Of a stretch of DNA of 64,000 nt, positions 1 through 64,000 are shown piece by piece. The stretch spans positions 2,426,001 through 2,490,000 of the forward strand of contig NZ_CP019980.1 in assembly GCF_002982115.1 (NCBI RefSeq), given 5' to 3'. A model generated the notes under the pieces. That model was not told the DNA's origin. It worked only from the letters and a program-made list of their open reading frames with translations, and ran no database searches. The stretch's first letter is position 1. Each line of letters opens with the position of its first letter. The stretch is from Lysinibacillus sphaericus. GTDB lineage: Bacteria; Bacillota; Bacilli; Bacillales_A; Planococcaceae. Position numbers and translations under genes: made by a program.

Positions 1-280
1 CTGTAATAGCTGCGACAGGTTTAAAGCCAGGTGTAACAACAAATAAAGCACGACCTGCCACTGAAATAGCAGACATCACTGCTATGACTAAAATTTCGCG
101 TGGCTGTGGCTTTCTACGCTCAAATGAAAGGAAAAAGGGGACACACGCTAAAATCATAATGACAATCGATACAAAATAATATTTTCGATCAGCAAAAATT
201 GTAATACCAGCATATAAAGAAAGTGGAATGAAAACTAGAATGACAATAAATGAAATAATTAATCGAATGTTTTTTTGCAT
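1..280 (-). CDS. ECF transporter S component, partial (C-terminus outside window)
   Basis: This is the N-terminal 93 residues of a membrane protein on the minus strand; the rest lies beyond base 1. Translation from the ATG at 280 gives a Lys/Arg-poor start, hydrophobic helices at about residues 6-25 and 35-52, then REILVIAVMSAISVAGRALF and FKPVAAI. That pattern resembles ECF substrate-binding (S) subunits of the CbrT-like group. The start overlaps the 3' end of the fused ATPase gene by 22 bases, so the two are translationally coupled. Position as last visible gene of a cobalamin-riboswitch operon suggests the substrate is cobalamin or another corrinoid. That specificity is inferred from context, not from residues I can check. 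Confidence 0.72.
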   Translation of the reverse strand, partial: MQKNIRLIISFIVILVFIPLSLYAGITIFADRKYYFVSIVIMILACVPFFLSFERRKPQPREILVIAVMSAISVAGRALFVVTPGFKPVAAIT

Positions 281-1911
281 AGAGTAACGACATCCTCACA
301 TGTAATCGCATTGCTCAATATATCTCTTGATATTCGATGCGCAGCAGTTGTATAAAAATTATTTCCACTATAAAATGCTCGTGGTTCGTCCTCTGATACG
401 ATACTACCATCGAAAAACAGAGCGCATCTATCGCTGTATTGTGCAGAAAATTCTATATCGTGTGTCACCATAATGATTGTTGTCCCTTTAGTTTGTAAAT
501 CTTTTAATATTTCTGCGAGCTCTTCCTTTGAATGTGCATCAAGACCTTTTGTCGGCTCATCTAGTAGCAGTATTTTAGGTTCTATTAATAAAATTTTTGC
601 AAGCGCTAATTTTTGCTGCTCACCACCACTTAAATCATAAGGATGTCGATTTAATAAATGAGTTAAATTGAATAATTGAACAGTTTCTTGAATTTTTGCT
701 TCTGTTACTTTATGTAATTGAGCCATGTCATTTAACTCTAGAAGTACTGTTTTTTGTACAAATAATGATTTCGGATTCTGTGGTAATACAGTTAAAAATT
801 GTTGGTACAATTGTTTACTACTGTAGCTTTTCAGGGCTTTACTGAACAAAAATATTTTTCCATGATAAGGCTTTTGTAGCCCAGATAAAATAGCAAGAAC
901 GGTTGATTTTCCAGTGCCGTTTCCACCTATTATCGTTAAAAATTCCTGTCCCTTCACTTGCAAATTAAAATGATGGACAATATCCCTGCCTTTCTTTTCA
1001 TACCGAAAAGCAACATCCTTTGCCTCTAATACAACATCTGATTTATTTTGAGTTATTGTATGAGGTGTGTGTAAGGGAGAACAGTTATATTGTTGGTTAC
1101 TAAGCCAGCGTTGTCCCTCACGAATAGTAAGAGGAATAGGACCTATACCGTTTAGTAGGTGGAAAATCTTTGTAGCTGCCGGCAGTGCTGTAATCATAGC
1201 GTGATTTGCTGGTAAAGAGTTTAAAATTTCCTTAGGTGGGCCATCAAATAAAATACTGCCTTCATCCATAATAAGTACGCGATCAGCAAGAGGCAACACT
1301 TCTTCGAGACGATGCTCAATTAAAATTATCGTAATACCTAATTCTTTATTTAAACGATGCAATGTCTGTATAAACTCCAATGCAGCTATTGGATCTAATT
1401 GTGATGTTGGCTCATCTAACAGTAGCAATTTGGGCTGCATCACCATAATGGAGGCTAAATTTAATAATTGTTTTTGTCCGCCAGAAAGCTCGATTGTTTT
1501 TTGATGAAACCATTTTTCAATACCGAAGAAATTGGCCATTTCGGCTACCCTGCGGCGAATTGTTGGTGAATCTAGACCTAGGCTTTCTAGTCCAAAAGCA
1601 AGTTCATGCCATACTTTATCTGTAACAATTTGATTATCAGGATTTTGAAATACATAGCCAATGTCAGTAGCAGCTACTTCAGCATTTAGCTTCTCCAAGT
1701 CACAATCTTTGTAGAAAATATTACCCGTCACCGTGCCATGTGGGCGCAATTCTCGTTTGAAATGGCGAAGCAATGTACTTTTCCCACAACCAGATTGGCC
1801 TATTAACACGATAAACTCGCCTTGCTGAATAGTTAGATTAATATTTTTTAAAATAGGAATTGCTTCATTAGGATAAGTAAAGCTTACATTGTCGATTTTA
1901 ACGATCGCCAT
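259..1911 (-). CDS. Fused ECF transporter ATPase (EcfA-EcfA' in one chain)
   Basis: A 550-residue tandem ABC ATPase that powers an energy-coupling-factor transporter at the inner face of the membrane. The first half has Walker A GQSGCGKST (about residues 38-46), signature LSGGQKQ and Walker B LLLLDEPTSQLD. The second half, from about residue 290, has GGNGTGKST, LSGGEQQ and ILLLDEPTKGLD. Both catalytic sites look intact. Most ECF systems use two separate ATPase genes; here they are fused with a linker at about 235-290. ATG is preceded by GGGGGG at 7 bases. The start lies inside the 3' end of ecfT and the stop inside the S-component start, consistent with one operon serving one dedicated transporter. 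Confidence 0.93.
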   Translation of the reverse strand: MAIVKIDNVSFTYPNEAIPILKNINLTIQQGEFIVLIGQSGCGKSTLLRHFKRELRPHGTVTGNIFYKDCDLEKLNAEVAATDIGYVFQNPDNQIVTDKVWHELAFGLESLGLDSPTIRRRVAEMANFFGIEKWFHQKTIELSGGQKQLLNLASIMVMQPKLLLLDEPTSQLDPIAALEFIQTLHRLNKELGITIILIEHRLEEVLPLADRVLIMDEGSILFDGPPKEILNSLPANHAMITALPAATKIFHLLNGIGPIPLTIREGQRWLSNQQYNCSPLHTPHTITQNKSDVVLEAKDVAFRYEKKGRDIVHHFNLQVKGQEFLTIIGGNGTGKSTVLAILSGLQKPYHGKIFLFSKALKSYSSKQLYQQFLTVLPQNPKSLFVQKTVLLELNDMAQLHKVTEAKIQETVQLFNLTHLLNRHPYDLSGGEQQKLALAKILLIEPKILLLDEPTKGLDAHSKEELAEILKDLQTKGTTIIMVTHDIEFSAQYSDRCALFFDGSIVSEDEPRAFYSGNNFYTTAAHRISRDILSNAITCEDVVTLCKKTFD

Positions 1912-2765
1912 TTTAATGCCCCCCAGATTTCAAATACTAATGGAATAGAGAGTAGAATGACATAGCTAATATAAAACAGAATGCTTGCTATATCCCATTT
2001 AACTGCTCCGAAAGTTGGATAAAAATAATATGTGGTTGTACCAATAAAGCTTGCAACTAAATTGCTAAAAAAAAGCAATATAATCATTGCCAAAACAAAG
2101 CCGTCACGACGCTCGAAAATAAAAATAGAAAAGGCAGTCCGCTTTTTGACACCGTAACCACGAGCTTTCATAGAATCAGCCGTATCAATGGCGTTATCCA
2201 ATGCCCATGTAATCAAAATTGATAAAATTTGCACGGTACATTTAATACGGTGCCATAGTGAGCCAGTTGTAAAATCCATGCCAATTACTTTTTGCGCTTG
2301 TACAATTTGCGTTAACTGATGTCTAAAGCGCGGAACTAATCGCAATGAAATCGACAATGTTAATGATAAAGATGGCGATACTTTTCCAAACAGATAAATA
2401 AACTTATCAGATGTCATCATGACATTGTAGCAGCTGAACCATAGCATAATCGCTACAATCATTGTGGCGATTGCGATACCATACAAAATGGCCTCTACAG
2501 TAATGGCGTTACCATTTACATAAAGTAATACAAGTTGACCATTATGGCTAATCATTGGATTAATAATCGCCATTAAGAAAAACAAAGGTACATATAACTT
2601 CCAGTCCTTAAAGAAAAGTTGTCTGCGTAAAGCTATATTTAAGCTGATTGCTGAGAAAATTGTAATAGTTAAATAGATTGGATGCATAAAAATCATGGAT
2701 AAGCCGATAGTAGCTACAAAAAAAGAAAAAAGTACGATAGGGTGAAATGTTTCAAATGTCTTCAT
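1884..2765 (-). CDS. ecfT: ECF transporter transmembrane component EcfT (CbiQ family)
   Basis: A 293-residue integral membrane scaffold that couples the ATPases to the S component. There are about five to six hydrophobic helices, a conserved cytoplasmic stretch around SLRLVPRF, and the coupling-helix motif ADSMKARGYG near residue 198. That is the Ala-Arg-Gly signature by which EcfT contacts the ATPases. The ATG overlaps the stop codon of the upstream lipoprotein gene (TAATG), and the 3' end overlaps the ATPase start by 28 bases. The dedicated T component and its position mark this as a group I-like ECF transporter with its own module, rather than use of a shared housekeeping ecfAA'T. Substrate is inferred from the riboswitch. 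Confidence 0.92.
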   Translation of the reverse strand: MKTFETFHPIVLFSFFVATIGLSMIFMHPIYLTITIFSAISLNIALRRQLFFKDWKLYVPLFFLMAIINPMISHNGQLVLLYVNGNAITVEAILYGIAIATMIVAIMLWFSCYNVMMTSDKFIYLFGKVSPSLSLTLSISLRLVPRFRHQLTQIVQAQKVIGMDFTTGSLWHRIKCTVQILSILITWALDNAIDTADSMKARGYGVKKRTAFSIFIFERRDGFVLAMIILLFFSNLVASFIGTTTYYFYPTFGAVKWDIASILFYISYVILLSIPLVFEIWGALKWRSLKSTM

Positions 2766-3622
2766 TAGTTACCATCCCAATGATGTCCTAGGTCGCGACC
2801 TAAATCGACCGTGTAGTTCCATTCAATGACATCGCCATCTTTTAATACGTATTGATTGCAACCATAATTTGGATAAACACCATTTACTTTGTACATCCAG
2901 CCACTTAATTCACCAGCACTAAATTCATATAAATGATTAATACCTTCTACATAGACACTGTTATAAATATTTTCGTTTGCTCCTTGATATTCCATTTGAA
3001 TTTTATGCTCCTTCGTTGCGCGCTGTAATACATCCCAAACAGTATCCTTCTCTGATAGTAGCTCGTATGTTGTTGTCTTTAAAATGATGCCGTTCTTGGG
3101 CACATATCTCTCACTTTGTAGGGAAGAGTCTAACTTTTCCCAATGCTTTAGTAATGTATCAACACGGATTGAAATTTTTACAGTGCGTTTTTTAGGTTCT
3201 GCATTTTTTTGCTTATCTGTAGATGAGTTAATTGTTTTTGTTTGTTGTTTATTATCAGCTTGTTTAGTAGTAGACAAATCAGTTATTGTACTTGGTAATT
3301 TGGTGTCTTCTTGCTTTTTGTCCGCTTCATGTTTTGGTTGTTGTTTTCCATCTATCGTTTTTTGCTGGGAATTTTTATCTATTTCCTCCAGTGGGGCCTT
3401 GTCACCTATCTCAGACTCCTTCACTTCCTGCTTTTCCTCAGCAGTGTCATTTTCTACTGAGGGAGTTTGTTCTTCCGCTTCAAGTTGTTCAGAGGGAGGG
3501 AGGGAGTCAGCGCTTCGGTCCTGATCTTCCATTTGCTCGAATTGCTCAACTGTTTGAATATTGCACGCAGTTAAAAATAGAGCTAACAACGATACGAGTA
3601 AGCAGTGTAAAATTTTATTCAT
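2765..3622 (-). CDS. Lipoprotein with C-terminal transcobalamin-like DUF4430 domain
   Basis: A 285-residue predicted lipoprotein. The signal peptide ends in lipobox LTAC, so Cys anchors it to the outer face of the membrane. A long low-complexity Lys/Gln/Glu/Asp linker (about residues 30-145) holds the C-terminal domain away from the membrane. That domain (about 150-285) carries the DUF4430 signature SGWMYKVNGVYPNYG and a VIEWNYT strand. DUF4430 is related to the C-terminal beta domain of animal transcobalamin. I chose the ATG one base after the upstream stop codon; an in-frame TTG at 3637 has its purine-rich site directly abutting it. Placed next to EcfT, it probably hands corrinoid to the S component; this is inference. 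Confidence 0.85.
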   Translation of the reverse strand: MNKILHCLLVSLLALFLTACNIQTVEQFEQMEDQDRSADSLPPSEQLEAEEQTPSVENDTAEEKQEVKESEIGDKAPLEEIDKNSQQKTIDGKQQPKHEADKKQEDTKLPSTITDLSTTKQADNKQQTKTINSSTDKQKNAEPKKRTVKISIRVDTLLKHWEKLDSSLQSERYVPKNGIILKTTTYELLSEKDTVWDVLQRATKEHKIQMEYQGANENIYNSVYVEGINHLYEFSAGELSGWMYKVNGVYPNYGCNQYVLKDGDVIEWNYTVDLGRDLGHHWDGN

Positions 3623-3623
3623 A

Positions 3624-5159
3624 TTATTCTTCAACAACCTTTAAGAAATTAATATACATTTTAGCTGCATGTGCACGAGTAATAAAATTAGTAGGATTAA
3701 ACGAGCCATTTGCGCCCTGTGCTATGTCAAAATCATACAAGAAAGTAATTGCCTGCTGAGATTCCTTTGATAGCTCCGCAATATCATTTAATGGTGCAAT
3801 GTTTGTTGGTATATAAGGTCTGCCTGTTTTATATGTATAGGCATTTGCTAGCATAACCGCTAATTCCTTACGTAAAATAGGGGAGGAAGGTGCAAACTTC
3901 TCCGACTTTACTAATAAATTTGCCTCGTAAGCAGCAGCAATCTCCTGTTTTGTTTCATCATTATAGGAGCTAATGTCTGTAAAAGGTGCATTTTTGGAAC
4001 TTGTTAAATGAAGAGCGCGAACTAAAATTGATACAGCCTGAATACGAGATAAATTGTTATTTGGCCTAAATGTATTATCGTCATAGCCTTTTAATAATCC
4101 TTTAGCTACTGCAGCTTCGATATCAGACTTTGCCCAATGAAATTCAATATCCTTAAAGCTCACTTTAGTAGGGGGAGCTTTAGGATGATTTGACTGAACC
4201 TGTGTTGATGGTTTATTTGTTATTTTATCAGACGTATCATATAACTTTGTTTTGCTCTCAATCAGTCGGTTATATGCTGCTAATGTATAAGACGCCTGCT
4301 CTGTTGCCATACCATTCGATACGGATTCTGTTAATACATGCTTGAAGCCGCCATCTTTTACATTATAGAAGGTGAAAAAGCTCGTAAATAACTTATGAAA
4401 GCGCTGATCTTTGTTGGCATCAATATTTAAACTAGCAAGTGCTGTAATAACTTGTGCTACACTTTCTAAGTTTGTTGTTCCCCAGCTTTGGTAACTACCA
4501 TTAGCTCCTTGTAAGTTATTTAATGTATCAAGTGCTTTATTAATAGATGCCTTAACATCCTCTCTATCCCTATAAGTTGAAAGAGCTTGAATAGCCATTG
4601 CTGTCATATCTGGATCAGCTTTCACTCCTGATAAATTCCATCCACCATCAGGCAATTGCTTTGATAGTATATGTTGAATAAGTTTTTCGCGTGTAGTTGT
4701 TGCTTTTTTAGGAAGCTCGAAGCCCCATGTGTCTAAAGCGATTAAGGCAAAAAAAGCACCATTTGTGCCTTGCCATACTACTTTGTCAAAGTCACTTAAT
4801 TTTTCTACTAAATTAAAGCCGCCTACATTTGTAGGGTCTTTACCGATAGCAGTGAGTGCAATAATTAAACGAGAATAATCAGTATACTTACGATTGTGTA
4901 AATTACCCTTTACGGATTGTACATGCTTCGTGACATTTTCATAATATTTATCATAATAGCCTTTCGGAACATTATATTCACCACGTGTAAGTGCCATAAT
5001 AATCCACTCATCACCAAAAGAAGGGTTTGGTGCTTTATTTACTAAAAACTGACCTGTTGTATCATAAGCATCTACTGTTGATACTTGCTGTGCAGAGACT
5101 GGAACCACAATTAACAACAAAGCAAGTACCATTATAAACATCGATAATTTTTGTTTCAT
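3624..5159 (-). CDS. Secreted alpha/alpha-toroid protein with three SLH domains
   Basis: A 511-residue exported protein. A signal peptide (about 1-25, ending VSAQQ) is followed by a prenyltransferase/squalene-cyclase-like repeat region (about 30-310) with repeated helices such as TAIGKDPTNVGG, LIALDTWGFELP and QLPDGGWNL. Three SLH repeats then run from about 335 to 511 (FKDIEFHWAKSDIEAAV, and FTDI and LNDI units) and should bind secondary cell-wall polymer. Enzyme-type DXDD acid motifs are not evident, so a binding rather than cyclase role is likely, like the alpha domain of intrinsic factor. ATG at 5159 has GGAGG 11 bases upstream; the in-frame ATG at 5177 lies upstream of that site. Lacks its own DUF4430, which neighbours supply. 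Confidence 0.85.
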   Translation of the reverse strand: MKQKLSMFIMVLALLLIVVPVSAQQVSTVDAYDTTGQFLVNKAPNPSFGDEWIIMALTRGEYNVPKGYYDKYYENVTKHVQSVKGNLHNRKYTDYSRLIIALTAIGKDPTNVGGFNLVEKLSDFDKVVWQGTNGAFFALIALDTWGFELPKKATTTREKLIQHILSKQLPDGGWNLSGVKADPDMTAMAIQALSTYRDREDVKASINKALDTLNNLQGANGSYQSWGTTNLESVAQVITALASLNIDANKDQRFHKLFTSFFTFYNVKDGGFKHVLTESVSNGMATEQASYTLAAYNRLIESKTKLYDTSDKITNKPSTQVQSNHPKAPPTKVSFKDIEFHWAKSDIEAAVAKGLLKGYDDNTFRPNNNLSRIQAVSILVRALHLTSSKNAPFTDISSYNDETKQEIAAAYEANLLVKSEKFAPSSPILRKELAVMLANAYTYKTGRPYIPTNIAPLNDIAELSKESQQAITFLYDFDIAQGANGSFNPTNFITRAHAAKMYINFLKVVEE

Positions 5160-5190
5160 TTGAAAAACAACCTCCATTCTATAAAAGATA

Positions 5191-5221
5191 CTAACCCAAA
5201 TGCTGTGATCACTTGGGTTAG
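5191..5221 (-). other. Intercistronic hairpin between two SLH-protein genes
   Basis: A perfect 9-bp inverted repeat (CTAACCCAA / TTGGGTTAG) with a 13-base loop sits in the 71-base gap between the two SLH-protein genes. No strong T-run follows on the minus strand, so mRNA stabilisation or weak attenuation is more likely than full termination. Confidence 0.45.
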
Positions 5222-5230
5222 TAAGGAAAA

Positions 5231-8200
5231 TTACATGATGCCTGCGATATTTAACGTACGTTTTAAAATTTTTGCTGTTTGTCCACGTGTTAAAGAAGCA
5301 CGTGGATCAAATGAACCATCCGGCTTACCTGTCATAATATCCAGGCTATTTAATAGCTCGATATAAGGCAAGTATTCAGCGCTAATATTGCTAGCGTCTG
5401 TGAAATTAACCTCTCCTGTGGCTTTCACATCAGCATTTAAATATTCTAAAATGCGTGCCATAAATGCCGCTGCTTGTTGGCGTGTAATCGGAGCTTCAGG
5501 ATTAAATGTTGAAGAAGTTGTGCCTTTTGTAATACCTGCCTCGAACAGAGCTTGAATATCTGTTGCATACCATTTGCCTTCTGTATCGTTAAATGGATTT
5601 TCACCTTTTGCCTGTAAACCAAGTGCACGGCTGATTAATACTGAAAATTGCGCACGAGTAATTGGTTTATATGGCTCAAACGTCTCTGGTGTAGTTCCTT
5701 TGATTACAAGACGGCTCGCTAAAAATTCAATTTCTTCTTTATTAGCTAAATGGGCAATATCGTTAAATGTTACTGTACTTTCTGTTACAACGAATGTACC
5801 ACTAGATTTTGTGAATAGAACAATTTCACCGTTCACAATTCTATGTGGAACAGGCTTGTATTCACTACCATCAAGCTGTAAAACGACCATATTCGGTTTT
5901 AACTCGTTGGCAAGTAGCGTAACTTTTAAATATTCTTTATCTATAGTAATTGACTTTGTTTTACCATTAGTAGCCTCAATACCGAATTTGACAGTGAATT
6001 GTTTATTTTTAGCTTCTTTCGTTACCGAGGCAATTATTTGCTCACTTTCTGTAAGCTTAATTCTAGTAAATATAGAAGTTGGAATTTCTATTTTGAAATT
6101 ATTTTTGCTTTGAATAACAAACTTTTGTACATTCTTTTCAAGATATTCTTTAATATGTTTGGATGTAATAATTGCTTTGTTACTACCATCTTCAATAGTA
6201 ATTTCAGCAACTGGATTATCTACATTTCCTCTGTTTCCTTTGTTTTCTTCATTTCCTTTATTCCCTTTATTCATTTCTTCAGCGCATTGTGCTTCTACGC
6301 CTGTACAATTATTTTCTGTCTCTTTGCAATTTTCTGTATTTTTACCCTTGCATTTTTCTTTGTTTTCTTCAGCTGGAGGGCCACTTTTTTCGCTTCCATC
6401 TTCTACATATCCACCGACATCTTTACCTAAATCGGTCGTATAAAGCCATTCAACTGAATCACCAGGTGATAGTGTGTAAAGTGCCGCAGAATAAGAAGGG
6501 TATTGACCATTTACACGATACATCCAACCACTTAAAGGACCTCGGTCAAATTCATAAACACCCGCAATTCCGTCAATATATGTTCCATATTCTGTTTGAC
6601 GATAGCTTAAGGCAACACTGTTTTCCGATGTTACTCGTTTTAAAACGTCAAAAGCAGTTTCACCAGCAAATAATTTAGTTGATGTTGATTTTAATGGCAC
6701 TTCAGAAGACGAAATTCGAATTGAGAATGTCGTATAACCAATTTCTTCATTATCAGAAGGTTGTCCATCAGGGTTAGAAGGTTGATTTCCTTTATCATCT
6801 GGGTTGGAAGGTTCTTCTCCATCGCTTCCATTGTCAATATCTCCTGGATTATTTCCAGTATTATCTGACTTTGTATCTGACATATCGTAAAGAGCAGTTT
6901 GATTATTTAATAAACGGTTGTATGCTGCTAATGTATAGCCAACCTGAACCGTTGCCATGCCATTTGCTTTGTTTTCGATTAATACATGTTTAAAGCCACC
7001 ATCTTCTGAGCTATATGTCATGATATTAGAAATGACTTTATTAAAACGATTATCGTTGTTAGCATTTATCCCTAAGCTTGCTAGAGCAGTCACAACCTGT
7101 GCTGCACTTTCAGCATTTTCAAAGTTATCTGACTTATATCCGCCATTAGGTAATTGAATAGCTGCTAATGTATCAATTGCACGATTAACGGCTGTTTTTA
7201 CTTCTGCATTACTTTGATAGTATGGAGCGAGTGATTGAATGACCATTGCAGTGATATCAGGGTCAGCTTCAGTACCAGCATAGGCAAAACCTCCATCGTT
7301 TAATTGCCTTTGTAAAATATATTTAATTAATTTTTCACGTGTTGTTGTAGCTGTTTTAGGTAATTCAAAGTCCCATGTATCGAGTGCAATTAAAGTGAAG
7401 ACCGCAGAGTTGATGCCTTGACGTGTTACAAAATTAAAATCTGTTAATTTTTCAACTAAATTATAGCCTGCGACATTTGTAGGATCTTTCCCGATAGCTG
7501 TAAGAGCTATTATTACCCGAGAGTAATCTGTTGCTTGAGAGGCGATTACGCCACTGTTTGATTTTACATGATTCTCTATATTTTTATAATATTTACTATA
7601 ATAACTATTTGATAAATTGACATAACCACCACGTGCAAGTGTTAAAATAGTCCACTCTGATTGATAGACAGGCTGCGGTGAGCTTGATACTAAATATTGA
7701 CCAACAGAGTTGTAGGCTTTAATCGTTGTTGGCTTCAATTCTACTAATCGCTTTTGTAAAGCCTCTAGCTTATTATAATTTGATACAGATTGTTTTTCTT
7801 GAGCTGACAAATTATCATAGGCTTGTTGTGTTGCATTAACTTTCAAATGATCCGCCCATGTAATCGAATCTATAGGGGGGAGCACGTTAATTTTAAATAT
7901 CACATCTTGAATCCGAGGGGCTGTTGTGAAAATGTTTTCTTTATCTACAAGCTCTTGATAATTATTTATTTTAGTTTTTTGATTTTTATCTAAGGCATTG
8001 TATGTTGTCCGAGCTTCTTCTAATTGTTTTTTTGTTGCCTCATCAGCAATCTGAATTGTTTCAGGAAGAGAGTCAATTAAATATAAAACATATTCAATTT
8101 CTTTATCTACAAGATTTTGGTAATTTATTACATTTACTTTTTGCTGTGCTGGTATTCCTTTGTATATTTTACGAGTAGTATTGAATAGTGAACCTAACTT

Positions 8201-9037
8201 TTCATTGCTTATTTCTAATGACGAAATAGTAGAAATTAAAAGTCCGACGTATTTCAGTTCCTTCTCTATTAAGATAGCCTCTATTTGCACTAGTTTCTTT
8301 TTTTCATTTAGTAGTAAAGTGTTCCATTTCGTACGAGCATTTATTAATTGTTGAGCAATTGTTTCATCTAATGTATCAAATGAAGGAATAGAATTAATGA
8401 AGGCTTCTACCAGTTGGCCTTCTTTTTCACCAAGTTTGTTATTGTAATTACTTATTAATGCTTTTTTCTTTTGATCTAGTGTTAATGCACTATATGTTTT
8501 ACGAGCTGCTGTTAATTGTAGTTCTGCTACCTCATCAGCAACTATAATTTCTGGGAGGTTATTCACCAAATTTATAAAGTTTTGTTCTTCAGGTGTAATA
8601 ACATATATATTAACTGCCTTAGATACTTCACCAACTTTTACGTAAATCTGAGCATCCCCAATTGAAATCGCTGTAACTAATCCTTGATTGTCAACTGTTG
8701 TAATTGTAGGAGCACTCGATGACCATTCAATTAGGGTACTATCTTCTGTTGTTGAGCTAGCTACAGCAAGTTGCGATGTTTCTCCAATTGTTAAAAATAA
8801 AGGTTCTGTCGTATTTAATTGAATATCACTAATTGTATTCGGCGCATTCTCTATTAATGGCGTCATAGTTAATTGTTCATTTGGATTGTCTAATTCTGTG
8901 TTATTTATGTCTGAAGTGTTTTGCTCGTATGTTTCTCCTTCAAGATGCTGTGCTTTGCCAGTGGCAGCAGGGGATAATAGCGAAAATATTAAAATAAAGA
9001 TAATGACTAAATGTATTTGCTTTTTAAAAATATCCAT
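5231..9037 (-). CDS. Giant SLH-anchored protein: Ig-like, helical repeats, toroid, DUF4430 (transcobalamin-like)
   Basis: A 1268-residue surface protein. In order (numbering from a GTG four codons upstream): signal peptide to about 33; a bacterial Ig-like (Big_2) domain about 76-150; five helical repeats of about 65 residues at 155-440 (units like INSIP...ARTTYNALDKNQK...NYQELVDKE); an alpha/alpha-toroid 441-720 matching the neighbouring toroid protein; an Asn/Pro/Asp linker; DUF4430 at about 770-880 (SGWMYRVNGQYPSYS, VEWLYTTDLGKDVG); an Asn/Lys/Glu-rich linker with five cysteines; an unassigned beta-rich segment 950-1090; three SLH repeats 1093-1272. Toroid followed by DUF4430 is the intrinsic factor/transcobalamin order. 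ATG at 9037 chosen because AAGGAAGTGAG precedes it; the GTG at 9049 abuts that site. Probable cell-wall corrinoid receptor; binding is inferred. Confidence 0.87.
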   Translation of the reverse strand: MDIFKKQIHLVIIFILIFSLLSPAATGKAQHLEGETYEQNTSDINNTELDNPNEQLTMTPLIENAPNTISDIQLNTTEPLFLTIGETSQLAVASSTTEDSTLIEWSSSAPTITTVDNQGLVTAISIGDAQIYVKVGEVSKAVNIYVITPEEQNFINLVNNLPEIIVADEVAELQLTAARKTYSALTLDQKKKALISNYNNKLGEKEGQLVEAFINSIPSFDTLDETIAQQLINARTKWNTLLLNEKKKLVQIEAILIEKELKYVGLLISTISSLEISNEKLGSLFNTTRKIYKGIPAQQKVNVINYQNLVDKEIEYVLYLIDSLPETIQIADEATKKQLEEARTTYNALDKNQKTKINNYQELVDKENIFTTAPRIQDVIFKINVLPPIDSITWADHLKVNATQQAYDNLSAQEKQSVSNYNKLEALQKRLVELKPTTIKAYNSVGQYLVSSSPQPVYQSEWTILTLARGGYVNLSNSYYSKYYKNIENHVKSNSGVIASQATDYSRVIIALTAIGKDPTNVAGYNLVEKLTDFNFVTRQGINSAVFTLIALDTWDFELPKTATTTREKLIKYILQRQLNDGGFAYAGTEADPDITAMVIQSLAPYYQSNAEVKTAVNRAIDTLAAIQLPNGGYKSDNFENAESAAQVVTALASLGINANNDNRFNKVISNIMTYSSEDGGFKHVLIENKANGMATVQVGYTLAAYNRLLNNQTALYDMSDTKSDNTGNNPGDIDNGSDGEEPSNPDDKGNQPSNPDGQPSDNEEIGYTTFSIRISSSEVPLKSTSTKLFAGETAFDVLKRVTSENSVALSYRQTEYGTYIDGIAGVYEFDRGPLSGWMYRVNGQYPSYSAALYTLSPGDSVEWLYTTDLGKDVGGYVEDGSEKSGPPAEENKEKCKGKNTENCKETENNCTGVEAQCAEEMNKGNKGNEENKGNRGNVDNPVAEITIEDGSNKAIITSKHIKEYLEKNVQKFVIQSKNNFKIEIPTSIFTRIKLTESEQIIASVTKEAKNKQFTVKFGIEATNGKTKSITIDKEYLKVTLLANELKPNMVVLQLDGSEYKPVPHRIVNGEIVLFTKSSGTFVVTESTVTFNDIAHLANKEEIEFLASRLVIKGTTPETFEPYKPITRAQFSVLISRALGLQAKGENPFNDTEGKWYATDIQALFEAGITKGTTSSTFNPEAPITRQQAAAFMARILEYLNADVKATGEVNFTDASNISAEYLPYIELLNSLDIMTGKPDGSFDPRASLTRGQTAKILKRTLNIAGIM

Positions 9038-9089
9038 TTGAAAACTCACTTCCTTTAGAGATGTTGCTAGTAATATCTAAAAAAACAAT

Positions 9090-9138
9090 AGTACTGAAAA
9101 AGTGCATTTCTTTAAAATGGATTCACTTTTTCAGTACT
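9090..9138 (-). terminator. Internal hairpin/attenuator after the first operon gene
   Basis: A perfect 15-bp inverted repeat (9090-9104 with 9124-9138) lies between the first and second genes of the unit. On the minus strand the right arm is followed by ATTGTTTTTTT. It probably works as a partial terminator, so the small secreted DUF4430 protein would be made in excess over the downstream genes. Confidence 0.65.
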
Positions 9139-9145
9139 TAATTAC

Positions 9146-9877
9146 TTAGTTATTGGGTGTTACGTCAATAGTTAATGGTTCACTTGTTGAACCACCAAGT
9201 AGTGCATTTGCAGAGGCTGTAATCGAGATACCACCTTCTGCAGCTTGACCAGAAAATGTGATAACTGCTTGTTGATCTGTGTTGACAGTAATTGATTGAG
9301 CTGTTAACGCTGTAGTACCTGTGTTAATTGTCCAATTAGCAATATTAGAGGCATTTGTTAGAAATAGGTCACCCGTTAAATCCACAGTAACCTTTGGATT
9401 TATTTGTCCTACATCCACTGTGCTAGCAGTGCCCAGCTTAGCCCATGTCGTATAATAAATATGAACTTTATCATCAGGCTCTAATTTATAAGCATCTAAA
9501 CCAACAGTTGGGCTAATACCATTTACAGTGTATACCCAACCATCCCAACCATTTAAGCTGCCACTAGCTCGCCCATCAACAGATTCAAGATAAGGACCAT
9601 AGATAGGATGAATAGTAACTATATATGGAATACCGTTTGCTGTTAATGTATTTTCCATTAGTGATAATGCCGTAGTTCCAGTTGAGACAATCTCTGTTGT
9701 TGCTGGTAGGATGGAGCCATATAAACCGTCAACAGCTAATTGGACATCGAATGTTGCAATTTGTGCCTCTTGTTTTGTAGGTTGTAATACTGTTGTTGCA
9801 CTTGCTGTCGGTGATAATAGCGAAACAGCTAAAAGAAAAGCGAACGCTATATGCCACCATTTTTTAAAAGTAACCAT
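9146..9877 (-). CDS. Secreted DUF4430 (transcobalamin beta-domain-like) protein
   Basis: A 243-residue exported protein: signal peptide about 1-27 (ending ASATT), then a DUF4430-like domain about 40-145 with GWDGWVYTVNGISPTVG and DKVHIYYTTW, then a Thr/Val/Ile-rich beta domain about 150-243. There is no lipobox, SLH or sortase motif, so it should be released or held by the other surface proteins. The start has AGGAGG 8 bases upstream, in a leader (TTTTCAAAATG) much like those of the two SLH-protein genes, which suggests they arose together. It is the first gene after the cobalamin riboswitch. A soluble corrinoid-binding 'hemophore-like' role is my inference; it carries the beta but not the toroid half. 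Confidence 0.8.
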   Translation of the reverse strand: MVTFKKWWHIAFAFLLAVSLLSPTASATTVLQPTKQEAQIATFDVQLAVDGLYGSILPATTEIVSTGTTALSLMENTLTANGIPYIVTIHPIYGPYLESVDGRASGSLNGWDGWVYTVNGISPTVGLDAYKLEPDDKVHIYYTTWAKLGTASTVDVGQINPKVTVDLTGDLFLTNASNIANWTINTGTTALTAQSITVNTDQQAVITFSGQAAEGGISITASANALLGGSTSEPLTIDVTPNN

Positions 9878-9930
9878 TTTGAAAACCTCCTAATTTTATT
9901 GTAGTGAAAGTTTTTGCGATTAACTCCAAT

Positions 9931-9965
9931 AAAAAAGATGCTTCTCTTAAAAAAGGGAAGCATCC
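9931..9965 (-). terminator. Riboswitch-controlled intrinsic terminator
   Basis: On the minus strand, GATGCTTC pairs with GAAGCATC (arms 9957-9964 and 9937-9944) and six T residues follow. It sits between the cobalamin aptamer and the first gene, so it is the natural expression platform for transcriptional shut-off when cobalamin binds. Confidence 0.85.
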
Positions 9966-10061
9966 AAGGTAAACAGAAAAGGAGCATAATAAAATAATAT
10001 GCCTGTCCATCTATTTGCCGTAAGTTCTCCTAGCTTCCGAAGAGAGTTAATACGATGGAAT

Positions 10062-10228
10062 AAAGGCAGGTCTCCTGGCTCGTGTATCCTATTCAGAACC
10101 TTCCCATCTACTGGGGGCATTTTTCCCCGTTTGACAGTGGTATTTTCTGTAGTCATCTACACTTACAGTTGCGGAAACAGCTTCGGCTTTGCACCGAATT
10201 CCCTATTAAGCTCTTAAAAGAGCACCTT
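10062..10228 (-). promoter_or_regulatory. Cobalamin (adenosylcobalamin-type) riboswitch aptamer
   Basis: Read on the minus strand the segment has the conserved order of the cobalamin aptamer: GGTGC near 10226-10222, GGTGCAAAGCCG, GCTGTTTCCGCAACTGTAA, CCACTG, GGGAAGG, and the B12 box GAGCCAGGAGACCTGCC at 10081-10065. All core elements are present and undamaged. It lies 190 bases upstream of the first DUF4430 gene with a terminator between. This is the main evidence that the operon handles cobalamin. Confidence 0.97.
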
Positions 10229-10258
10229 TATTCTGCAATTGCTATTCACTTGATGTTT

Positions 10259-10286
10259 AGTTTAACATATTTTCCTCATTTTCCAA
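10259..10286 (-). promoter_or_regulatory. Candidate promoter of the cobalamin operon
   Basis: On the minus strand TTGGAA (10286-10281) and TAAACT (10264-10259) are separated by 16 bases, about 30 bases ahead of the riboswitch. It is a moderate match to a sigma-A promoter. Confidence 0.45.
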
Positions 10287-10320
10287 ATAGTTAAATAAAA
10301 AGGATAGATATTCCTTATCG

Positions 10321-10350
10321 AATAATGGAGTTACCTCCATTATTTTTGTT
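10321..10350 (+). terminator. Orphan intrinsic terminator-like hairpin
   Basis: AATAATGGAG pairs with CTCCATTATT across a 4-base loop and TTTTTGTTT follows on the plus strand. No plus-strand gene ends here. The gap 10290-10735 otherwise holds only a short open stretch (10381-10458) that resembles no family I can name. Confidence 0.55.
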
Positions 10351-10735
10351 TATGTATATAAGTTATAATCGCAAGAAGAAACCGATAGATATCCCACTCT
10401 TCCGATTGTTAAAGCTATTACAAGTTATGTAGTAGATCGCAATATTGAGAAAAACTAGGGACAGATTTCTAAAATATTGTAGGGAAGAGAAGGGAGATAA
10501 GCTTTACTACTCAGGGAATATGAAGCTTTTTGAGGAGAAGCAGTTATCTTTAAAGATAATCCTATGAAATTTATCAATCAGGAAGTTTCTTTATTTTTTT
10601 ATGATAAACAGAAGGTAAAATCATAGCATATAGTACATTTTCTTATCATATATATTATACATTGAAGTGTAATAATGATATTTTATAAATAGATAGACTT
10701 TTCACTCAATTTAAAATAAGTAAGGAGTGTTGAAT

Positions 10736-12535
10736 TTGATATCTTTTTCTAAACCAGATGTAGAACAGTTTTTACGAACATTTTCGATTGGTGATTTTGC
10801 GGTGAGTCCAGATGAAAAACAGCTAGTTTTCAGTACAAATTTAAGTGGCAAGTATAATTTATGGGCGATGAATTTACCAAATACGTTCCCGACACAGCTT
10901 ACTTTCATTGACCAAAGCTGCCAAGGGCTTATCTATGACAAACAAGGACGGTTTATCATTGCTGGTTTTGACAGGAATGGGGACGAAAATACGCAATTTT
11001 ATGGAATTCCACTTCAAGGTGGAACAATGAAAAAAATTATTTATGAAGAAGGAACTCGCAATTCTGTGCCCATTTTATCTGAAGATGGGAACAAGCTTTA
11101 TTATACATCTTCGAAAGAAAATCCAACATATTTAAATGCATATGTCTATGACTTGGTGACAGGTGAGGAAAAAACAGTTCTTGTGGGAAAAGATGCGCCC
11201 ACTTTTTTACTCGATTTTAGCCCGAATGAAGAGGTAGCCCTCTACTATAAACATTTTGCTAATACGAATACACTACTATACGCTAAACGAGGAGAGGAGC
11301 ATATTCTCCTGACTCCGCCAACAGATCAGCAACATACGGTCGGTGACGCAGTGTTTGTATCCGATAACCTCATCTATTTATTAACAAATTACAATGCTGA
11401 TTTTACGTATTTGGCTTCCTATAATTTAGAGACAAATGAGTTTGTAAAATTGAAAGATTTAGAGAATGAAAGCTTTACTACGTTGAAATATAACAAAGAA
11501 AAGCAGTGTCTGTATGTCATCAGTGAAAAAGGTGTAGAAGATCATTTGTATAAGCATGATTTGTTATTGAATAATTGGGAAGAACTCGATTCACCATGCA
11601 GTATTATTGAAAAACTTATCGTCACAAAATCCGGTAATTTGTATTTATTAGGAAGAAGTGCGACGAAGCCACATAATATCTATTATTTTAAGGAAAATGG
11701 ATGGACTTCTTTAACGGAATACACAGTTCCAGGCGTAGATCAAAGTGAATTAGTGGAGCCAGATGTGATTACGTATTCTTCCTTTGATGGACTTGAAATA
11801 GAGTCCTTATTTTTCAAAGCTAACAAAGAAAATGATAATGGTGAAATCATTTTTTGGCCGCATGGTGGCCCGTAAGCCGCAGAGCGAAAATTTTTTAGAG
11901 CTTCCTTCCAATTCTTTTTAAATAATGGGTATAGCATTTTTGCGCCAAATTTCCGTGGATCAACAGGCTATGGATTAGCTTTCACAAAAATGGTAGAGGG
12001 AGATTGGGGACACGGTCCAAGACTTGATAATGTAGCTGGTCTCGACTGGCTCATTGAAAATAATTACGCGAAAAAAGGCAATATTTTATTGATGGGCGGA
12101 AGTTACGGAGGATACATGGCCTTATTGCTCCACGGTAGACACGCTGATTATTTCAAAGCCGTCGTGGATATATTTGGTCCATCTGATTTGTTCTCATTTA
12201 TCAACTCAGTTCCTGAAGACTGGAAGCCCATTATGGATCAGTGGGTGGGAAACCCGGAAAAAGACAAGCAAAAACTCATTGAATACTCACCAATTACTTA
12301 TTTAGAAAACATGGTGAAACCAATGCTAGTTATCCAAGGAGCCAATGACCCGCGTGTTGTAAAAGAGGAATCTGATCAAATCGTGCAGGCTTTAAAAGAT
12401 AAAGGTCGTGAGGTCGAGTATATGCTTCTTGAAGACGAAGGACATGGCTTTTCTAAAAAAGAAAATGAAATTGCTGTTTATCAAAAAATCCTGTCATTTT
12501 TGAATCAGTTCGTTGAATCTAAAGTGAAAGCATAA
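10736..12535 (+). pseudogene. S9 family (prolyl oligopeptidase/acylaminoacyl) peptidase, in-frame nonsense mutation
   Basis: A 600-codon reading frame for a cytosolic serine peptidase with an N-terminal beta-propeller and C-terminal alpha/beta-hydrolase domain. It is interrupted by a single TAA at 11873-11875 (codon 380), right after HGGP. The frame continues past it without a shift (AAERKFFRASFQFFL, then PNFRGSTGYG), so a CAA-to-TAA change is the simplest explanation; Gln follows HGGP in related proteins as I recall them. The triad region downstream is intact: GGSYGGYM (Ser), GANDPRVV (Asp), DEGHGF (His). TTG at 10736 has AAGGAG 8 bases upstream. Restart at ATG 11990 would give a 181-residue hydrolase piece lacking the propeller, which is unlikely to be normal enzyme. 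Confidence 0.85.
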
Positions 12536-12649
12536 TGATACGTATGATAAAAGAAAAATAAGCCCAACTGGGAAAAAACCTAAAGAGTATTAACAATTCT
12601 TTCTTTAAGTAATGAGGGCGTAAGTTGATGGAAATATTAGTTGAAGTGA

Positions 12650-12689
12650 AAAAAGACTAGATTCTACATCAGTAGACCCTAGTCTTTTT
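12650..12689 (+). terminator. Intrinsic terminator downstream of the peptidase
   Basis: AAAAAGACTAG pairs with CTAGTCTTTTT (11 bp) around an 18-base loop, with the T-run on the plus strand. The 540-base gap 12536-13075 also contains two further hairpins listed separately and no gene I can support. Confidence 0.65.
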
Positions 12690-12916
12690 CCATTTATCGT
12701 CCGTTTATAAGGGCAAAGAGAACATTGTATGTGCTAGTGCACGAATTTAAATCCTCATTCTCGGCAAATCATTTTAGTTTAGATAATATAATACTAGCGA
12801 GGGAATATATGAATTGCTCCTGGAGTTACAAAGCGAAACACCTAGTTGCTGCGACTGCTTTTTTTACGTTAAACAAACGAGTACAGAGCGAGGCATAATT
12901 AGATTTTCGTATTGAA

Positions 12917-12944
12917 AATCCCCCTGACCAACGTCAGGGGGATT
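12917..12944. other. GC-rich hairpin
   Basis: AATCCCCCTGAC pairs perfectly with GTCAGGGGGATT across a 4-base loop. T-runs are weak on both sides. It could be an old terminator for either strand. Confidence 0.45.
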
Positions 12945-12992
12945 ATTGAGTGACTAAGCATTCGCAGTCCATTTCTGTTTTGTACAGCATAA

Positions 12993-13022
12993 AGCCGCAT
13001 TCTCATGTTGAAAAATGCGGCT
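12993..13022 (-). terminator. Hairpin downstream of the DapA-like gene
   Basis: AGCCGCATT pairs with AATGCGGCT. It follows the stop codon of the minus-strand DapA-like gene by about 57 bases. The T-rich tail is short (TTTATGC), so termination would be modest. Confidence 0.45.
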
Positions 13023-13078
13023 GTTTCAAAAAAGTCGTTTGTTTGAGTCAACTGTGTATAGTAGGTGGAAATTAGTTA

Positions 13079-13876
13079 CTAATTAATGGGTGATCGACAA
13101 GGACCTACTTTTATACCAAGGGAATTGTAATGTTCTTTTATGTTAATAATGGCTTGATAATGTGTCACTTCGTCAATTAGTTGATTTATTTTATGAACGT
13201 CAACTGGTTTTTTCATTAGTAGGTCATTTAAAATTTGCTTGATTTCTTTAGGGTAAACATTGCCTACCATACTGGAAAGTCCATTGCAGCCACCGAGTAT
13301 TTTTTCTATGAGGTCAACATCTCCTCCAGCAAACATAATGAAATCATCGGGTAACTGTGTATTTTTATGACGCTTCACATTGTACTCTTCTTTAAGGCCG
13401 ATAAGGTTCGGGTGTTGTTGAGAAACAAGTTCATCCAGGGATTCAACACTTAGGTTAAATCCAGTTCGGGCAGGATTATTATATAGCACAACTTTTTTAG
13501 TAGTATGTGTTAGCAATTCATTAACATAAGCAATGGCTTGTTTTTGTGATGGTTGAATATAAAGTGGAAACTGGACAAGAATGGCATCAAAAACAGATTT
13601 CTCAAGTGCTTGAATTAGTTTTATCGCATCTCTCGTTCTCGCACCTGAAACACCAAACATTAGTTCAATATTTTGAAAGTTTTGCTTATTAAAGTAATCA
13701 ATGATTTGCAATCGTTCATCAATGCTCATTGAATTTTGCTCACCGGTAGAACCAGATACAAGTAGTGACTCAATTCCGTTATTCTTTAAATGTTCAACAA
13801 TGGGGTTGAAACCTTCTAAATATAAGCTTTCATCATCATGAAAGGGGGTTGGAATAGCAACATTTAGATTTTTCAT
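13079..13876 (-). CDS. Dihydrodipicolinate synthase/N-acetylneuraminate lyase family protein, shortened C-terminus
   Basis: A 265-residue TIM-barrel class I aldolase. It shows GSTGE (the GTTGE-type carboxylate-binding loop, about residues 43-47), the catalytic Tyr in LYNNPARTG (about 133) and the Schiff-base Lys in LIGLKEE (about 160). Family members usually run to about 290-300 residues; this one stops just after VGPCRSPIN, losing the final helix or helices. It may be a slightly truncated but folded lyase. ATG at 13876 has GGAGG 9 bases upstream. It lies behind a cupin gene on the same strand and opposite a LysR gene, so it is more likely a catabolic aldolase (keto-acid or sugar-acid) than lysine-pathway DapA. 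Substrate unknown. Confidence 0.8.
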   Translation of the reverse strand: MKNLNVAIPTPFHDDESLYLEGFNPIVEHLKNNGIESLLVSGSTGEQNSMSIDERLQIIDYFNKQNFQNIELMFGVSGARTRDAIKLIQALEKSVFDAILVQFPLYIQPSQKQAIAYVNELLTHTTKKVVLYNNPARTGFNLSVESLDELVSQQHPNLIGLKEEYNVKRHKNTQLPDDFIMFAGGDVDLIEKILGGCNGLSSMVGNVYPKEIKQILNDLLMKKPVDVHKINQLIDEVTHYQAIINIKEHYNSLGIKVGPCRSPIN

Positions 13877-14045
13877 CAATTATATCCTCCAATTATTTAC
13901 CCAATAATATTAATATAGAACCAACGTAATACCACCACTTTGTACGGATAAGAGGAGGAACTATCTCTCCACGTGTGTTCACGAATCCGTACAAACTTAT
14001 TGTCAGAGGTATGAGTAAATTCATTGCTGGCAGGAGCTTGTTATT

Positions 14046-14594
14046 TTACTTTTCTGGTAAAATATCATTCTTATTCGTGATATTTTCTTTAACAACATGT
14101 TTTGCTCCTGACCCAACAGGTTCTTCCAAAAACCATGTCCCCATACCGGAAACAGTAGGTACATCCTGGATAGTATAAAGAACAGCATTTTCATGATCAG
14201 ACGTATTGCAATGTTCGTGTGAAAGCCAAGCAGGAGATACAAATACATCGCCTTTTTCCCACTCAATTTTCTCGCCATTAATGATACTATAGCCTTCTCC
14301 TTCAAATACAATAAAGATAGCCAAATTACTGTGTTTGTGTGGGTTATTATGTTCACCTGGCGCCAATACTTGGACCACTGCGTTTATAGTAGGGGTCACA
14401 CCGTATTTATCACCAGTATCTTTATTTATCAGCGAAACTGCGCCTCTGCCATCACCCATAAAATCGCTAGACAATGAATCATCTAATTGTGCCTTTATAT
14501 CTGTTCCTTTCCAAATACAAGGACGAACAGTCGGCTTGGTACTTTTTTGTAAAAAATCTTTGTAACTAATAATATCCGTTCTTTGATCGCTCAT
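14046..14594 (-). CDS. Cupin-domain protein (gentisate dioxygenase-like)
   Basis: A 182-residue single-cupin protein. The first cupin motif reads PGEHNNPHKHSNLAIFIVFE with two candidate metal-binding His plus a Glu; the second is GDVFVSPAWLSHEHCN with a third His. The spacing resembles gentisate 1,2-dioxygenase and related ring-cleavage cupins, but the chain is about half their length, so an isomerase or accessory sugar/aromatic-acid role is equally possible. ATG has GGAGG 8 bases upstream. It is 169 bases upstream of the DapA-like gene on the same strand and divergent from a LysR regulator, a typical layout for a small inducible catabolic unit. The inducer is unknown. Confidence 0.75.
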   Translation of the reverse strand: MSDQRTDIISYKDFLQKSTKPTVRPCIWKGTDIKAQLDDSLSSDFMGDGRGAVSLINKDTGDKYGVTPTINAVVQVLAPGEHNNPHKHSNLAIFIVFEGEGYSIINGEKIEWEKGDVFVSPAWLSHEHCNTSDHENAVLYTIQDVPTVSGMGTWFLEEPVGSGAKHVVKENITNKNDILPEK

Positions 14595-14877
14595 TTTAAT
14601 AACCTCCTAGGTTTTTTGAGAATTTTTTAACCTTCCTGTGCTTCCATCGCCCTATCAAATCTTAAAGGCACCTCCTTTCAAGACTAAGTGAATTTAAAGC
14701 AATACAGCGTTGGAAAGGGAAACCCACTTTATTAAATACTGTTATAAACTGGGCTTGTAATTACAGTTTAGGGCACCTCAAACCATAGTTCAATTCAATT
14801 ATTTATATAGTAATAATAGGTTAAAACTATGATACAATACATATTGCCATAAATTGATTTATGAGGGGGACCCTAGA

Positions 14878-15771
14878 ATGGAACTAAGACAACTTGAATA
14901 TTTTCGTTCAGTATGCCAGGAACTTCACTTTACAAGAGCTGCAGAAAAGATTGGAATTTCCCAACCATCTTTAAGCCAACAAATTCGCCTATTGGAGCAT
15001 GAGATTGGAGCACCTTTATTTGATCGAATTGGTAAAAAGACGGCACTTACAGAATCAGGAAGACTACTTCTGAAGTATACTCAGAATATTTTCCATGAAA
15101 TAGAACAAGCACAAACTGCTATAAAGGAATTAAACGGACTCCAAAGAGGAAATATTTCTATCGGAACATTGTTAACAGTTGAAAATTACCTAATTCCACC
15201 GACATTACTTAATTTTCATCGTTTATACCCTGCTATTAAAATTTCTGTGTTTGGACTACGCACGGAAGACATTAGGATAAGCTTGTTAGAAAATAAATTG
15301 GATATAGGGATTGTTTTTTTACCTATGAAAGATAGAGAATTAGAATCGATTTCTTTGTACAAGGAGGAACTGGCTCTTGCGGTACCCAATGGGCATCCAT
15401 TAGAAGAACAGGAAATGGTCCATTTGGATGTTTTGCGGACAACATCGTCCGTTTTATTTCCTGAAAACTACTTTATAAGACAACTTATCAATAAATCTTG
15501 CAATGACTTGGGATTTCTCCCTCAGCCAGCTTTTGAAATAACAACGATGGAATCGTTAATTGACATGGTTGAAAAAGGAGTAGGAGTGACTATATTGCCT
15601 AAACCTTATTTAGAGTGCCTTAGCAATAATAAAATAACAGTCATTCCAATTGTAAATTCTAATCTTTCCCGAGAAGTAGGAATCGTCTATAGGAAAGATA
15701 AATATATGGGTGCTGCTACACGTATGTTTATTGAACAGCTAAAGGCCACCACAATTAATTTGAATTATTAA
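14878..15771 (+). CDS. LysR-type transcriptional regulator
   Basis: A 297-residue LysR regulator. The N-terminal winged helix-turn-helix spans about 1-60 (MELRQLEYFRSVCQELHFTR, then ISQPSLSQQIRLLE), followed by a two-lobed effector-binding domain to the end. ATG at 14878 has GAGGGGG 8 bases upstream and begins the canonical ELRQLEYF sequence; an in-frame ATG eight codons earlier lacks support. It is divergent from the cupin and DapA-like genes across 283 bases, so it most likely controls them and itself. That intergenic space holds ATAGTT...AACTAT half-sites flanking an AT-rich stretch near 14785-14830, compatible with but not proof of a LysR site. Confidence 0.93.
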   Translation: MELRQLEYFRSVCQELHFTRAAEKIGISQPSLSQQIRLLEHEIGAPLFDRIGKKTALTESGRLLLKYTQNIFHEIEQAQTAIKELNGLQRGNISIGTLLTVENYLIPPTLLNFHRLYPAIKISVFGLRTEDIRISLLENKLDIGIVFLPMKDRELESISLYKEELALAVPNGHPLEEQEMVHLDVLRTTSSVLFPENYFIRQLINKSCNDLGFLPQPAFEITTMESLIDMVEKGVGVTILPKPYLECLSNNKITVIPIVNSNLSREVGIVYRKDKYMGAATRMFIEQLKATTINLNY

Positions 15772-15895
15772 ACCAATAAAGATACTGATTAAAGATTACC
15801 TAGTTGAACCTAACGAGGTGGTGTTGCAATGGATAACACGCTAAAACAACAATGAATTCTCTTAAGGTCCATTTGTTGGGAAGTTCCGAAATCAA

Positions 15896-15920
15896 AACCC
15901 CTTGATGCTCAAGGGGGGTT
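15896..15920 (+). terminator. GC-rich hairpin downstream of lysR
   Basis: AACCCCTTGA pairs with TCAAGGGGGGTT around a 3-base loop, about 125 bases after the LysR stop codon. There is no T-run, so it may only be a weak terminator or an mRNA end-stabilising stem. Confidence 0.45.
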
Positions 15921-16060
15921 CCGAATTGTTCATTTTTATCGTTTATACATGATTTTAAAGCAAAATAGATATTATAAAGGTTGTCACTTAACGATCGGAA
16001 GTGGTTAGATTAAAAAAATAAGACAGAATAAAATTTGGGTAGGATAATGGATAAAAGAGG

Positions 16061-16170
16061 GATGAGGAGGATGCTTTAGATGTTGTCCAGCAAACAGTGC
16101 TACCGGCGATTGAGTCCATTCATCGTGAAGCCCAAGTTCGCTTAGTGTATCCATCCAATCTCTTTGTAAT
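16061..16170 (+). pseudogene. Possible fragment of an ECF sigma-factor gene
   Basis: A short open stretch reads DEEDALDVVQQTVLPAIESI, which resembles region 2 of extracytoplasmic-function sigma factors (EDALDVVQET-type helix). There is no start with a ribosome site, no other sigma region, and stops close on both sides. If real it is a relic. The rest of 15772-16254 shows no gene. Confidence 0.3.
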
Positions 16171-16254
16171 TCTATACAAAAAACCACTATGCAAAGTAAA
16201 AACAATTAAAGTATAGCTTTTTTTATCTATTTTTTATTAAACTAACAAAAATAC

Positions 16255-16283
16255 TTGCAACATCTGTTTTAGTACTATATAGT
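16255..16283 (+). promoter_or_regulatory. Promoter of the TetR gene
   Basis: TTGCAA (16255-16260) and TATAGT (16278-16283) are separated by exactly 17 bases. The -10 box lies inside the palindromic operator, so bound repressor would block RNA polymerase. Confidence 0.7.
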
Positions 16284-16288
16284 ACTAA
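16269..16288. promoter_or_regulatory. TetR operator 1 (20-bp perfect palindrome)
   Basis: TTAGTACTATATAGTACTAA is a perfect palindrome directly upstream of the TetR gene. Nearly the same sequence recurs before the next gene, which strongly suggests autoregulation plus control of the target gene. Confidence 0.82.
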
Positions 16289-16308
16289 TTATGACAAAAG
16301 GAAAATTA

Positions 16309-16875
16309 ATGAATCAAAAACGTGTAATTGAAGTCGCTGCAACATTATTTTTAGAAAAAGGGTTTGCTTATACAAGCATGGATGAATTAGTTCGTGTAAG
16401 CAAAGTTTCAAAGTCTAATGTGTATTATCACTTTTCTAATAAGGAAGAATTGTTGGATGGGGTTGTCGATTATTGGATTGCAATGTATCAAGCTGCAATT
16501 GATGGCTTACTATCTCAAAACCAATTATTAGTTGAAGATCGTATCCAACTGTTTTTAAAGCAATTATCACAAGGAGTACAAACGAGAGAATATAAGGGGG
16601 GCTGTCCATTTATTACGCTTTATATTCAAAGCCCTACAAATGCCTCAAAAGTAAAAGAAAAAATAGGTCTTTTTTTCGTAGGATTACAAACGAAAGTTTC
16701 TCTATTACTTAAACAAGGGGTAGAGAATGGTGAATTTAAAAAGACAATTAATATTGACGAGGTTGCATCTCTTTTTATTACAAATCTTGAAGGAGCGCTA
16801 TTTATTTCAGAAACACTGAAGGATGCAACTGTAATCATGAAAACAGCAGATCATTTGTTTAACTTGCTTCGATAA
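16309..16875 (+). CDS. TetR/AcrR family repressor
   Basis: A 188-residue regulator with the TetR N-terminal helix-turn-helix (RVIEVAATLFLEKGF, then VSKVSKSNVYYHFSNKEEL) and an all-helical ligand domain. A Cys lies in GGCPF at about residue 104, a position often seen in the YxaF/LmrA-like group. I place the start at the ATG at 16309 because AAAGGA lies 6 bases upstream; the in-frame ATG at 16291 falls almost at the predicted transcription start and would be leaderless. It is bracketed by two copies of the TTAGTACT operator, so it probably represses itself and the downstream reductase-hydrolase fusion. The ligand is unknown. Confidence 0.92.
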   Translation: MNQKRVIEVAATLFLEKGFAYTSMDELVRVSKVSKSNVYYHFSNKEELLDGVVDYWIAMYQAAIDGLLSQNQLLVEDRIQLFLKQLSQGVQTREYKGGCPFITLYIQSPTNASKVKEKIGLFFVGLQTKVSLLLKQGVENGEFKKTINIDEVASLFITNLEGALFISETLKDATVIMKTADHLFNLLR

Positions 16876-16891
16876 AAGAAGCATTTTTTTT
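16865..16891 (+). terminator. Intrinsic terminator overlapping the TetR stop codon
   Basis: TGCTTC pairs with GAAGCA across a 7-base loop that contains the TAA stop, followed by eight T residues. It separates the TetR transcript from the next gene, which therefore needs its own promoter. Confidence 0.72.
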
Positions 16892-16899
16892 ACACCAAA

Positions 16900-16919
16900 T
16901 TAGTACTAAATAGTACTAA
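16900..16919. promoter_or_regulatory. TetR operator 2
   Basis: TTAGTACTAAATAGTACTAA matches operator 1 at 19 of 20 positions, and sits just upstream of the ribosome site of the fusion gene. A TTTACA box just upstream could serve as -35. Confidence 0.8.
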
Positions 16920-16932
16920 AAGGAGGATTTAT

Positions 16933-18789
16933 ATGAGAACAGTATTTTTAACTGGCGGAACAGGTTTTATTGGAAAGGAATTAGTGAAGGAATTAGCCAA
17001 AGAGCAGGTTACAATTCTTCTATTAGTGAGATCGAAAAGCAAAGCAACACGCATTTATCAAGAAAGAGGCATCTTAAATGAGGCAGTTATGCACTTTATT
17101 GAAGGTGATTTGACGAAAATAGACTTAGGTTTAAGTGCTGAAGATAGGGAGTGGGTATTGAAAACGGATGTGATTATTCACGCAGGAGGCCCCATGGATA
17201 TTCAAGCGACAAGCAAAGAGGCTGCTTCCGTATTTTTGAATGGTGCCAAACATATTAGTGAATTCGCTAAAAACATCCACCAATTGAAGGGATTGCAACA
17301 ATTTATTCATGTTGTAGGCTATATGAGTCCCTTTGATGATAAAAATAGCAAAATTGCGATAGATGTGTTTAAAGAAGGAAACAATTTTTTGAAAATAAAA
17401 AATCCATATGAGAGAACAAAGTTTTTAGCAGATCTTTATATCCGTCAGCAGGCATCAACAATAGGTTATCCGCTTTCAGTAATTAATCCACCAACTGTAG
17501 TTGGTAGTAGTAAAACAGGGAGTACCGAGCAAACAGGAGGCTTAGGCTTGCTTGTGATGAGTATGCGAAAAGGGCTCATGCCAGTAATTCCTGGAGGTAA
17601 GAAATATAGATTACCACTTATTGCAAACGACGAACTAGCAAAGTTTATTGTGCAGGTTTTCAGATTGGAGCAACCAACTATACAAACATATACACTTGTT
17701 GATGATAAGCAACACGATCAAAATATTTCACAATTATTAGATGTTATGTCAGAAAGTATGAATATGACTGCACCTAAAATCTCTGCCCCATTGCCATTTA
17801 TGAAAGCACTTATGAATAGTGGCGTAAGCAAAATAACCAAAATTCCTGCTGATGGGCTAAACTTTATTACAAATCGAACATTTTCAAATGGTTCAGTGAA
17901 AAAGATTATGGGAGAAGATTGGTTTAAGGAGACAAATGTAATGAAATTTTCCCCAGCCGTAATAGCTGATCTGGATTATCGCATGATGTATCAAAATGGC
18001 CAGCACAGTCATTTATTTAAACGAACATTATGTTACAATACTACCATTTACCAATCACAAGGAGAGGGTAAACCGTTTATTTTATTACATGGTTTATTAA
18101 GTGATGGAGAGGATTTATTTCCTTTAGGGAAAGAGCTTCATGAAAAATCGGGTCGACCTGTATGGATTATGGACCTTCCGGGTTTGGGACGTTCTCCTTT
18201 TAAACGAGAGAAAAATCTTTTAAATATCTATTTGAATGTATTGAAGAAGTTATTGGAGAAAGCTACTAATGGTGCCCATCTAATTGGCCATTCATTTGGT
18301 GCGTATATTCTTTTGGAAGCATTAGTACAAAAGCACATAGATAAGAAGTATACAATTACTTTACTTCAGCCACCTGTTGCTATAAAAAAGGCTAAATCGA
18401 TAAATGTTCCTCAATTTATGAACAAATGGACATTGAAAATGGCAACTACTAAATTGATAGAGCGTTATTTATTAAGTAATGGTTTATTTGAAAGTACGGA
18501 GAGTATCCCTGAACATTACATTGAAAAAATTACTAGCAGTTTTACTTCTCCTAGAATTTTAAATACTACTGTTCAGCTTAACAGTTTACTATTGAAAAAC
18601 GTTCAAGGTGATTTCAATGAAGTAACAAAGTATAACCTTCACATTATTTGGGGGGATTATGACAGAGGCTATTCTGCTCCTTCGCATCTTGGTAAGGTTG
18701 ATTTTGTTCCATATGGACATCATTTTCCTCTTAACCATCCGAGTGAAACGGCTAATTTGGTAATAAAAAATAGTAGTACTAGCACATGA
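16933..18789 (+). CDS. Fusion of NAD(P)-dependent reductase/epimerase domain with alpha/beta hydrolase
   Basis: A 618-residue two-domain cytosolic protein. Residues 1 to about 350 form an extended short-chain dehydrogenase of the thioester-reductase/'male sterility' type: dinucleotide motif TGGTGFIG at 8-15 and catalytic YxxxK in NPYERTKF near 160. Residues about 365-618 form an alpha/beta hydrolase with oxyanion HGLLSDGED, nucleophile elbow GHSFGA (about 453), and a terminal His in YGHHFPLNHP. A plausible job is releasing and reducing acyl chains, or making and cleaving an ester, but no substrate is evident. ATG has AGGAGG 7 bases upstream. It directly follows a TetR gene and a TetR operator, as expected for an inducible lipid or xenobiotic enzyme. 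Confidence 0.85.
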   Translation: MRTVFLTGGTGFIGKELVKELAKEQVTILLLVRSKSKATRIYQERGILNEAVMHFIEGDLTKIDLGLSAEDREWVLKTDVIIHAGGPMDIQATSKEAASVFLNGAKHISEFAKNIHQLKGLQQFIHVVGYMSPFDDKNSKIAIDVFKEGNNFLKIKNPYERTKFLADLYIRQQASTIGYPLSVINPPTVVGSSKTGSTEQTGGLGLLVMSMRKGLMPVIPGGKKYRLPLIANDELAKFIVQVFRLEQPTIQTYTLVDDKQHDQNISQLLDVMSESMNMTAPKISAPLPFMKALMNSGVSKITKIPADGLNFITNRTFSNGSVKKIMGEDWFKETNVMKFSPAVIADLDYRMMYQNGQHSHLFKRTLCYNTTIYQSQGEGKPFILLHGLLSDGEDLFPLGKELHEKSGRPVWIMDLPGLGRSPFKREKNLLNIYLNVLKKLLEKATNGAHLIGHSFGAYILLEALVQKHIDKKYTITLLQPPVAIKKAKSINVPQFMNKWTLKMATTKLIERYLLSNGLFESTESIPEHYIEKITSSFTSPRILNTTVQLNSLLLKNVQGDFNEVTKYNLHIIWGDYDRGYSAPSHLGKVDFVPYGHHFPLNHPSETANLVIKNSSTST

Positions 18790-19098
18790 GAGTGTATATC
18801 CGTATCCTAAGGTAGTAAAATGCGAATTGAACAAAGTATTGCTCTTTACGCATGGCATGTAATTACCCTTATCTTGACAAAGGATAAAGACTTTTATTAT
18901 GCGCTGGGAGAGTAATCGAGATGGGCAACGGTACGCGTTTCTGAATCTCGATACGTCTCATAGCTCTAATATTATTTTGAAAATTAGTAAATTACATCAG
19001 TTGAAGCATTAAGAAAAGATAAAGAAAATTCAATAAAATGAGGTGCAAGACAGCTCCTTTTTCTTTATTGAGCTAAACCAGCTATAGAGGGTTAATTG

Positions 19099-19190
19099 TT
19101 ATTCAATTAAAGGGCGCGATTATGGAACAAGGAAAAGCGTCTTTTTTACGAAAAAAAAGATTGAGTCGAACGTCTTCTTTTGAAATAATT
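19099..19190. repeat. Dispersed repeat, copy A
   Basis: The start TTATTC..TTAAAGGG.GCGATT.TGGAA.AAG and the end GAAATAAT match a second copy at 20077-20160 on the other side of the GNAT gene. This resembles small palindromic repeats found in many copies in Bacillus genomes. The rest of the 467-base gap 18790-19256 shows no gene. Confidence 0.55.
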
Positions 19191-19256
19191 GGTACTAATC
19201 TAATTAAAGGATTAAGATTCGTTAGAAAAGAATTTTTAAAATACAGGGGGTCGCCC

Positions 19257-20036
19257 ATGGATAAAAATGAATATATCTCACTATTCCACAAAGAACTTCG
19301 ACAAGAGGCTCGAGTAAAAGGTTACATAAGAGAGGAAACAGAACATGTCGTGCGTCACATTTCACAGTTTGGTGAAAAAGGGTTCATTATCTCATCTAAT
19401 GTAAACGAAAGTGATGTAAGAGAAATTATTAAGAACGAGTTAAACTATTTTAGTAACCTTGAACAAGATTTTGAGTGGAAGGTGTATAACTATGACAAGC
19501 CTGCTAGTTTGAAAGATATTCTTGAACAAGAAGGATTCACAGTAGATGACCCTGAAGCACTAATGGTCATGAAGTTAGAGGAACAGCACCCCTTGCTTAA
19601 TTATGACCAACACTTCAATTTAAAGGAAATAACAGATGAACAAGGCATTCAAGACATTATAGTTCTAGAAGATGCCATCTGGAATGTACCGCATGCTGAA
19701 CTGGGAGAAAGACTTTGGAGAGATAAACAGAATAATCCTGAATCCCTATACCTTTATGGAATTTATGAAGATGGTCAGCTTGTAAGTGCAGCTTGGATGT
19801 ATTTAGAGGAAAATTCCTCTTTCGCCAGCTTATGGGGAGGTTCAACACTACCGTTGTTCCGAGGAAAAGGTTATTATACAGCACTTTTAGCTACTCGTGC
19901 AAAAAAGGCATATGAAAATGGGCATCCTTTCCTTACTGTTGACGCCAGTTCAATGAGTAGGCCTATCTTAGAAAAGAGTGGTTTTCTATGTCTTGCATAC
20001 TCTTATGGCTGCCAGTCACCTTCTACCAAGCAGTAG
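19257..20036 (+). CDS. GNAT family N-acetyltransferase
   Basis: A 259-residue protein with an acetyl-CoA-dependent GNAT fold in its C-terminal half: LYLYGIYEDGQLVSAAWM, then the motif A-like LPLFRGKGYYTALLATR (Arg-x-x-Gly-x-Gly type loop) and the closing AYSYGC. The N-terminal 110 residues are a helical extension of unknown role, and the acceptor cannot be told from sequence. ATG at 19257 has AGGGGG 7 bases upstream; a frame open further upstream runs through repeat copy A and is probably not translated. It stands alone, flanked by the two repeat copies, with no partner gene to suggest a substrate. Confidence 0.87.
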   Translation: MDKNEYISLFHKELRQEARVKGYIREETEHVVRHISQFGEKGFIISSNVNESDVREIIKNELNYFSNLEQDFEWKVYNYDKPASLKDILEQEGFTVDDPEALMVMKLEEQHPLLNYDQHFNLKEITDEQGIQDIIVLEDAIWNVPHAELGERLWRDKQNNPESLYLYGIYEDGQLVSAAWMYLEENSSFASLWGGSTLPLFRGKGYYTALLATRAKKAYENGHPFLTVDASSMSRPILEKSGFLCLAYSYGCQSPSTKQ

Positions 20037-20076
20037 CGCCTTGTACTTAAAAAACTAGCTAATAGAAGCTCATGTG

Positions 20077-20160
20077 TTATTCCGTTAAAGGGAGCGATTG
20101 TGGAATAAGCGTATTCAACTAATGGCGTGCGTTAGTTGAATATTCGCTTTCCGAAATAAT
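20077..20160. repeat. Dispersed repeat, copy B, with long internal hairpin
   Basis: It shares the 5' and 3' sequences of copy A. Internally AAGCGTATTCAACTAA can pair with TTAGTTGAATATTCGCTT (20107-20150), giving a strong stem with one 2-base bulge. Such a structure fits a mobile palindromic repeat or an RNA element. The remaining part of the gap 20161-20466 shows no gene. Confidence 0.55.
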
Positions 20161-20466
20161 CAATCTTTTTATGGTCCACTTTATCACACAAACTTAACAA
20201 TTGACCAAATGATTGGAAATAGAAATTACCAGTGAAGGGAGAATAATTGGGTATTTGTGGTATTATATAGTGAGCGAAGAAACAGAAAAAAATTTTCCAC
20301 CGAGCTTCGCAAACAATTGAAATTACCAATAGGGGGTCTGCCGACAAAATTTAGAAGGATTAATCAGTTCCTACTTTTATAGAATAGGCTGAAATGGTAT
20401 TTACTTAGGTTATAGTAACAGCTAGGTTTGAATAGCTAAGAATTAAAAGGAGAGATTTCAATATTT

Positions 20467-22035
20467 ATGTTTAAAAATTTTTTTGGAAAGTGCTTAGTAA
20501 CTTTTTTTGTTTTACTTTTACTTATCCCTGGTTTTACAAATCAAAAGGCTACAGCTAATTCACTACCTCAAAATGAAATGCGTGCAGCCTGGATTGCAAC
20601 AGTTTCTAATATTGATATGAAGGCAGGTATGAGTAAAACCCAATATACTCAATGGGTTCAAAGTACCTTAGACAAATTAAAAGCTAATAACTTTAATACA
20701 GTTATTTTTCAAGTTAAGCCATTAAATGATGCACTGTACCCATCTAAGCTTGCTCCATGGTCATCGTATATAACAGGCAAGACACAAGGGACCAATCCGG
20801 GTTTTGATCCATTGCAAATAATGCTGGACGAAGCACATAAGCGAGGATTAGAACTTCATGCTTGGGTAAACCCATATAGGGTCACGATGCCATCGCAATC
20901 TTTGTCTAATCTTGCTGCCGATAATGTAGCCCGTAAAAATTCTAATTGGGTAGTGAAATACGGTAAACAATACTATTTAGATCCTGGTTTGCCGGAAGTT
21001 CAAAATTACTTATTATCAACCATAGAAGAATTAGTAAGCAACTATGATATCGACGCAGTACATATGGATGATTACTTCTATCCTTATAAAATAAAAGGAG
21101 AGACTTTTCAAGATCAACAAACTTTTAAAAAGTATGGTGGCTCATTCAATAATATTGAAGACTGGCGCAGAAATAATGTTAATGAATTAGTTAAAAAGGT
21201 TTATGCAAGCATTAAGGCAATTAAACCACATGTTCAATACGGAATATCTCCGTTTGGAATTTGGCGAAACAAAAAGCAAGATTCTACTGGTAGTAACACG
21301 AATGGAATGAGTAACTACGATGATCTTTATGCTGATACAAGACAGTGGATTAAAGATGGTAGTATCGATTATATTGCGCCTCAAATCTATTGGTCTAGAA
21401 ATCATAAAGCAGCAAATTACTCGGTTTTATTAGATTGGTGGGGAAGAGAAGTTCAAACGTACGCAAAAGTCCATCCTGTTAATCTATATATTGGCATGGC
21501 CAATCATAAAGTTGGAAATGATTCTGATACTGCGTGGAATAATAAGACGGAAATTATCAGCCAAGTAAACGCCAACAGAGCAAATAATAATGCTCAAGGA
21601 CAAATGCATTTTTCTCTAAGAAGTATTAACAATAACGCTCTTGGACATGCTTCTTATCTAAATCAGCAACTATACAATTATAAAGCTTTAACACCTTCAA
21701 TTTATTGGAAAGACTCTGCAATACCTTTACGTCCAACTGATGTTAAATTGAGTAAAGAGTCTTTCGGCATGAAGCTTACTATTACAGATGAAAATAGTAC
21801 TCAACCAAGGAAATATGTAATATATCGATTTGATGGAACAAAAGAAGGATCATATGAAGACGCTAAAAATATAGTGGACGTGGTTTATAACACACAAGGT
21901 AATACGATTTATGTAGATACGAAGGCAAATAGGAGTAAAGTATACACATATGGTATAAAGTCTATATCTGCTACAGGTGTGGAAAGTAAAACTGCTTTTG
22001 TTCTAAAAGATGGAATTCCTTACCAGTCAAACTGA
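20467..22035 (+). CDS. Secreted family 10-like glycosidase (YngK/GHL10, DUF187)
   Basis: A 522-residue exported protein. The signal peptide covers about 1-31 (ATANS). The catalytic TIM barrel of the glycosyl-hydrolase-like 10 family covers about 35-400: EMRAAWIATVSNID, FNTVIFQVKPLNDALYPSKL, HAWVNPYRV, AVHMDDYFYPY (probable acid residues) and DYIAPQIYW. A C-terminal fibronectin-like segment (about 415-520) follows. In B. subtilis the relative is YngK, a proposed peptidoglycan or wall-polymer glycosidase; that role is known only by family. ATG has GGAGAG upstream. A strong terminator follows at once, so it is monocistronic. It is the last gene before the Tn7-like element. Confidence 0.88.
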   Translation: MFKNFFGKCLVTFFVLLLLIPGFTNQKATANSLPQNEMRAAWIATVSNIDMKAGMSKTQYTQWVQSTLDKLKANNFNTVIFQVKPLNDALYPSKLAPWSSYITGKTQGTNPGFDPLQIMLDEAHKRGLELHAWVNPYRVTMPSQSLSNLAADNVARKNSNWVVKYGKQYYLDPGLPEVQNYLLSTIEELVSNYDIDAVHMDDYFYPYKIKGETFQDQQTFKKYGGSFNNIEDWRRNNVNELVKKVYASIKAIKPHVQYGISPFGIWRNKKQDSTGSNTNGMSNYDDLYADTRQWIKDGSIDYIAPQIYWSRNHKAANYSVLLDWWGREVQTYAKVHPVNLYIGMANHKVGNDSDTAWNNKTEIISQVNANRANNNAQGQMHFSLRSINNNALGHASYLNQQLYNYKALTPSIYWKDSAIPLRPTDVKLSKESFGMKLTITDENSTQPRKYVIYRFDGTKEGSYEDAKNIVDVVYNTQGNTIYVDTKANRSKVYTYGIKSISATGVESKTAFVLKDGIPYQSN

Positions 22036-22048
22036 AAAGTTTAATCAT

Positions 22049-22083
22049 AACAACCTCGTAACTATAGCTTACGAGGTTGTTTC
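22049..22083 (+). terminator. Intrinsic terminator of the YngK-type gene
   Basis: AACAACCTCGTAA pairs perfectly with TTACGAGGTTGTT across a 7-base loop. The 193 bases between this and the transposon show no gene. Confidence 0.8.
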
Positions 22084-22276
22084 CATGAGTTAGTTAAACG
22101 CAGAGGAACATTTAGTTTTCCTTATTGTAAAGCAGCTCTATATACGGCCTGGAGATATATCAGTAAGGGGCAGGTTACGAACCATCAAAGGTCGTAACAG
22201 TTGCTACAAATGCTTAAAAACAAAAGAAAAGAGAATCACACAGTCACGCGTGAGAAACTTTATGTATCGTTAGTAA

Positions 22277-22281
22277 TTAAA
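22277..22281. repeat. Target-site duplication, left copy (TTAAA)
   Basis: TTAAA immediately precedes the left TGTATATGG end and is repeated immediately after the right end at 39622-39626. Five bases is the duplication length of the Tn7 family. Confidence 0.8.
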
Positions 22282-22429
22282 TGTATATGGACAAGAATGT
22301 CCAGACATTAAATATTTTACTTGATAACTGGTATAATAGCATTTTAAAAAAAGAAGTCCGTACATTCTTGTCTAAATTTAGAGACAAGAATGTACGGATT
22401 TTGTATAATAAAGACAAGAATATCCATAC
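22282..22429. repeat. Left transposon end with TnsB-type binding sites
   Basis: Sites related to GGACAAGAATGTCCAGA occur at 22289-22305, 22383-22399 and 22413-22429 in one direction, and at 22356-22372 in the other. The opposed pair at 22356-22399 forms a long inverted repeat with a short AAATTTA-type spacer, just ahead of tnsA, so it may also be an operator for the transposase genes. Confidence 0.78.
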
Positions 22430-22473
22430 TTATTATTTTCAGAATATTCAATTTATATAACGGGGTGATATTT

Positions 22474-23124
22474 TTGTATAAACCATTAATTACTTCTGCT
22501 AGTAAAAAATTTGGCAACAATAGGTGGGAATCTTTTAGCAATAAATTAAAACGAAATGTTTTTTTATTTAGCGATTTAGAATATCAGCATTGGATACAAA
22601 TAGAAACGGATCCAAACATAATTGATTTTTGTGAACAGGCGATAAAAATGGAGATTATAGAAGAAAATAAAAAACAATTCTCTATTATAGATATGTGGGT
22701 AAAATACAAAAATGGGAAGCAGCTTTTTATAGAAATAAAATATTCTAAGGATTTAAATAAAGATTCTGTAAAGAAACAAATAAATGTACAACGACTATGG
22801 TGCAAAGCAAATCAAGCGAATCATTTAATTAAGACGGAAAATGAAATAATACTTAACCCTATTAAACTATCAAATTTAAAGCTTTTAATACGTCAAATCA
22901 ATAATACACTGGCAACAAAAGAAGAAAAGGTAGAAATAGTTAAGAAGCATATTATTGAGCATCCAAAATCAATACAACAAATAACACTTGAAACAAATAT
23001 TGAAACAAGTGAATTGATAAATATTATATGTATTCTTTTATATAACGGATATATTAAGTGTGATTTAGATTCACGGCATTTAGGGAAGAATACGGAGGTA
23101 TGGAAGATATGCGCAGATACCTAA
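22474..23124 (+). CDS. tnsA: TnsA-like transposon endonuclease
   Basis: A 216-residue protein that in Tn7-type elements cuts the 5' strands at the ends, giving cut-and-paste movement with TnsB. The restriction-endonuclease-like core is visible: an acidic residue in the LFSDLEYQHW segment, Asp in SIIDMWVKY, and the Glu-x-Lys motif in FIEIKYSKD. The C-terminal part (about 130-216) looks like the helical TnsC-contact domain. The TTG start at 22474 has GGGGTG 6 bases upstream; a longer frame opens at an ATG inside the end repeats and is not credible. It overlaps tnsB by 16 bases. The typical protein is about 220-270 residues, so this one is complete but compact. Confidence 0.88.
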   Translation: MYKPLITSASKKFGNNRWESFSNKLKRNVFLFSDLEYQHWIQIETDPNIIDFCEQAIKMEIIEENKKQFSIIDMWVKYKNGKQLFIEIKYSKDLNKDSVKKQINVQRLWCKANQANHLIKTENEIILNPIKLSNLKLLIRQINNTLATKEEKVEIVKKHIIEHPKSIQQITLETNIETSELINIICILLYNGYIKCDLDSRHLGKNTEVWKICADT

Positions 23125-25280
23125 CAGATAAAGTACCTATTAATGATTTAGATATTACTAATTGGGAAGATATTTATACAGGGGATATGACAGCGAATGA
23201 ACTACATACGTTTAAATCGCGGAAGAAGGCAATTGATCTCTTTTTCAGTACCGATATTCCCATAGATAAAATAGTAGAAATAACAGGGATTGTAAGGAGT
23301 GAAATATATCGTTTTGCTTCCCGCTGTATTATGTATGATGAAGTAAACAAAATTCTGGGTTATAGAGGATTAGTACATTATCAAGCTGTTGTCCCATATA
23401 ATCGTAAAACGATTTGTAACATAAATCCAACTAATTATTCAGGTGCTTTCCAATTACTTTTGAAAAATTACCCTGAATTAAAAATCTTCTTAATAGAAGA
23501 GTATTTTAATAAATCTAAAGCAAAAATTAGCGCTAGAGAACGTAAAATTAGTTATAAAAATTTGCATAGGAAATTCATTAATGAATGTAGGAAGATCGGT
23601 ATTAGACCTAATGAATATCCTTTTAACACAATTAGTTTAGCCCGAAAGTCCGTTGAAAGATTTATTAAAGATGTTTCAAATAACTATATCCGTGAAGTAG
23701 CTGATCTTAATGGAGGGCAATCCTCCATGATTTTAAATAATGTTAACAATTCTAATAACTCGAATTCAACAATTACTAGACCATTAGAAAGAGTAGAATT
23801 TGATGGCCATAAACTTGATGTAATATCCGCAATTGTATATCAAACACCCAAGGGAGAAGAAATAATAGATATACTTAATCGTTTTTGGTTATTAACTGTT
23901 GTTGACGTCGCAACAAGGGCAATTGTAGGTTACCATTTATCTTTCAATAAGGAATATAACCAAGAAGATGTTAAGAAGTGTTTTCAATCATCAATTTTAC
24001 CTTGGAAACCTAAAACTCTTACTATACCAGGATTAAACTATTCTAAAAATGCAGGTTTTCCCTCATCAAAATTTTCTGAAGCTGAATACGGCATTTGGGA
24101 TGAAATATGTTATGACAATGCAAAATCACACCTTTCAAATGAAATAAAAAATTTATTAACAAAACAAATCGGTTGTTCTATAAATATGGGGCCTGTAGCA
24201 GTTCCAGTTAATAGGCCAATTATTGAGCGGCTTTTCAGAAGTATTGAAGAGAACAGTTTTCATCGGCTACCTTCAACTACAGGTAGTAATGTAATGGATC
24301 CTCGAAGAAAAGATGCTGAGAAGAATGCTATAAAATTTTCTATTACCTCTGATGCGATAGAGGAGTTATGTGACGTAATTATAGCAAATTACAACGCAAC
24401 ACCACATGACGGTAATGATGGCTTTACTCCTTTAGAGGTATTTGAAAGTAGGATTAATCAAGGTATGCATATTTCTACAATCCCAGTAGAAAATAGAGCC
24501 TTAGTTAATTTATTTCCAATAACTTGTGTACGAAGAATTAAAGGAAATTTAGATCAAGGCAGGAGGCCATATATACATTATAAACATGAACGTTATACTA
24601 GCCCTGAACTTAGTAGAGATTTTTCAATGGTAAATGAAAATGTAACAATTTTGATTAATACTGAGGATCTTCGGTCAGTTGTAGTTTATAGACAAGATGG
24701 CACAAAATATGGGGTATTAACTTGTAGTGGCTATTGGGGAACAGTACAGCACTCCTTAAAATTAAGAGATGCAATAAACAAATTTAAGCGCGAACGATAT
24801 TTCCATTATATCGAAGATGAAGATCCTATGGATGCTTTCCAAGCTTTTTTAGAAGAAAATGCAATTAACGATAGAAAACTTAGAAATCTATTAGCTGAAT
24901 TAAAATCCTATAAAAAAAGATATAAAATTGACTCGAAAAATAAAGAGAAGAAAAAAGTACAGGTAAGGTTAAAAAAAGAACAACAAAATCTACACCAAGA
25001 AGTTATTGATGTCAGAAAGGATGCTAAGGCAGAAGATATTTCAAAAATTAATCCTAGTAATAAACAGAATATTGAATTCAAATCAACTCATGATTTAATC
25101 ATAGAACAAAAATTAAATCAAAAAGAAAAACATTCTACGGCGGGTAATACTAGTTTAGATAAAGATGAAATCAAATTAAATATCATTAATCCTGAAATCA
25201 CAGAAACAAACTACTATGAACATTTAATAAACGCAGAAAAAAACAAAAATAAAAATAAAAGAAAATCAATCACACTTTAG
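23109..25280 (+). CDS. tnsB: TnsB-like DDE transposase
   Basis: A 723-residue transposase that binds the end repeats and joins 3' ends to target DNA. An N-terminal helical DNA-binding region (about 1-200) precedes a retroviral-integrase-type core. Candidate catalytic residues are Asp in VEFDGHKLD (about 232), Asp in CYDNAKSHLS (about 339) and Glu in IIERLFRSIEEN (about 373). A Mu-type C-terminal beta domain and a Lys/Glu-rich tail (about 600-723), probably for TnsC contact, follow. I chose ATG 23109, with GGAGG 10 bases upstream, over ATG 23100, which abuts the site. It is coupled to tnsA and followed 14 bases later by tnsC. The core looks undamaged. Confidence 0.93.
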   Translation: MRRYLTDKVPINDLDITNWEDIYTGDMTANELHTFKSRKKAIDLFFSTDIPIDKIVEITGIVRSEIYRFASRCIMYDEVNKILGYRGLVHYQAVVPYNRKTICNINPTNYSGAFQLLLKNYPELKIFLIEEYFNKSKAKISARERKISYKNLHRKFINECRKIGIRPNEYPFNTISLARKSVERFIKDVSNNYIREVADLNGGQSSMILNNVNNSNNSNSTITRPLERVEFDGHKLDVISAIVYQTPKGEEIIDILNRFWLLTVVDVATRAIVGYHLSFNKEYNQEDVKKCFQSSILPWKPKTLTIPGLNYSKNAGFPSSKFSEAEYGIWDEICYDNAKSHLSNEIKNLLTKQIGCSINMGPVAVPVNRPIIERLFRSIEENSFHRLPSTTGSNVMDPRRKDAEKNAIKFSITSDAIEELCDVIIANYNATPHDGNDGFTPLEVFESRINQGMHISTIPVENRALVNLFPITCVRRIKGNLDQGRRPYIHYKHERYTSPELSRDFSMVNENVTILINTEDLRSVVVYRQDGTKYGVLTCSGYWGTVQHSLKLRDAINKFKRERYFHYIEDEDPMDAFQAFLEENAINDRKLRNLLAELKSYKKRYKIDSKNKEKKKVQVRLKKEQQNLHQEVIDVRKDAKAEDISKINPSNKQNIEFKSTHDLIIEQKLNQKEKHSTAGNTSLDKDEIKLNIINPEITETNYYEHLINAEKNKNKNKRKSITL

Positions 25281-25294
25281 GTGGTGTAGATATT

Positions 25295-26269
25295 ATGGTG
25301 AACTTATCAAACTTTAATGTTCCTATTGGAAAACACCCTGTAGACACCGGAAAATATTTAATTGCTACGAATGAAATTGATAAATTATGTTATATAGTAG
25401 GTAACTGGATTGATAACAGATTTCCAGGTGCCATAATTCATGGTCGCCCTCGCTTAGGGAAAACTCGTGCCATTTCCTACTTAATTAAAGTACTTCCAGA
25501 TGAATTAAAGCAGAATATTCCTATGTTCCATATTAGATGTAGAACCTATAAAAGTGCGAGGGAAAGTAACTTTTTTGAAGATTTGTTAGATGGAGTTGGA
25601 CATGCTGCACCTGATTTAGGAAGACCAAGTGAAAAAAGAGTCCGGTTAAAGCATTTTTTTATTAATGCAGCCGAAAAATCAAAACAAAATAAAATTGTTA
25701 TTTTTATAGATGATGCACAAAAACTATCTGCCATCCAATATGACTGGTTAATGGATGTATATAATGAATTAGACGAATATGGAATTGTATTAACCACTAT
25801 TTTAGTAGGACATGATGAATTAATTGACCGTAGAAAGAGATTTATTAAAAATAAGGATTTTCAAATAGTGGGTAGATTTATGAGTGATAGCTATCAGTTT
25901 AATGGATTAAGAGATGCTGAAGACTTTAAGATATTACTGGAGCAATACGATGAAGGAACTGAATTTCCTGTTAATTCAGAGGTGTCATTCACACACTATT
26001 ATTACAGGGATCATTTTGAAAACGGATTTAGGCTAGTTAACTTTGCAGATGAGTTTTATGAAGTATATTTAGAACTTCAATTAGAAAAAGGATTACAAAA
26101 CAATAAAGAAATACCGATGCAATACGTTACGCTTTCTATAGAATATATATTAAAAAACTATGGGTTTTTTAGTGAAAATGTTCAACTTTTAAATAAAAAT
26201 CTTTTTAAAAAAGCAATTATTAATTCTGGTTACATTCAATCTGAGTTAGTTTTATTAGATGTAGATTAA
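25295..26269 (+). CDS. tnsC: TnsC-like AAA+ ATPase regulator
   Basis: A 324-residue AAA+ ATPase that links target selection by TniQ/TnsD to the TnsAB transposase. Walker A is HGRPRLGKTR (about residues 48-57), Walker B is IVIFIDDAQKL (about 132-142), and a sensor-type stretch TTILVGHDELI follows. This matches the TniB/TnsC family in motifs and length, though classic Tn7 TnsC is longer (about 550 residues), so this is the shorter form found in many Tn7-like elements. ATG has GGTGGTG 8 bases upstream. It lies between tnsB and the tniQ gene and appears intact. Confidence 0.92.
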   Translation: MVNLSNFNVPIGKHPVDTGKYLIATNEIDKLCYIVGNWIDNRFPGAIIHGRPRLGKTRAISYLIKVLPDELKQNIPMFHIRCRTYKSARESNFFEDLLDGVGHAAPDLGRPSEKRVRLKHFFINAAEKSKQNKIVIFIDDAQKLSAIQYDWLMDVYNELDEYGIVLTTILVGHDELIDRRKRFIKNKDFQIVGRFMSDSYQFNGLRDAEDFKILLEQYDEGTEFPVNSEVSFTHYYYRDHFENGFRLVNFADEFYEVYLELQLEKGLQNNKEIPMQYVTLSIEYILKNYGFFSENVQLLNKNLFKKAIINSGYIQSELVLLDVD

Positions 26270-26288
26270 TGACATTTGGAGGGGTAAT

Positions 26289-27869
26289 TTGAATAATAAA
26301 GAGTTTGTTTGGGATAGGGATTGAATCCATAGTTATTTATCCAATTGGTGTATATTCGAACGCTTTAAGTACTCGAATGCCTTAAACAATAGTGCTTTAC
26401 TTCGTATTTTTGGAAACAATAATGTTCAAACAGTTAAGCGTATTGAAGGCGTAGGAGATTACCTAAGAGACCTAGTAACCTTAAGTGGAATAGATGAAGG
26501 AAAAGCTATTGAAATATTTGGGATAAACTTAAAAAGTAGAAATTCATTGATATACAAGAAATTAAAACCCATATTAGGTTTAACATATGCTTATGCCATC
26601 AGAGAGAATATTACCATTTGTCCATGTTGCATTAAATTTGGCTTTCACAGTATTTTTCATCAAATAACCCTTTTTAAAACATGTATTTTTCATACAAATG
26701 AAACATTAGTAGATAGCTGTGAAAAGTGTGGAAAGGTTTTAGGGAAGTATCTCTTGTCCAATTTTTCAAATCCACCGTTTACTTGTGCATGTGGATTTTG
26801 TTTCTTAGATAATAATAATGTAATTTCAATTTTCAGAAGTTGGAAAAACAAATTTAGAATAGAAAATGAGGAGCTATTAAACCTCCTTAGCATATACAAA
26901 AGTCAAAAAGAAACTCCGTTACTAATCCAACCAATACGTATTTTAAGAAAAAATAATGAATTCGTCCAATCCAATTTAAGTCTGTTAATTGATTATCAAA
27001 AAAATTACTACTTAAACAAAGAATTAAACGAAAATACAATTTTAAAAGAAGTATATTCTCAGAACTTTTTTTCCTCTAAAAGTGCTTTAAAAAATATAAT
27101 GACCAACTACGAATACAATTTCAATTATCGTTATAACATTCGTTCATTCTTGCAAAAGGATAAGATTGACGCAGTGTTTTATGAGATTTATATGCAATCA
27201 AGAGATATTTATAAAGCCATTAAAAGATATTTAATGAAATACTATTTAAATGATCATAAGACTTGTATCCAATTAAATAATGAATTAAAAGCTAATGACT
27301 CTTTTTGTGGATTCGCTTTGGCTTTTACTTTTTGGAGAGAAGAGTTTGAAGAAATAAATTTATCTAAAAAAATAAAACAAGGCCCGGTTGAAACAAAAAT
27401 ATTTAACTATGAGTGTTATTTAGAAAGATTTTCTCTTTATCCTAAGGGTATTTATTCTAATTATCTAGAAGATTTATTAAATAATAGTTTTAAAATCACG
27501 CATGATTTTAATTTAATAGATATAAATCAAATTAAAAAAATAATAAATACGATGCTACCATATTTATTGCTCGAAAGGTTCGCTGAATATTTAGATTTGA
27601 TATTAAATCCTACAAAATATAAATCAAACAATTATTATTTACACGATATAATACCAATGCATTTAATTATAATAGAACAACACATACAAGATACTACAAT
27701 ATATCACCAAAATATATTTAATAAATTAGAAAAATTAATTCAAGACATGCAAAAAGAAAAAAATATATGCGGTTTTGATAAAAATATTAAATATGAACGG
27801 TATAGAACACCATCAGAGCTTGCAATTTTAAAGATGGATCTTAATAGGGGTGAGAATATAACTAATTAA
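26289..27869 (+). pseudogene. tniQ: TniQ/TnsD target-selection gene interrupted by an early TGA
   Basis: A 527-codon frame for the target-selecting DNA-binding subunit. A TTG at 26289 has a strong GGAGG 6 bases upstream, and the frame then meets TGA at 26322-26324 (codon 12). It continues without shift: IHSYLSNWCIFERFKYSNAL, then NSALLRIFGNNN. A TGG-to-TGA change (Trp to stop) is one simple origin. Downstream are TniQ features: zinc-finger pairs CPCC...H and CEKCG...CACGF around codons 115-175, then a long Lys/Asn-rich helical C-terminus typical of TnsD-like proteins. Restart at a distant TTG would remove about 86 residues of the TniQ domain. Loss of function is likely unless the stop is read through. 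Confidence 0.8.
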
Positions 27870-27963
27870 TGATAATAGTGAAGTGTATCTAATACTTCTT
27901 GAAGATTACGGTGAATATAGTGTCTAGTAAAGAATCAAATATATTTACTATTTGTGGTTAAAT

Positions 27964-27998
27964 AAAAGTAGTCTCCAATAAAATGGAGGCTACTTTTT
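27964..27998. terminator. Bidirectional terminator between tniQ and the DGQHR gene
   Basis: AAAAGTAGTCTCCA pairs with TGGAGGCTACTTTTT with one wobble, giving T-runs on both strands. It ends the plus-strand transposition genes and the minus-strand DGQHR gene. Confidence 0.8.
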
Positions 27999-28004
27999 AT
28001 ATAG

Positions 28005-29000
28005 CTAACCTTTAAGACAATTTAAAATATCATCAGCAAGCATTTTAGACCCTGCAGCACCTTTAATGTACTTTAAATTCCCTGAAGATAACCAATCAAT
28101 ATCTTTCAAATTTCTTAAAAGCTTTGTTAATTCAATAGAATCTGGTTGTTGGGATTTCATCGAATAGTTATCATTAATAATTTTATTCCCTACAATTGCC
28201 AATGCATTTAAACATGTAATATGTGTCATTCTATACAACTGATTATCGTCCCACTGTTCTGGAAACAAATCTTTAATTAAGTTGAAGTAAAATAAAGCCA
28301 TGTTTAATTTTCTTTCTTTAGAGAGACTTGCTAAAGCAGATTTTTTAGTTAATAAATTCATGATATTATATAGATTTTGCAATGTTACGTTTTTTTCTTT
28401 AGTTCTTCTTCCTATTAAGGTCCCTTTACTAAAGAAAGGGCTCTCTGGCTTAAGAATTAAGTTTGTAGCTACCCAGCTAAGGTCATCATTATCCCTATTT
28501 AAATAACGACTTAGTGATGTACCAATACCCTTAGCTTTTGAATTAATTACATCGAATAATTTAATTTCTTCATCCTCATCTAAATAATGAAAAGCTAGGA
28601 AGGGAACGTTAAGTGTACTATCGGTTTCATTGATATATTCACTAATTCCTCCTAATCTATGTTGCCCATCCATTAATGTAGCTTTCTTAGTGCATATCAA
28701 TCTCCCAAAATTTCTTCTATGTCCATCATAAGCATGAAACTCCCAATTTCCTGAGGCATTTAATAAAATTGGTGTGTAAAGAGCATCTTCACCCTGTGAA
28801 AGATAATTTGCAAAATCTTTACTTCTCTTTTTGTCTATAGGACGTTGATAGCCTTTGCCAGAAGGGTCGTTATAAAGTTTAGAGTATGAAAAATTGACTG
28901 CTATTTGAGATGATACAAAGCCTTGGTAAGTTACACGACCTCGCATCTTAGATTGTAATACATTTTCTATTGCTATATTTGAAGGTAAGTGATTACTCAT
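28005..29000 (-). CDS. DGQHR-domain protein (DndB-like)
   Basis: A 331-residue protein with the defining motif ATLMDGQHRLGG at about residue 110, preceded by YQRPIDKKRSKDFANYL, the order seen in DndB and related DGQHR proteins. DndB regulates the dnd DNA-phosphorothioation genes in other bacteria, and DGQHR proteins also occur in other DNA-modification clusters. No dnd, dpd or restriction genes lie nearby, so this is an orphan. It is divergent from an XRE regulator 132 bases away, which suggests the two form one controlled pair. Start ATG at 29000 has AAGGAG upstream. It may be a defence or element-maintenance gene; the molecular role is unknown. Confidence 0.82.
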   Translation of the reverse strand: MSNHLPSNIAIENVLQSKMRGRVTYQGFVSSQIAVNFSYSKLYNDPSGKGYQRPIDKKRSKDFANYLSQGEDALYTPILLNASGNWEFHAYDGHRRNFGRLICTKKATLMDGQHRLGGISEYINETDSTLNVPFLAFHYLDEDEEIKLFDVINSKAKGIGTSLSRYLNRDNDDLSWVATNLILKPESPFFSKGTLIGRRTKEKNVTLQNLYNIMNLLTKKSALASLSKERKLNMALFYFNLIKDLFPEQWDDNQLYRMTHITCLNALAIVGNKIINDNYSMKSQQPDSIELTKLLRNLKDIDWLSSGNLKYIKGAAGSKMLADDILNCLKG

Positions 29001-29132
29001 AATAAGAACTCCTTAAGTTAATTTAATACCCAAACATTATAGTACTTATAAGTACATATTTCAATCAAATTTATACTATATGTAACTGTAAGGTAGTACA
29101 AAGCTCACATAGTCTAAATGTGAGGTGATTTT

Positions 29133-29492
29133 GTGGATAGTTTAATCAAATTAGTTGGTAGCAACATCAAGGAAATTCGGAAATTGAAAAAACTAACTCA
29201 GGAAGAATTGGCCGAAAAATGTGGTCTGCAAACTTCATATTTGGCTGGGGTTGAAAGAGGGGATAGGAATATTACTATCCAGACCCTAGAAAAGATTACT
29301 GAAGGCTTGGAAGAAGCACCTAGTAGTATTTTTAAATTTGACACACTAAATTTTGATAATAAGTACTTTGAGAAAAAAGAGTTGGTTCTGATCTTACAAA
29401 ATCTAATTGAGGATAGAAATGAATCAGAAATCAGGTTGATTTTAAATATTGCGAATGAAGTATTTAATACTTATGAAAAAAAAGAGAAATAA
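29133..29492 (+). CDS. XRE-family helix-turn-helix regulator
   Basis: A 119-residue DNA-binding protein. The N-terminal HTH is clear at about 6-62 (IKEIRKLKKLTQEELAEKCG, then TSYLAGVERGDRNITIQTLE). The C-terminal half is acidic and helical and may mediate dimerisation. GTG start with AGGTG upstream. It is divergent from the DGQHR gene and is probably its regulator, or guards against over-expression; the shared region 29001-29132 would hold the operator, though I see no clear palindrome. Proteins of this type are common on mobile elements as control (C-protein-like) genes. Confidence 0.88.
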   Translation: MDSLIKLVGSNIKEIRKLKKLTQEELAEKCGLQTSYLAGVERGDRNITIQTLEKITEGLEEAPSSIFKFDTLNFDNKYFEKKELVLILQNLIEDRNESEIRLILNIANEVFNTYEKKEK

Positions 29493-29516
29493 TCAAGAAA
29501 TTGCTTTTAACTTCAA

Positions 29517-29545
29517 AAACCACTCAGTAGAGTGGTTTATTTTTA
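29517..29545 (+). terminator. Intrinsic terminator of the XRE gene
   Basis: AAACCACTC pairs with GAGTGGTTT across a 4-base loop, followed by ATTTTTAT. Confidence 0.78.
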
Positions 29546-29649
29546 TATTAAGAACAAAATAAGCATTTAATAACAATAGGGTTAAAATTATTGGTTTTTA
29601 TTTTTAAGATAAATACTTGCAAATTACAAATAATTTAAAGGGAATAAAA

Positions 29650-29703
29650 ATGAAAGAGCTGTTAGATACAGTTGTTATTGGAGGAGGGCAGGCTGAAAGT
29701 GAG
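29650..29703 (+). pseudogene. 5' fragment of an FAD-dependent oxidoreductase
   Basis: The sequence MKELLDTVVIGGGQAESER begins like a flavin monooxygenase or NAD(P)/FAD oxidoreductase (VVIGGGQAG dinucleotide loop), with a plausible GGGAAT ribosome site. Homology stops after about 16 codons. It appears to be the stump of a cargo gene lost by deletion, lying between the XRE gene and the germinant-receptor operon. Confidence 0.5.
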
Positions 29704-29737
29704 CGCGTTTTTTTATTTTATAATTACCTTTTGTGTT

Positions 29738-30817
29738 CTAATCTGTCAAAGGCACAATATTTAACTGATAATCAATCTTAATATCCATCTTCTTGAATAT
29801 TTCAATCCATTCTTTTTCATCCATTGGTTTTGAAAAAGGTTTTAATGTATGAATACCTAGCTGTAATGGATCTACCTTCAATTCTTGCATCTTTTTTATT
29901 AGCTCTTGTGTTTGTTTTTCAAGTTTGAATTGGATTTCTTTTTTCAAATCTTCTAATTCCTTTGGTTCAAAAATTTGCTTTTCTCCCCGGTATTCTTCAA
30001 TTCTCGAGTCTAAATTCACTGTATAGGTCATTGTAGACAAGCTATTATTGATCTCTACTTTCGTATTAGACCTAACATGACCTAGAACAACTTCTAAATC
30101 TGGGATTGGCAGAACTGATAAGTAGTAATCATCTTTTAACAGTTGGAAGATGCGATCATCAAAAGTTGTTATTATTTCAACTAGTTTATCATTTTGAAAC
30201 AGGGCTGTACCTTCATAACTGATAGCGTCATTTTCTATTTTAAATACAGGTAAGAAAGGATCTGAATAAGGCGTATATAATAAATTTTTAAATTCATGTA
30301 AATTAACAACGCTAATTTCGCCCTGATTCTTTTCCTCATAATGCTTCAGCATTCGGTAAAAAGAGTAATCAAGATTGTCTTGTTTATCCAATTGATTTTC
30401 CAAGTAACCTTCAAAATTTCCTTTTACGACAACTAAATAAATTCTTAAAGAAATATCCGGATCATTTAATAACACATTAATAATGGACATAATTCCTTCT
30501 TTACCAATGTCTTCATTAATAATCAGCATTCTCATTTGCCCAGATTTCATTTCCTGGTAAAAGTTTGAGTTAAAGACCATTAATCCTTCTTTTATTAAGC
30601 TTACTTCTCGCGTCATCACACTCTTTTTTTCTTTGCTTAGAGGAGGCAATATCGTACTAATTTTTATTTTACCTTCATCCCCTTTACGAAGTGATAAAAA
30701 TGTGACTGGAGCAAGCTCTTCAATAATGTTATTTTCAGTAAATGGGGCACATCCAGTTAACCATACTGCAATAAATAAAATTGAAAATTTTTTAGCCATC
30801 TTCTTTCGTAGTATCAT
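29738..30817 (-). CDS. gerC: Spore germinant receptor subunit C (lipoprotein), transposon-borne
   Basis: A 359-residue GerC/GerAC-family lipoprotein of the spore inner membrane. The lipobox is WLTGC near residue 23, followed by three alpha/beta domains characteristic of the family, with LHEFKNLLYTPYSDPFLP in the middle part. ATG at 30817 has AAAGGGAG 9 bases upstream and overlaps the 3' end of the B-subunit gene by 26 bases. It is the last gene of a gerA-gerB-gerC unit, as in the classical gerA operon order. It lies inside the Tn7-like element, so it is acquired cargo. It differs clearly in sequence from the chromosomal C subunit at 57519, so the two receptors probably answer different nutrients. 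Confidence 0.85.
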   Translation of the reverse strand: MILRKKMAKKFSILFIAVWLTGCAPFTENNIIEELAPVTFLSLRKGDEGKIKISTILPPLSKEKKSVMTREVSLIKEGLMVFNSNFYQEMKSGQMRMLIINEDIGKEGIMSIINVLLNDPDISLRIYLVVVKGNFEGYLENQLDKQDNLDYSFYRMLKHYEEKNQGEISVVNLHEFKNLLYTPYSDPFLPVFKIENDAISYEGTALFQNDKLVEIITTFDDRIFQLLKDDYYLSVLPIPDLEVVLGHVRSNTKVEINNSLSTMTYTVNLDSRIEEYRGEKQIFEPKELEDLKKEIQFKLEKQTQELIKKMQELKVDPLQLGIHTLKPFSKPMDEKEWIEIFKKMDIKIDYQLNIVPLTD

Positions 30818-31934
30818 GTTTATGAACTCCCTTTATCTTCATAGCTACGATAATAATAATTGGAACCGCAAAATAACTTAAGCTTCCTGCAATAATTTGA
30901 AGATTAAGTAAAACAACTTGTTTTTCATCTGACTTCCAAATCCATTCATTCACAAGTAACATTCCAATAAAAATTATAAATACACTGAAAATAAAGCCTA
31001 TACGACTGGAAGGTTTATACACTTTCTCGTTAACTACTTTAGATGCTCCATAAAACAACAGAAGAAAAATTGATCCCGCAAAGACGATGTTAAATAATTC
31101 TAAGGCAAGCATGACCATATCAATACGTTCAATTACTGGATTTTGAAAGTAACGGGCCATAGTGACAATTGGAAATGGGGTTTTGCTTAAATAATTGGAA
31201 CCGAAATAGAATAAGGATGCCATATAAAAGGTTACATACTCTATAACGGTTAGCGCATTTCCATAAGACAAATAACGAAATGTCCTATTATTTGCTTTAA
31301 ACCATGGTCCTAAAAAAACCAGAAATTCAGGCCCTGAAAAAGAAGATAATATTAATAATATTCCTTTCCAGGAATCCCTTGTTAATTCCATTGGAATAAT
31401 AGGGTACAAATCACTGAGATGAGCTATTGGAGGAAAGAAGAAAAATACAAAGAATAAGAACATCCAAAATGTACAAAAAAAAGAAATTATGACAAAACGT
31501 ATCGTTTTTCCAACACCCTTCCAAGCTACATACAAACAAGTCAACAGTATAAAAAAGATAAGCCAATTGGAATCTGTAGCTGGAAACATAAATATTTGTA
31601 CTATTTCGGTGAAGCCTAACATAATAACGAAAAGTTTAAGCAGGATAAAGAACAGACCGACCAGAGAAAGAAAACGTACAAGTTTTTTTCCGAATAATTG
31701 GACAAATCCGTTATAACCATCGCTAGAAAACCGGGTTAAAAACCATCTGGATAAAAGAAGAATGTTTAGTTGGGACAATAAGCCGACCAATATAATAACC
31801 CAAATCATATATGGATGGATTAAATACCTCGGCATAATTAAGAAAAAGTAAAGTAATTGGAGGCGATTAACCATCAACATGATATAGAACCCGTTATAGG
31901 TTTCATTCTTATTAAATAATTGAAGGGCTTCCAT
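30792..31934 (-). CDS. gerB: Spore germinant receptor subunit B (APC-family permease-like), transposon-borne
   Basis: A 380-residue integral membrane protein of the GerB/endospore family, related to amino-acid permeases. About ten hydrophobic helices are visible, starting with NRLQLLYFFLIMPRYL and including FVIMLGFTEIVQIFMF and a Phe/Trp-rich segment at about 140-165. In such receptors the B subunit is thought to bind the germinant. ATG has AGGAG 9 bases upstream and lies 4 bases after the A-subunit stop codon, so the genes are coupled. It is intact and of usual length (about 365-380). The germinant cannot be predicted. Confidence 0.88.
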   Translation of the reverse strand: MEALQLFNKNETYNGFYIMLMVNRLQLLYFFLIMPRYLIHPYMIWVIILVGLLSQLNILLLSRWFLTRFSSDGYNGFVQLFGKKLVRFLSLVGLFFILLKLFVIMLGFTEIVQIFMFPATDSNWLIFFILLTCLYVAWKGVGKTIRFVIISFFCTFWMFLFFVFFFFPPIAHLSDLYPIIPMELTRDSWKGILLILSSFSGPEFLVFLGPWFKANNRTFRYLSYGNALTVIEYVTFYMASLFYFGSNYLSKTPFPIVTMARYFQNPVIERIDMVMLALELFNIVFAGSIFLLLFYGASKVVNEKVYKPSSRIGFIFSVFIIFIGMLLVNEWIWKSDEKQVVLLNLQIIAGSLSYFAVPIIIIVAMKIKGVHKHDTTKEDG

Positions 31935-31938
31935 CAGT

Positions 31939-33414
31939 TCATCTCCTAGCTTGATATCTTTTCTTCTTCAGTGGTTTAAGATGTTCCGGCCGTTCCTTCA
32001 TTTTAACTAAAGGCCCTCTAATGAATAAATCAAGCCAATCTTTTCCGTAGAAAGGAGCTACAGGAGATAAATATGGCTGCCTTAGTGAAGATAATCCATT
32101 AAGGTGAGCTAAAATGATAATCATCGCAAGAACAATCCCTATAATCCCTAGAAACGAAGAACACACAAGAAGAATGAATTGAATTAATGAATTTGCCTTT
32201 GTCACAAGGTAATTAGGAACAAGAAAGGATGCGATAGTTGAAATTCCTACCATGACAATTAACACTTTACTAGCCAAACCAGCCTCAACTGCTGCTTGAC
32301 CAATTACAATACCCCCAATAACCCCAAGTGTTTGACCAGTCTTTGTTGGCATCCTTAAACTTGCTTCTTTTATAATTTCAATAAAAATCAACATGATAAA
32401 TGCTTCCCAAAAAGGAGTGAAAGGAAGCTTGCTCCTTGATTCCACCAAGACGAAAAGCGTTTGTAAAGGAATCATTTGATAGTGATGAGTTGTTAGTGCC
32501 ACGTAGAAAGGAATTAATGTGATAGAGAGAATAAAACTTACATATCTTATGATGCGCAAAAAACTCGCAACGACCCAACGATTAATATAATCCTCTGGTG
32601 ATTGGAACAAATGAAACATAGTAATAGGGGCAACTAACGCAAAAGGTGTATTGTCTACCAGGATCGTAATTTTTCCTATTCCCAGGGAATAAGCAACAAC
32701 ATCAGGTCGGTCAGTCTGCTGAAACTGAGGAAAAATACTGTCTGGATTTTCCTCAATAAATGCAGCTACTTGAGATGATTCAAAGAAGAGATCATAATTA
32801 ATTTCTAAAATTTTCTTTTTCGCAATTGAAACAAATTCTGGATTGGTCAGTCCCTCTATGTACAATAAGACAACATTTGTCTCACTTAAAGAACCAACGG
32901 TGAACTTCTCTGTTTTCAGTTCATGTGTTGGAAGGCGTTTCCGAATAAGTGTAATATTTTGTTCAAGCTGTTCACTGAAGCTGTCCTTTGCTCCTAATAG
33001 GATGGTTTCAGTATCCGATGGTTCAATTGCACGTCCAAGCGGATTTTTTAATGGGATAGCGAACCAAAGGTTTGACGAAGAGTCAAATAACACAACAGAT
33101 CCTTGAAACAGCTGCTTTTTCGCTTCATTTAAAGTAGAAATAGAGTTAATTGTTGAATGAACATAGTATTCTTGAATGGACTGTTTGGAACGATTAGATA
33201 AAGGTTTTACAATGCTTTCATTTAATCTCTCTTGGTCAATTAAGGTTCTTATGTAGATAAGAACAACATGTTGATTTTCAGAAATGTTAAGCTCGACAAA
33301 TTCCGCATCATCCATTTGAACGAGGGCTTTTTTTAGAGACTCTATTGATATTTTTAATTCCACATTTGATTGAGAAACAGGCTTATTTTCATTTGATTGT
33401 ATTTTCCGAAACAT
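31939..33414 (-). CDS. gerA: Spore germinant receptor subunit A, transposon-borne
   Basis: A 491-residue GerA-family protein. The N-terminal soluble half (about 1-280) contains the family stretch DSFSEQLEQNITLIRKRLP and TERPDVVAYS-like residues (TDRPDVVAYSLG), then come about five membrane helices (about 285-450) with QTLGVIGGIVIGQAAVEAGL, and a short basic tail. In the receptor complex the A subunit oligomerises and forms an ion channel for germination. The start has AGGAA upstream. It heads the A-B-C operon. Length is near the 480-510 norm, so the gene is probably functional. I see no convincing sigma-G promoter upstream, although such sites tolerate much variation. Confidence 0.9.
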   Translation of the reverse strand: MFRKIQSNENKPVSQSNVELKISIESLKKALVQMDDAEFVELNISENQHVVLIYIRTLIDQERLNESIVKPLSNRSKQSIQEYYVHSTINSISTLNEAKKQLFQGSVVLFDSSSNLWFAIPLKNPLGRAIEPSDTETILLGAKDSFSEQLEQNITLIRKRLPTHELKTEKFTVGSLSETNVVLLYIEGLTNPEFVSIAKKKILEINYDLFFESSQVAAFIEENPDSIFPQFQQTDRPDVVAYSLGIGKITILVDNTPFALVAPITMFHLFQSPEDYINRWVVASFLRIIRYVSFILSITLIPFYVALTTHHYQMIPLQTLFVLVESRSKLPFTPFWEAFIMLIFIEIIKEASLRMPTKTGQTLGVIGGIVIGQAAVEAGLASKVLIVMVGISTIASFLVPNYLVTKANSLIQFILLVCSSFLGIIGIVLAMIIILAHLNGLSSLRQPYLSPVAPFYGKDWLDLFIRGPLVKMKERPEHLKPLKKKRYQARR

Positions 33415-33544
33415 GTATATTCCTCATCTCTATAAAAAAATGCATCTTTGAAAGAACGGTAAAATTCCATGTTAATGCGATTTTTAGCTCCTTAAGTGTT
33501 AAGTATTTATACACCTTAACCACCTAAGACATCAAAGGTGATCC

Positions 33545-33965
33545 ATACAACAAGGATTACGCTCCATCAATTCTTTTAACAATTGGGGATACAGGAGCAT
33601 TAATGAGCTTTTAAATAATTTCACTCGAATATAACTAGCTAATACAGATCGCTGGCGTCAAATTGTAACGCTTCTATTTGCCACTATTACAACGATTTGA
33701 ATGATTTAACATTTAGCTTTACCAGATACTCATGGATTTACACACCAGCTAGCTCCTTTATTAAATATCTTACGCTTTTTTCTGCTATTATTTTTGCTGA
33801 CTAATGGCACTATGAATATTGCTAGTGATAAAGAATCAGGCTGGCTTGGGTGATAACGAAAATATTTAAAGATGAGTCAATAGTTCTTAACCCACGAAGT
33901 ATATTGTAATATGTGTAGTCTTAGCAGGAGTTATCCTGTGTTTTTTATTATCGTCTAAGGGCTAA
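33545..33965 (+). pseudogene. Degenerate membrane-protein (transporter-like) gene remnant
   Basis: Several short open stretches on the plus strand read like hydrophobic helices broken by stops: RWRQIVTLLFATITTI, LLNILRFFLLLFLLTNGTMN, and a convincing C-terminal helix KYIVICVVLAGVILCFLLS followed by SKG and a stop at 33963. Order and character suggest a decayed MFS-type transporter. I cannot align it to a named family by eye. It and the following AT-rich bases fill the 800-base gap before the HxlR gene. Confidence 0.35.
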
Positions 33966-34162
33966 GTAAATGAATTTTCTTTGAAAAAGACCTTGGACAA
34001 AAAGGCATTTTTTATAGGGGAATACCATCGTATTAAGCAACATACTTTTGGTAATCGAAAAAAACATTTTATGTAAATATTAATTGAGAAGAATTATTTA
34101 TATATTTTATAGTGCTAAATGCAAATTTTCATCACCAAAAATAATTGTTTGGGAACATTCAA

Positions 34163-34202
34163 AAAGCCACGAAACGCCTTCATATCAGCGTTTCGTGGCT
34201 TT
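34163..34202 (-). terminator. Intrinsic terminator of the HxlR-type gene
   Basis: AAAGCCACGAAACGC pairs perfectly with GCGTTTCGTGGCTTT across a 10-base loop, followed by T residues on the minus strand. Confidence 0.82.
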
Positions 34203-34227
34203 CATTTTAAAATCGTTTGTGAGCTCG

Positions 34228-34590
34228 TTATTCAACTGAAGTTTTATCAGCATTTTCTTTCAAAAATTCTCTGAAATTATCTCCCCAATCACAAATGGAA
34301 TTTACAACAGGTTCTAAGCGTAAACCAATTTCACTTAGTTGATACTCTACTCTAGGAGGCACAACAGGGTATACATCTCTAACAATGATTTGATCTTCTT
34401 CTAATTCCCTTAATTGTCTAATTAACATACGTTGATTGACATCGGGAAGGTATCGCTGTATTTCACTTAACCTTAAAGGAGACTGTTGGAGTAAACACCA
34501 TATAATCGCTATTTTCCAACGTCCACCTATAACGGATAAAGCCAAATCTTTGCCAGTGAAAAAAGTTTTTTCTTTATAATGGATTTCCAT
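34228..34590 (-). CDS. HxlR/MarR-like winged-helix regulator (candidate formaldehyde/thiol sensor)
   Basis: A 120-residue HxlR-family dimeric repressor or activator: winged-helix core with SVIGGRWKIAIIWCLL, RLSEIQRYLPDVNQRMLIRQ and the wing VPPRVEYQLSEIG. B. subtilis HxlR controls formaldehyde fixation, and relatives that sense reactive electrophiles often use an N-terminal Cys. Here that Cys is absent; cysteines occur at about residues 32 and 97 instead. GGGG lies 9 bases before the ATG. It is divergent from the glutathione-dependent formaldehyde genes, so it is very likely their regulator; the shared region (34591-34717) would hold its site. Effector unproven. Confidence 0.88.
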   Translation of the reverse strand: MEIHYKEKTFFTGKDLALSVIGGRWKIAIIWCLLQQSPLRLSEIQRYLPDVNQRMLIRQLRELEEDQIIVRDVYPVVPPRVEYQLSEIGLRLEPVVNSICDWGDNFREFLKENADKTSVE

Positions 34591-34663
34591 ATATTGTTAC
34601 CCCTTTACTATTAATGTTTCATTTATAGTGACAAAAAAGTCAGTATTGTATAGTTTATCATAA

Positions 34664-35833
<1,170 letters not shown>

Positions 35834-35837
35834 GAAA

Positions 35838-36671
35838 GTGAGTCTTAAACTTATTGAAAAACATCGCTCTTTCGGCGGTGAGCAATATAAATACCGTCAT
35901 TATTCACAAAGTTTAAAATGTGATATGACATTTAGTATCTACTTACCAGCAAATAAAGAAGAAAAAAAAATCCCCCTAATTTGGTGGCTATCTGGCTTAA
36001 CTTGTACAGATGATAATTTTAGTCAAAAAAGTGGATTTCAAAGATTAGCTGAAAAATATCAAGTGGCAGTCATTATTCCGGATACTTCACCACGTGGGGG
36101 TAATGTTGCTAATAATGAGGGATGGGATCTTGGACAAGGGGCAGGTTTTTATTTAAATGCGACACAAGATCCTTGGGCAAAGCACTATAACATGTATACG
36201 TATATAGTAGATGAATTAACTGCCATTGCGACATCTTTAATACCTCATTATTCAGGTGAACAAAGTATAATGGGTCACTCCATGGGGGGACATGGCGCAT
36301 TAGTGATTGGTATGAAAAATGCTACCATATTCAAAGCGATTTCTGCCTTTTCGCCTATTTCAAATCCTAGTGAAGTCCAATGGGGAATAAATGCGTTCTC
36401 AACTTATTTAGGTGAAGATAAAGCTTCCTGGAAAGAATGGGATGCGTCAGAACTGGTCAAAGAAGCTGGTATGCCGCCTATTCTCATTACGCAAGGAACG
36501 CAAGATGAGTTTTATCCAAAACAATTAGATGAAACAAATTTTTTAAAGAATGCAAGGGAAAATAATCATTTAGTACATTACAAGAAAGCTGAAGGTTATG
36601 ATCATAGTTATTTCTTTATTGCAACTTTTTTAGAGGAGCATTTCGCTTTCCATATGGAATACTTAAGATAA
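35838..36671 (+). CDS. fghA: S-formylglutathione hydrolase
   Basis: A 277-residue esterase-fold serine hydrolase that cleaves S-formylglutathione to formate and glutathione, the second step of formaldehyde detoxification. Recognised by SLKLIEKHRSFGGEQ at the start, LIWWLSGLTCTDDNF, DTSPRGGNV, nucleophile Ser in GHSMGGHGAL (about 146), and the terminal His in GYDHSYFFI. I use the GTG at 35838, with GGAG 9 bases upstream, which yields the 277 residues typical of FrmB/FghA; an ATG 15 bases earlier lies inside the previous gene. It is in one transcript with frmA. Confidence 0.95.
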   Translation: MSLKLIEKHRSFGGEQYKYRHYSQSLKCDMTFSIYLPANKEEKKIPLIWWLSGLTCTDDNFSQKSGFQRLAEKYQVAVIIPDTSPRGGNVANNEGWDLGQGAGFYLNATQDPWAKHYNMYTYIVDELTAIATSLIPHYSGEQSIMGHSMGGHGALVIGMKNATIFKAISAFSPISNPSEVQWGINAFSTYLGEDKASWKEWDASELVKEAGMPPILITQGTQDEFYPKQLDETNFLKNARENNHLVHYKKAEGYDHSYFFIATFLEEHFAFHMEYLR

Positions 36672-36783
36672 TTTCTTTTATATCCATATTTTAGCAGAAT
36701 GTGGATATTCTCAATCATTTCCTTTTGTCGTGCATTGCAGGTAACTAAATAATATATAAGAAACAGCTGAAGGGGTGAGCAAA

Positions 36784-39060
36784 TTGGGGGCTATTTTTAA
36801 AATGGATTATAAAAAAATGTTAGTTAATGACCATGTGAAACCATACTTATTAAAAGCTCGTTATGGGATTGAAAAAGAAAGTAAACGAGTAGATTTATCC
36901 GGAAATTTAGCTAAAACGGATCATCCTAAAAGTATTTCTCAACAAGATGACCATCCGTATATTCAGCGGGATTTTTCAGAATTACAGATGGAATTAATTA
37001 CACCTGTTACTGATACATTGAACGAACTTTTTGATTATTTAGCAGCAATCCATGATGTTGCTTATCGTTCTATGGGTGAGAATGAAATGCTTTGGCCATT
37101 AAGCATGCCGCCACAGTTACCAGAGAAAGACGAAGATATTGTAATGGCGAAATTGAAAAGTGCTGAAAATGTTCGATATCGACAATCATTATCGAATTCT
37201 TATGGCCGTCGTAAACAAATGCTTTGCGGTGTTCATTTTAACTTCGAGTTTGGCGATGAGTTAATTCAAGCATTATTTAACGCACAATCGGAGATTAAAG
37301 AGTATCAGCATTTTAAAACAGAGATTTATCTAAAAGCTACAAGAAACTATTTGCACTATCGATGGTTAGTTACTTATTTTTATGGAGCTTCTCCTAGAAG
37401 TGAAAAGAATTTCTTTGAAGAAAATTTATTGAATGAGGTAGTAAGAAGCATTAGAAGCAGTAAATATGGTTATACGAATTCGAAAGATGTTCAAGTGTCA
37501 TATAGTAGTATACAGAATTATGTATCAGACCTTTCTTCGATGGTTAAAAGAGGGCTTCTATCAGCAGAAAGAGAATTTTATTCACCTGTCCGTTTAAGAG
37601 GAGGACATCATGTTTCAGAACTAGAGGATAACGGTATTAGATATATTGAATTGCGAAATATAGATTTAAATCCTTTTGAAACATACGGCATTAGCTATGA
37701 ACAAGCAGAATTTCTCCATCTTTTCTTAATTTATTTACTATGGAAAGATGAAGGGGAAAATAGTGATGAGTGGGTAAAAATAGGAGAATGTTACAATGAT
37801 ATAGTGGCTCTTGAGCATCCATTAGAGCATACACAATTTGAAAAAGAAGCAAAAAAAATGATTGATGAGATGAAACATTTAGCAACAATTTTAAATTTGA
37901 CTATTTCAGATACGTTATTTGTTCATCTGAAAGAAATGCTAATGGATCCAAGTAAGACTTTAGCTGGAAGACTTTTTGAAGAAAGTGAAAAATGCAGTCA
38001 ACGTCAATTGGCTACGTCGATTGCTAAAGAAAATTATAAAAAATCATGGGATAAGCCATATCAATTAGCAGGATTTACTGACATGGAGTTGTCTACTCAG
38101 ATTTTAATGTTTGATGCGATCCAACAAGGAATCCAAGTAGAAATCTTGGATCGACAAGACCAATTTCTGAAGCTGAAATTAAAAGAACATGTTGAATATG
38201 TAAAAAATGGTAATATGACAAGTAAAGATAATTATGTATCCACTTTAATTATGGAAAATAAAACAGTAACAAAGAAAATTCTTCAACAACATGGATTTCG
38301 TGTGCCGAAAGGGAAGGAATTTCAGACAATTGAACAGGCTTTACGTAGCTATGATCTCTTTTCCTCCAAACCTTTTGTCGTGAAGCCGAAAACAACAAAC
38401 TATGGATTAGGAATATCAATCTTCAAAGAAGGCTCAAATTATGAAGATTATCAAAAAGCCATTATATTAGCATTTAAAGAAGACTCTTCCATATTAGTAG
38501 AAGAATTTCTAAAAGGAACAGAATATCGATTTTTTGTATTAGATGATCGAGTAAAAGCTGTTTTACTAAGAGTTCCTGCGAATGTTAAAGGTGACGGTAA
38601 ACATACAATCGAAGAGTTAGTCATGCAAAAGAATCGTAACCCGTTAAGAGGAAGAGACCATCGGACACCTTTAGAAATTATCCAGTTAGGTGAATTAGAG
38701 AATCTTATGCTTAAAGCTCAAGGATATCAAGTCAATTCGATTCCTAAAATGGATGAAATCATCTTTCTGCGTGAAAATTCCAATATTAGTACAGGTGGAG
38801 ACTCGATTAATGTGACGGATCTAATTCCTGATGATTATAAAAAAATAGCAGTGGATGCAGTAGCTTCATTGGGAGCTAAAATTTGTGGTATTGATTTGAT
38901 TATTGAAAATGGTAATAAAAATGCTTATGGAATTATTGAAGCCAACTTTAATCCATCTATGTATATGCACATCTATCCATATAAAGGAGAGACTCGACGT
39001 TTAACTATGCATATCATACATTATTTATTTCCTGAACTATTGCATAGTCAGTCAAATTAG
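36784..39060 (+). CDS. gshF: Bifunctional glutamate-cysteine ligase/glutathione synthetase
   Basis: A 758-residue fusion that makes glutathione from Glu, Cys and Gly using two ATP. The N-terminal ligase (to about residue 440) shows YGRRKQMLCGVHFNFEF and WPLSMPPQLP; the C-terminal ATP-grasp domain (about 500-755) shows PFVVKPKTTNYGLGISIF, EEFLKGTEYRFFVLDD and IIEANFNPSMYMH. This is the GshF type known from streptococci, Listeria and a few bacilli. TTG at 36784 is chosen from GAAGGGG upstream; GTG 36775 overlaps that site. It lies about 110 bases after fghA in the same direction, so it probably shares regulation. It supplies the thiol cofactor in a bacterial group that normally relies on bacillithiol. 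Confidence 0.93.
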   Translation: MGAIFKMDYKKMLVNDHVKPYLLKARYGIEKESKRVDLSGNLAKTDHPKSISQQDDHPYIQRDFSELQMELITPVTDTLNELFDYLAAIHDVAYRSMGENEMLWPLSMPPQLPEKDEDIVMAKLKSAENVRYRQSLSNSYGRRKQMLCGVHFNFEFGDELIQALFNAQSEIKEYQHFKTEIYLKATRNYLHYRWLVTYFYGASPRSEKNFFEENLLNEVVRSIRSSKYGYTNSKDVQVSYSSIQNYVSDLSSMVKRGLLSAEREFYSPVRLRGGHHVSELEDNGIRYIELRNIDLNPFETYGISYEQAEFLHLFLIYLLWKDEGENSDEWVKIGECYNDIVALEHPLEHTQFEKEAKKMIDEMKHLATILNLTISDTLFVHLKEMLMDPSKTLAGRLFEESEKCSQRQLATSIAKENYKKSWDKPYQLAGFTDMELSTQILMFDAIQQGIQVEILDRQDQFLKLKLKEHVEYVKNGNMTSKDNYVSTLIMENKTVTKKILQQHGFRVPKGKEFQTIEQALRSYDLFSSKPFVVKPKTTNYGLGISIFKEGSNYEDYQKAIILAFKEDSSILVEEFLKGTEYRFFVLDDRVKAVLLRVPANVKGDGKHTIEELVMQKNRNPLRGRDHRTPLEIIQLGELENLMLKAQGYQVNSIPKMDEIIFLRENSNISTGGDSINVTDLIPDDYKKIAVDAVASLGAKICGIDLIIENGNKNAYGIIEANFNPSMYMHIYPYKGETRRLTMHIIHYLFPELLHSQSN

Positions 39061-39148
39061 GGGCACCACTAGCGAAATGCGGATTTCCGACGTTAAGCTG
39101 TTGAGTGACAAGTGATAATAAAGTAATTTGATGTTCCAATCTCAAATA

Positions 39149-39185
39149 TTTAAAACCACGTCCTGAGTAAGGACGTGGTTTTAAA
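39149..39185. terminator. Terminator downstream of gshF
   Basis: TTTAAAACCACGTCC pairs perfectly with GGACGTGGTTTTAAA across a 7-base loop. Its symmetry could serve both strands. The stretch from here to 39445 holds no gene I can support. Confidence 0.78.
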
Positions 39186-39445
39186 TGCTGTGTATATAAT
39201 GCTATACTATGCAAATGTTAAACGATTGAACGATTATGTGATAATTAATTTCGTTTTTCCTTATAGTTTATGGATCGCAGATAAGACACTTTGTTTATTT
39301 GTAAACGGTTATGATAGATTAAGATTAGTGTGAGAGCAATCGAGTTGACCAAAGGTACGTGAGACTGAATGTCACTGCGTTTTACATCACTCTGATTTAG
39401 TGGTAAATACTTAAAATACAGTATGTACAGGGAAAAATAAGAATG

Positions 39446-39621
39446 TCCGGACATTCTTGTCCTTTTTATTTTTTAAAAAAATGTACTGTCTGGACTTTCT
39501 TGTCCTTTTTAGCTTTTGAAATTGTGAGTTTGTCTGTATTTTCTTGTCCAAAAAGTAGGGAATTATCTTACGTCTGGACTTTCTTGTCCAAAATGTCTGT
39601 AGTTTCTTGTCCGTATACACA
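39446..39621. repeat. Right transposon end with five TnsB-type sites
   Basis: Five 17-base direct sites of the form TCTGGACTTTCTTGTCC lie at 39446-39462, 39489-39505, 39533-39549, 39573-39589 and 39596-39612, the last ending 9 bases from the terminal ACA. Tighter spacing toward the outer end is like the Tn7 right end. Each is the reverse complement of the main left-end sites. Confidence 0.87.
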
Positions 39622-39626
39622 TTAAA
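39622..39626. repeat. Target-site duplication, right copy (TTAAA)
   Basis: It matches the TTAAA at 22277-22281 exactly, directly after the terminal ACA of the element. Confidence 0.8.
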
Positions 39627-39653
39627 ACCGATCTTTATGGGTAGTTGACGTAT

Positions 39654-39747
<94 letters not shown>

Positions 39748-39763
39748 AGAATAGATGTTCTTG

Positions 39764-39816
39764 GACATCAAAGTCTAAACTTTACTTCAGTGTCAAAAAG
39801 TTTAGACTTTGATGTC
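39764..39816 (+). terminator. Very strong orphan hairpin
   Basis: GACATCAAAGTCTAAACTTT (39764-39783) pairs perfectly over 20 bp with 39797-39816, and a T-rich tail TTCTTTATTTATTT follows on the plus strand. No plus-strand gene now ends here; before the insertion it would have lain downstream of the yngK-like gene. It may be a terminator or a small palindromic repeat. The rest of 39627-40030 holds no gene. Confidence 0.6.
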
Positions 39817-40030
39817 TTCTTTATTTATTTCGTATAGGATTGTTTTAATGACTATAAAAATGAAAAAAATCCATGATAACTTGATTGATTAAGATCAGTT
39901 TTTAATTCATCCATTTTTTTCGTAATTGTACATTTGTCGTGTTAATTTGACATCCCTAAACACAATTTATAAATCATCAAATATGTTTATTTTATTGCTT
40001 TATAGACTTTATGTCCTTTTCTAATAGAAA

Positions 40031-40070
40031 AAATAAACTCAGCTAATTGTTTAATCAACTGAGTTTATTT
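40031..40070 (-). terminator. Terminator of the sco-type gene
   Basis: AAATAAACTCAG pairs with CTGAGTTTATTT; on the minus strand TTTTTT follows. It lies 10 bases past the stop codon. Confidence 0.75.
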
Positions 40071-40080
40071 TGCGTTGTAT

Positions 40081-40674
40081 TTAGTTTTTAGACAATGCTT
40101 TCATATCTGCTACGATTGTTTCAACCGGTACATCTGTCGTGCCATCATAATCTTTTACGACAACACCATCAGCATTTACTAAATAAAAACTCGACATATG
40201 TACTACTTGATCAGAATTCGGATCATTTTTTACTAATGAATTAAATGATTTTCGCGCAAATTGCTCAATATATACTTGCTTATAACCAGTCAGCAGCTGC
40301 CATTTGCTATCATCAACAACCGAGTACGTTTTTAAATAATTTTTTAATACTTCAGGTGTGTCAACTTCTGGATCTACGCTAAATGCTACGATTTGATAGT
40401 CCTTTACGCCTTCATCTTCTAATGACTTTTGCACATCTGTCATATTATATGTCATCGGCGGACAAATCGAATTGCAATTTGTAAATATGAACATGGCTAA
40501 CCAAGGCTTTCCTTTAAAGCTATCAAGGTTCACTTGCTCATTGTTTTGATTTGTAAAAGAAAAATCTTGTACGTCAATACTCATTTCAGGTTCAAATTTA
40601 TAACTACCACAAGCTGTTAATAAACTACTTATTACTAGTAATCCAACTAGTACGATCCATTTCCTTCTTAACAA
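40081..40674 (-). CDS. SCO1/SenC-family copper chaperone lipoprotein
   Basis: A 197-residue thioredoxin-fold lipoprotein that delivers copper to the CuA centre of cytochrome c oxidase. The lipobox is LLTAC near residue 22. Copper ligands are Cys-x-x-x-Cys in FTNCNSICPPMT and His in VVHMSSFYL, all present. I place the start at TTG 40674, where GGAGGG lies 11 bases upstream and gives a compact signal peptide (MLRRKWIVLVGLLV); an ATG further upstream contains that site within its own frame. In B. subtilis the relative is YpmQ. It stands alone; its 3' end faces the right end of the transposon. Confidence 0.92.
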   Translation of the reverse strand: MLRRKWIVLVGLLVISSLLTACGSYKFEPEMSIDVQDFSFTNQNNEQVNLDSFKGKPWLAMFIFTNCNSICPPMTYNMTDVQKSLEDEGVKDYQIVAFSVDPEVDTPEVLKNYLKTYSVVDDSKWQLLTGYKQVYIEQFARKSFNSLVKNDPNSDQVVHMSSFYLVNADGVVVKDYDGTTDVPVETIVADMKALSKN

Positions 40675-41260
40675 AGTGTACACTTCCCTCCAACTTATCA
40701 TCGTTTTTTATTGTATAAATTATAGATTACAAATACAAGATAATGGTCTTGAATCTTTTCCTTCTTTATGTCAAACTCCTTCATTTGTATGTTTTTGGCA
40801 GCTTTAAACCCATTTTATGCCATCTTATTAAAAGTTTTTTTAAAAATTTTTTCAGCATTTTTTTACTAATTTTCTTATTTCCCAAGACATCATATAATTG
40901 TTATATAACAAGGTTTTTTTGCTATTCATTTATAGACTCTCTTTTATAGAAAAATAAGGAAAACACTAAATTTCTCTTTTAAGTTCATTTTTTCTTTTAC
41001 ATTCAAAATTATTATCAATAAGCTATTTCAACAATACTATTTCAAGAGTGAAATGCGTTCTCTTTCATACAGATAATTTCTATTAAATCCTTATTATTTC
41101 TACTTTATTTCGACTATCTAAATTTGACTAAAAATTTGAAAAACTAAAATTTTAGTATTGCATTATAGGATTCTTCCTCATAAAATAAGTGAATATAACG
41201 ACGAGACAAAAAGAAATATGTCGTTTTAAACAGCAATATATAACTTTAGGGGGAATAATA

Positions 41261-41596
41261 ATGGCTAACATTACTGAGAACAAAAACGTACAATCAGTTG
41301 ACTATAATGCAATTGAAGCTATGGAATCGTTCAACAACTTCGTAAAAAAGAAAAATACTTTCCTTTTTTCGATCACAGCAGGGTTTTTAATTCTTTATAT
41401 TTTACTACCAATCCTTGCTTTCCAGCCTGTACTACAACAAAAAGTTATTGGTAGTATTACGGGCGTTTGGATTTATTCAGCAGGACTTTTCATCATGACA
41501 ATTGTTCTTTGTACAGTATATGTAAAAAAAGCTTCTTCATTCGATAAAGCTGCAGCTGCAGTTCTTGCAGAGTATCAAGCGAAAGGTGGAAAATAA
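41261..41596 (+). CDS. DUF485 membrane protein, partner of the first symporter
   Basis: A 111-residue protein with two membrane helices (about 34-54 and 70-92) and charged ends, matching the DUF485 family (YjcH in E. coli), which is nearly always encoded next to an acetate-type sodium symporter. ATG at 41261 has GGGGG 7 bases upstream. The symporter ATG follows its stop codon directly. A second copy of the pair lies 2 kb downstream. The 590 bases upstream (from 40675) are very A/T-rich and hold the promoter region, but no gene. Confidence 0.88.
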   Translation: MANITENKNVQSVDYNAIEAMESFNNFVKKKNTFLFSITAGFLILYILLPILAFQPVLQQKVIGSITGVWIYSAGLFIMTIVLCTVYVKKASSFDKAAAAVLAEYQAKGGK

Positions 41597-43150
41597 ATGA
41601 ATTTAGTATCAGTAGGATTCTTCTTAGGAATCGTAGGTTTAACATTAATCGTTACGTATATCGCTGCGAAGCGTACTTCTTCTGCCAGTGATTTCTATAC
41701 TGCCGGTGGTGGATTAAAAGGATGGCAAAATGGCTTTGCGATTGCTGGTGACTACTTATCAGCGGCTGCATTTCTAGGGGTTTCAGGTGCTATCGCATTA
41801 ACTGGTTTTGATGGTTTCTTCTTCTCAGTAGGTTATGTTGTTGCGAACTTAGTTTTACTATATGTAATTGCAGAACCAATGCGTAATTTAGGACGCTATA
41901 CATTAGCCGATATGTTAACAGCTCGCTTTAATGAAAAACGTATTCGTGGAGTAGCTGCTACAGGCACAATTATTATCGTTATTCTTTATATGATTGCTCA
42001 ATTAGTAGGTGCAGGTGCTCTTATTAAATTATTATTTGGTATTGAGTATTGGGTTGCGGTGTTAATTGTAGGCGTTATGATGACTACTTATGTATTATTT
42101 GGTGGTATGACGGCTACTTCATGGGTTCAAATTATTAAAGCTGGACTTTTACTATTTGGGACAGGTTTATTAGCAACACTGGTATTAATGAAATTCGATT
42201 TCTCTTTAGTGAAAATGTTTGATACGATTTCAACTGATCACGGCGATAAGTTTTTAGTGCCAGGTATGAAATACTCAAGTTCAATTGACTCTGTTTCAAT
42301 GATGATGGCACTAGTATTAGGTACTTCAGGTTTACCACATATCCTAATGCGCTTCTTTACTGTTAAAGATGCAAAGACAGCTCGTGCTTCTATTTCTTGG
42401 ACAACTTGGATTACAGCAATTTTCTTCTCATTAACAATTTTCTTAGGTTTTGGCGCTATGCACTTTGTAGGGCTTGATAAAATCATCGCTGAAAGTAAAG
42501 CTGGAAATACGGCTGCTCCACTATTAGCTGAATTCCTTGGCGGCGATGTGCTTATGTCATTTATTTGTGCGGTTGCATTTGCAACAATCTTAGCGGTAGT
42601 TTCAGGACTAGTATTAACAGGTGCATCTGCAATTTCTCATGATATTTATGGTGAGATTATTAAAAATGGTAAATTAACTGAAAAGCAACAAGTTTTAGCT
42701 GCTCGTACAGGCTCAATTTCAATTGCCATTGTATCGATTATCCTTGCATTATTTGCACAAAGTTTAAACGTTTCATTCTTAGTATCATTTGCATTTTGTA
42801 TCGGGGCTTCTGCCAACCTACCTGTTATTTTATATACAATTTACTGGAAAAAATTCAATTCAACTGGTGCAGTAACTGCCATGGTAACAGGTTTAGTTTC
42901 ATGTTTAGTTCTAGGTGCTATGGGTCCGAACGTTTGGAGTCCAGTTGAAGGTGCAGCAATCTTTGTTGGAAATCCACTAGTGCCACTTGCAGTTCCAGCA
43001 ATTATCACGATCCCTCTTGGCTTTATTGCTGGCTACTTAGGTTCTGTTCTTTCATCTAACAAAGTATCTCAGGCTGAGGCGGATCGTATTTACAAAGAAA
43101 TCCGTGTAAAAGCAAATACAGGGGTATCTGTTTCAGATATTTCCCATTAA
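41597..43150 (+). CDS. Sodium:solute symporter, ActP (acetate) type, copy 1
   Basis: A 517-residue transporter with about 13 membrane helices of the SSS family. Diagnostic stretches are SSASDFYTAGGGLKGWQNG near the start, SAAAFLGVSGAIAL, FGGMTATSWVQIIKA and PHILMRFFTVKDAKTARAS, as in cation/acetate symporters (ActP). It probably imports acetate or another short monocarboxylate with Na+. It is coupled to the DUF485 gene, and a terminator follows. It is about 70% alike by eye to the second copy, so a local duplication is likely. Substrate assignment is by family only. Confidence 0.9.
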   Translation: MNLVSVGFFLGIVGLTLIVTYIAAKRTSSASDFYTAGGGLKGWQNGFAIAGDYLSAAAFLGVSGAIALTGFDGFFFSVGYVVANLVLLYVIAEPMRNLGRYTLADMLTARFNEKRIRGVAATGTIIIVILYMIAQLVGAGALIKLLFGIEYWVAVLIVGVMMTTYVLFGGMTATSWVQIIKAGLLLFGTGLLATLVLMKFDFSLVKMFDTISTDHGDKFLVPGMKYSSSIDSVSMMMALVLGTSGLPHILMRFFTVKDAKTARASISWTTWITAIFFSLTIFLGFGAMHFVGLDKIIAESKAGNTAAPLLAEFLGGDVLMSFICAVAFATILAVVSGLVLTGASAISHDIYGEIIKNGKLTEKQQVLAARTGSISIAIVSIILALFAQSLNVSFLVSFAFCIGASANLPVILYTIYWKKFNSTGAVTAMVTGLVSCLVLGAMGPNVWSPVEGAAIFVGNPLVPLAVPAIITIPLGFIAGYLGSVLSSNKVSQAEADRIYKEIRVKANTGVSVSDISH

Positions 43151-43185
43151 TCAGATTAAGGTTTTAACGACCCCTTTTTATAGTA

Positions 43186-43216
43186 AAAAAAGACTCGACT
43201 TCGGTCGGGTTTTTTC
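43186..43216 (+). terminator. Terminator after symporter copy 1
   Basis: AAAAAAGACTCGAC pairs with GTCGGGTTTTTT around TTCG, followed by CTTTTTTT. The 390 bases from here to 43609 have no gene and must contain the second promoter. Confidence 0.78.
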
Positions 43217-43609
43217 TTTTTTTATTATAAAAAATTAAACATTTTACTTATCGAACAATACTATTCTTTTTCCAAAAATAAGAAAATAACCAATTTTCAC
43301 TAGAGAAATAGTGTTTATTTTTTCTAGAAAAAACGCATTTTTTCTCGGTTATTACAACTGATTTTTTGTCAAGAACCTAGTAATATCATCATCTTATAAA
43401 TTTATCTGAATTTTCGAAAACCCTTTAATTTCTAGGCTTTGTCATGTATTTTCTGTTTAAAGTCTATTTTTCAGAAAATTTTTTTACATAATTTTTCTGA
43501 AATGTATTGCAATTTCGTGAACTGTCTCATAAAATTAAGATGTGAATTCACTAAAGTAGCAAAAAATAGTATTTAAGCAGTAAAAATAAACACAAAATGG
43601 GGAATGTTT

Positions 43610-43948
43610 ATGGCGAACAATCAAGCAAGCAAAAGCATTGTTATTGATTATGATGCAATTGCAAAACAAGAATCGTTTAAAGCACTTGTAAGAAAAAAGA
43701 ATGCCTTTTTATGGTCAATCACTGTATTCTTTTTAGCAGCTTACATGTTGCTACCTATTCTTACATCTTACACAACAATCCTACACCAAAAGGCTATTGG
43801 GGAAGTCACTTGGGTATGGATTTACGCAGCAGGATTATTCATCATGACTTGGAGTTTATGTCATCTATATGTTGCGAAAGCAAATAGCTATGACAAAGAA
43901 GCAAAAGCAATTATAGCTGAATATGAAAACGGAGGTGGCCGCCTATGA
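43610..43948 (+). CDS. DUF485 membrane protein, partner of the second symporter
   Basis: A 112-residue paralogue of the protein at 41261 with the same two helices and the shared core VRKKNAFLWSITVFFLAAYM and VWIYAAGLFIMTW. ATG at 43610 has GGGG 7 bases upstream; an ATG two codons earlier is less well spaced. It overlaps the symporter start by 4 bases (ATGA). Confidence 0.88.
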   Translation: MANNQASKSIVIDYDAIAKQESFKALVRKKNAFLWSITVFFLAAYMLLPILTSYTTILHQKAIGEVTWVWIYAAGLFIMTWSLCHLYVAKANSYDKEAKAIIAEYENGGGRL

Positions 43949-45489
43949 GCTTTATCGCAATATTTTTCTTCGTAGCAATTGTTGGTCTTACATTAGTTAT
44001 TACATGGTGGGCATCTAAACGTACTTCTTCTGCAAGTGATTTCTACACAGCAGGCGGTGGTTTAACAGGCTGGCAAAATGGACTAGCTATTGCTGGTGAC
44101 TACTTATCAGCAGCTTCTTTCTTAGGGATCGCTGGTGCCGTTGCATTATTCGGATTTGATGGATTCTTCTTCTCTATTGGTTATTTAGTAGCTTACTTAG
44201 TGGTGCTATATATCGTAGCTGAGCCATTACGTAACCTTGGTAAATTTACATTAGCGGACATGATTACAGCACGTTTTAATAATTCTAAAGTTCGTGGTAC
44301 AGCAGCTCTAAGTACCATTACAATTGTATTATTCTACATGATTGCACAACTAGTTGGTGCAGGCGCACTTATTCAATTACTTTTAGGAATTGACTATTGG
44401 GTTGCAGTATTAATCGTTGGTGTTATGATGACTACTTATGTTTTATTCGGTGGTATGACTGCAACTTCTTGGGTACAAATTATTAAAGCTTGTCTATTAA
44501 TGTTAGGTACTGTCATTATTTCGTTCTTAGTATTAAAAGAGTTTGGCTTCAGTATTTCAACAATGTTTACAGAAATGTCTACTGCTACTGACAGCGGTGC
44601 GGCATACTTAAACCCTGGACTTAAGTATACAAACGGTATTGATACAATTTCTGTTTTAATTGCCCTTGTATTAGGTACTGCAGGTCTTCCACATATCTTA
44701 ATGCGTTTCTTCACAGTAAAAGATGCAAAAACAGCTCGTTCTTCAGTTATTTGGGCTACTTGGATTGTAGGTCTATTCTATGTATTAACAATCTTCTTAG
44801 GCTTCGGTGCTGCTGCATTCGTTGGTAAAGAAGACATTATCGCTGCAAACGCGGCTGGTAACATGGCTGCTCCACTTCTTGCAGAAGCACTTGGTGGCGA
44901 CATTCTGTTCTCATTCGTTTGTGCAGTAGCATTCGCAACAATCTTAGCGGTAGTAGCAGGTCTTGTACTTTCAGGTGCATCTGCCCTATCACATGATATT
45001 TATGGTCAAATTATTAAAAAAGGTAAGATTACAGAAAAAGAGCAAGTACTTGCTGCTCGTATCGGTTCTATTACAATCTCTATAGTATCAATCCTTCTTG
45101 CACTTGGTGCACAAACATTAAACGTTGCGTTCTTAGTATCACTAGCATTCTGTATTGCTGGTTCAGCAAACTTACCAGTAATTATTTACACAATTTATTG
45201 GAAACGCTTTAATACGGCTGGTGCAGTAACAGCGATGTTAACAGGTTTAATTTCTGCTTTAATACTTGTAGCTGTATCTCCAAACGTTTGGAATCCAGTT
45301 GAAGGTAAAGCAATCTTCGTAGGTAATCCGTTAATTATGTTAACGAATCCTGCAATAATTTCTGTACCACTTGGTTTCCTAGGTGGTTTCATCGGAACGT
45401 TACTTTCTAAAGAATCTGATGATGCGAAATATCGTGAAGTTGATGTAAAAGCAAACACTGGTATTTCAGTTCAAGACGTCTCTCACTAA
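43945..45489 (+). CDS. Sodium:solute symporter, ActP (acetate) type, copy 2
   Basis: A 514-residue SSS-family transporter, paralogue of the gene at 41597. The same key stretches are present (SSASDFYTAGGGLTGWQNG, FGGMTATSWVQIIKA, PHILMRFFTVKDAKTARSS). Differences concentrate in the loop at about 205-225 and at both ends. The two copies each keep their own DUF485 gene, leader and terminator, so they can be regulated separately, perhaps for different affinity or a different monocarboxylate. It ends in a strong terminator. Confidence 0.9.
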   Translation: MSFIAIFFFVAIVGLTLVITWWASKRTSSASDFYTAGGGLTGWQNGLAIAGDYLSAASFLGIAGAVALFGFDGFFFSIGYLVAYLVVLYIVAEPLRNLGKFTLADMITARFNNSKVRGTAALSTITIVLFYMIAQLVGAGALIQLLLGIDYWVAVLIVGVMMTTYVLFGGMTATSWVQIIKACLLMLGTVIISFLVLKEFGFSISTMFTEMSTATDSGAAYLNPGLKYTNGIDTISVLIALVLGTAGLPHILMRFFTVKDAKTARSSVIWATWIVGLFYVLTIFLGFGAAAFVGKEDIIAANAAGNMAAPLLAEALGGDILFSFVCAVAFATILAVVAGLVLSGASALSHDIYGQIIKKGKITEKEQVLAARIGSITISIVSILLALGAQTLNVAFLVSLAFCIAGSANLPVIIYTIYWKRFNTAGAVTAMLTGLISALILVAVSPNVWNPVEGKAIFVGNPLIMLTNPAIISVPLGFLGGFIGTLLSKESDDAKYREVDVKANTGISVQDVSH

Positions 45490-45499
45490 TACTATCACT

Positions 45500-45537
45500 A
45501 AAACCCCGTAAACTTTATGCTTACGGGGTTTTACTTT
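45500..45537 (+). terminator. Terminator after symporter copy 2
   Basis: AAAACCCCGTAA pairs perfectly with TTACGGGGTTTT across a 9-base loop, followed by ACTTTTCT. Confidence 0.82.
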
Positions 45538-45586
45538 TCTCCCTCTTTTCGGTAATATATTGGTAATGTGAAATGGAGGGATTAGC

Positions 45587-45775
45587 ATGGCACTATCTAA
45601 AGCTAAAAAGAAACGTATGCATTTAAAACGGACGCAAGGTAAGGATGTTGAAAAAAAACGTCAAACTGCCCCTTTTAGTACGCATGAGCGCGTGACAAAA
45701 ACGAAGCATGCTACATTAGAACACAATAGAACAAAACATAGGAAACAGCCACACGGAGACGATTACTCGCTCTAA
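45587..45775 (+). CDS. Small, highly basic conserved-type protein
   Basis: A 62-residue protein rich in Lys, Arg, His and Thr (KAKKKRMHLKRTQG near the start) with no hydrophobic segment. ATG has GGAGGG 7 bases upstream, and the gene has its own terminator, so it is probably real. I do not recognise a named family; the composition suggests a nucleic-acid or ribosome-associated role, or a small spore protein, but that is only a guess. Confidence 0.6.
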   Translation: MALSKAKKKRMHLKRTQGKDVEKKRQTAPFSTHERVTKTKHATLEHNRTKHRKQPHGDDYSL

Positions 45776-45790
45776 ATGTGGCTGTTTTTG
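45743..45790 (+). terminator. Terminator overlapping the small basic gene
   Basis: AAACAGCCACA pairs with TGTGGCTGTTT and TTTG follows. The left arm lies within the last codons of the gene. Confidence 0.65.
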
Positions 45791-45798
45791 TCGTGTCT

Positions 45799-46548
45799 TT
45801 ATAAATCGTAAAATAATTTTGTGTTTCGTGTCAAAGTATTGGCCGCTTCTTGCGTTGTTATACCTTTAAGCGTTGCAATGACTTCAATACTTTTAGCCAT
45901 CATAGACGGCGATGTTCGAGCCTTGTCAAAAGGTCCTTCAAATGGCCAAGGTCCATCCGTTTCCACCATCATCAGTTCCAATGGATACTTTGTAATCAAA
46001 TCTTGTATTTCCGCTTCATAAACACAATCAGGCGTAATGGAAATATAATAACCATTATGTATCATGCGCACAATTGCCTCTTCACTTCCCTTGAACCAAT
46101 GAAAATGAGCTTTCTTTACACCATGTTTCTCAAGTAAATCACAAGCGATGAGTGCATCCTCATAAACAGCATGTAACACTATCGGTTTGTGAAGTTCTTG
46201 CGCTAACAAAATAAATTGTTCTAATAACGCAATATAAGGGCGTTCATCCAATACATGCGTCTGTTTTCGATAATAAGGTAAACCAACCTCTCCAACAGCA
46301 ATCATCTCACTTGCGTGCAGTCGTATCCAATTAAATAAAGCTTCTTTCTCCTTATCATTAGGCAACGACTGTTCAGGATGAAAACCATATGCTGCCTTGA
46401 CCTTCGCATAGGCTCTCGATAACTTCAGCGTTTTCTCACAAGATTGTAAGTCCGTACTGACCGCTATAACCGTTTGCGCCTCATCAAGTAGCAAAGGTAC
46501 TTCTTCTTCTTGATACTGATCTAAATGAATATGTGCATCAATCAACAT
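45799..46548 (-). CDS. TatD-family metal-dependent hydrolase
   Basis: A 249-residue TIM-barrel hydrolase. Metal-binding residues are visible as DAHIHLD at the N-terminus, GEVGLPYY (Glu), VLHAVYEDA (His), HFHWFKG-like (AHFHWFKGS) and ETDGPWPF (Asp). Family members act as DNases or deacylases; substrates are often unknown. ATG at 46548 has AAAGGA 8 bases upstream, and it overlaps the 3' end of the ThiZ-type ATPase gene by 11 bases. It is therefore the last gene of the TPP-riboswitch operon, an unusual place for TatD; it could process a thiamine precursor or be a passenger. Confidence 0.88.
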   Translation of the reverse strand: MLIDAHIHLDQYQEEEVPLLLDEAQTVIAVSTDLQSCEKTLKLSRAYAKVKAAYGFHPEQSLPNDKEKEALFNWIRLHASEMIAVGEVGLPYYRKQTHVLDERPYIALLEQFILLAQELHKPIVLHAVYEDALIACDLLEKHGVKKAHFHWFKGSEEAIVRMIHNGYYISITPDCVYEAEIQDLITKYPLELMMVETDGPWPFEGPFDKARTSPSMMAKSIEVIATLKGITTQEAANTLTRNTKLFYDL

Positions 46549-47287
46549 ATGCATCGTCCTTTTCTTCCTTTAAATACTGAAAAAGTTGTTGTTTTAACTG
46601 TGTAAATTGAGTGGAATGACGAATTTCCTCGGAACGTGGTCGTGCAAACGGCACAATGATTTCTTCCTTAACCGTCGCTGGACGTTTCGTTAATACAATA
46701 ATACGATCCGCTAAAAATAGCGCTTCTTCAATACTATGTGTCACGAATAGGATAGATTTTTTATGTTCCTCCCAAATAGATAACAACCATGCTTGCATTT
46801 CTAATCTTGTAAACTCATCGAGCGCTGAAAAAGGTTCATCTAAGCATAGTATCGGTTTCCCGCTGACGATAGCACGCAAAAATGATACACGTTGCTGCAT
46901 GCCTCCTGATAATGCATGCGGATAAGCATTTTCAAACGAAGCAAGACCAACCTTTTCTAGCCACGCTTTGGCAAGCTCTTTATTCGGACGACGCTGCAAT
47001 TCTTCAACAATCATGACATTTTCTAAAATCGTCCGCCACGGTAATAAGCAAGGTTGTTGGGGCATATAGCCAATGCTACCTGTTTTTCGTTGAATATTGT
47101 CTCCATTTAACAAAATAGCGCCGCGATCGACAGGCGTTATTCCTCCTATCAATTGAAAGAGTGTGCTTTTTCCGCTACCTGAAGGACCAATGATTGCCAC
47201 AAATTCACCTTCCTGTACGGTAAAGGATAAATTATACACTACTTCAAGCGAGCCAAAGGACTTAGATATGTCTTGAATGTTCAGCAT
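46538..47287 (-). CDS. thiZ: ABC transporter ATPase for thiamine precursor (ThiZ-type)
   Basis: A 249-residue ABC ATPase of the nitrate/sulfonate/taurine-type (NitT/TauT) group. Walker A GPSGSGKST (about 34-42), signature LSGGMQQRVSFLRA, Walker B ILCLDEPFSALD and a switch His in VTHSIEEA are intact. It energises uptake with the permease directly upstream (26-base overlap) and the binding protein two genes further up. The operon lies behind a TPP riboswitch, which supports the thiamine-pyrimidine (HMP or formylaminopyrimidine) assignment of the ThiXYZ system. Confidence 0.92.
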   Translation of the reverse strand: MLNIQDISKSFGSLEVVYNLSFTVQEGEFVAIIGPSGSGKSTLFQLIGGITPVDRGAILLNGDNIQRKTGSIGYMPQQPCLLPWRTILENVMIVEELQRRPNKELAKAWLEKVGLASFENAYPHALSGGMQQRVSFLRAIVSGKPILCLDEPFSALDEFTRLEMQAWLLSIWEEHKKSILFVTHSIEEALFLADRIIVLTKRPATVKEEIIVPFARPRSEEIRHSTQFTQLKQQLFQYLKEEKDDAYVD

Positions 47288-48035
47288 GTGCGCCCCTCCC
47301 CTTTACAACAAGCTTTTCTACAAAACGAATCACACTAAATAACAATAAACTTAATAAGACAATCGCAAATATCGCTACAAAGACGCGATCCGTTCGAAAC
47401 GATGATTGTGCGAGCGTCATATAAACACCAATTCCCTTTTTTGCACCAAGCCATTCAGCAATGACCGCTCCCATCACACTATAGGTCGCCGCAATCTTAA
47501 TACCGGAAAAGATAGATGGATACGCATAAGGCCATTCTAATTTCCAAAATGTTTGCCCCTTCGTAGCACCAATCATTGCAAAATAATGTTTAAGCTCAGG
47601 AGAGGTTTGGCGAAACCCATCCATCGCCGCGATAACGATTGGAAAGAAGCAAACGAGACAAATAATAATCAGCTTGGGTAACAGGCCAAAGCCAAACCAA
47701 ATAATTAATAATGGCGCTAAAACGAGCACTGGCACATTTTGAGACACAATAAGAATCGGATAAACAAACGCTCTAATGGTTGATGAGCGATGTAAAAATA
47801 CCGCAACGCTTAAGCCGCACATCACACCAATAGCAAGCCCTAATAATGCTAGCTGAATCGTGGCCCAAACATGGGGAATAAACGTTGAATACGATTCAAT
47901 ACCTTCAATCATAATGGCACTTGGCGCTGGCAATAGCCAATGCGGGATATCAGCTACACGTATAATAAGTTCCCATATGAATAAGAGGAAGGCGATAAAA
48001 ATAATCGACCTTCCTTTCAGCATTACCTGTTTCAC
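47262..48035 (-). CDS. thiX: ABC transporter permease for thiamine precursor (ThiX-type)
   Basis: A 257-residue inner-membrane permease with about six helices and the BPD-type coupling motif near MIGATKGQTFWKLEWPYAYP (about 170-190). It belongs to the NitT/TauT permease family. The start overlaps the stop of the thiamine-binding gene by 4 bases (ATGA), and its 3' end overlaps thiZ. It functions with ThiY and ThiZ. Confidence 0.92.
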   Translation of the reverse strand: MKQVMLKGRSIIFIAFLLFIWELIIRVADIPHWLLPAPSAIMIEGIESYSTFIPHVWATIQLALLGLAIGVMCGLSVAVFLHRSSTIRAFVYPILIVSQNVPVLVLAPLLIIWFGFGLLPKLIIICLVCFFPIVIAAMDGFRQTSPELKHYFAMIGATKGQTFWKLEWPYAYPSIFSGIKIAATYSVMGAVIAEWLGAKKGIGVYMTLAQSSFRTDRVFVAIFAIVLLSLLLFSVIRFVEKLVVKGRGAHAEHSRHI

Positions 48036-48325
48036 CCTCGATATTTCTCCGTTAATGTTCCCATTGTAATACCAGCTGGCTGATATAAAATTTTCACTTG
48101 TGTAATAACATTGATAGCGCCTAAGTCAATCATCTTTTTATTCATCTCTTCAATAATTTGTAACAAAGTGGATAATTCACCCTCCATTGTTGTTTCCAGT
48201 GGATGCACCTCATAGTGCACACCGGAAGCATCGATTACAGCTATTGCCGCATCTACAAATGGGATCACATCCTCATATTTTTCTGTTTTAGGTATGATTT
48301 GTACACTAATTAATGAATTCGCCAT
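48032..48325 (-). CDS. Thiamine-binding (MTH1187/YkoF-like, PF01910) protein
   Basis: A 97-residue cytosolic protein of the MTH1187/YqgV family, known to bind thiamine-like ligands. Recognised by ISVQIIPK at the start, VHYEVHPLETTMEGEL in the middle and VKILYQPAG near the end. It lies between thiY and thiX with minimal spacing, in a thiamine-precursor uptake operon. It may sequester or present the imported pyrimidine; the precise task is not settled for the family. Confidence 0.85.
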   Translation of the reverse strand: MANSLISVQIIPKTEKYEDVIPFVDAAIAVIDASGVHYEVHPLETTMEGELSTLLQIIEEMNKKMIDLGAINVITQVKILYQPAGITMGTLTEKYRG

Positions 48326-49324
48326 TTATTTTGCTCCTTTCTTTGGTAAGAAGTCGTTTGTAAATGCTTGTTGTGCATTAAAGTCGCCTTCTAAAACGTT
48401 ATTCTGTGTCATCCAGTCCGCATAGTTTTCCCAAACTGCTAACTTTTGTTCTCCCCATTGCGCCGCATCATCTTGATATTTACCCGCTAACCATTCCTGA
48501 CTTTTATGCACAAGCTCTTTATCCAAATCAGGTACCGCTTCAAGTAAAATATCAGCCGCTTCACTCGGATGCGCTATCGCATATTCATAGCCTTTGGCAG
48601 TAGCTGCGACAAATGCCTTTACGACATCAGGATTATCCTTTATCATTTTTTCATTCGTTGCCAATACAGGTGTGTAATAATCAAGCTGCTCACTATAGTC
48701 GGTTAAATACTGCATATTTAACTTTTCCCCACGAAGTTCTGCCTCAATACCTGTCCAAGCATAATAAATCCACGCAAAATCAATATCCTTTTGCATCATT
48801 GTGAAAAAGTCGATATCTCCCGCATTGACGATATCTAATTTGTTTATATCAGCATTTTCTGTTTGCATCAGTGACTGTAAAACAGCTTGTTCCACTGGAG
48901 CACCCCAGCCACCATAGGTTTTTCCTTCGTAATCTTTTGGTGATGTAATGCCTTTTGAAGCGAGTGATGCAAAACCTGAAGTATTATGTTGAATAATTGC
49001 CGCAATCGATACAAGTGGTACACCTTGTACACGAGCTTGCGTAATGCCTTCTTGGATGCTTACGCCAAACTCTGATTTCCCAGACGCCACAAGCTGATCA
49101 GCACCTGCATCACCTGGTAAAATAATCTCTACGTCTAAGCCTTGCTCTTTAAAATAGCCAAGCTTTTGCGCCACATAAAGTCCCGTATGATTCGTATTAG
49201 GTGTCCAGTCCAGTACAACTGATACTTTTTTTTCTGAACTGGCTTCCTCTTTTTTGTCTTCTTTTGCGCTACACCCAACTAATGTAATTAGTGCAGCAAC
49301 CATAATGATTAACCATTTTTTCAT
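48326..49324 (-). CDS. thiY: Thiamine-precursor-binding lipoprotein (ThiY/NMT1-like)
   Basis: A 332-residue extracellular substrate-binding lipoprotein of the NMT1/THI5 family. Signal peptide with lipobox TLVGC near residue 18. The family motif VSVVLDWTPNTNHTGLYVAQ follows at about 35-55, then GVSIQEGITQARVQGVPLV. It binds HMP or N-formylaminopyrimidine in related Bacillus proteins. ATG at 49324 has GGAGG 7 bases upstream; a frame open six codons earlier includes that site. It is the first gene after the TPP riboswitch. Confidence 0.93.
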   Translation of the reverse strand: MKKWLIIMVAALITLVGCSAKEDKKEEASSEKKVSVVLDWTPNTNHTGLYVAQKLGYFKEQGLDVEIILPGDAGADQLVASGKSEFGVSIQEGITQARVQGVPLVSIAAIIQHNTSGFASLASKGITSPKDYEGKTYGGWGAPVEQAVLQSLMQTENADINKLDIVNAGDIDFFTMMQKDIDFAWIYYAWTGIEAELRGEKLNMQYLTDYSEQLDYYTPVLATNEKMIKDNPDVVKAFVAATAKGYEYAIAHPSEAADILLEAVPDLDKELVHKSQEWLAGKYQDDAAQWGEQKLAVWENYADWMTQNNVLEGDFNAQQAFTNDFLPKKGAK

Positions 49325-49464
49325 GCTATATCCTCCTAGCAAGTAATTTGAAAGTGTTCATGATTGAATGTTTCACCAGAAGAAAAGCGTATGCTGTTTT
49401 TAATCCGTTTGCAGACGATGCTCATTGTTTTCTATCTGCTTAAGGGAATTCATCATCCTTAAAC

Positions 49465-49494
49465 AAAAAACGCCTAGGAATTATCCCAGACGTT
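49465..49494 (-). terminator. TPP-riboswitch terminator
   Basis: On the minus strand AACGTCTGGGA pairs with TCCTAGGCGTT (11 bp with two wobbles), followed by TTTTTTG. It lies between the aptamer and thiY. Confidence 0.82.
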
Positions 49495-49540
49495 TGCAAA
49501 CGGTATCAAAAAATAGTGTACGAATATTTTTGAATAGATG

Positions 49541-49626
49541 TTCCCTACGCTGGTACGAGCCAAATCAGGTTCAAAGGGTCAGCATCTGAACGGACGCAAT
49601 CTCAGCTGGCAACTTCCAGCCCCCCT
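49541..49626 (-). promoter_or_regulatory. TPP (thi-box) riboswitch
   Basis: Read on the minus strand: GGGGGGCTGG, GCTGAGATT, ACCCTTTGAACCTGAT, and CCAGCGTAGGGAA, which is the complete thi-box order. It controls the thiamine-precursor uptake operon through the terminator downstream. Confidence 0.96.
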
Positions 49627-49794
49627 ACATTCTTAACTTATGAACTTTTCGTTGATTATTATACCCCTATCTATCTTCAAATGACAAGCTCGTATTTTTA
49701 AACCTTTAAAATCAGCCTTGCTGTCGATGCCTATCATAAGCGAGCAAATTTCTTTCTAATTAGTAATTCGTTTTCCAAAGCATTTTGCTAGATG

Positions 49795-49826
49795 AAAAAA
49801 GCCCAGTTCTGTATAAGAACATGGGC
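49795..49826 (-). terminator. Terminator of parE-parC
   Basis: GCCCATGTTCT pairs with AGAACTGGGC with a one-base bulge on the minus strand, followed by TTTTTTC. It lies 9 bases past the parC stop codon. Confidence 0.8.
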
Positions 49827-49834
49827 ATAATAAA

Positions 49835-54288
<4,454 letters not shown>

Positions 54289-54533
54289 CTAATAATAATA
54301 GCATTTCCTGTCAATAGCTAGTGACAGATATATATTTTTTTAATTACGCTACAACGTAATTGCTTCTATGAACTTTGTTTAGAGGCCAATCAAGGGCAGG
54401 CTGCTGTCATGAATGACTGCACTTATTTTAAGCTTACTGCCTTGTACGACCAAACAAAAATCCACGACAACTGTAGGAGGCGCTATCTTCACTAAAGCGA
54501 GCATTGAACGCCTTCTAATTACTTAACATTACA

Positions 54534-54566
54534 GCCTACCAAAACATCATCGGTAGGCGTTTTCTG
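54534..54566 (+). terminator. Small hairpin in the parE-plsY gap
   Basis: GCCTACC pairs with GGTAGGC, followed by GTTTTC. The divergent gap 54256-54896 otherwise shows no gene; it must hold the promoters of parE and plsY. Confidence 0.4.
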
Positions 54567-54896
54567 TTGAGTGATGATTTTTAATAGCTTCACAAGAGAA
54601 ATTAAAGATAGACTTCTATTCTACCAAAGGAATGTGTGATTGACAAAATTGCCATTTTACCTATATTTTAAGAAAGCACTTAGGTATTAATACAATACTA
54701 GTTCCGAATAACCGTACATAAGCTATCATAAGCCTGTGACTTTTGAAATCATGAAGTACTATTTCCTTTTGTATTGAATTCAAGGCTCATGATGAAATCT
54801 CCTTCATATCATTGTAGATTAAAGAGAAAAAGTGTAAAATACTTGTTACAAACTATTAGTACCAAGTGTTATTATTTGGATGAAAGGAGTCCACCT

Positions 54897-55499
54897 ATGT
54901 TAAACGGACTTATTATTTTATGTGCCTATCTCATCGGCTCTATACCTTCCGGGTTATGGATTGGCAAAATATTTTACAAAACAGATATTCGCGAGCATGG
55001 TAGTGGCAATTTAGGGGCTACCAATACTTTCCGTATATTAGGAAAAAAAGCGGGTTTAGTGGTGACGGTGATGGATGTTTTAAAAGGAACAGCAGCCGTG
55101 TTACTAGTGACGCTACCAGTATTTGCTGATGTCACGATCCACTCACTTATTTTAGGGCTTGTTGCGGTCATTGGACATATGTTCCCAATCTTTGCAAATT
55201 TCCGTGGCGGTAAAGCGGTTGCTACTTCAGCTGGCGTCCTTCTAGGCTATTCTTGGCCTCTATTCATTTTACTATTCATCACTTTTATCGTAACATTAAA
55301 GCTCACGAAAATTGTCAGCCTCACATCCATGATTGCGGCACTCGTCGCATTAATTTATTCGATAATCTATTATTTTGTGACAGGCGACTTTGCATTAGGG
55401 ATTTTAGTAGCCTTTTTATTTACCTTTATCATTTATCGACACCGAGCAAATATTTCGCGCATTAAAAATGGCACGGAGCCAAAAGTTAAATGGCTTTAA
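54897..55499 (+). CDS. plsY: Acyl-phosphate:glycerol-3-phosphate acyltransferase
   Basis: A 200-residue five-helix membrane enzyme that makes lysophosphatidic acid from glycerol-3-phosphate, the first committed step in phospholipid synthesis. The three PlsY motifs are visible: [22 protein letters not shown] and [23 protein letters not shown] at 54897 has AAAGGAG 7 bases upstream; a longer open frame upstream lacks any ribosome site. Divergent from parE, followed directly by a YneR-type gene, as in B. subtilis. Confidence 0.96.
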
Positions 55500-55518
55500 A
55501 AATGAAAGGAGTTCTCGC

Positions 55519-55809
55519 ATGAATATCGCACTGACAGCGCAAGCTTTACAATGGTTTAAAAATGAAATGGAAGTCGAAAAAGGTGATTCAATTCGCTTTT
55601 ATGCTAGATATGGCGGCTCAAGTCCATTTCATGAAGGTTTTTCCCTAGGGATGACACGTGAAGAACCGATTGAGATAGGCGTTCAAACTGTAGTAGACGA
55701 TGTCACATACTATATTGACGAAAAAGATTTATGGTTTTTTAACGATTATACCTTACACGTTGATGTAGACGAACAACTTCACGAATTAAAGTATGACTAT
55801 AAAAAATAA
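55519..55809 (+). CDS. yneR: HesB/YneR-family protein
   Basis: A 96-residue HesB-like-fold protein. It has the family pattern (FYARYGGSSPFHEGFSLGM, then DEKDLWFFNDYTLHVD) but no cysteines, so unlike IscA/SufA it cannot bind an iron-sulfur cluster in the usual way. ATG at 55519 has AAAGGAG 8 bases upstream, and it begins 19 bases after plsY. The role of YneR is not known. Confidence 0.9.
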   Translation: MNIALTAQALQWFKNEMEVEKGDSIRFYARYGGSSPFHEGFSLGMTREEPIEIGVQTVVDDVTYYIDEKDLWFFNDYTLHVDVDEQLHELKYDYKK

Positions 55810-55855
55810 CACAGTATTTCCTTTCGCTATTGAAAGGAAATGCTGTTTTTTTATT
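55808..55855 (+). terminator. Terminator after the yneR gene
   Basis: AACACAGTATTTCCTTTC pairs with GAAAGGAAATGCTGTT with one mismatch, followed by TTTTTATT. Confidence 0.8.
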
Positions 55856-55954
55856 TCAAAACTAAACCATCTTAAGTTGACTTGTTTTGGTTTAGCTCTC
55901 CGCAAAATTGACCATCCTCATACTAGTCAATCTATACTCTGAGGAGGAATATAA

Positions 55955-57490
55955 ATGCCCGTTTCAGAAAACAACAATACCTCCCAACAGCCATTAACGA
56001 ATTTACTGCACACTTCGCTTTCAGAAAATATTTTTACAATCAAAGAAGCACTTGGTCATAGTAATGATGTGATTATTCGTGAAATTATTATCGACAAACT
56101 TGGTTGTTTATCTATCGCCATTATCAACATTGATGGTATTTCTGACAAAACTGTTATTACGGATTTTATACTTGAAAATCTACTGCTTGAAATTGACAAC
56201 GAACCGGAAAATAAAATTGACAACATAAATGACTATATGAAAAAACATTGTTTAGCGGTAGGTGATGTAAAAGATCTTTTTGATTTTACCGCATTATTTA
56301 CGTCCATTTTAAATGGTGAGACCGTCATTTTATTAGAAGGGCAATCCGTGGCAATTGGAACAGATACTAAAAACGCAAAAGATCGAGCCGTCACCGAGCC
56401 ACAAACAGAATCTGTGATTAGAGGGCCCCGCGAATCTTTTACTGAAACATTGCGGACCAACACAGCACTCATTCGTCGCAAAATAAAAAGCCCTAATCTT
56501 TGGATAAAATCTCGGGTCATAGGAGAGGTAACCCAAACAGATGTAGCTGTTATGTATATCAATGGCATAGCCAATGACAAAATTGTACAAGAGGTGCTTG
56601 ACCGATTAGATCGAATTAAAATTGATGGTGTATTAGAAACCGGCTATATTGAGGATTTTATTCAGGACTCGAAATATTCCATATTTCCAATGATTTATAA
56701 TACAGAACGGCCAGATGTTATTGCCGGTGAATTATTAGAAGGTCGAATTGCGATATTAGTGGATGGAACACCTCTTGTATTAACCGTCCCTGTCGTATTT
56801 ACATCCTTTTTACAGGCTGCAGAAGATTATTACCAAAATTGGATTATTAGTTCCCTAATCCGCCTTTTACGTTTTTTTGGTATTTCGCTTGCATTAATTA
56901 TGCCTTCTTTATATGTGGCTATTACGACCTTTCATCAAGAAATGCTTCCGACGCCAATGCTTATTAGTATCGCTTCACAGCGAGAAGGCGTGCCCTTCCC
57001 CGCCGTCGTTGAAGCACTAATTATGGAAGTTGCCTTTGAAATATTGCGAGAGGCAGGTCTACGGATGCCAAGAACGATTGGTCCAGCCGTATCCATTGTC
57101 GGTACGTTAGTAATAGGACAAGCTGCCGTGGAAGCTGGCGTAGTATCCGCGGTGATGGTCATTATCGTGGCATTAACAGCCATTTGTAGTTTCCTGTTTC
57201 CTTCTTACGGCTTATCAAATACGATTCGTGTCCTACGCTTCCCTCTTATGATATTAGCTGCGATTTTTGGTTTATTTGGGGTGATGTTCGGCATTATGAT
57301 GATTATCCTTCATTTATGTAGTTTAAGATCTTTTGGTGTTCCATATATGAGTCCATTCGGGCCATTAATTGTAAAAGACCAAAAAGATGCGATGGTCTTG
57401 TTCCCACGCAGAAAGTTATTGACAAGACCCCGACTGGTTAGTCAAAAAAATAATGTTCGAGAACAACAATATCACGAAAAAAAGAACTAA
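55955..57490 (+). CDS. gerA: Spore germinant receptor subunit A (chromosomal)
   Basis: A 511-residue GerA-family protein: N-terminal soluble half with RGPRESFTETLRTNTALIRR and TERPDVIAGELLEGRIAILV, then about five membrane helices (about 300-465) with GPAVSIVGTLVIGQAAVEAG, and a basic tail. ATG has GAGGAGG upstream. It starts a second germinant-receptor operon in the order A, C, small D, B, unlike the transposon copy, which is A, B, C. Expression would be in the forespore in relatives; I do not see a clear sigma-G promoter by eye. Confidence 0.92.
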   Translation: MPVSENNNTSQQPLTNLLHTSLSENIFTIKEALGHSNDVIIREIIIDKLGCLSIAIINIDGISDKTVITDFILENLLLEIDNEPENKIDNINDYMKKHCLAVGDVKDLFDFTALFTSILNGETVILLEGQSVAIGTDTKNAKDRAVTEPQTESVIRGPRESFTETLRTNTALIRRKIKSPNLWIKSRVIGEVTQTDVAVMYINGIANDKIVQEVLDRLDRIKIDGVLETGYIEDFIQDSKYSIFPMIYNTERPDVIAGELLEGRIAILVDGTPLVLTVPVVFTSFLQAAEDYYQNWIISSLIRLLRFFGISLALIMPSLYVAITTFHQEMLPTPMLISIASQREGVPFPAVVEALIMEVAFEILREAGLRMPRTIGPAVSIVGTLVIGQAAVEAGVVSAVMVIIVALTAICSFLFPSYGLSNTIRVLRFPLMILAAIFGLFGVMFGIMMIILHLCSLRSFGVPYMSPFGPLIVKDQKDAMVLFPRRKLLTRPRLVSQKNNVREQQYHEKKN

Positions 57491-57518
57491 ACATTAAAGT
57501 GCAAATGAGGAATCCATC

Positions 57519-58715
57519 ATGTCAAACAGAAAGATGATTTTGTTATTCTTAATCCTCACTTTATTATTGAGTGGTTGCTGGAGTAAGCGAGAATTAAACG
57601 AATTAGCAATCGTCGTGGCACTAGGTATCGATAAGGTCGATGAGGATTTTGAAGTTTCCATTCAAGTAGTAGATCCGAGTCAAATTTCTTCAAAGCAACC
57701 ATCCAGTGGACGCGCACCCGTTGTTACCTACCATGCTAAAGGAAAAAGTGTGTTTGAGGCCATTAGAAGAATGACAACGTTAACACCTCGGAAACCTTAT
57801 TTTGCTCATTTGCAAATTGTCGTAATAGGTGAAGAATTAGCAGAGGCAGGCTTAAACGAACCACTAGATTTTATTGCAAGAGATCATGAATTTAGAAACG
57901 ACTTTGATCTTGTAGTATCTCATAAAACAGCGGCAAAAGAAGTGCTGAATGTCTTAACACCTATTGAAAAAATGCCCGCCAATAAATTATTAAATTCGAT
58001 CAAGGTGTCGGAAAAATCATGGGGCTCAACCTTATCTGTTCGCACAGATGAATTGCTCAACACCCTTAGTGGTAAAGAAAAAAGTGCCGTTTTATCAGCA
58101 GTTGAGATACAAGGAGATTTGCAATTAGGGATTGACCAAACCAATGTAGAAAGAATTAAAACACCTGTTATTTTAAAATATGCGGGTATCGCTATGTTTA
58201 AAGAGGATAAATTAGTCGGGTTATTATCAGAAGATGACAGTATTTATTTTAATTACTTGAATAACAAAATTAAAAGTACAGTAGAAGTTCTCGCGTGCCC
58301 TAAAGGTGGAGAGTTATCCACTGAAATTACGAGTTCGTCCTCCAAAATTAAAGGGACTTTCAAAAATGGTACGCCGCACATCACGATAAAAATTGATGTT
58401 ACGCAAAATATTGGTGAAGTGAATTGTGCCATTAATTTAACCCAAAACCACACCATTCAACAGATCGACAAAAAGACAGCAGAAAAGATAAAAGCACATA
58501 CAGAAAAAACTTTAGCTATTATTCAGAAAAATTATAAGCTCGATTTATTAGGTTTTAGCGAGGCACTCCATCGCAGCGATCCGAAAAAGTGGGAAAAGAT
58601 TCATAAAGAATGGTCAACACTTTATCCAACTGTACCTGTTACGATTCATGTACAGGTCACAACCCAAGGATTAGGAACAATCCAAAACTCATTATTGTAC
58701 AATTCAAAGGAGTAA
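57519..58715 (+). CDS. gerC: Spore germinant receptor subunit C lipoprotein (chromosomal)
   Basis: A 398-residue GerC-family lipoprotein. The lipobox LLSGC is at about 20, then the characteristic WSKRELNELAIVVALGIDK and a C-terminal domain ending near EWSTLYPTVPVTIHVQVTTQ. It has GAGGA upstream of the ATG and follows the A-subunit gene by 28 bases. Length is typical of the family. It acts with subunits A and B at the spore inner membrane. Confidence 0.92.
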   Translation: MSNRKMILLFLILTLLLSGCWSKRELNELAIVVALGIDKVDEDFEVSIQVVDPSQISSKQPSSGRAPVVTYHAKGKSVFEAIRRMTTLTPRKPYFAHLQIVVIGEELAEAGLNEPLDFIARDHEFRNDFDLVVSHKTAAKEVLNVLTPIEKMPANKLLNSIKVSEKSWGSTLSVRTDELLNTLSGKEKSAVLSAVEIQGDLQLGIDQTNVERIKTPVILKYAGIAMFKEDKLVGLLSEDDSIYFNYLNNKIKSTVEVLACPKGGELSTEITSSSSKIKGTFKNGTPHITIKIDVTQNIGEVNCAINLTQNHTIQQIDKKTAEKIKAHTEKTLAIIQKNYKLDLLGFSEALHRSDPKKWEKIHKEWSTLYPTVPVTIHVQVTTQGLGTIQNSLLYNSKE

Positions 58716-58721
58716 CTCACG

Positions 58722-58952
58722 ATGTTTATTAGCATGATCGTCATACTTGTTTCGTTGATGATTGCTTATATTATGATTCCCCCATTGTTGAAAAAAGGCG
58801 AAAAAAAAACAATATTCGCCTTTTCTATTTTATTGTTTATAGGCGCCATTTTAAATATCGCCATTGGTTTAAAAATAAATATCCCTAGCCCATTAGATTT
58901 TATTACATTTATTTTTACACCTATTAGGAAAATGTTATTATCATTTTTTTAA
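58722..58952 (+). CDS. Small two-helix protein of the germinant-receptor operon (D-subunit type)
   Basis: A 76-residue protein with two membrane helices (about 2-22 and 30-52), a basic turn KKGEKK and a hydrophobic C-terminus. AAAGGAG precedes the ATG at 8-9 bases. Small two-helix 'D' proteins are known to sit in or beside ger operons in Bacillus species and modulate receptor function; position, size and topology match. The transposon-borne receptor has no such gene. Confidence 0.75.
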   Translation: MFISMIVILVSLMIAYIMIPPLLKKGEKKTIFAFSILLFIGAILNIAIGLKINIPSPLDFITFIFTPIRKMLLSFF

Positions 58953-58980
58953 TAAGAATGACTAGAAAGGGTAGTGACTA

Positions 58981-60138
58981 ATGGAAAAACAATTACTTAG
59001 TGCCAGACAATTTACAATCATTACCCTTCTCCATTCTATTGGGACGGCCATATTAATTGTGCCAGCGAGCATTACAAAGCAGCTTCATCAAGATGCATGG
59101 ATTGGCGCAACTATTGGCGTCTTATTAAGCTTTTTAATTGTAAAATTGTATACAAGCCTTGGAACTCAAACACCGCACCTTACGTTTGTCGAAGCAAATG
59201 GAAAAATTTTAGGTAAATTTTTTGGAACTTTGACCTCTCTAGGGTTTATCACTCTCGCATTTTTTTCGGCTAGTGAATTGTTATATTTTATTGGCATCTT
59301 TATGCAAACAGAAGTAATGCCCGAGACACCTACTTTGTCCTTTGCTGTATTATTTACCATTATTCTTGTTTTTGCATCGTTTCTAGGCATTGAAGTGTTT
59401 GCACGGTCAGCAGAAATCCTATTTCCTATATTTCTATTTATATTTATTGTATTTCTTGTTTGTATTTCGCCTCAAATTAATATTGAAAATATCCAACCTA
59501 TTTTTGAAACAAAGACAACATCTTTAATAACCGGTATTCTTAAATTTATGAGTATTTTTTCATTCCCGCTCGTTATGTTACTTATGATTTTCCCTTCTGC
59601 TGTCAATATACCGAAAGCAGCACAAAAAGGATTTTATTTCGGCACGCTCTGCGGAGGAATTGTATTAATTATCATTATCGCCCTCTCAACACTCGTAATT
59701 GGTCCAACGAATACTTCCATTGAGTCATTTCCTAGCTATGCACTGGCTCAACGGATTTCTATAGGCAATTTCTTTCAACGTGTTGAAATTGTTATGGCTG
59801 TCATGTGGATTATCTCCATCTATATTCGAACTTTTCTCTATTTTTATGCTTCTGTAATAGGTATAGCACAAATCCTAAATATTAAAGATCCACGACCATT
59901 AATTTTGCCATTAGGAATGTGCATGATTGCGTTGTCTCAAATTGTTCATCCTAATATTGTGCATTCTAATAATTATAATCAAAAAATTTGGCCGCTATAT
60001 TCAGGCTTATTCACTGTCTTGTTAGCCCTCTTATTACTTGTCATTGCAAAAATGCGAAAGATAAAAAGCAAAACAGCCGGTGATTGTTCAAATCAACAAA
60101 CTGACCAAAGTACATTGAACTCAAGTGAAAGAACATAA
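58981..60138 (+). CDS. gerB: Spore germinant receptor subunit B (chromosomal)
   Basis: A 385-residue permease-like GerB-family protein with about ten helices. Typical stretches are LSARQFTIITLLHSIGTAIL, FVEANGKILGKFFGTL and SYALAQRISIGNFFQRVEIV. AAAGGG lies 9 bases before the ATG. It is the last gene of the operon and is followed by a strong terminator that overlaps its stop codon. It should define nutrient specificity, which cannot be read from the sequence. Confidence 0.92.
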   Translation: MEKQLLSARQFTIITLLHSIGTAILIVPASITKQLHQDAWIGATIGVLLSFLIVKLYTSLGTQTPHLTFVEANGKILGKFFGTLTSLGFITLAFFSASELLYFIGIFMQTEVMPETPTLSFAVLFTIILVFASFLGIEVFARSAEILFPIFLFIFIVFLVCISPQINIENIQPIFETKTTSLITGILKFMSIFSFPLVMLLMIFPSAVNIPKAAQKGFYFGTLCGGIVLIIIIALSTLVIGPTNTSIESFPSYALAQRISIGNFFQRVEIVMAVMWIISIYIRTFLYFYASVIGIAQILNIKDPRPLILPLGMCMIALSQIVHPNIVHSNNYNQKIWPLYSGLFTVLLALLLLVIAKMRKIKSKTAGDCSNQQTDQSTLNSSERT

Positions 60139-60182
60139 AAAATCCAATTTCTCAGTATTTCGATTGAGAAATTGGATTTTTT
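60137..60182. terminator. Bidirectional terminator between gerB and metA
   Basis: AAAAAATCCAATTTCTCA pairs perfectly (18 bp) with TGAGAAATTGGATTTTTT, giving T-runs on both strands. It ends gerB on the plus and metA on the minus strand. Confidence 0.85.
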
Positions 60183-60215
60183 AAATCTTCACAAAAGCAA
60201 ATGGAAAGCGACAAA

Positions 60216-61151
60216 TTAGATATGGTATTCAATTTCATCAACAAAATCCCATTCATACGGCGTTTCTTGATAAACATAGTAGTTTAGCCAATTGGAGAAT
60301 AATAAATGGGTATGTGCTCGCCATGTATTAATAGGTTCTTTAGCTGGGTCATCATTCGGGAAATAGTTAACAGGCACTGCAATGTCGATTCCTTTTGCCA
60401 CATCGCGACTATATTCATCGGCTAGTGTTGTCGCATCGTATTCTAAGTGCCCAGTAATCATAATATTTTTATTATCTTTTGATTGGACAATAAAAACGCC
60501 TGCATCTTCTGAATACGATAGTAAACGTAATTCCGGATGATTGCGTACTTCTTCGATTGAAACAGAAGTATACCGCGAATGTGGTGCTGTAAATAAATCA
60601 CTAAATCCTCTTACTAAATCGACCGTTAAATCCGTAATCACATGTGAATATACACCCGAACACTTTTCTGGTAATTCAAATTTTCCGATGCCATAGTGAT
60701 GATATAAGGCAGCCTGTGCACCCCAACAGATATGCAAGACAGATGTGACATTTTTAGCAGACCAATCCATTATCTCTGAGATTTCTTCCCAATAATTCAC
60801 TTCTTCAAATGCCATTTTTTCCACTGGTGCACCCGTAATAATCATCCCGTCAAAGCGACGATGACGTATCTCGTTAAATGTTGAATAAAAGAGTTGTAAA
60901 TGCGATTTACTAACATTTTTAGACTCGTGTGTTGCCGTATTTAAAAATGTTATATTGACTTGTAATGGCGTATTTCCAAGCAATCGAAGTAATTGTAATT
61001 CTGTTTTCTCTTTTTCCGGCATTAAATTAAATATTAAAATATTTAACGGACGAATTTGTTGTGTTTTGGCACGATCTTCTTCCATGACGAATATTTTTTC
61101 CTCACGTAAATGTTCTCCAGCTGGTAAGTTTTTCGGAATATTAATTGGCAT
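60216..61151 (-). CDS. metA: Homoserine O-acyltransferase (MetA)
   Basis: A 311-residue enzyme of the homoserine O-succinyl/acetyltransferase family, first step of methionine synthesis from homoserine. Starts [20 protein letters not shown]; the catalytic Cys is in [12 protein letters not shown] (about 142), and His/Glu are in MITGHLEYD. In bacilli MetA enzymes often use acetyl-CoA; sequence alone does not settle the donor here. GGGG lies upstream of the ATG. A SAM-I riboswitch and terminator lie in the leader. Confidence 0.95.
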
Positions 61152-61195
61152 ATTGTTGTCCCCTTTTCTTTCATTTTTTTTCTCTCTATGTAAAT

Positions 61196-61238
61196 TAAAA
61201 AATCCCCCTCATTCCATAAGAGCAAGAATGAGAAGGAT
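61196..61238 (-). terminator. SAM-riboswitch terminator
   Basis: On the minus strand ATCCTTCTCATTC pairs with GAATGAGGGGGAT (13 bp with wobbles), followed by TTTTT. It lies between the aptamer and metA. Confidence 0.85.
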
Positions 61239-61254
61239 AATTATCACGTTCACT

Positions 61255-61358
61255 CTTATCTCTCAAAGGAAAAATCCTTTGGTGGAATTAGCACCTTTCT
61301 AACAATGTTAGAGGTTGCTGAAGCGTCATAGGGCCAAATCCCTCAGCTTCTCTTGATA
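61255..61358 (-). promoter_or_regulatory. SAM-I (S-box) riboswitch
   Basis: Minus strand: CTTATCAAGAG, GCTGAGGGATTTGGCCC, ATGACGCTTCAGCAACC, GGTGCTAATTCC, and closing CTTTGAGAGATAAG pairing with the start. All S-box elements are present in order. Confidence 0.96.
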
Positions 61359-61605
61359 AGATTATTCAATTAAAAAGAATTGTATCATGAACAATTAAGA
61401 ATTTCAATAATACATAGAATATTTTGTATTTAAACGAATGGAAGCTTATGAATTGTTAAACACTACTATCAAGTTATATTTTTGACAGCCAGTCCCAATT
61501 CTAATAGGCATACACGAAAATTAATGGAACCAATAAATCGTAATGGCAATCATAGAGGTATTATGTTAACATATACCTTTAGTAACAGAGAGGAACGTGA
61601 ATATT

Positions 61606-61977
61606 TTGATTAAAATTGAACTCCCAAAACCAGACTTAGTAATTCGTCAACGTGAGCAAGTATTAAAACCAGGGGATGTAGAAATTACGCCTTTCCACGG
61701 TTTTATTGATTTCCATAAAATCACTCGCGAAAAAGGTGGCATTTTCTTATTTTATAATGAAAAAAATGAGCTATTATTTGTAGGGAAAGCACGTAAAATT
61801 CGCCAACGTATTAAAAAGCATTTTGAAGATAATGTATCACCAATGAAAAAATACCGTGATGAAATTTTCAAAATCGAAGTGTATGAAATTGATGATCCAA
61901 TGGAACGTGAAATTTACGAAACATATGCGATTAACACATTCCGTGCAAAATATAATCTAGATAAAGTATTTTATTAA
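61606..61977 (+). CDS. GIY-YIG nuclease-family protein (YurQ-like)
   Basis: A protein of about 123 residues with a UvrC-N-terminal/GIY-YIG-like core: GGIFLFYNEKNELLFVGKAR (GIY-YIG strands), then RQRIKKHF (catalytic-type Arg) and EREIYETYAINTFRAKYN (Glu and Asn). B. subtilis YurQ is similar in size as I recall. No helicase or HhH part is present, so it is not UvrC. The start could be GTG 61597 or TTG 61606; GAGAGG is too close to the GTG, so I use the TTG. Nuclease activity is not established. Confidence 0.8.
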   Translation: MIKIELPKPDLVIRQREQVLKPGDVEITPFHGFIDFHKITREKGGIFLFYNEKNELLFVGKARKIRQRIKKHFEDNVSPMKKYRDEIFKIEVYEIDDPMEREIYETYAINTFRAKYNLDKVFY

Positions 61978-61985
61978 GATTCAAG

Positions 61986-62015
61986 CCGTTAGCATACATG
62001 ATGCTAACGGTTTTT
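61986..62015 (+). terminator. Terminator of the GIY-YIG gene
   Basis: CCGTTAGCAT pairs perfectly with ATGCTAACGG across a 5-base loop, followed by TTTTT. Confidence 0.85.
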
Positions 62016-62035
62016 CTATTCTATAGTGGCAAAAA

Positions 62036-62067
62036 GAAAAACCCCAAGCGTTGTCACTCGAGGTTTT
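62036..62067 (-). terminator. Terminator of panF
   Basis: On the minus strand AAAACCTCGAG can pair imperfectly with CTTGGGGTTTTT, 6 bases past the panF stop codon. Confidence 0.6.
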
Positions 62068-62072
62068 CATCA

Positions 62073-63518
62073 TTAGATAAATAGTTTTTCATCTTTAAAT
62101 TTATGAGCTGTTAGCCAACTGACGATAACAAAGATAATCAATGAAGCTACTATCGGGATGGTCACCGTATGCATACCAAAAATCGTCGGATAAAAGCGAT
62201 CAATCATAATATATAACGTCATGCCCGTAATCATGGACGCAATCGCCCCGTATTTATTGGCTTTTTTCCAATACAACCCTAGCACAACTGACCAAATAAA
62301 GACAGCCTCTAAGCCACCAAATGCAAATAAATTGAGCCAAACAAGTAAATCTGGCGGATTTAACGCAAATACAACGACTGCTAAACCAATCACCGTTGTT
62401 ACCACGAAGCTAGCACGCTTGATTTCTCGATCATTGGCAGTGGGCTTGATATAGTTCAAATAAATATCCTTTACCACTGTTGAACTAACTAGCATCAGCA
62501 ACGCATTCACGGTAGACATCGTCGCTGCCATCGGTGCTGCTAACACAATGCCCGCTAAAAACGGCGGCAGCACTTTTAACGTAAGCAACGGCATTACCTT
62601 ATCACCAATTTCAATGCCAGGAATTACTGGACGGGCTAATACACCAATCAAGTGCATCCCGAACATAATTGTCCCAATAGCAATTGTGCCAATAATAATC
62701 GCTAAATGCATGCTTTTGGAATCTTTATAGCTCATGGCGCGGACTGCTATTTGAGGAAGCCCTACCACACCAATGCCGATTAAAATCCAAAATGTTGAGA
62801 CGTACAATGGTGTCAGTTCCCCTTCAGCACCAAATGGTGACACTAGGTTTGGATTTTCCGCAACAAGGGACGTCATAATTTGATCGATGCCACCACCAGC
62901 AACGATTGTCCCAATCAGTAAAATTACAGTACCAATCACCATAATGGAACCTTGAACCGTATCCGTTAACGCTACAGCACGGAATCCTCCGATAATCACA
63001 TAAATTAATACTGAAACAGCAAAAATAAAGAGTGCTGCTGTATAGTCAAGACCTGTTAATGATTCAATTAAGCGCGCGCCCCCGACCCATTGTGCCATCA
63101 TCGCAGAAAATAAAAAGACAATAATACTAATCGCTGACAATATAACGATGACATGGCTTTTGTAGCGTTCACGTAAAAAATCAATTAATGTAATCGCTTG
63201 ATAGCGGCGAGCAATAATGGCAAATTTCTTGCCTAGTATCATCAGTACAAAATAGCCTGCTGGCAGTTGAGCCATCGCTAACAAGACCCATCCAAGCCCT
63301 TTATTATAAGCAACACCCGGTCCACCGATAAAGCTGCTTGCACTACCATACGTGGCAATCATCGTCATTGCTAGGATAAAGCCGCCCATTTCACGACCGC
63401 CAAGAAAATATTCCTGTAAAAATGAATTCGATGAACGAACATGCTTATTCGCCCATATGCCAATCCCAAAAATAATAATTAAAAAAACAAGAAGCGGAAA
63501 AATAACTTGCCAATGCAT
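62073..63518 (-). CDS. panF: Sodium/pantothenate symporter
   Basis: A 481-residue SSS-family transporter with about 12-13 helices. PanF features include FLQEYFLGGREMGGFILAMT, ATYGSASSFIGGPGVAYNKG, and QAITLIDFLRERYKS. It imports pantothenate (vitamin B5) with Na+. The start overlaps the yhdT stop codon, so the two are coupled. Distinct from the acetate-type symporters at 41597 and 43945, which lack the FLGGREMGG signature. Confidence 0.93.
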   Translation of the reverse strand: MHWQVIFPLLVFLIIIFGIGIWANKHVRSSNSFLQEYFLGGREMGGFILAMTMIATYGSASSFIGGPGVAYNKGLGWVLLAMAQLPAGYFVLMILGKKFAIIARRYQAITLIDFLRERYKSHVIVILSAISIIVFLFSAMMAQWVGGARLIESLTGLDYTAALFIFAVSVLIYVIIGGFRAVALTDTVQGSIMVIGTVILLIGTIVAGGGIDQIMTSLVAENPNLVSPFGAEGELTPLYVSTFWILIGIGVVGLPQIAVRAMSYKDSKSMHLAIIIGTIAIGTIMFGMHLIGVLARPVIPGIEIGDKVMPLLTLKVLPPFLAGIVLAAPMAATMSTVNALLMLVSSTVVKDIYLNYIKPTANDREIKRASFVVTTVIGLAVVVFALNPPDLLVWLNLFAFGGLEAVFIWSVVLGLYWKKANKYGAIASMITGMTLYIMIDRFYPTIFGMHTVTIPIVASLIIFVIVSWLTAHKFKDEKLFI

Positions 63519-63781
63519 TATTCATCCACCTCCCCGTCATCAAATGGTACCTCTTTAAAAAAGAGCTTTAAGACGAGCCAGATTAATACAATCATAAAAC
63601 CTGTTCCAGCGATACAACTATAGAAAAACCAAGCTGGGAAACCCAATACATACGAATATGCTGTTGGATCTCCCGAACCTAGACCATAGGCAAAGCCGTA
63701 CCAAATCGCAAAGTTGACAAATACAAGCCCAATGCCAATAAGCGCCTCACGATGCGCAATTTTAAAGCGTTGATCTTTCAA
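63518..63781 (-). CDS. yhdT: YhdT-like (DUF997) small membrane protein
   Basis: An 87-residue protein with two membrane helices (about 13-34 and 48-72) and the family stretch LGFPAWFFYSCI. DUF997 proteins are regularly encoded just before panF and are thought to assist it. TTG start at 63781 has GGGGGA 7 bases upstream. It runs directly into panF. It is the counterpart, for this symporter, of the DUF485 proteins that accompany the acetate-type symporters. Confidence 0.9.
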   Translation of the reverse strand: MKDQRFKIAHREALIGIGLVFVNFAIWYGFAYGLGSGDPTAYSYVLGFPAWFFYSCIAGTGFMIVLIWLVLKLFFKEVPFDDGEVDE

Positions 63782-63898
63782 AATAGAATCCCCCTAACCT
63801 ACTCTATTTTACTGTGATGTAGGACTAATGGGAAGCATTGTGAGAAAAGTAGATAAAAAAAGCAAAAGTTAGCGAACAATCCCTATCAAATGGGTATC

Positions 63899-64000
63899 TT
63901 ACAAGGCTCCAATCCGAATACGCTTTCTGCCTTTTCGGACGATTGTTGTAATTTTTGTGGCGATTTTCTCCCACTTATTGGCGGTTTCGGCGTCTTTCAT
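63899..64000 (-). CDS. C-terminal end of an unidentified protein (partial)
   Basis: The minus-strand frame entering at the window edge reads KDAETANKWEKIATKITT and ends RKRIRIGAL before a TAA at 63901-63899. Charged, helical composition fits a real C-terminus, but 33 residues are too few to name. It could also be a chance open frame. The 113 bases between it and yhdT show nothing else. Confidence 0.3.
   Translation of the reverse strand: MKDAETANKWEKIATKITTIVRKGRKRIRIGAL

Follow-up and report, generated by a model that had tools for sequence, protein, structure and literature searches.

A cobalamin-riboswitch operon of Lysinibacillus sphaericus with predicted toroid and DUF4430 surface capture proteins and a CbrT-like ECF transporter

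The operon at the start of a 64,000-nucleotide stretch of the Lysinibacillus sphaericus genome (NZ_CP019980.1, positions 2,426,001 to 2,490,000; hereafter the window) is best read as a cobalamin-repressible corrinoid import operon, in which exported proteins bearing an alpha/alpha-toroid module (T), a DUF4430 module (D), or both would capture corrinoid at the cell surface and feed a CbrT-like ECF transporter. We give this reading a probability of about 0.8. Corrinoid uptake, which a preliminary description had attributed to the ECF transporter, is a well-supported prediction based on the B12 riboswitch, the CbrT-type S component, the ECF module, and the near-perfect co-occurrence of the parts across genomes; that description's interpretation as a whole is partly supported.

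A complete B12 riboswitch and a terminator do precede four exported proteins, EcfT, a fused EcfA-A' and an S component, as had been described (table 1; RF00174 gathering score, 31.5 bits). The hairpin between the aptamer and gene 1 is probably the expression platform of the riboswitch, and the class of the element suggests that the operon is riboswitch regulated. The hairpin between genes 1 and 2 may be a partial terminator or a stem that segments the mRNA. Stems between surface-protein genes were found again in many species, mostly lacking T tails, in a comparison made without a shuffle control, and a conserved attenuator between genes 1 and 2 was rejected on these grounds.

Table 1. Positions of the operon features in the window
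Feature	Position	Strand	Evidence
Cobalamin riboswitch aptamer RF00174, complete	10048..10244	-	cmscan 110.9 bits, model 1-189
Terminator-like hairpin then T run, aptamer-to-gene-1 gap	9936..9965 (about)	-	fold -14.5 kcal/mol, z -3.77
Gene 1, 243-aa DUF4430 protein	9146..9877	-	Pfam DUF4430 53.1 bits, cut-off 23.8
Strong hairpin and T run, between genes 1 and 2	9090..9138	-	fold -21.7 kcal/mol, z -5.51
Gene 2, surface protein, 1272 aa from GTG or 1268 aa from better-spaced ATG	5231..9049	-	Pfam
Terminator-like hairpin, gap between genes 2 and 3	5189..5223	-	fold -20.7 kcal/mol
Gene 3, 517-aa T-only protein, toroid and SLH	3624..5177	-	Pfam
Gene 4, 290-aa D-only lipoprotein	2765..3637	-	Pfam DUF4430 69.1 bits
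EcfT (CbiQ family), transmembrane coupling subunit, 293 aa	1884..2765	-	PF02361 32.5 bits, cut-off 25
Fused EcfA-A' ATPase, 550 aa, two ABC domains	259..1911	-	PF00005 two stretches; TIGR04520 383 bits, cut-off 315
CbrT-like S component, N-terminal 93 residues in window	2..280	-	PF07155 44.3 bits, cut-off 26.7

Pfam matches to the four exported proteins, all above cut-off, comprised DUF4430 in three (53–69 bits), a Prenyltrans toroid in two (27.3 and 30.8 bits; cut-off 26.5), and SLH domains in two. The 1268-aa protein is ordered Big_2, spacer, toroid (about residues 440–726), DUF4430 (796–871), and three SLH domains, and its toroid shares 57% identity over 287 residues with that of the 517-aa protein (BLASTP). 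The lipoprotein gene overlaps its neighbors on both sides, by 14 and 1 nt, and its product has the lipobox LTAC; signal peptides and lipobox were judged by eye. The 243-aa protein has a signal peptide, read in the same way, and no recognised anchor, and appears to be released from the cell. The statement that these proteins are built from only two binding modules holds for candidate binding modules but leaves out Big_2 in the 1268-aa protein and SLH in both larger proteins, and the proposed S-layer anchoring applies to two of the four (SLH) but neither to the lipoprotein nor to the 243-aa protein. A single PF04230 gene was found in the genome; this is the csaB family, which is required for SLH anchoring. 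DUF4430 has three matches genome-wide, every one inside the operon.

The S component was completed from the genome to 231 aa (G000:C1:2425585-2426280; L014:8585-9280, minus strand). Its sole significant match in the PDB was 6fnp_A (E 1.2e-10), and the 6fnp_A stretch searched back retrieved the S component as its only match up to E 10 (E 2.2e-10). The 6FNP entry is the structure of ECF-CbrT (PMC5997447), and its chain A is presumably CbrT, judging from S-component homology. ECF-CbrT of Lactobacillus delbrueckii is a tested cobalamin importer, and the prediction of CbrT is traced to Rodionov et al. 2009 (via PMC5997447, in the available text). The genes for a transporter of this type are all present: an S component homologous to CbrT (reciprocal best match) and EcfT with two EcfA halves, the ATPase also exceeding the cut-off of the ECF ATPase family TIGR04521. 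Unlike ECF-CbrT, to whose S component identity is 26%, the system described here has a dedicated ECF module with a fused EcfA-A', encoded in one operon with surface proteins. A cobalt rather than a corrinoid transporter was rejected, since a separate CbiM locus lies in the genome behind its own riboswitch, and the S component is CbrT-like with no match to the CbiM family.

Among 200 genomes of the order, DUF4430 was found in 41 and the S component in 43, with 41 common to both. In one of the two genomes with the S component only, the contig stops about 0.6 kb beyond EcfT and truncates the cluster (L161); in the other, the S match has an E value of 8.6e-4 and contains stops. All 41 genomes with both carry at least one DUF4430 gene on the strand of the S gene within 20 kb, and this conservation rules out a chance run of exported genes. 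In the genome search for the gene set beside B12 riboswitches that the preliminary description had proposed, a same-strand upstream cobalamin riboswitch was present in 40 of the 41 DUF4430 genomes, a count made up of 21 among the matches listed, the window, and 18 of the 19 other fetched segments. For genome G048, a search of the sequence retrieved upstream of its main cluster, 4.8 kb in length, gave no riboswitch. The riboswitch lies at most 300 nt from the next T or D gene in 38/41, distances obtained with a sequence HMM trained partly on loci later scanned. A core of T, D, EcfT, and EcfA/S is present in 34 of the 41 clusters. Five clusters (L047, L048, L049, L057, and L058) are missing a separate D protein, and L062 (genome G180) has D, S, and an ATPase only, T and EcfT not being found there; based on these clusters, the predicted relay differs between genomes.

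Similar loci were recovered by toroid similarity, 79 in all from the best 80 of 108 relatives, with some genomes belonging to both this set and that of the 41 clusters. The loci of this study include some from Lysinibacillus, Paenibacillus, Clostridium, and Ruminococcus bromii. The core was found in 50 of the 79 loci, and the order T, membrane-anchored D, EcfT, EcfA, S was found again in Paenibacillus and Clostridia. The T protein is wall-anchored in many lineages, according to simple motif and hydrophobicity rules. A sequence HMM trained partly on sequences of the scanned loci detected riboswitch-like sequence in 39/79 loci. Its 43 hits all fall on the strand of the operon, and one shuffled control gave none; the 40 loci without a hit by this HMM include some cut by contig ends. 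In a set of 19 loci, RF00174 was present in 11 and RF01482 in one more. The riboswitch of one locus (L089) lies downstream of the cluster.

The DUF4430 module is linked at the sequence level to the beta domain of animal transcobalamin, a relationship supported by the Pfam DUF4430 score of a 78-residue stretch of transcobalamin-2 (28.3 bits, cut-off 23.8) and by the best PDB match of the DUF4430 profile, which is the transcobalamin-2 beta stretch (weak, E 0.087). The 1268-aa protein, with toroid then DUF4430, resembles transcobalamin and intrinsic factor in arrangement. The transcobalamin-like architecture claimed for the operon proteins is supported by sequence for DUF4430 but not for the toroid: a search of the genome to E 10 returned nothing for the animal alpha-domain family PF01122, Prenyltrans/SQHop families being matched instead, and the best PDB matches of the toroid profile are squalene-hopene cyclases. 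A full animal-type carrier was rejected because PF01122 was unmatched. The bacterial modules also differ from the animal carriers in their arrangement: across clusters they occur in several copies and in permuted order, and are distributed among a number of proteins attached to the wall or the membrane.

The system is already known in kind, as a genome prediction. Burroughs et al. (2007; PMC1796856) described, in the available text, Gram-positive operons in which CbiO/CbiQ-like genes accompany those for secreted toroid and transcobalamin-like proteins, the transcobalamin-C-terminal-like (SLBB) domains being fused to alpha/alpha toroids in either order and with Ig or FIVAR modules, and a second SLBB protein often occurring in the operon. 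They predicted a role in scavenging B12 or its precursors, and attributed the resemblance to genes passed from Gram-positives to animals instead of regarding it as a parallel. The present operon is like theirs in its secreted toroid and transcobalamin-like proteins, including three DUF4430 proteins, and its CbiO- and CbiQ-like genes, whereas the words riboswitch, S-layer, SLH, CbiM, and lipoprotein are absent from the available main text of PMC1796856. New here are the riboswitch linkage, the CbrT-type S component, the SLH anchoring, the separately encoded T and D core, and the finding that the system is not linked to the absence of cbiD. BtuG of Bacteroides is likewise a surface lipoprotein that catches B12 outside the cell and is encoded in B12 transport loci, but fold and transporter both differ, BtuG2 being a seven-bladed beta-propeller whose partner is the outer-membrane protein BtuB (PMC6143338, in the available text). 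Our search of the literature, with most subscription journals outside it, found no experimental work on bacterial DUF4430/toroid B12 proteins.

At low intracellular cobalamin, the riboswitch would let transcription through the terminator, and the exported T- and D-bearing proteins would be made: two with SLH domains that keep them in the wall, a membrane lipoprotein, and one that is apparently released. We infer that T and D bind corrinoid, most likely by clasping it from both sides in the manner of transcobalamin and intrinsic factor, and that the proteins concentrate it in the wall and relay it to the membrane, handing it over to the CbrT-like S component. This component would then carry out ATP-driven import together with EcfT and EcfA-A'. 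In the conserved core, T-only and D-only proteins have separate genes, adjoining those of the transporter. It is possible, and we suggest it only tentatively, that these form a split transcobalamin at the membrane: the T-only protein and the membrane-anchored D would close on one corrinoid in trans, hand-over would occur as the pair opens on the S component, the larger T-D proteins would hold further copies of this clamp in reserve throughout the wall, and the carriers of animals would derive from a fused form.

The host encodes much of a corrinoid pathway, with homologs of CbiJ, CbiD, CbiET, CbiL, CbiF, CobB/CbiA, and CobQ above curated cut-offs, homologs of CbiC, CbiG, and CobA below theirs, and the CbiM and CobT families. 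The same genome has further B12-riboswitch loci with Peripla_BP_2 solute-binding proteins, and given these and the pathway, the need for a capture operon is not obvious. The specificity of the system could instead be for a precursor or a variant corrinoid (cobinamide, or a non-DMB cobamide) rather than for cobalamin, a reading favored by those loci and the CobT-family enzyme, and by the report that CbrT binds, and ECF-CbrT transports, the precursor cobinamide as well as cobalamin (PMC5997447, in the available text); the sequence, however, does not discriminate between these substrates, and riboswitch control alone leaves the substrate unfixed, and we consider this specificity somewhat unlikely. 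The many pathway homologs would also suit surface modules that recapture the cell's own lost corrinoid, a costly home-made cofactor, rather than scavenging it externally, as would the equal frequency of the system with and without CbiD. Carriers of such systems were reported to be usually without key B12 biosynthesis enzymes (PMC1796856, in the available text); in contrast, besides the pathway in Lysinibacillus, CbiD is present in 13 of the 41 carriers, and the system is no rarer in genomes that have CbiD than in those that lack it (53/159 non-carriers have CbiD; Fisher p 1.0). Compensation for lost B12 synthesis was rejected on this lack of association with CbiD absence in the 200 genomes. 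The 28/41 carriers without CbiD, the same rate as in non-carriers (106/159), mean, however, that retention of the cell's own product cannot be the general role, and we regard it as improbable.

The transporter might carry corrinoid while the T and D proteins, although co-regulated with it, serve another role, such as wall attachment or the binding of a polysaccharide, peptide, or isoprenoid. With no PF01122 match and squalene-hopene cyclases closest in sequence, the toroid could bind something else, and a reviewer of the 2007 study cautioned against taking B12 as the ligand of all members (PMC1796856, in the available text). Such a role is nevertheless decidedly improbable: DUF4430 is confined within the order to S-component genomes, and the transcobalamin beta domain is itself a DUF4430 member. 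Moreover, extra DUF4430 loci exist in nine genomes, and among nine such regions examined from five of them, eight lie behind a cobalamin-riboswitch-like sequence (E < 1e-4), comprising all seven without EcfT and one of the two with EcfT.

With the riboswitch linkage, the CbrT homology, and the near-perfect co-occurrence, what began as an early domain prediction becomes a defined, assayable gene set for putative corrinoid capture and import. Should the prediction hold, B12 capture at the cell wall of many Gram-positive bacteria would rely on relatives of a module found in the human blood and gut carriers. Such capture would matter for B12 competition in the gut and in soil, and for the idea put forward in 2007 that animal carriers were acquired from bacteria of this kind.

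The operon lies on the minus strand of the window, running from right to left. The preliminary description of a B12 riboswitch and terminator ahead of toroid and DUF4430 proteins, EcfT, a fused EcfA-A' and an S component was borne out by the riboswitch score, the predicted hairpin and the family matches. The whole S component gene was read from the host genome, a single 4.68 Mb contig, and the same cluster occurs in the close relative Lysinibacillus mangiferihumi. TPP and SAM riboswitches lie elsewhere in the window.

Coordinates of the operon and of other features (bare positions, window; G000, host genome; other L prefixes, fetched DNA segments)
Feature	Location	Strand	Score or content
Cobalamin riboswitch, full-length	10244-10048	-	110.9 bits
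Terminator-like hairpin after riboswitch	about 9965-9936	-	fold
Gene 1		-	243-aa DUF4430 protein
Gene 2		-	1268-aa protein (1272 aa from upstream GTG): Big_2, toroid, DUF4430, three SLH
Gene 3		-	517-aa toroid + SLH protein
Gene 4		-	290-aa DUF4430 lipoprotein
Gene 5		-	EcfT
Gene 6		-	fused EcfA-A'
Gene 7		-	S component, 231 aa whole; 93 residues inside window
Stems between surface-protein genes	9090-9138; 5189-5223		
TPP riboswitch	49525-49636	-	72.5 bits
SAM riboswitch	61253-61362	-	99.8 bits
Convergent cobalamin-riboswitch operon	G000:C1:2420052-2420244; L014:3391-8443	+	ABC transporter
PepSY_TM locus	L017:5186-8562	-	cobalamin riboswitch G000:C1:2691871-2692061
267-aa ORF locus	L016:849-2083	+	cobalamin riboswitch upstream
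Paralogous cluster	L165:5454-12547	-	
Paralogous cluster	L169:2026-14296	+	

Among PDB sequences the S component matched 6fnp_A (E 1.2e-10), with no other match below E 0.3. PMC5997447 identifies 6FNP as the cobalamin transporter ECF-CbrT of L. delbrueckii; the PDB table labels chain A merely "membrane protein", and we took it as CbrT because it is homologous to an S component. The reverse search of the 6fnp_A stretch against the host genome returned only the S component gene (26% identity, E 2.2e-10).

The preliminary description also likened the surface proteins to animal transcobalamin, which was supported at sequence level for DUF4430 but not for the toroid. Pfam DUF4430 matches three operon proteins at 53 to 69 bits and a 78-residue stretch of transcobalamin-2 (PDB 5no0) at 28.3 bits (cut-off 23.8); among PDB sequences the operon DUF4430 profile also matches this stretch best, at a weak E of 0.087. 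DUF4430 has been placed at the C-terminus of transcobalamins (PMC4350170). In contrast, the operon toroid matches Prenyltrans and squalene-cyclase families, and PF01122, the animal alpha-domain family, has no match in the host genome; we therefore do not assign the operon proteins to the animal family. We infer from module order, regulation and neighboring genes that the operon proteins may work like the animal carriers.

In a sample of 200 genomes from the host's order, DUF4430 was present in 41 and an operon-type S component in 43. The two occurred together in 41, DUF4430 never occurred without the S component, two genomes had only the S component and 157 had neither. In one exception (G113, L161) the contig ends ~0.6 kb upstream of EcfT, whose frame is shortened, next to what by eye is a short transposase-like ORF, and in the other (G179) the S component match (E 8.6e-4) contains two stops. 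All 41 genomes have at least one DUF4430 gene on the strand of the S gene within 20 kb. A cobalamin riboswitch lies upstream on the same strand in 40 of the 41 (21 among the matches listed, the window, and 18 of the remaining 19 genomes), the sole miss being G048 (L075; L036). In 38 genomes 300 nt or less separate the riboswitch from the next toroid or DUF4430 gene; the others are L036, which shows no riboswitch, L046, where the fetched DNA stops short of a riboswitch seen in L080, and L024, where the called ORF seems to begin ahead of the riboswitch.

Further DUF4430 genes occur elsewhere in nine of the 41 genomes. Riboswitch-like sequence was found at eight of nine such loci fetched from five genomes (7/7 without EcfT, 1/2 with). 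In L165 and L169 there is a paralogous cluster of DUF4430, toroid and DUF4430 proteins with EcfT and EcfA; MoxR-type AAA and DUF58 genes come next (Pfam run on L169), and no S component was detected. Its toroid protein has, by eye, a C-terminal hydrophobic tail, and riboswitch-like sequence lies upstream in L165 and not in L169.

A toroid-alignment scan of a genome collection (84,980 species) gave 108 relatives, the best 80 of which yielded 79 loci, for the most part from Clostridia and Paenibacillus and including Ruminococcus bromii. DUF4430 is encoded in 72, EcfT in 62 and EcfT with an S component in 56; the full order of toroid, DUF4430, EcfT and EcfA/S is found in 50, contig ends cutting some of the remainder. 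Several clostridial clusters (L111, L117, L135, L158, L160) have a second EcfT-like gene directly after the S component. Of 19 of these wider loci examined with cmscan, 11 have RF00174 and a further one RF01482; the riboswitch of L089 lies downstream of its cluster. With relaxed settings, three of five loci, R. bromii L099 among them, gave sub-threshold cobalamin matches just upstream of the first gene (25.6-28.9 bits; gathering 31.5), and two gave none. A sequence HMM gave 43 riboswitch-like matches, spread over 39 of the 79 loci. Every one lies on the operon strand, 38 of them within 800 nt of the next toroid, DUF4430 or EcfT gene, and neither the other 40 loci nor one shuffled control gave a match.

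The operon core looks like a two-part clamp of separate toroid and DUF4430 proteins, judging from sequence. Overlaps of 14, 1 and 28 nt join the genes for the 517-aa toroid protein, the 290-aa DUF4430 protein, EcfT and EcfA in turn, as expected for coupled translation, and the first two operon genes are set apart by strong hairpins. The DUF4430 protein adjoining EcfT (n=92) has a lipobox in 41 cases, a hydrophobic N-terminus in 48 and neither in three. Of the DUF4430 classes it is the best conserved (mean pairwise identity 0.55, vs 0.32 for 141 others), which would fit a protein touching both corrinoid and transporter. Elsewhere the two modules are fused in either order and repeated, suggesting that they act together. 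Against such a clamp, however, five clusters lack a separate DUF4430 protein, neither toroid nor EcfT was seen in one cluster (L062), and toroid-protein anchors vary, SLH being present in 46/63 toroid ORFs of the order set and 47/99 of the wider set.

Stems similar to those between the surface-protein genes of the window recur in clusters of many species. Most fold at -15 to -32 kcal/mol, a few less stably, and a conserved T tail is mostly absent; they may serve partial termination or mRNA segment stability.

The host genome has 13 cobalamin riboswitches in all. The genes behind the others, placed by coordinates, are mostly ordinary B12 genes, including MetE, ribonucleotide reductase, a CobT-family enzyme, cobalamin adenosyltransferase, CbiM, corrin-pathway enzymes and Peripla_BP_2 binding proteins. 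One such operon converges on the S component gene just beyond the window's left edge and encodes an oligopeptide/nickel-type ABC transporter with an SBP_bac_5 binding protein; its substrate may be cobalt or related to corrinoids, because NikABCDE members are reported to follow B12 riboswitches in Clostridium tetani and Desulfitobacterium (PMC2667541). At L017 the riboswitch is followed by a short ORF and by genes for a PepSY_TM membrane protein and a 387-aa protein that has no confident family assignment, possibly an unrecognized corrinoid-related set. The 267-aa ORF of L016 has no Pfam match up to E 1.

The preliminary description left open whether such a system had been described. Burroughs et al. 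(2007; PMC1796856) reported secreted proteins of Gram-positive bacteria in which transcobalamin-like domains are joined to toroids. They are encoded in operons that also hold CbiO- and CbiQ-like genes and often a second transcobalamin-like-domain protein; the authors inferred that the two domains cooperate in B12 scavenging, and they proposed a transfer to animals. On that account the operon belongs to the kind of system predicted there. The words riboswitch, S-layer, SLH, CbiM and lipoprotein do not occur in the main text of that paper. As far as the literature searched goes, the riboswitch linkage, CbrT-type S component, SLH anchoring, conserved separate toroid and DUF4430 core and lack of a link to cbiD are new; the search, with most subscription journals outside its coverage, found no experimental test of such a system.

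According to the 2007 paper, carriers of such proteins are usually without key enzymes of B12 biosynthesis, whereas the present host encodes homologues of CbiJ, CbiD, CbiET, CbiL, CbiF, CobB/CbiA and CobQ that score above a curated cut-off, as well as CbiC, CbiG and CobA homologues that score below theirs. CbiD is equally frequent in order genomes with the system (13/41) and without it (53/159; p 1.0), so the system is found in genomes that have CbiD as well as in those that lack it. In corrinoid producers, a possible role is recapture of their own corrinoid.
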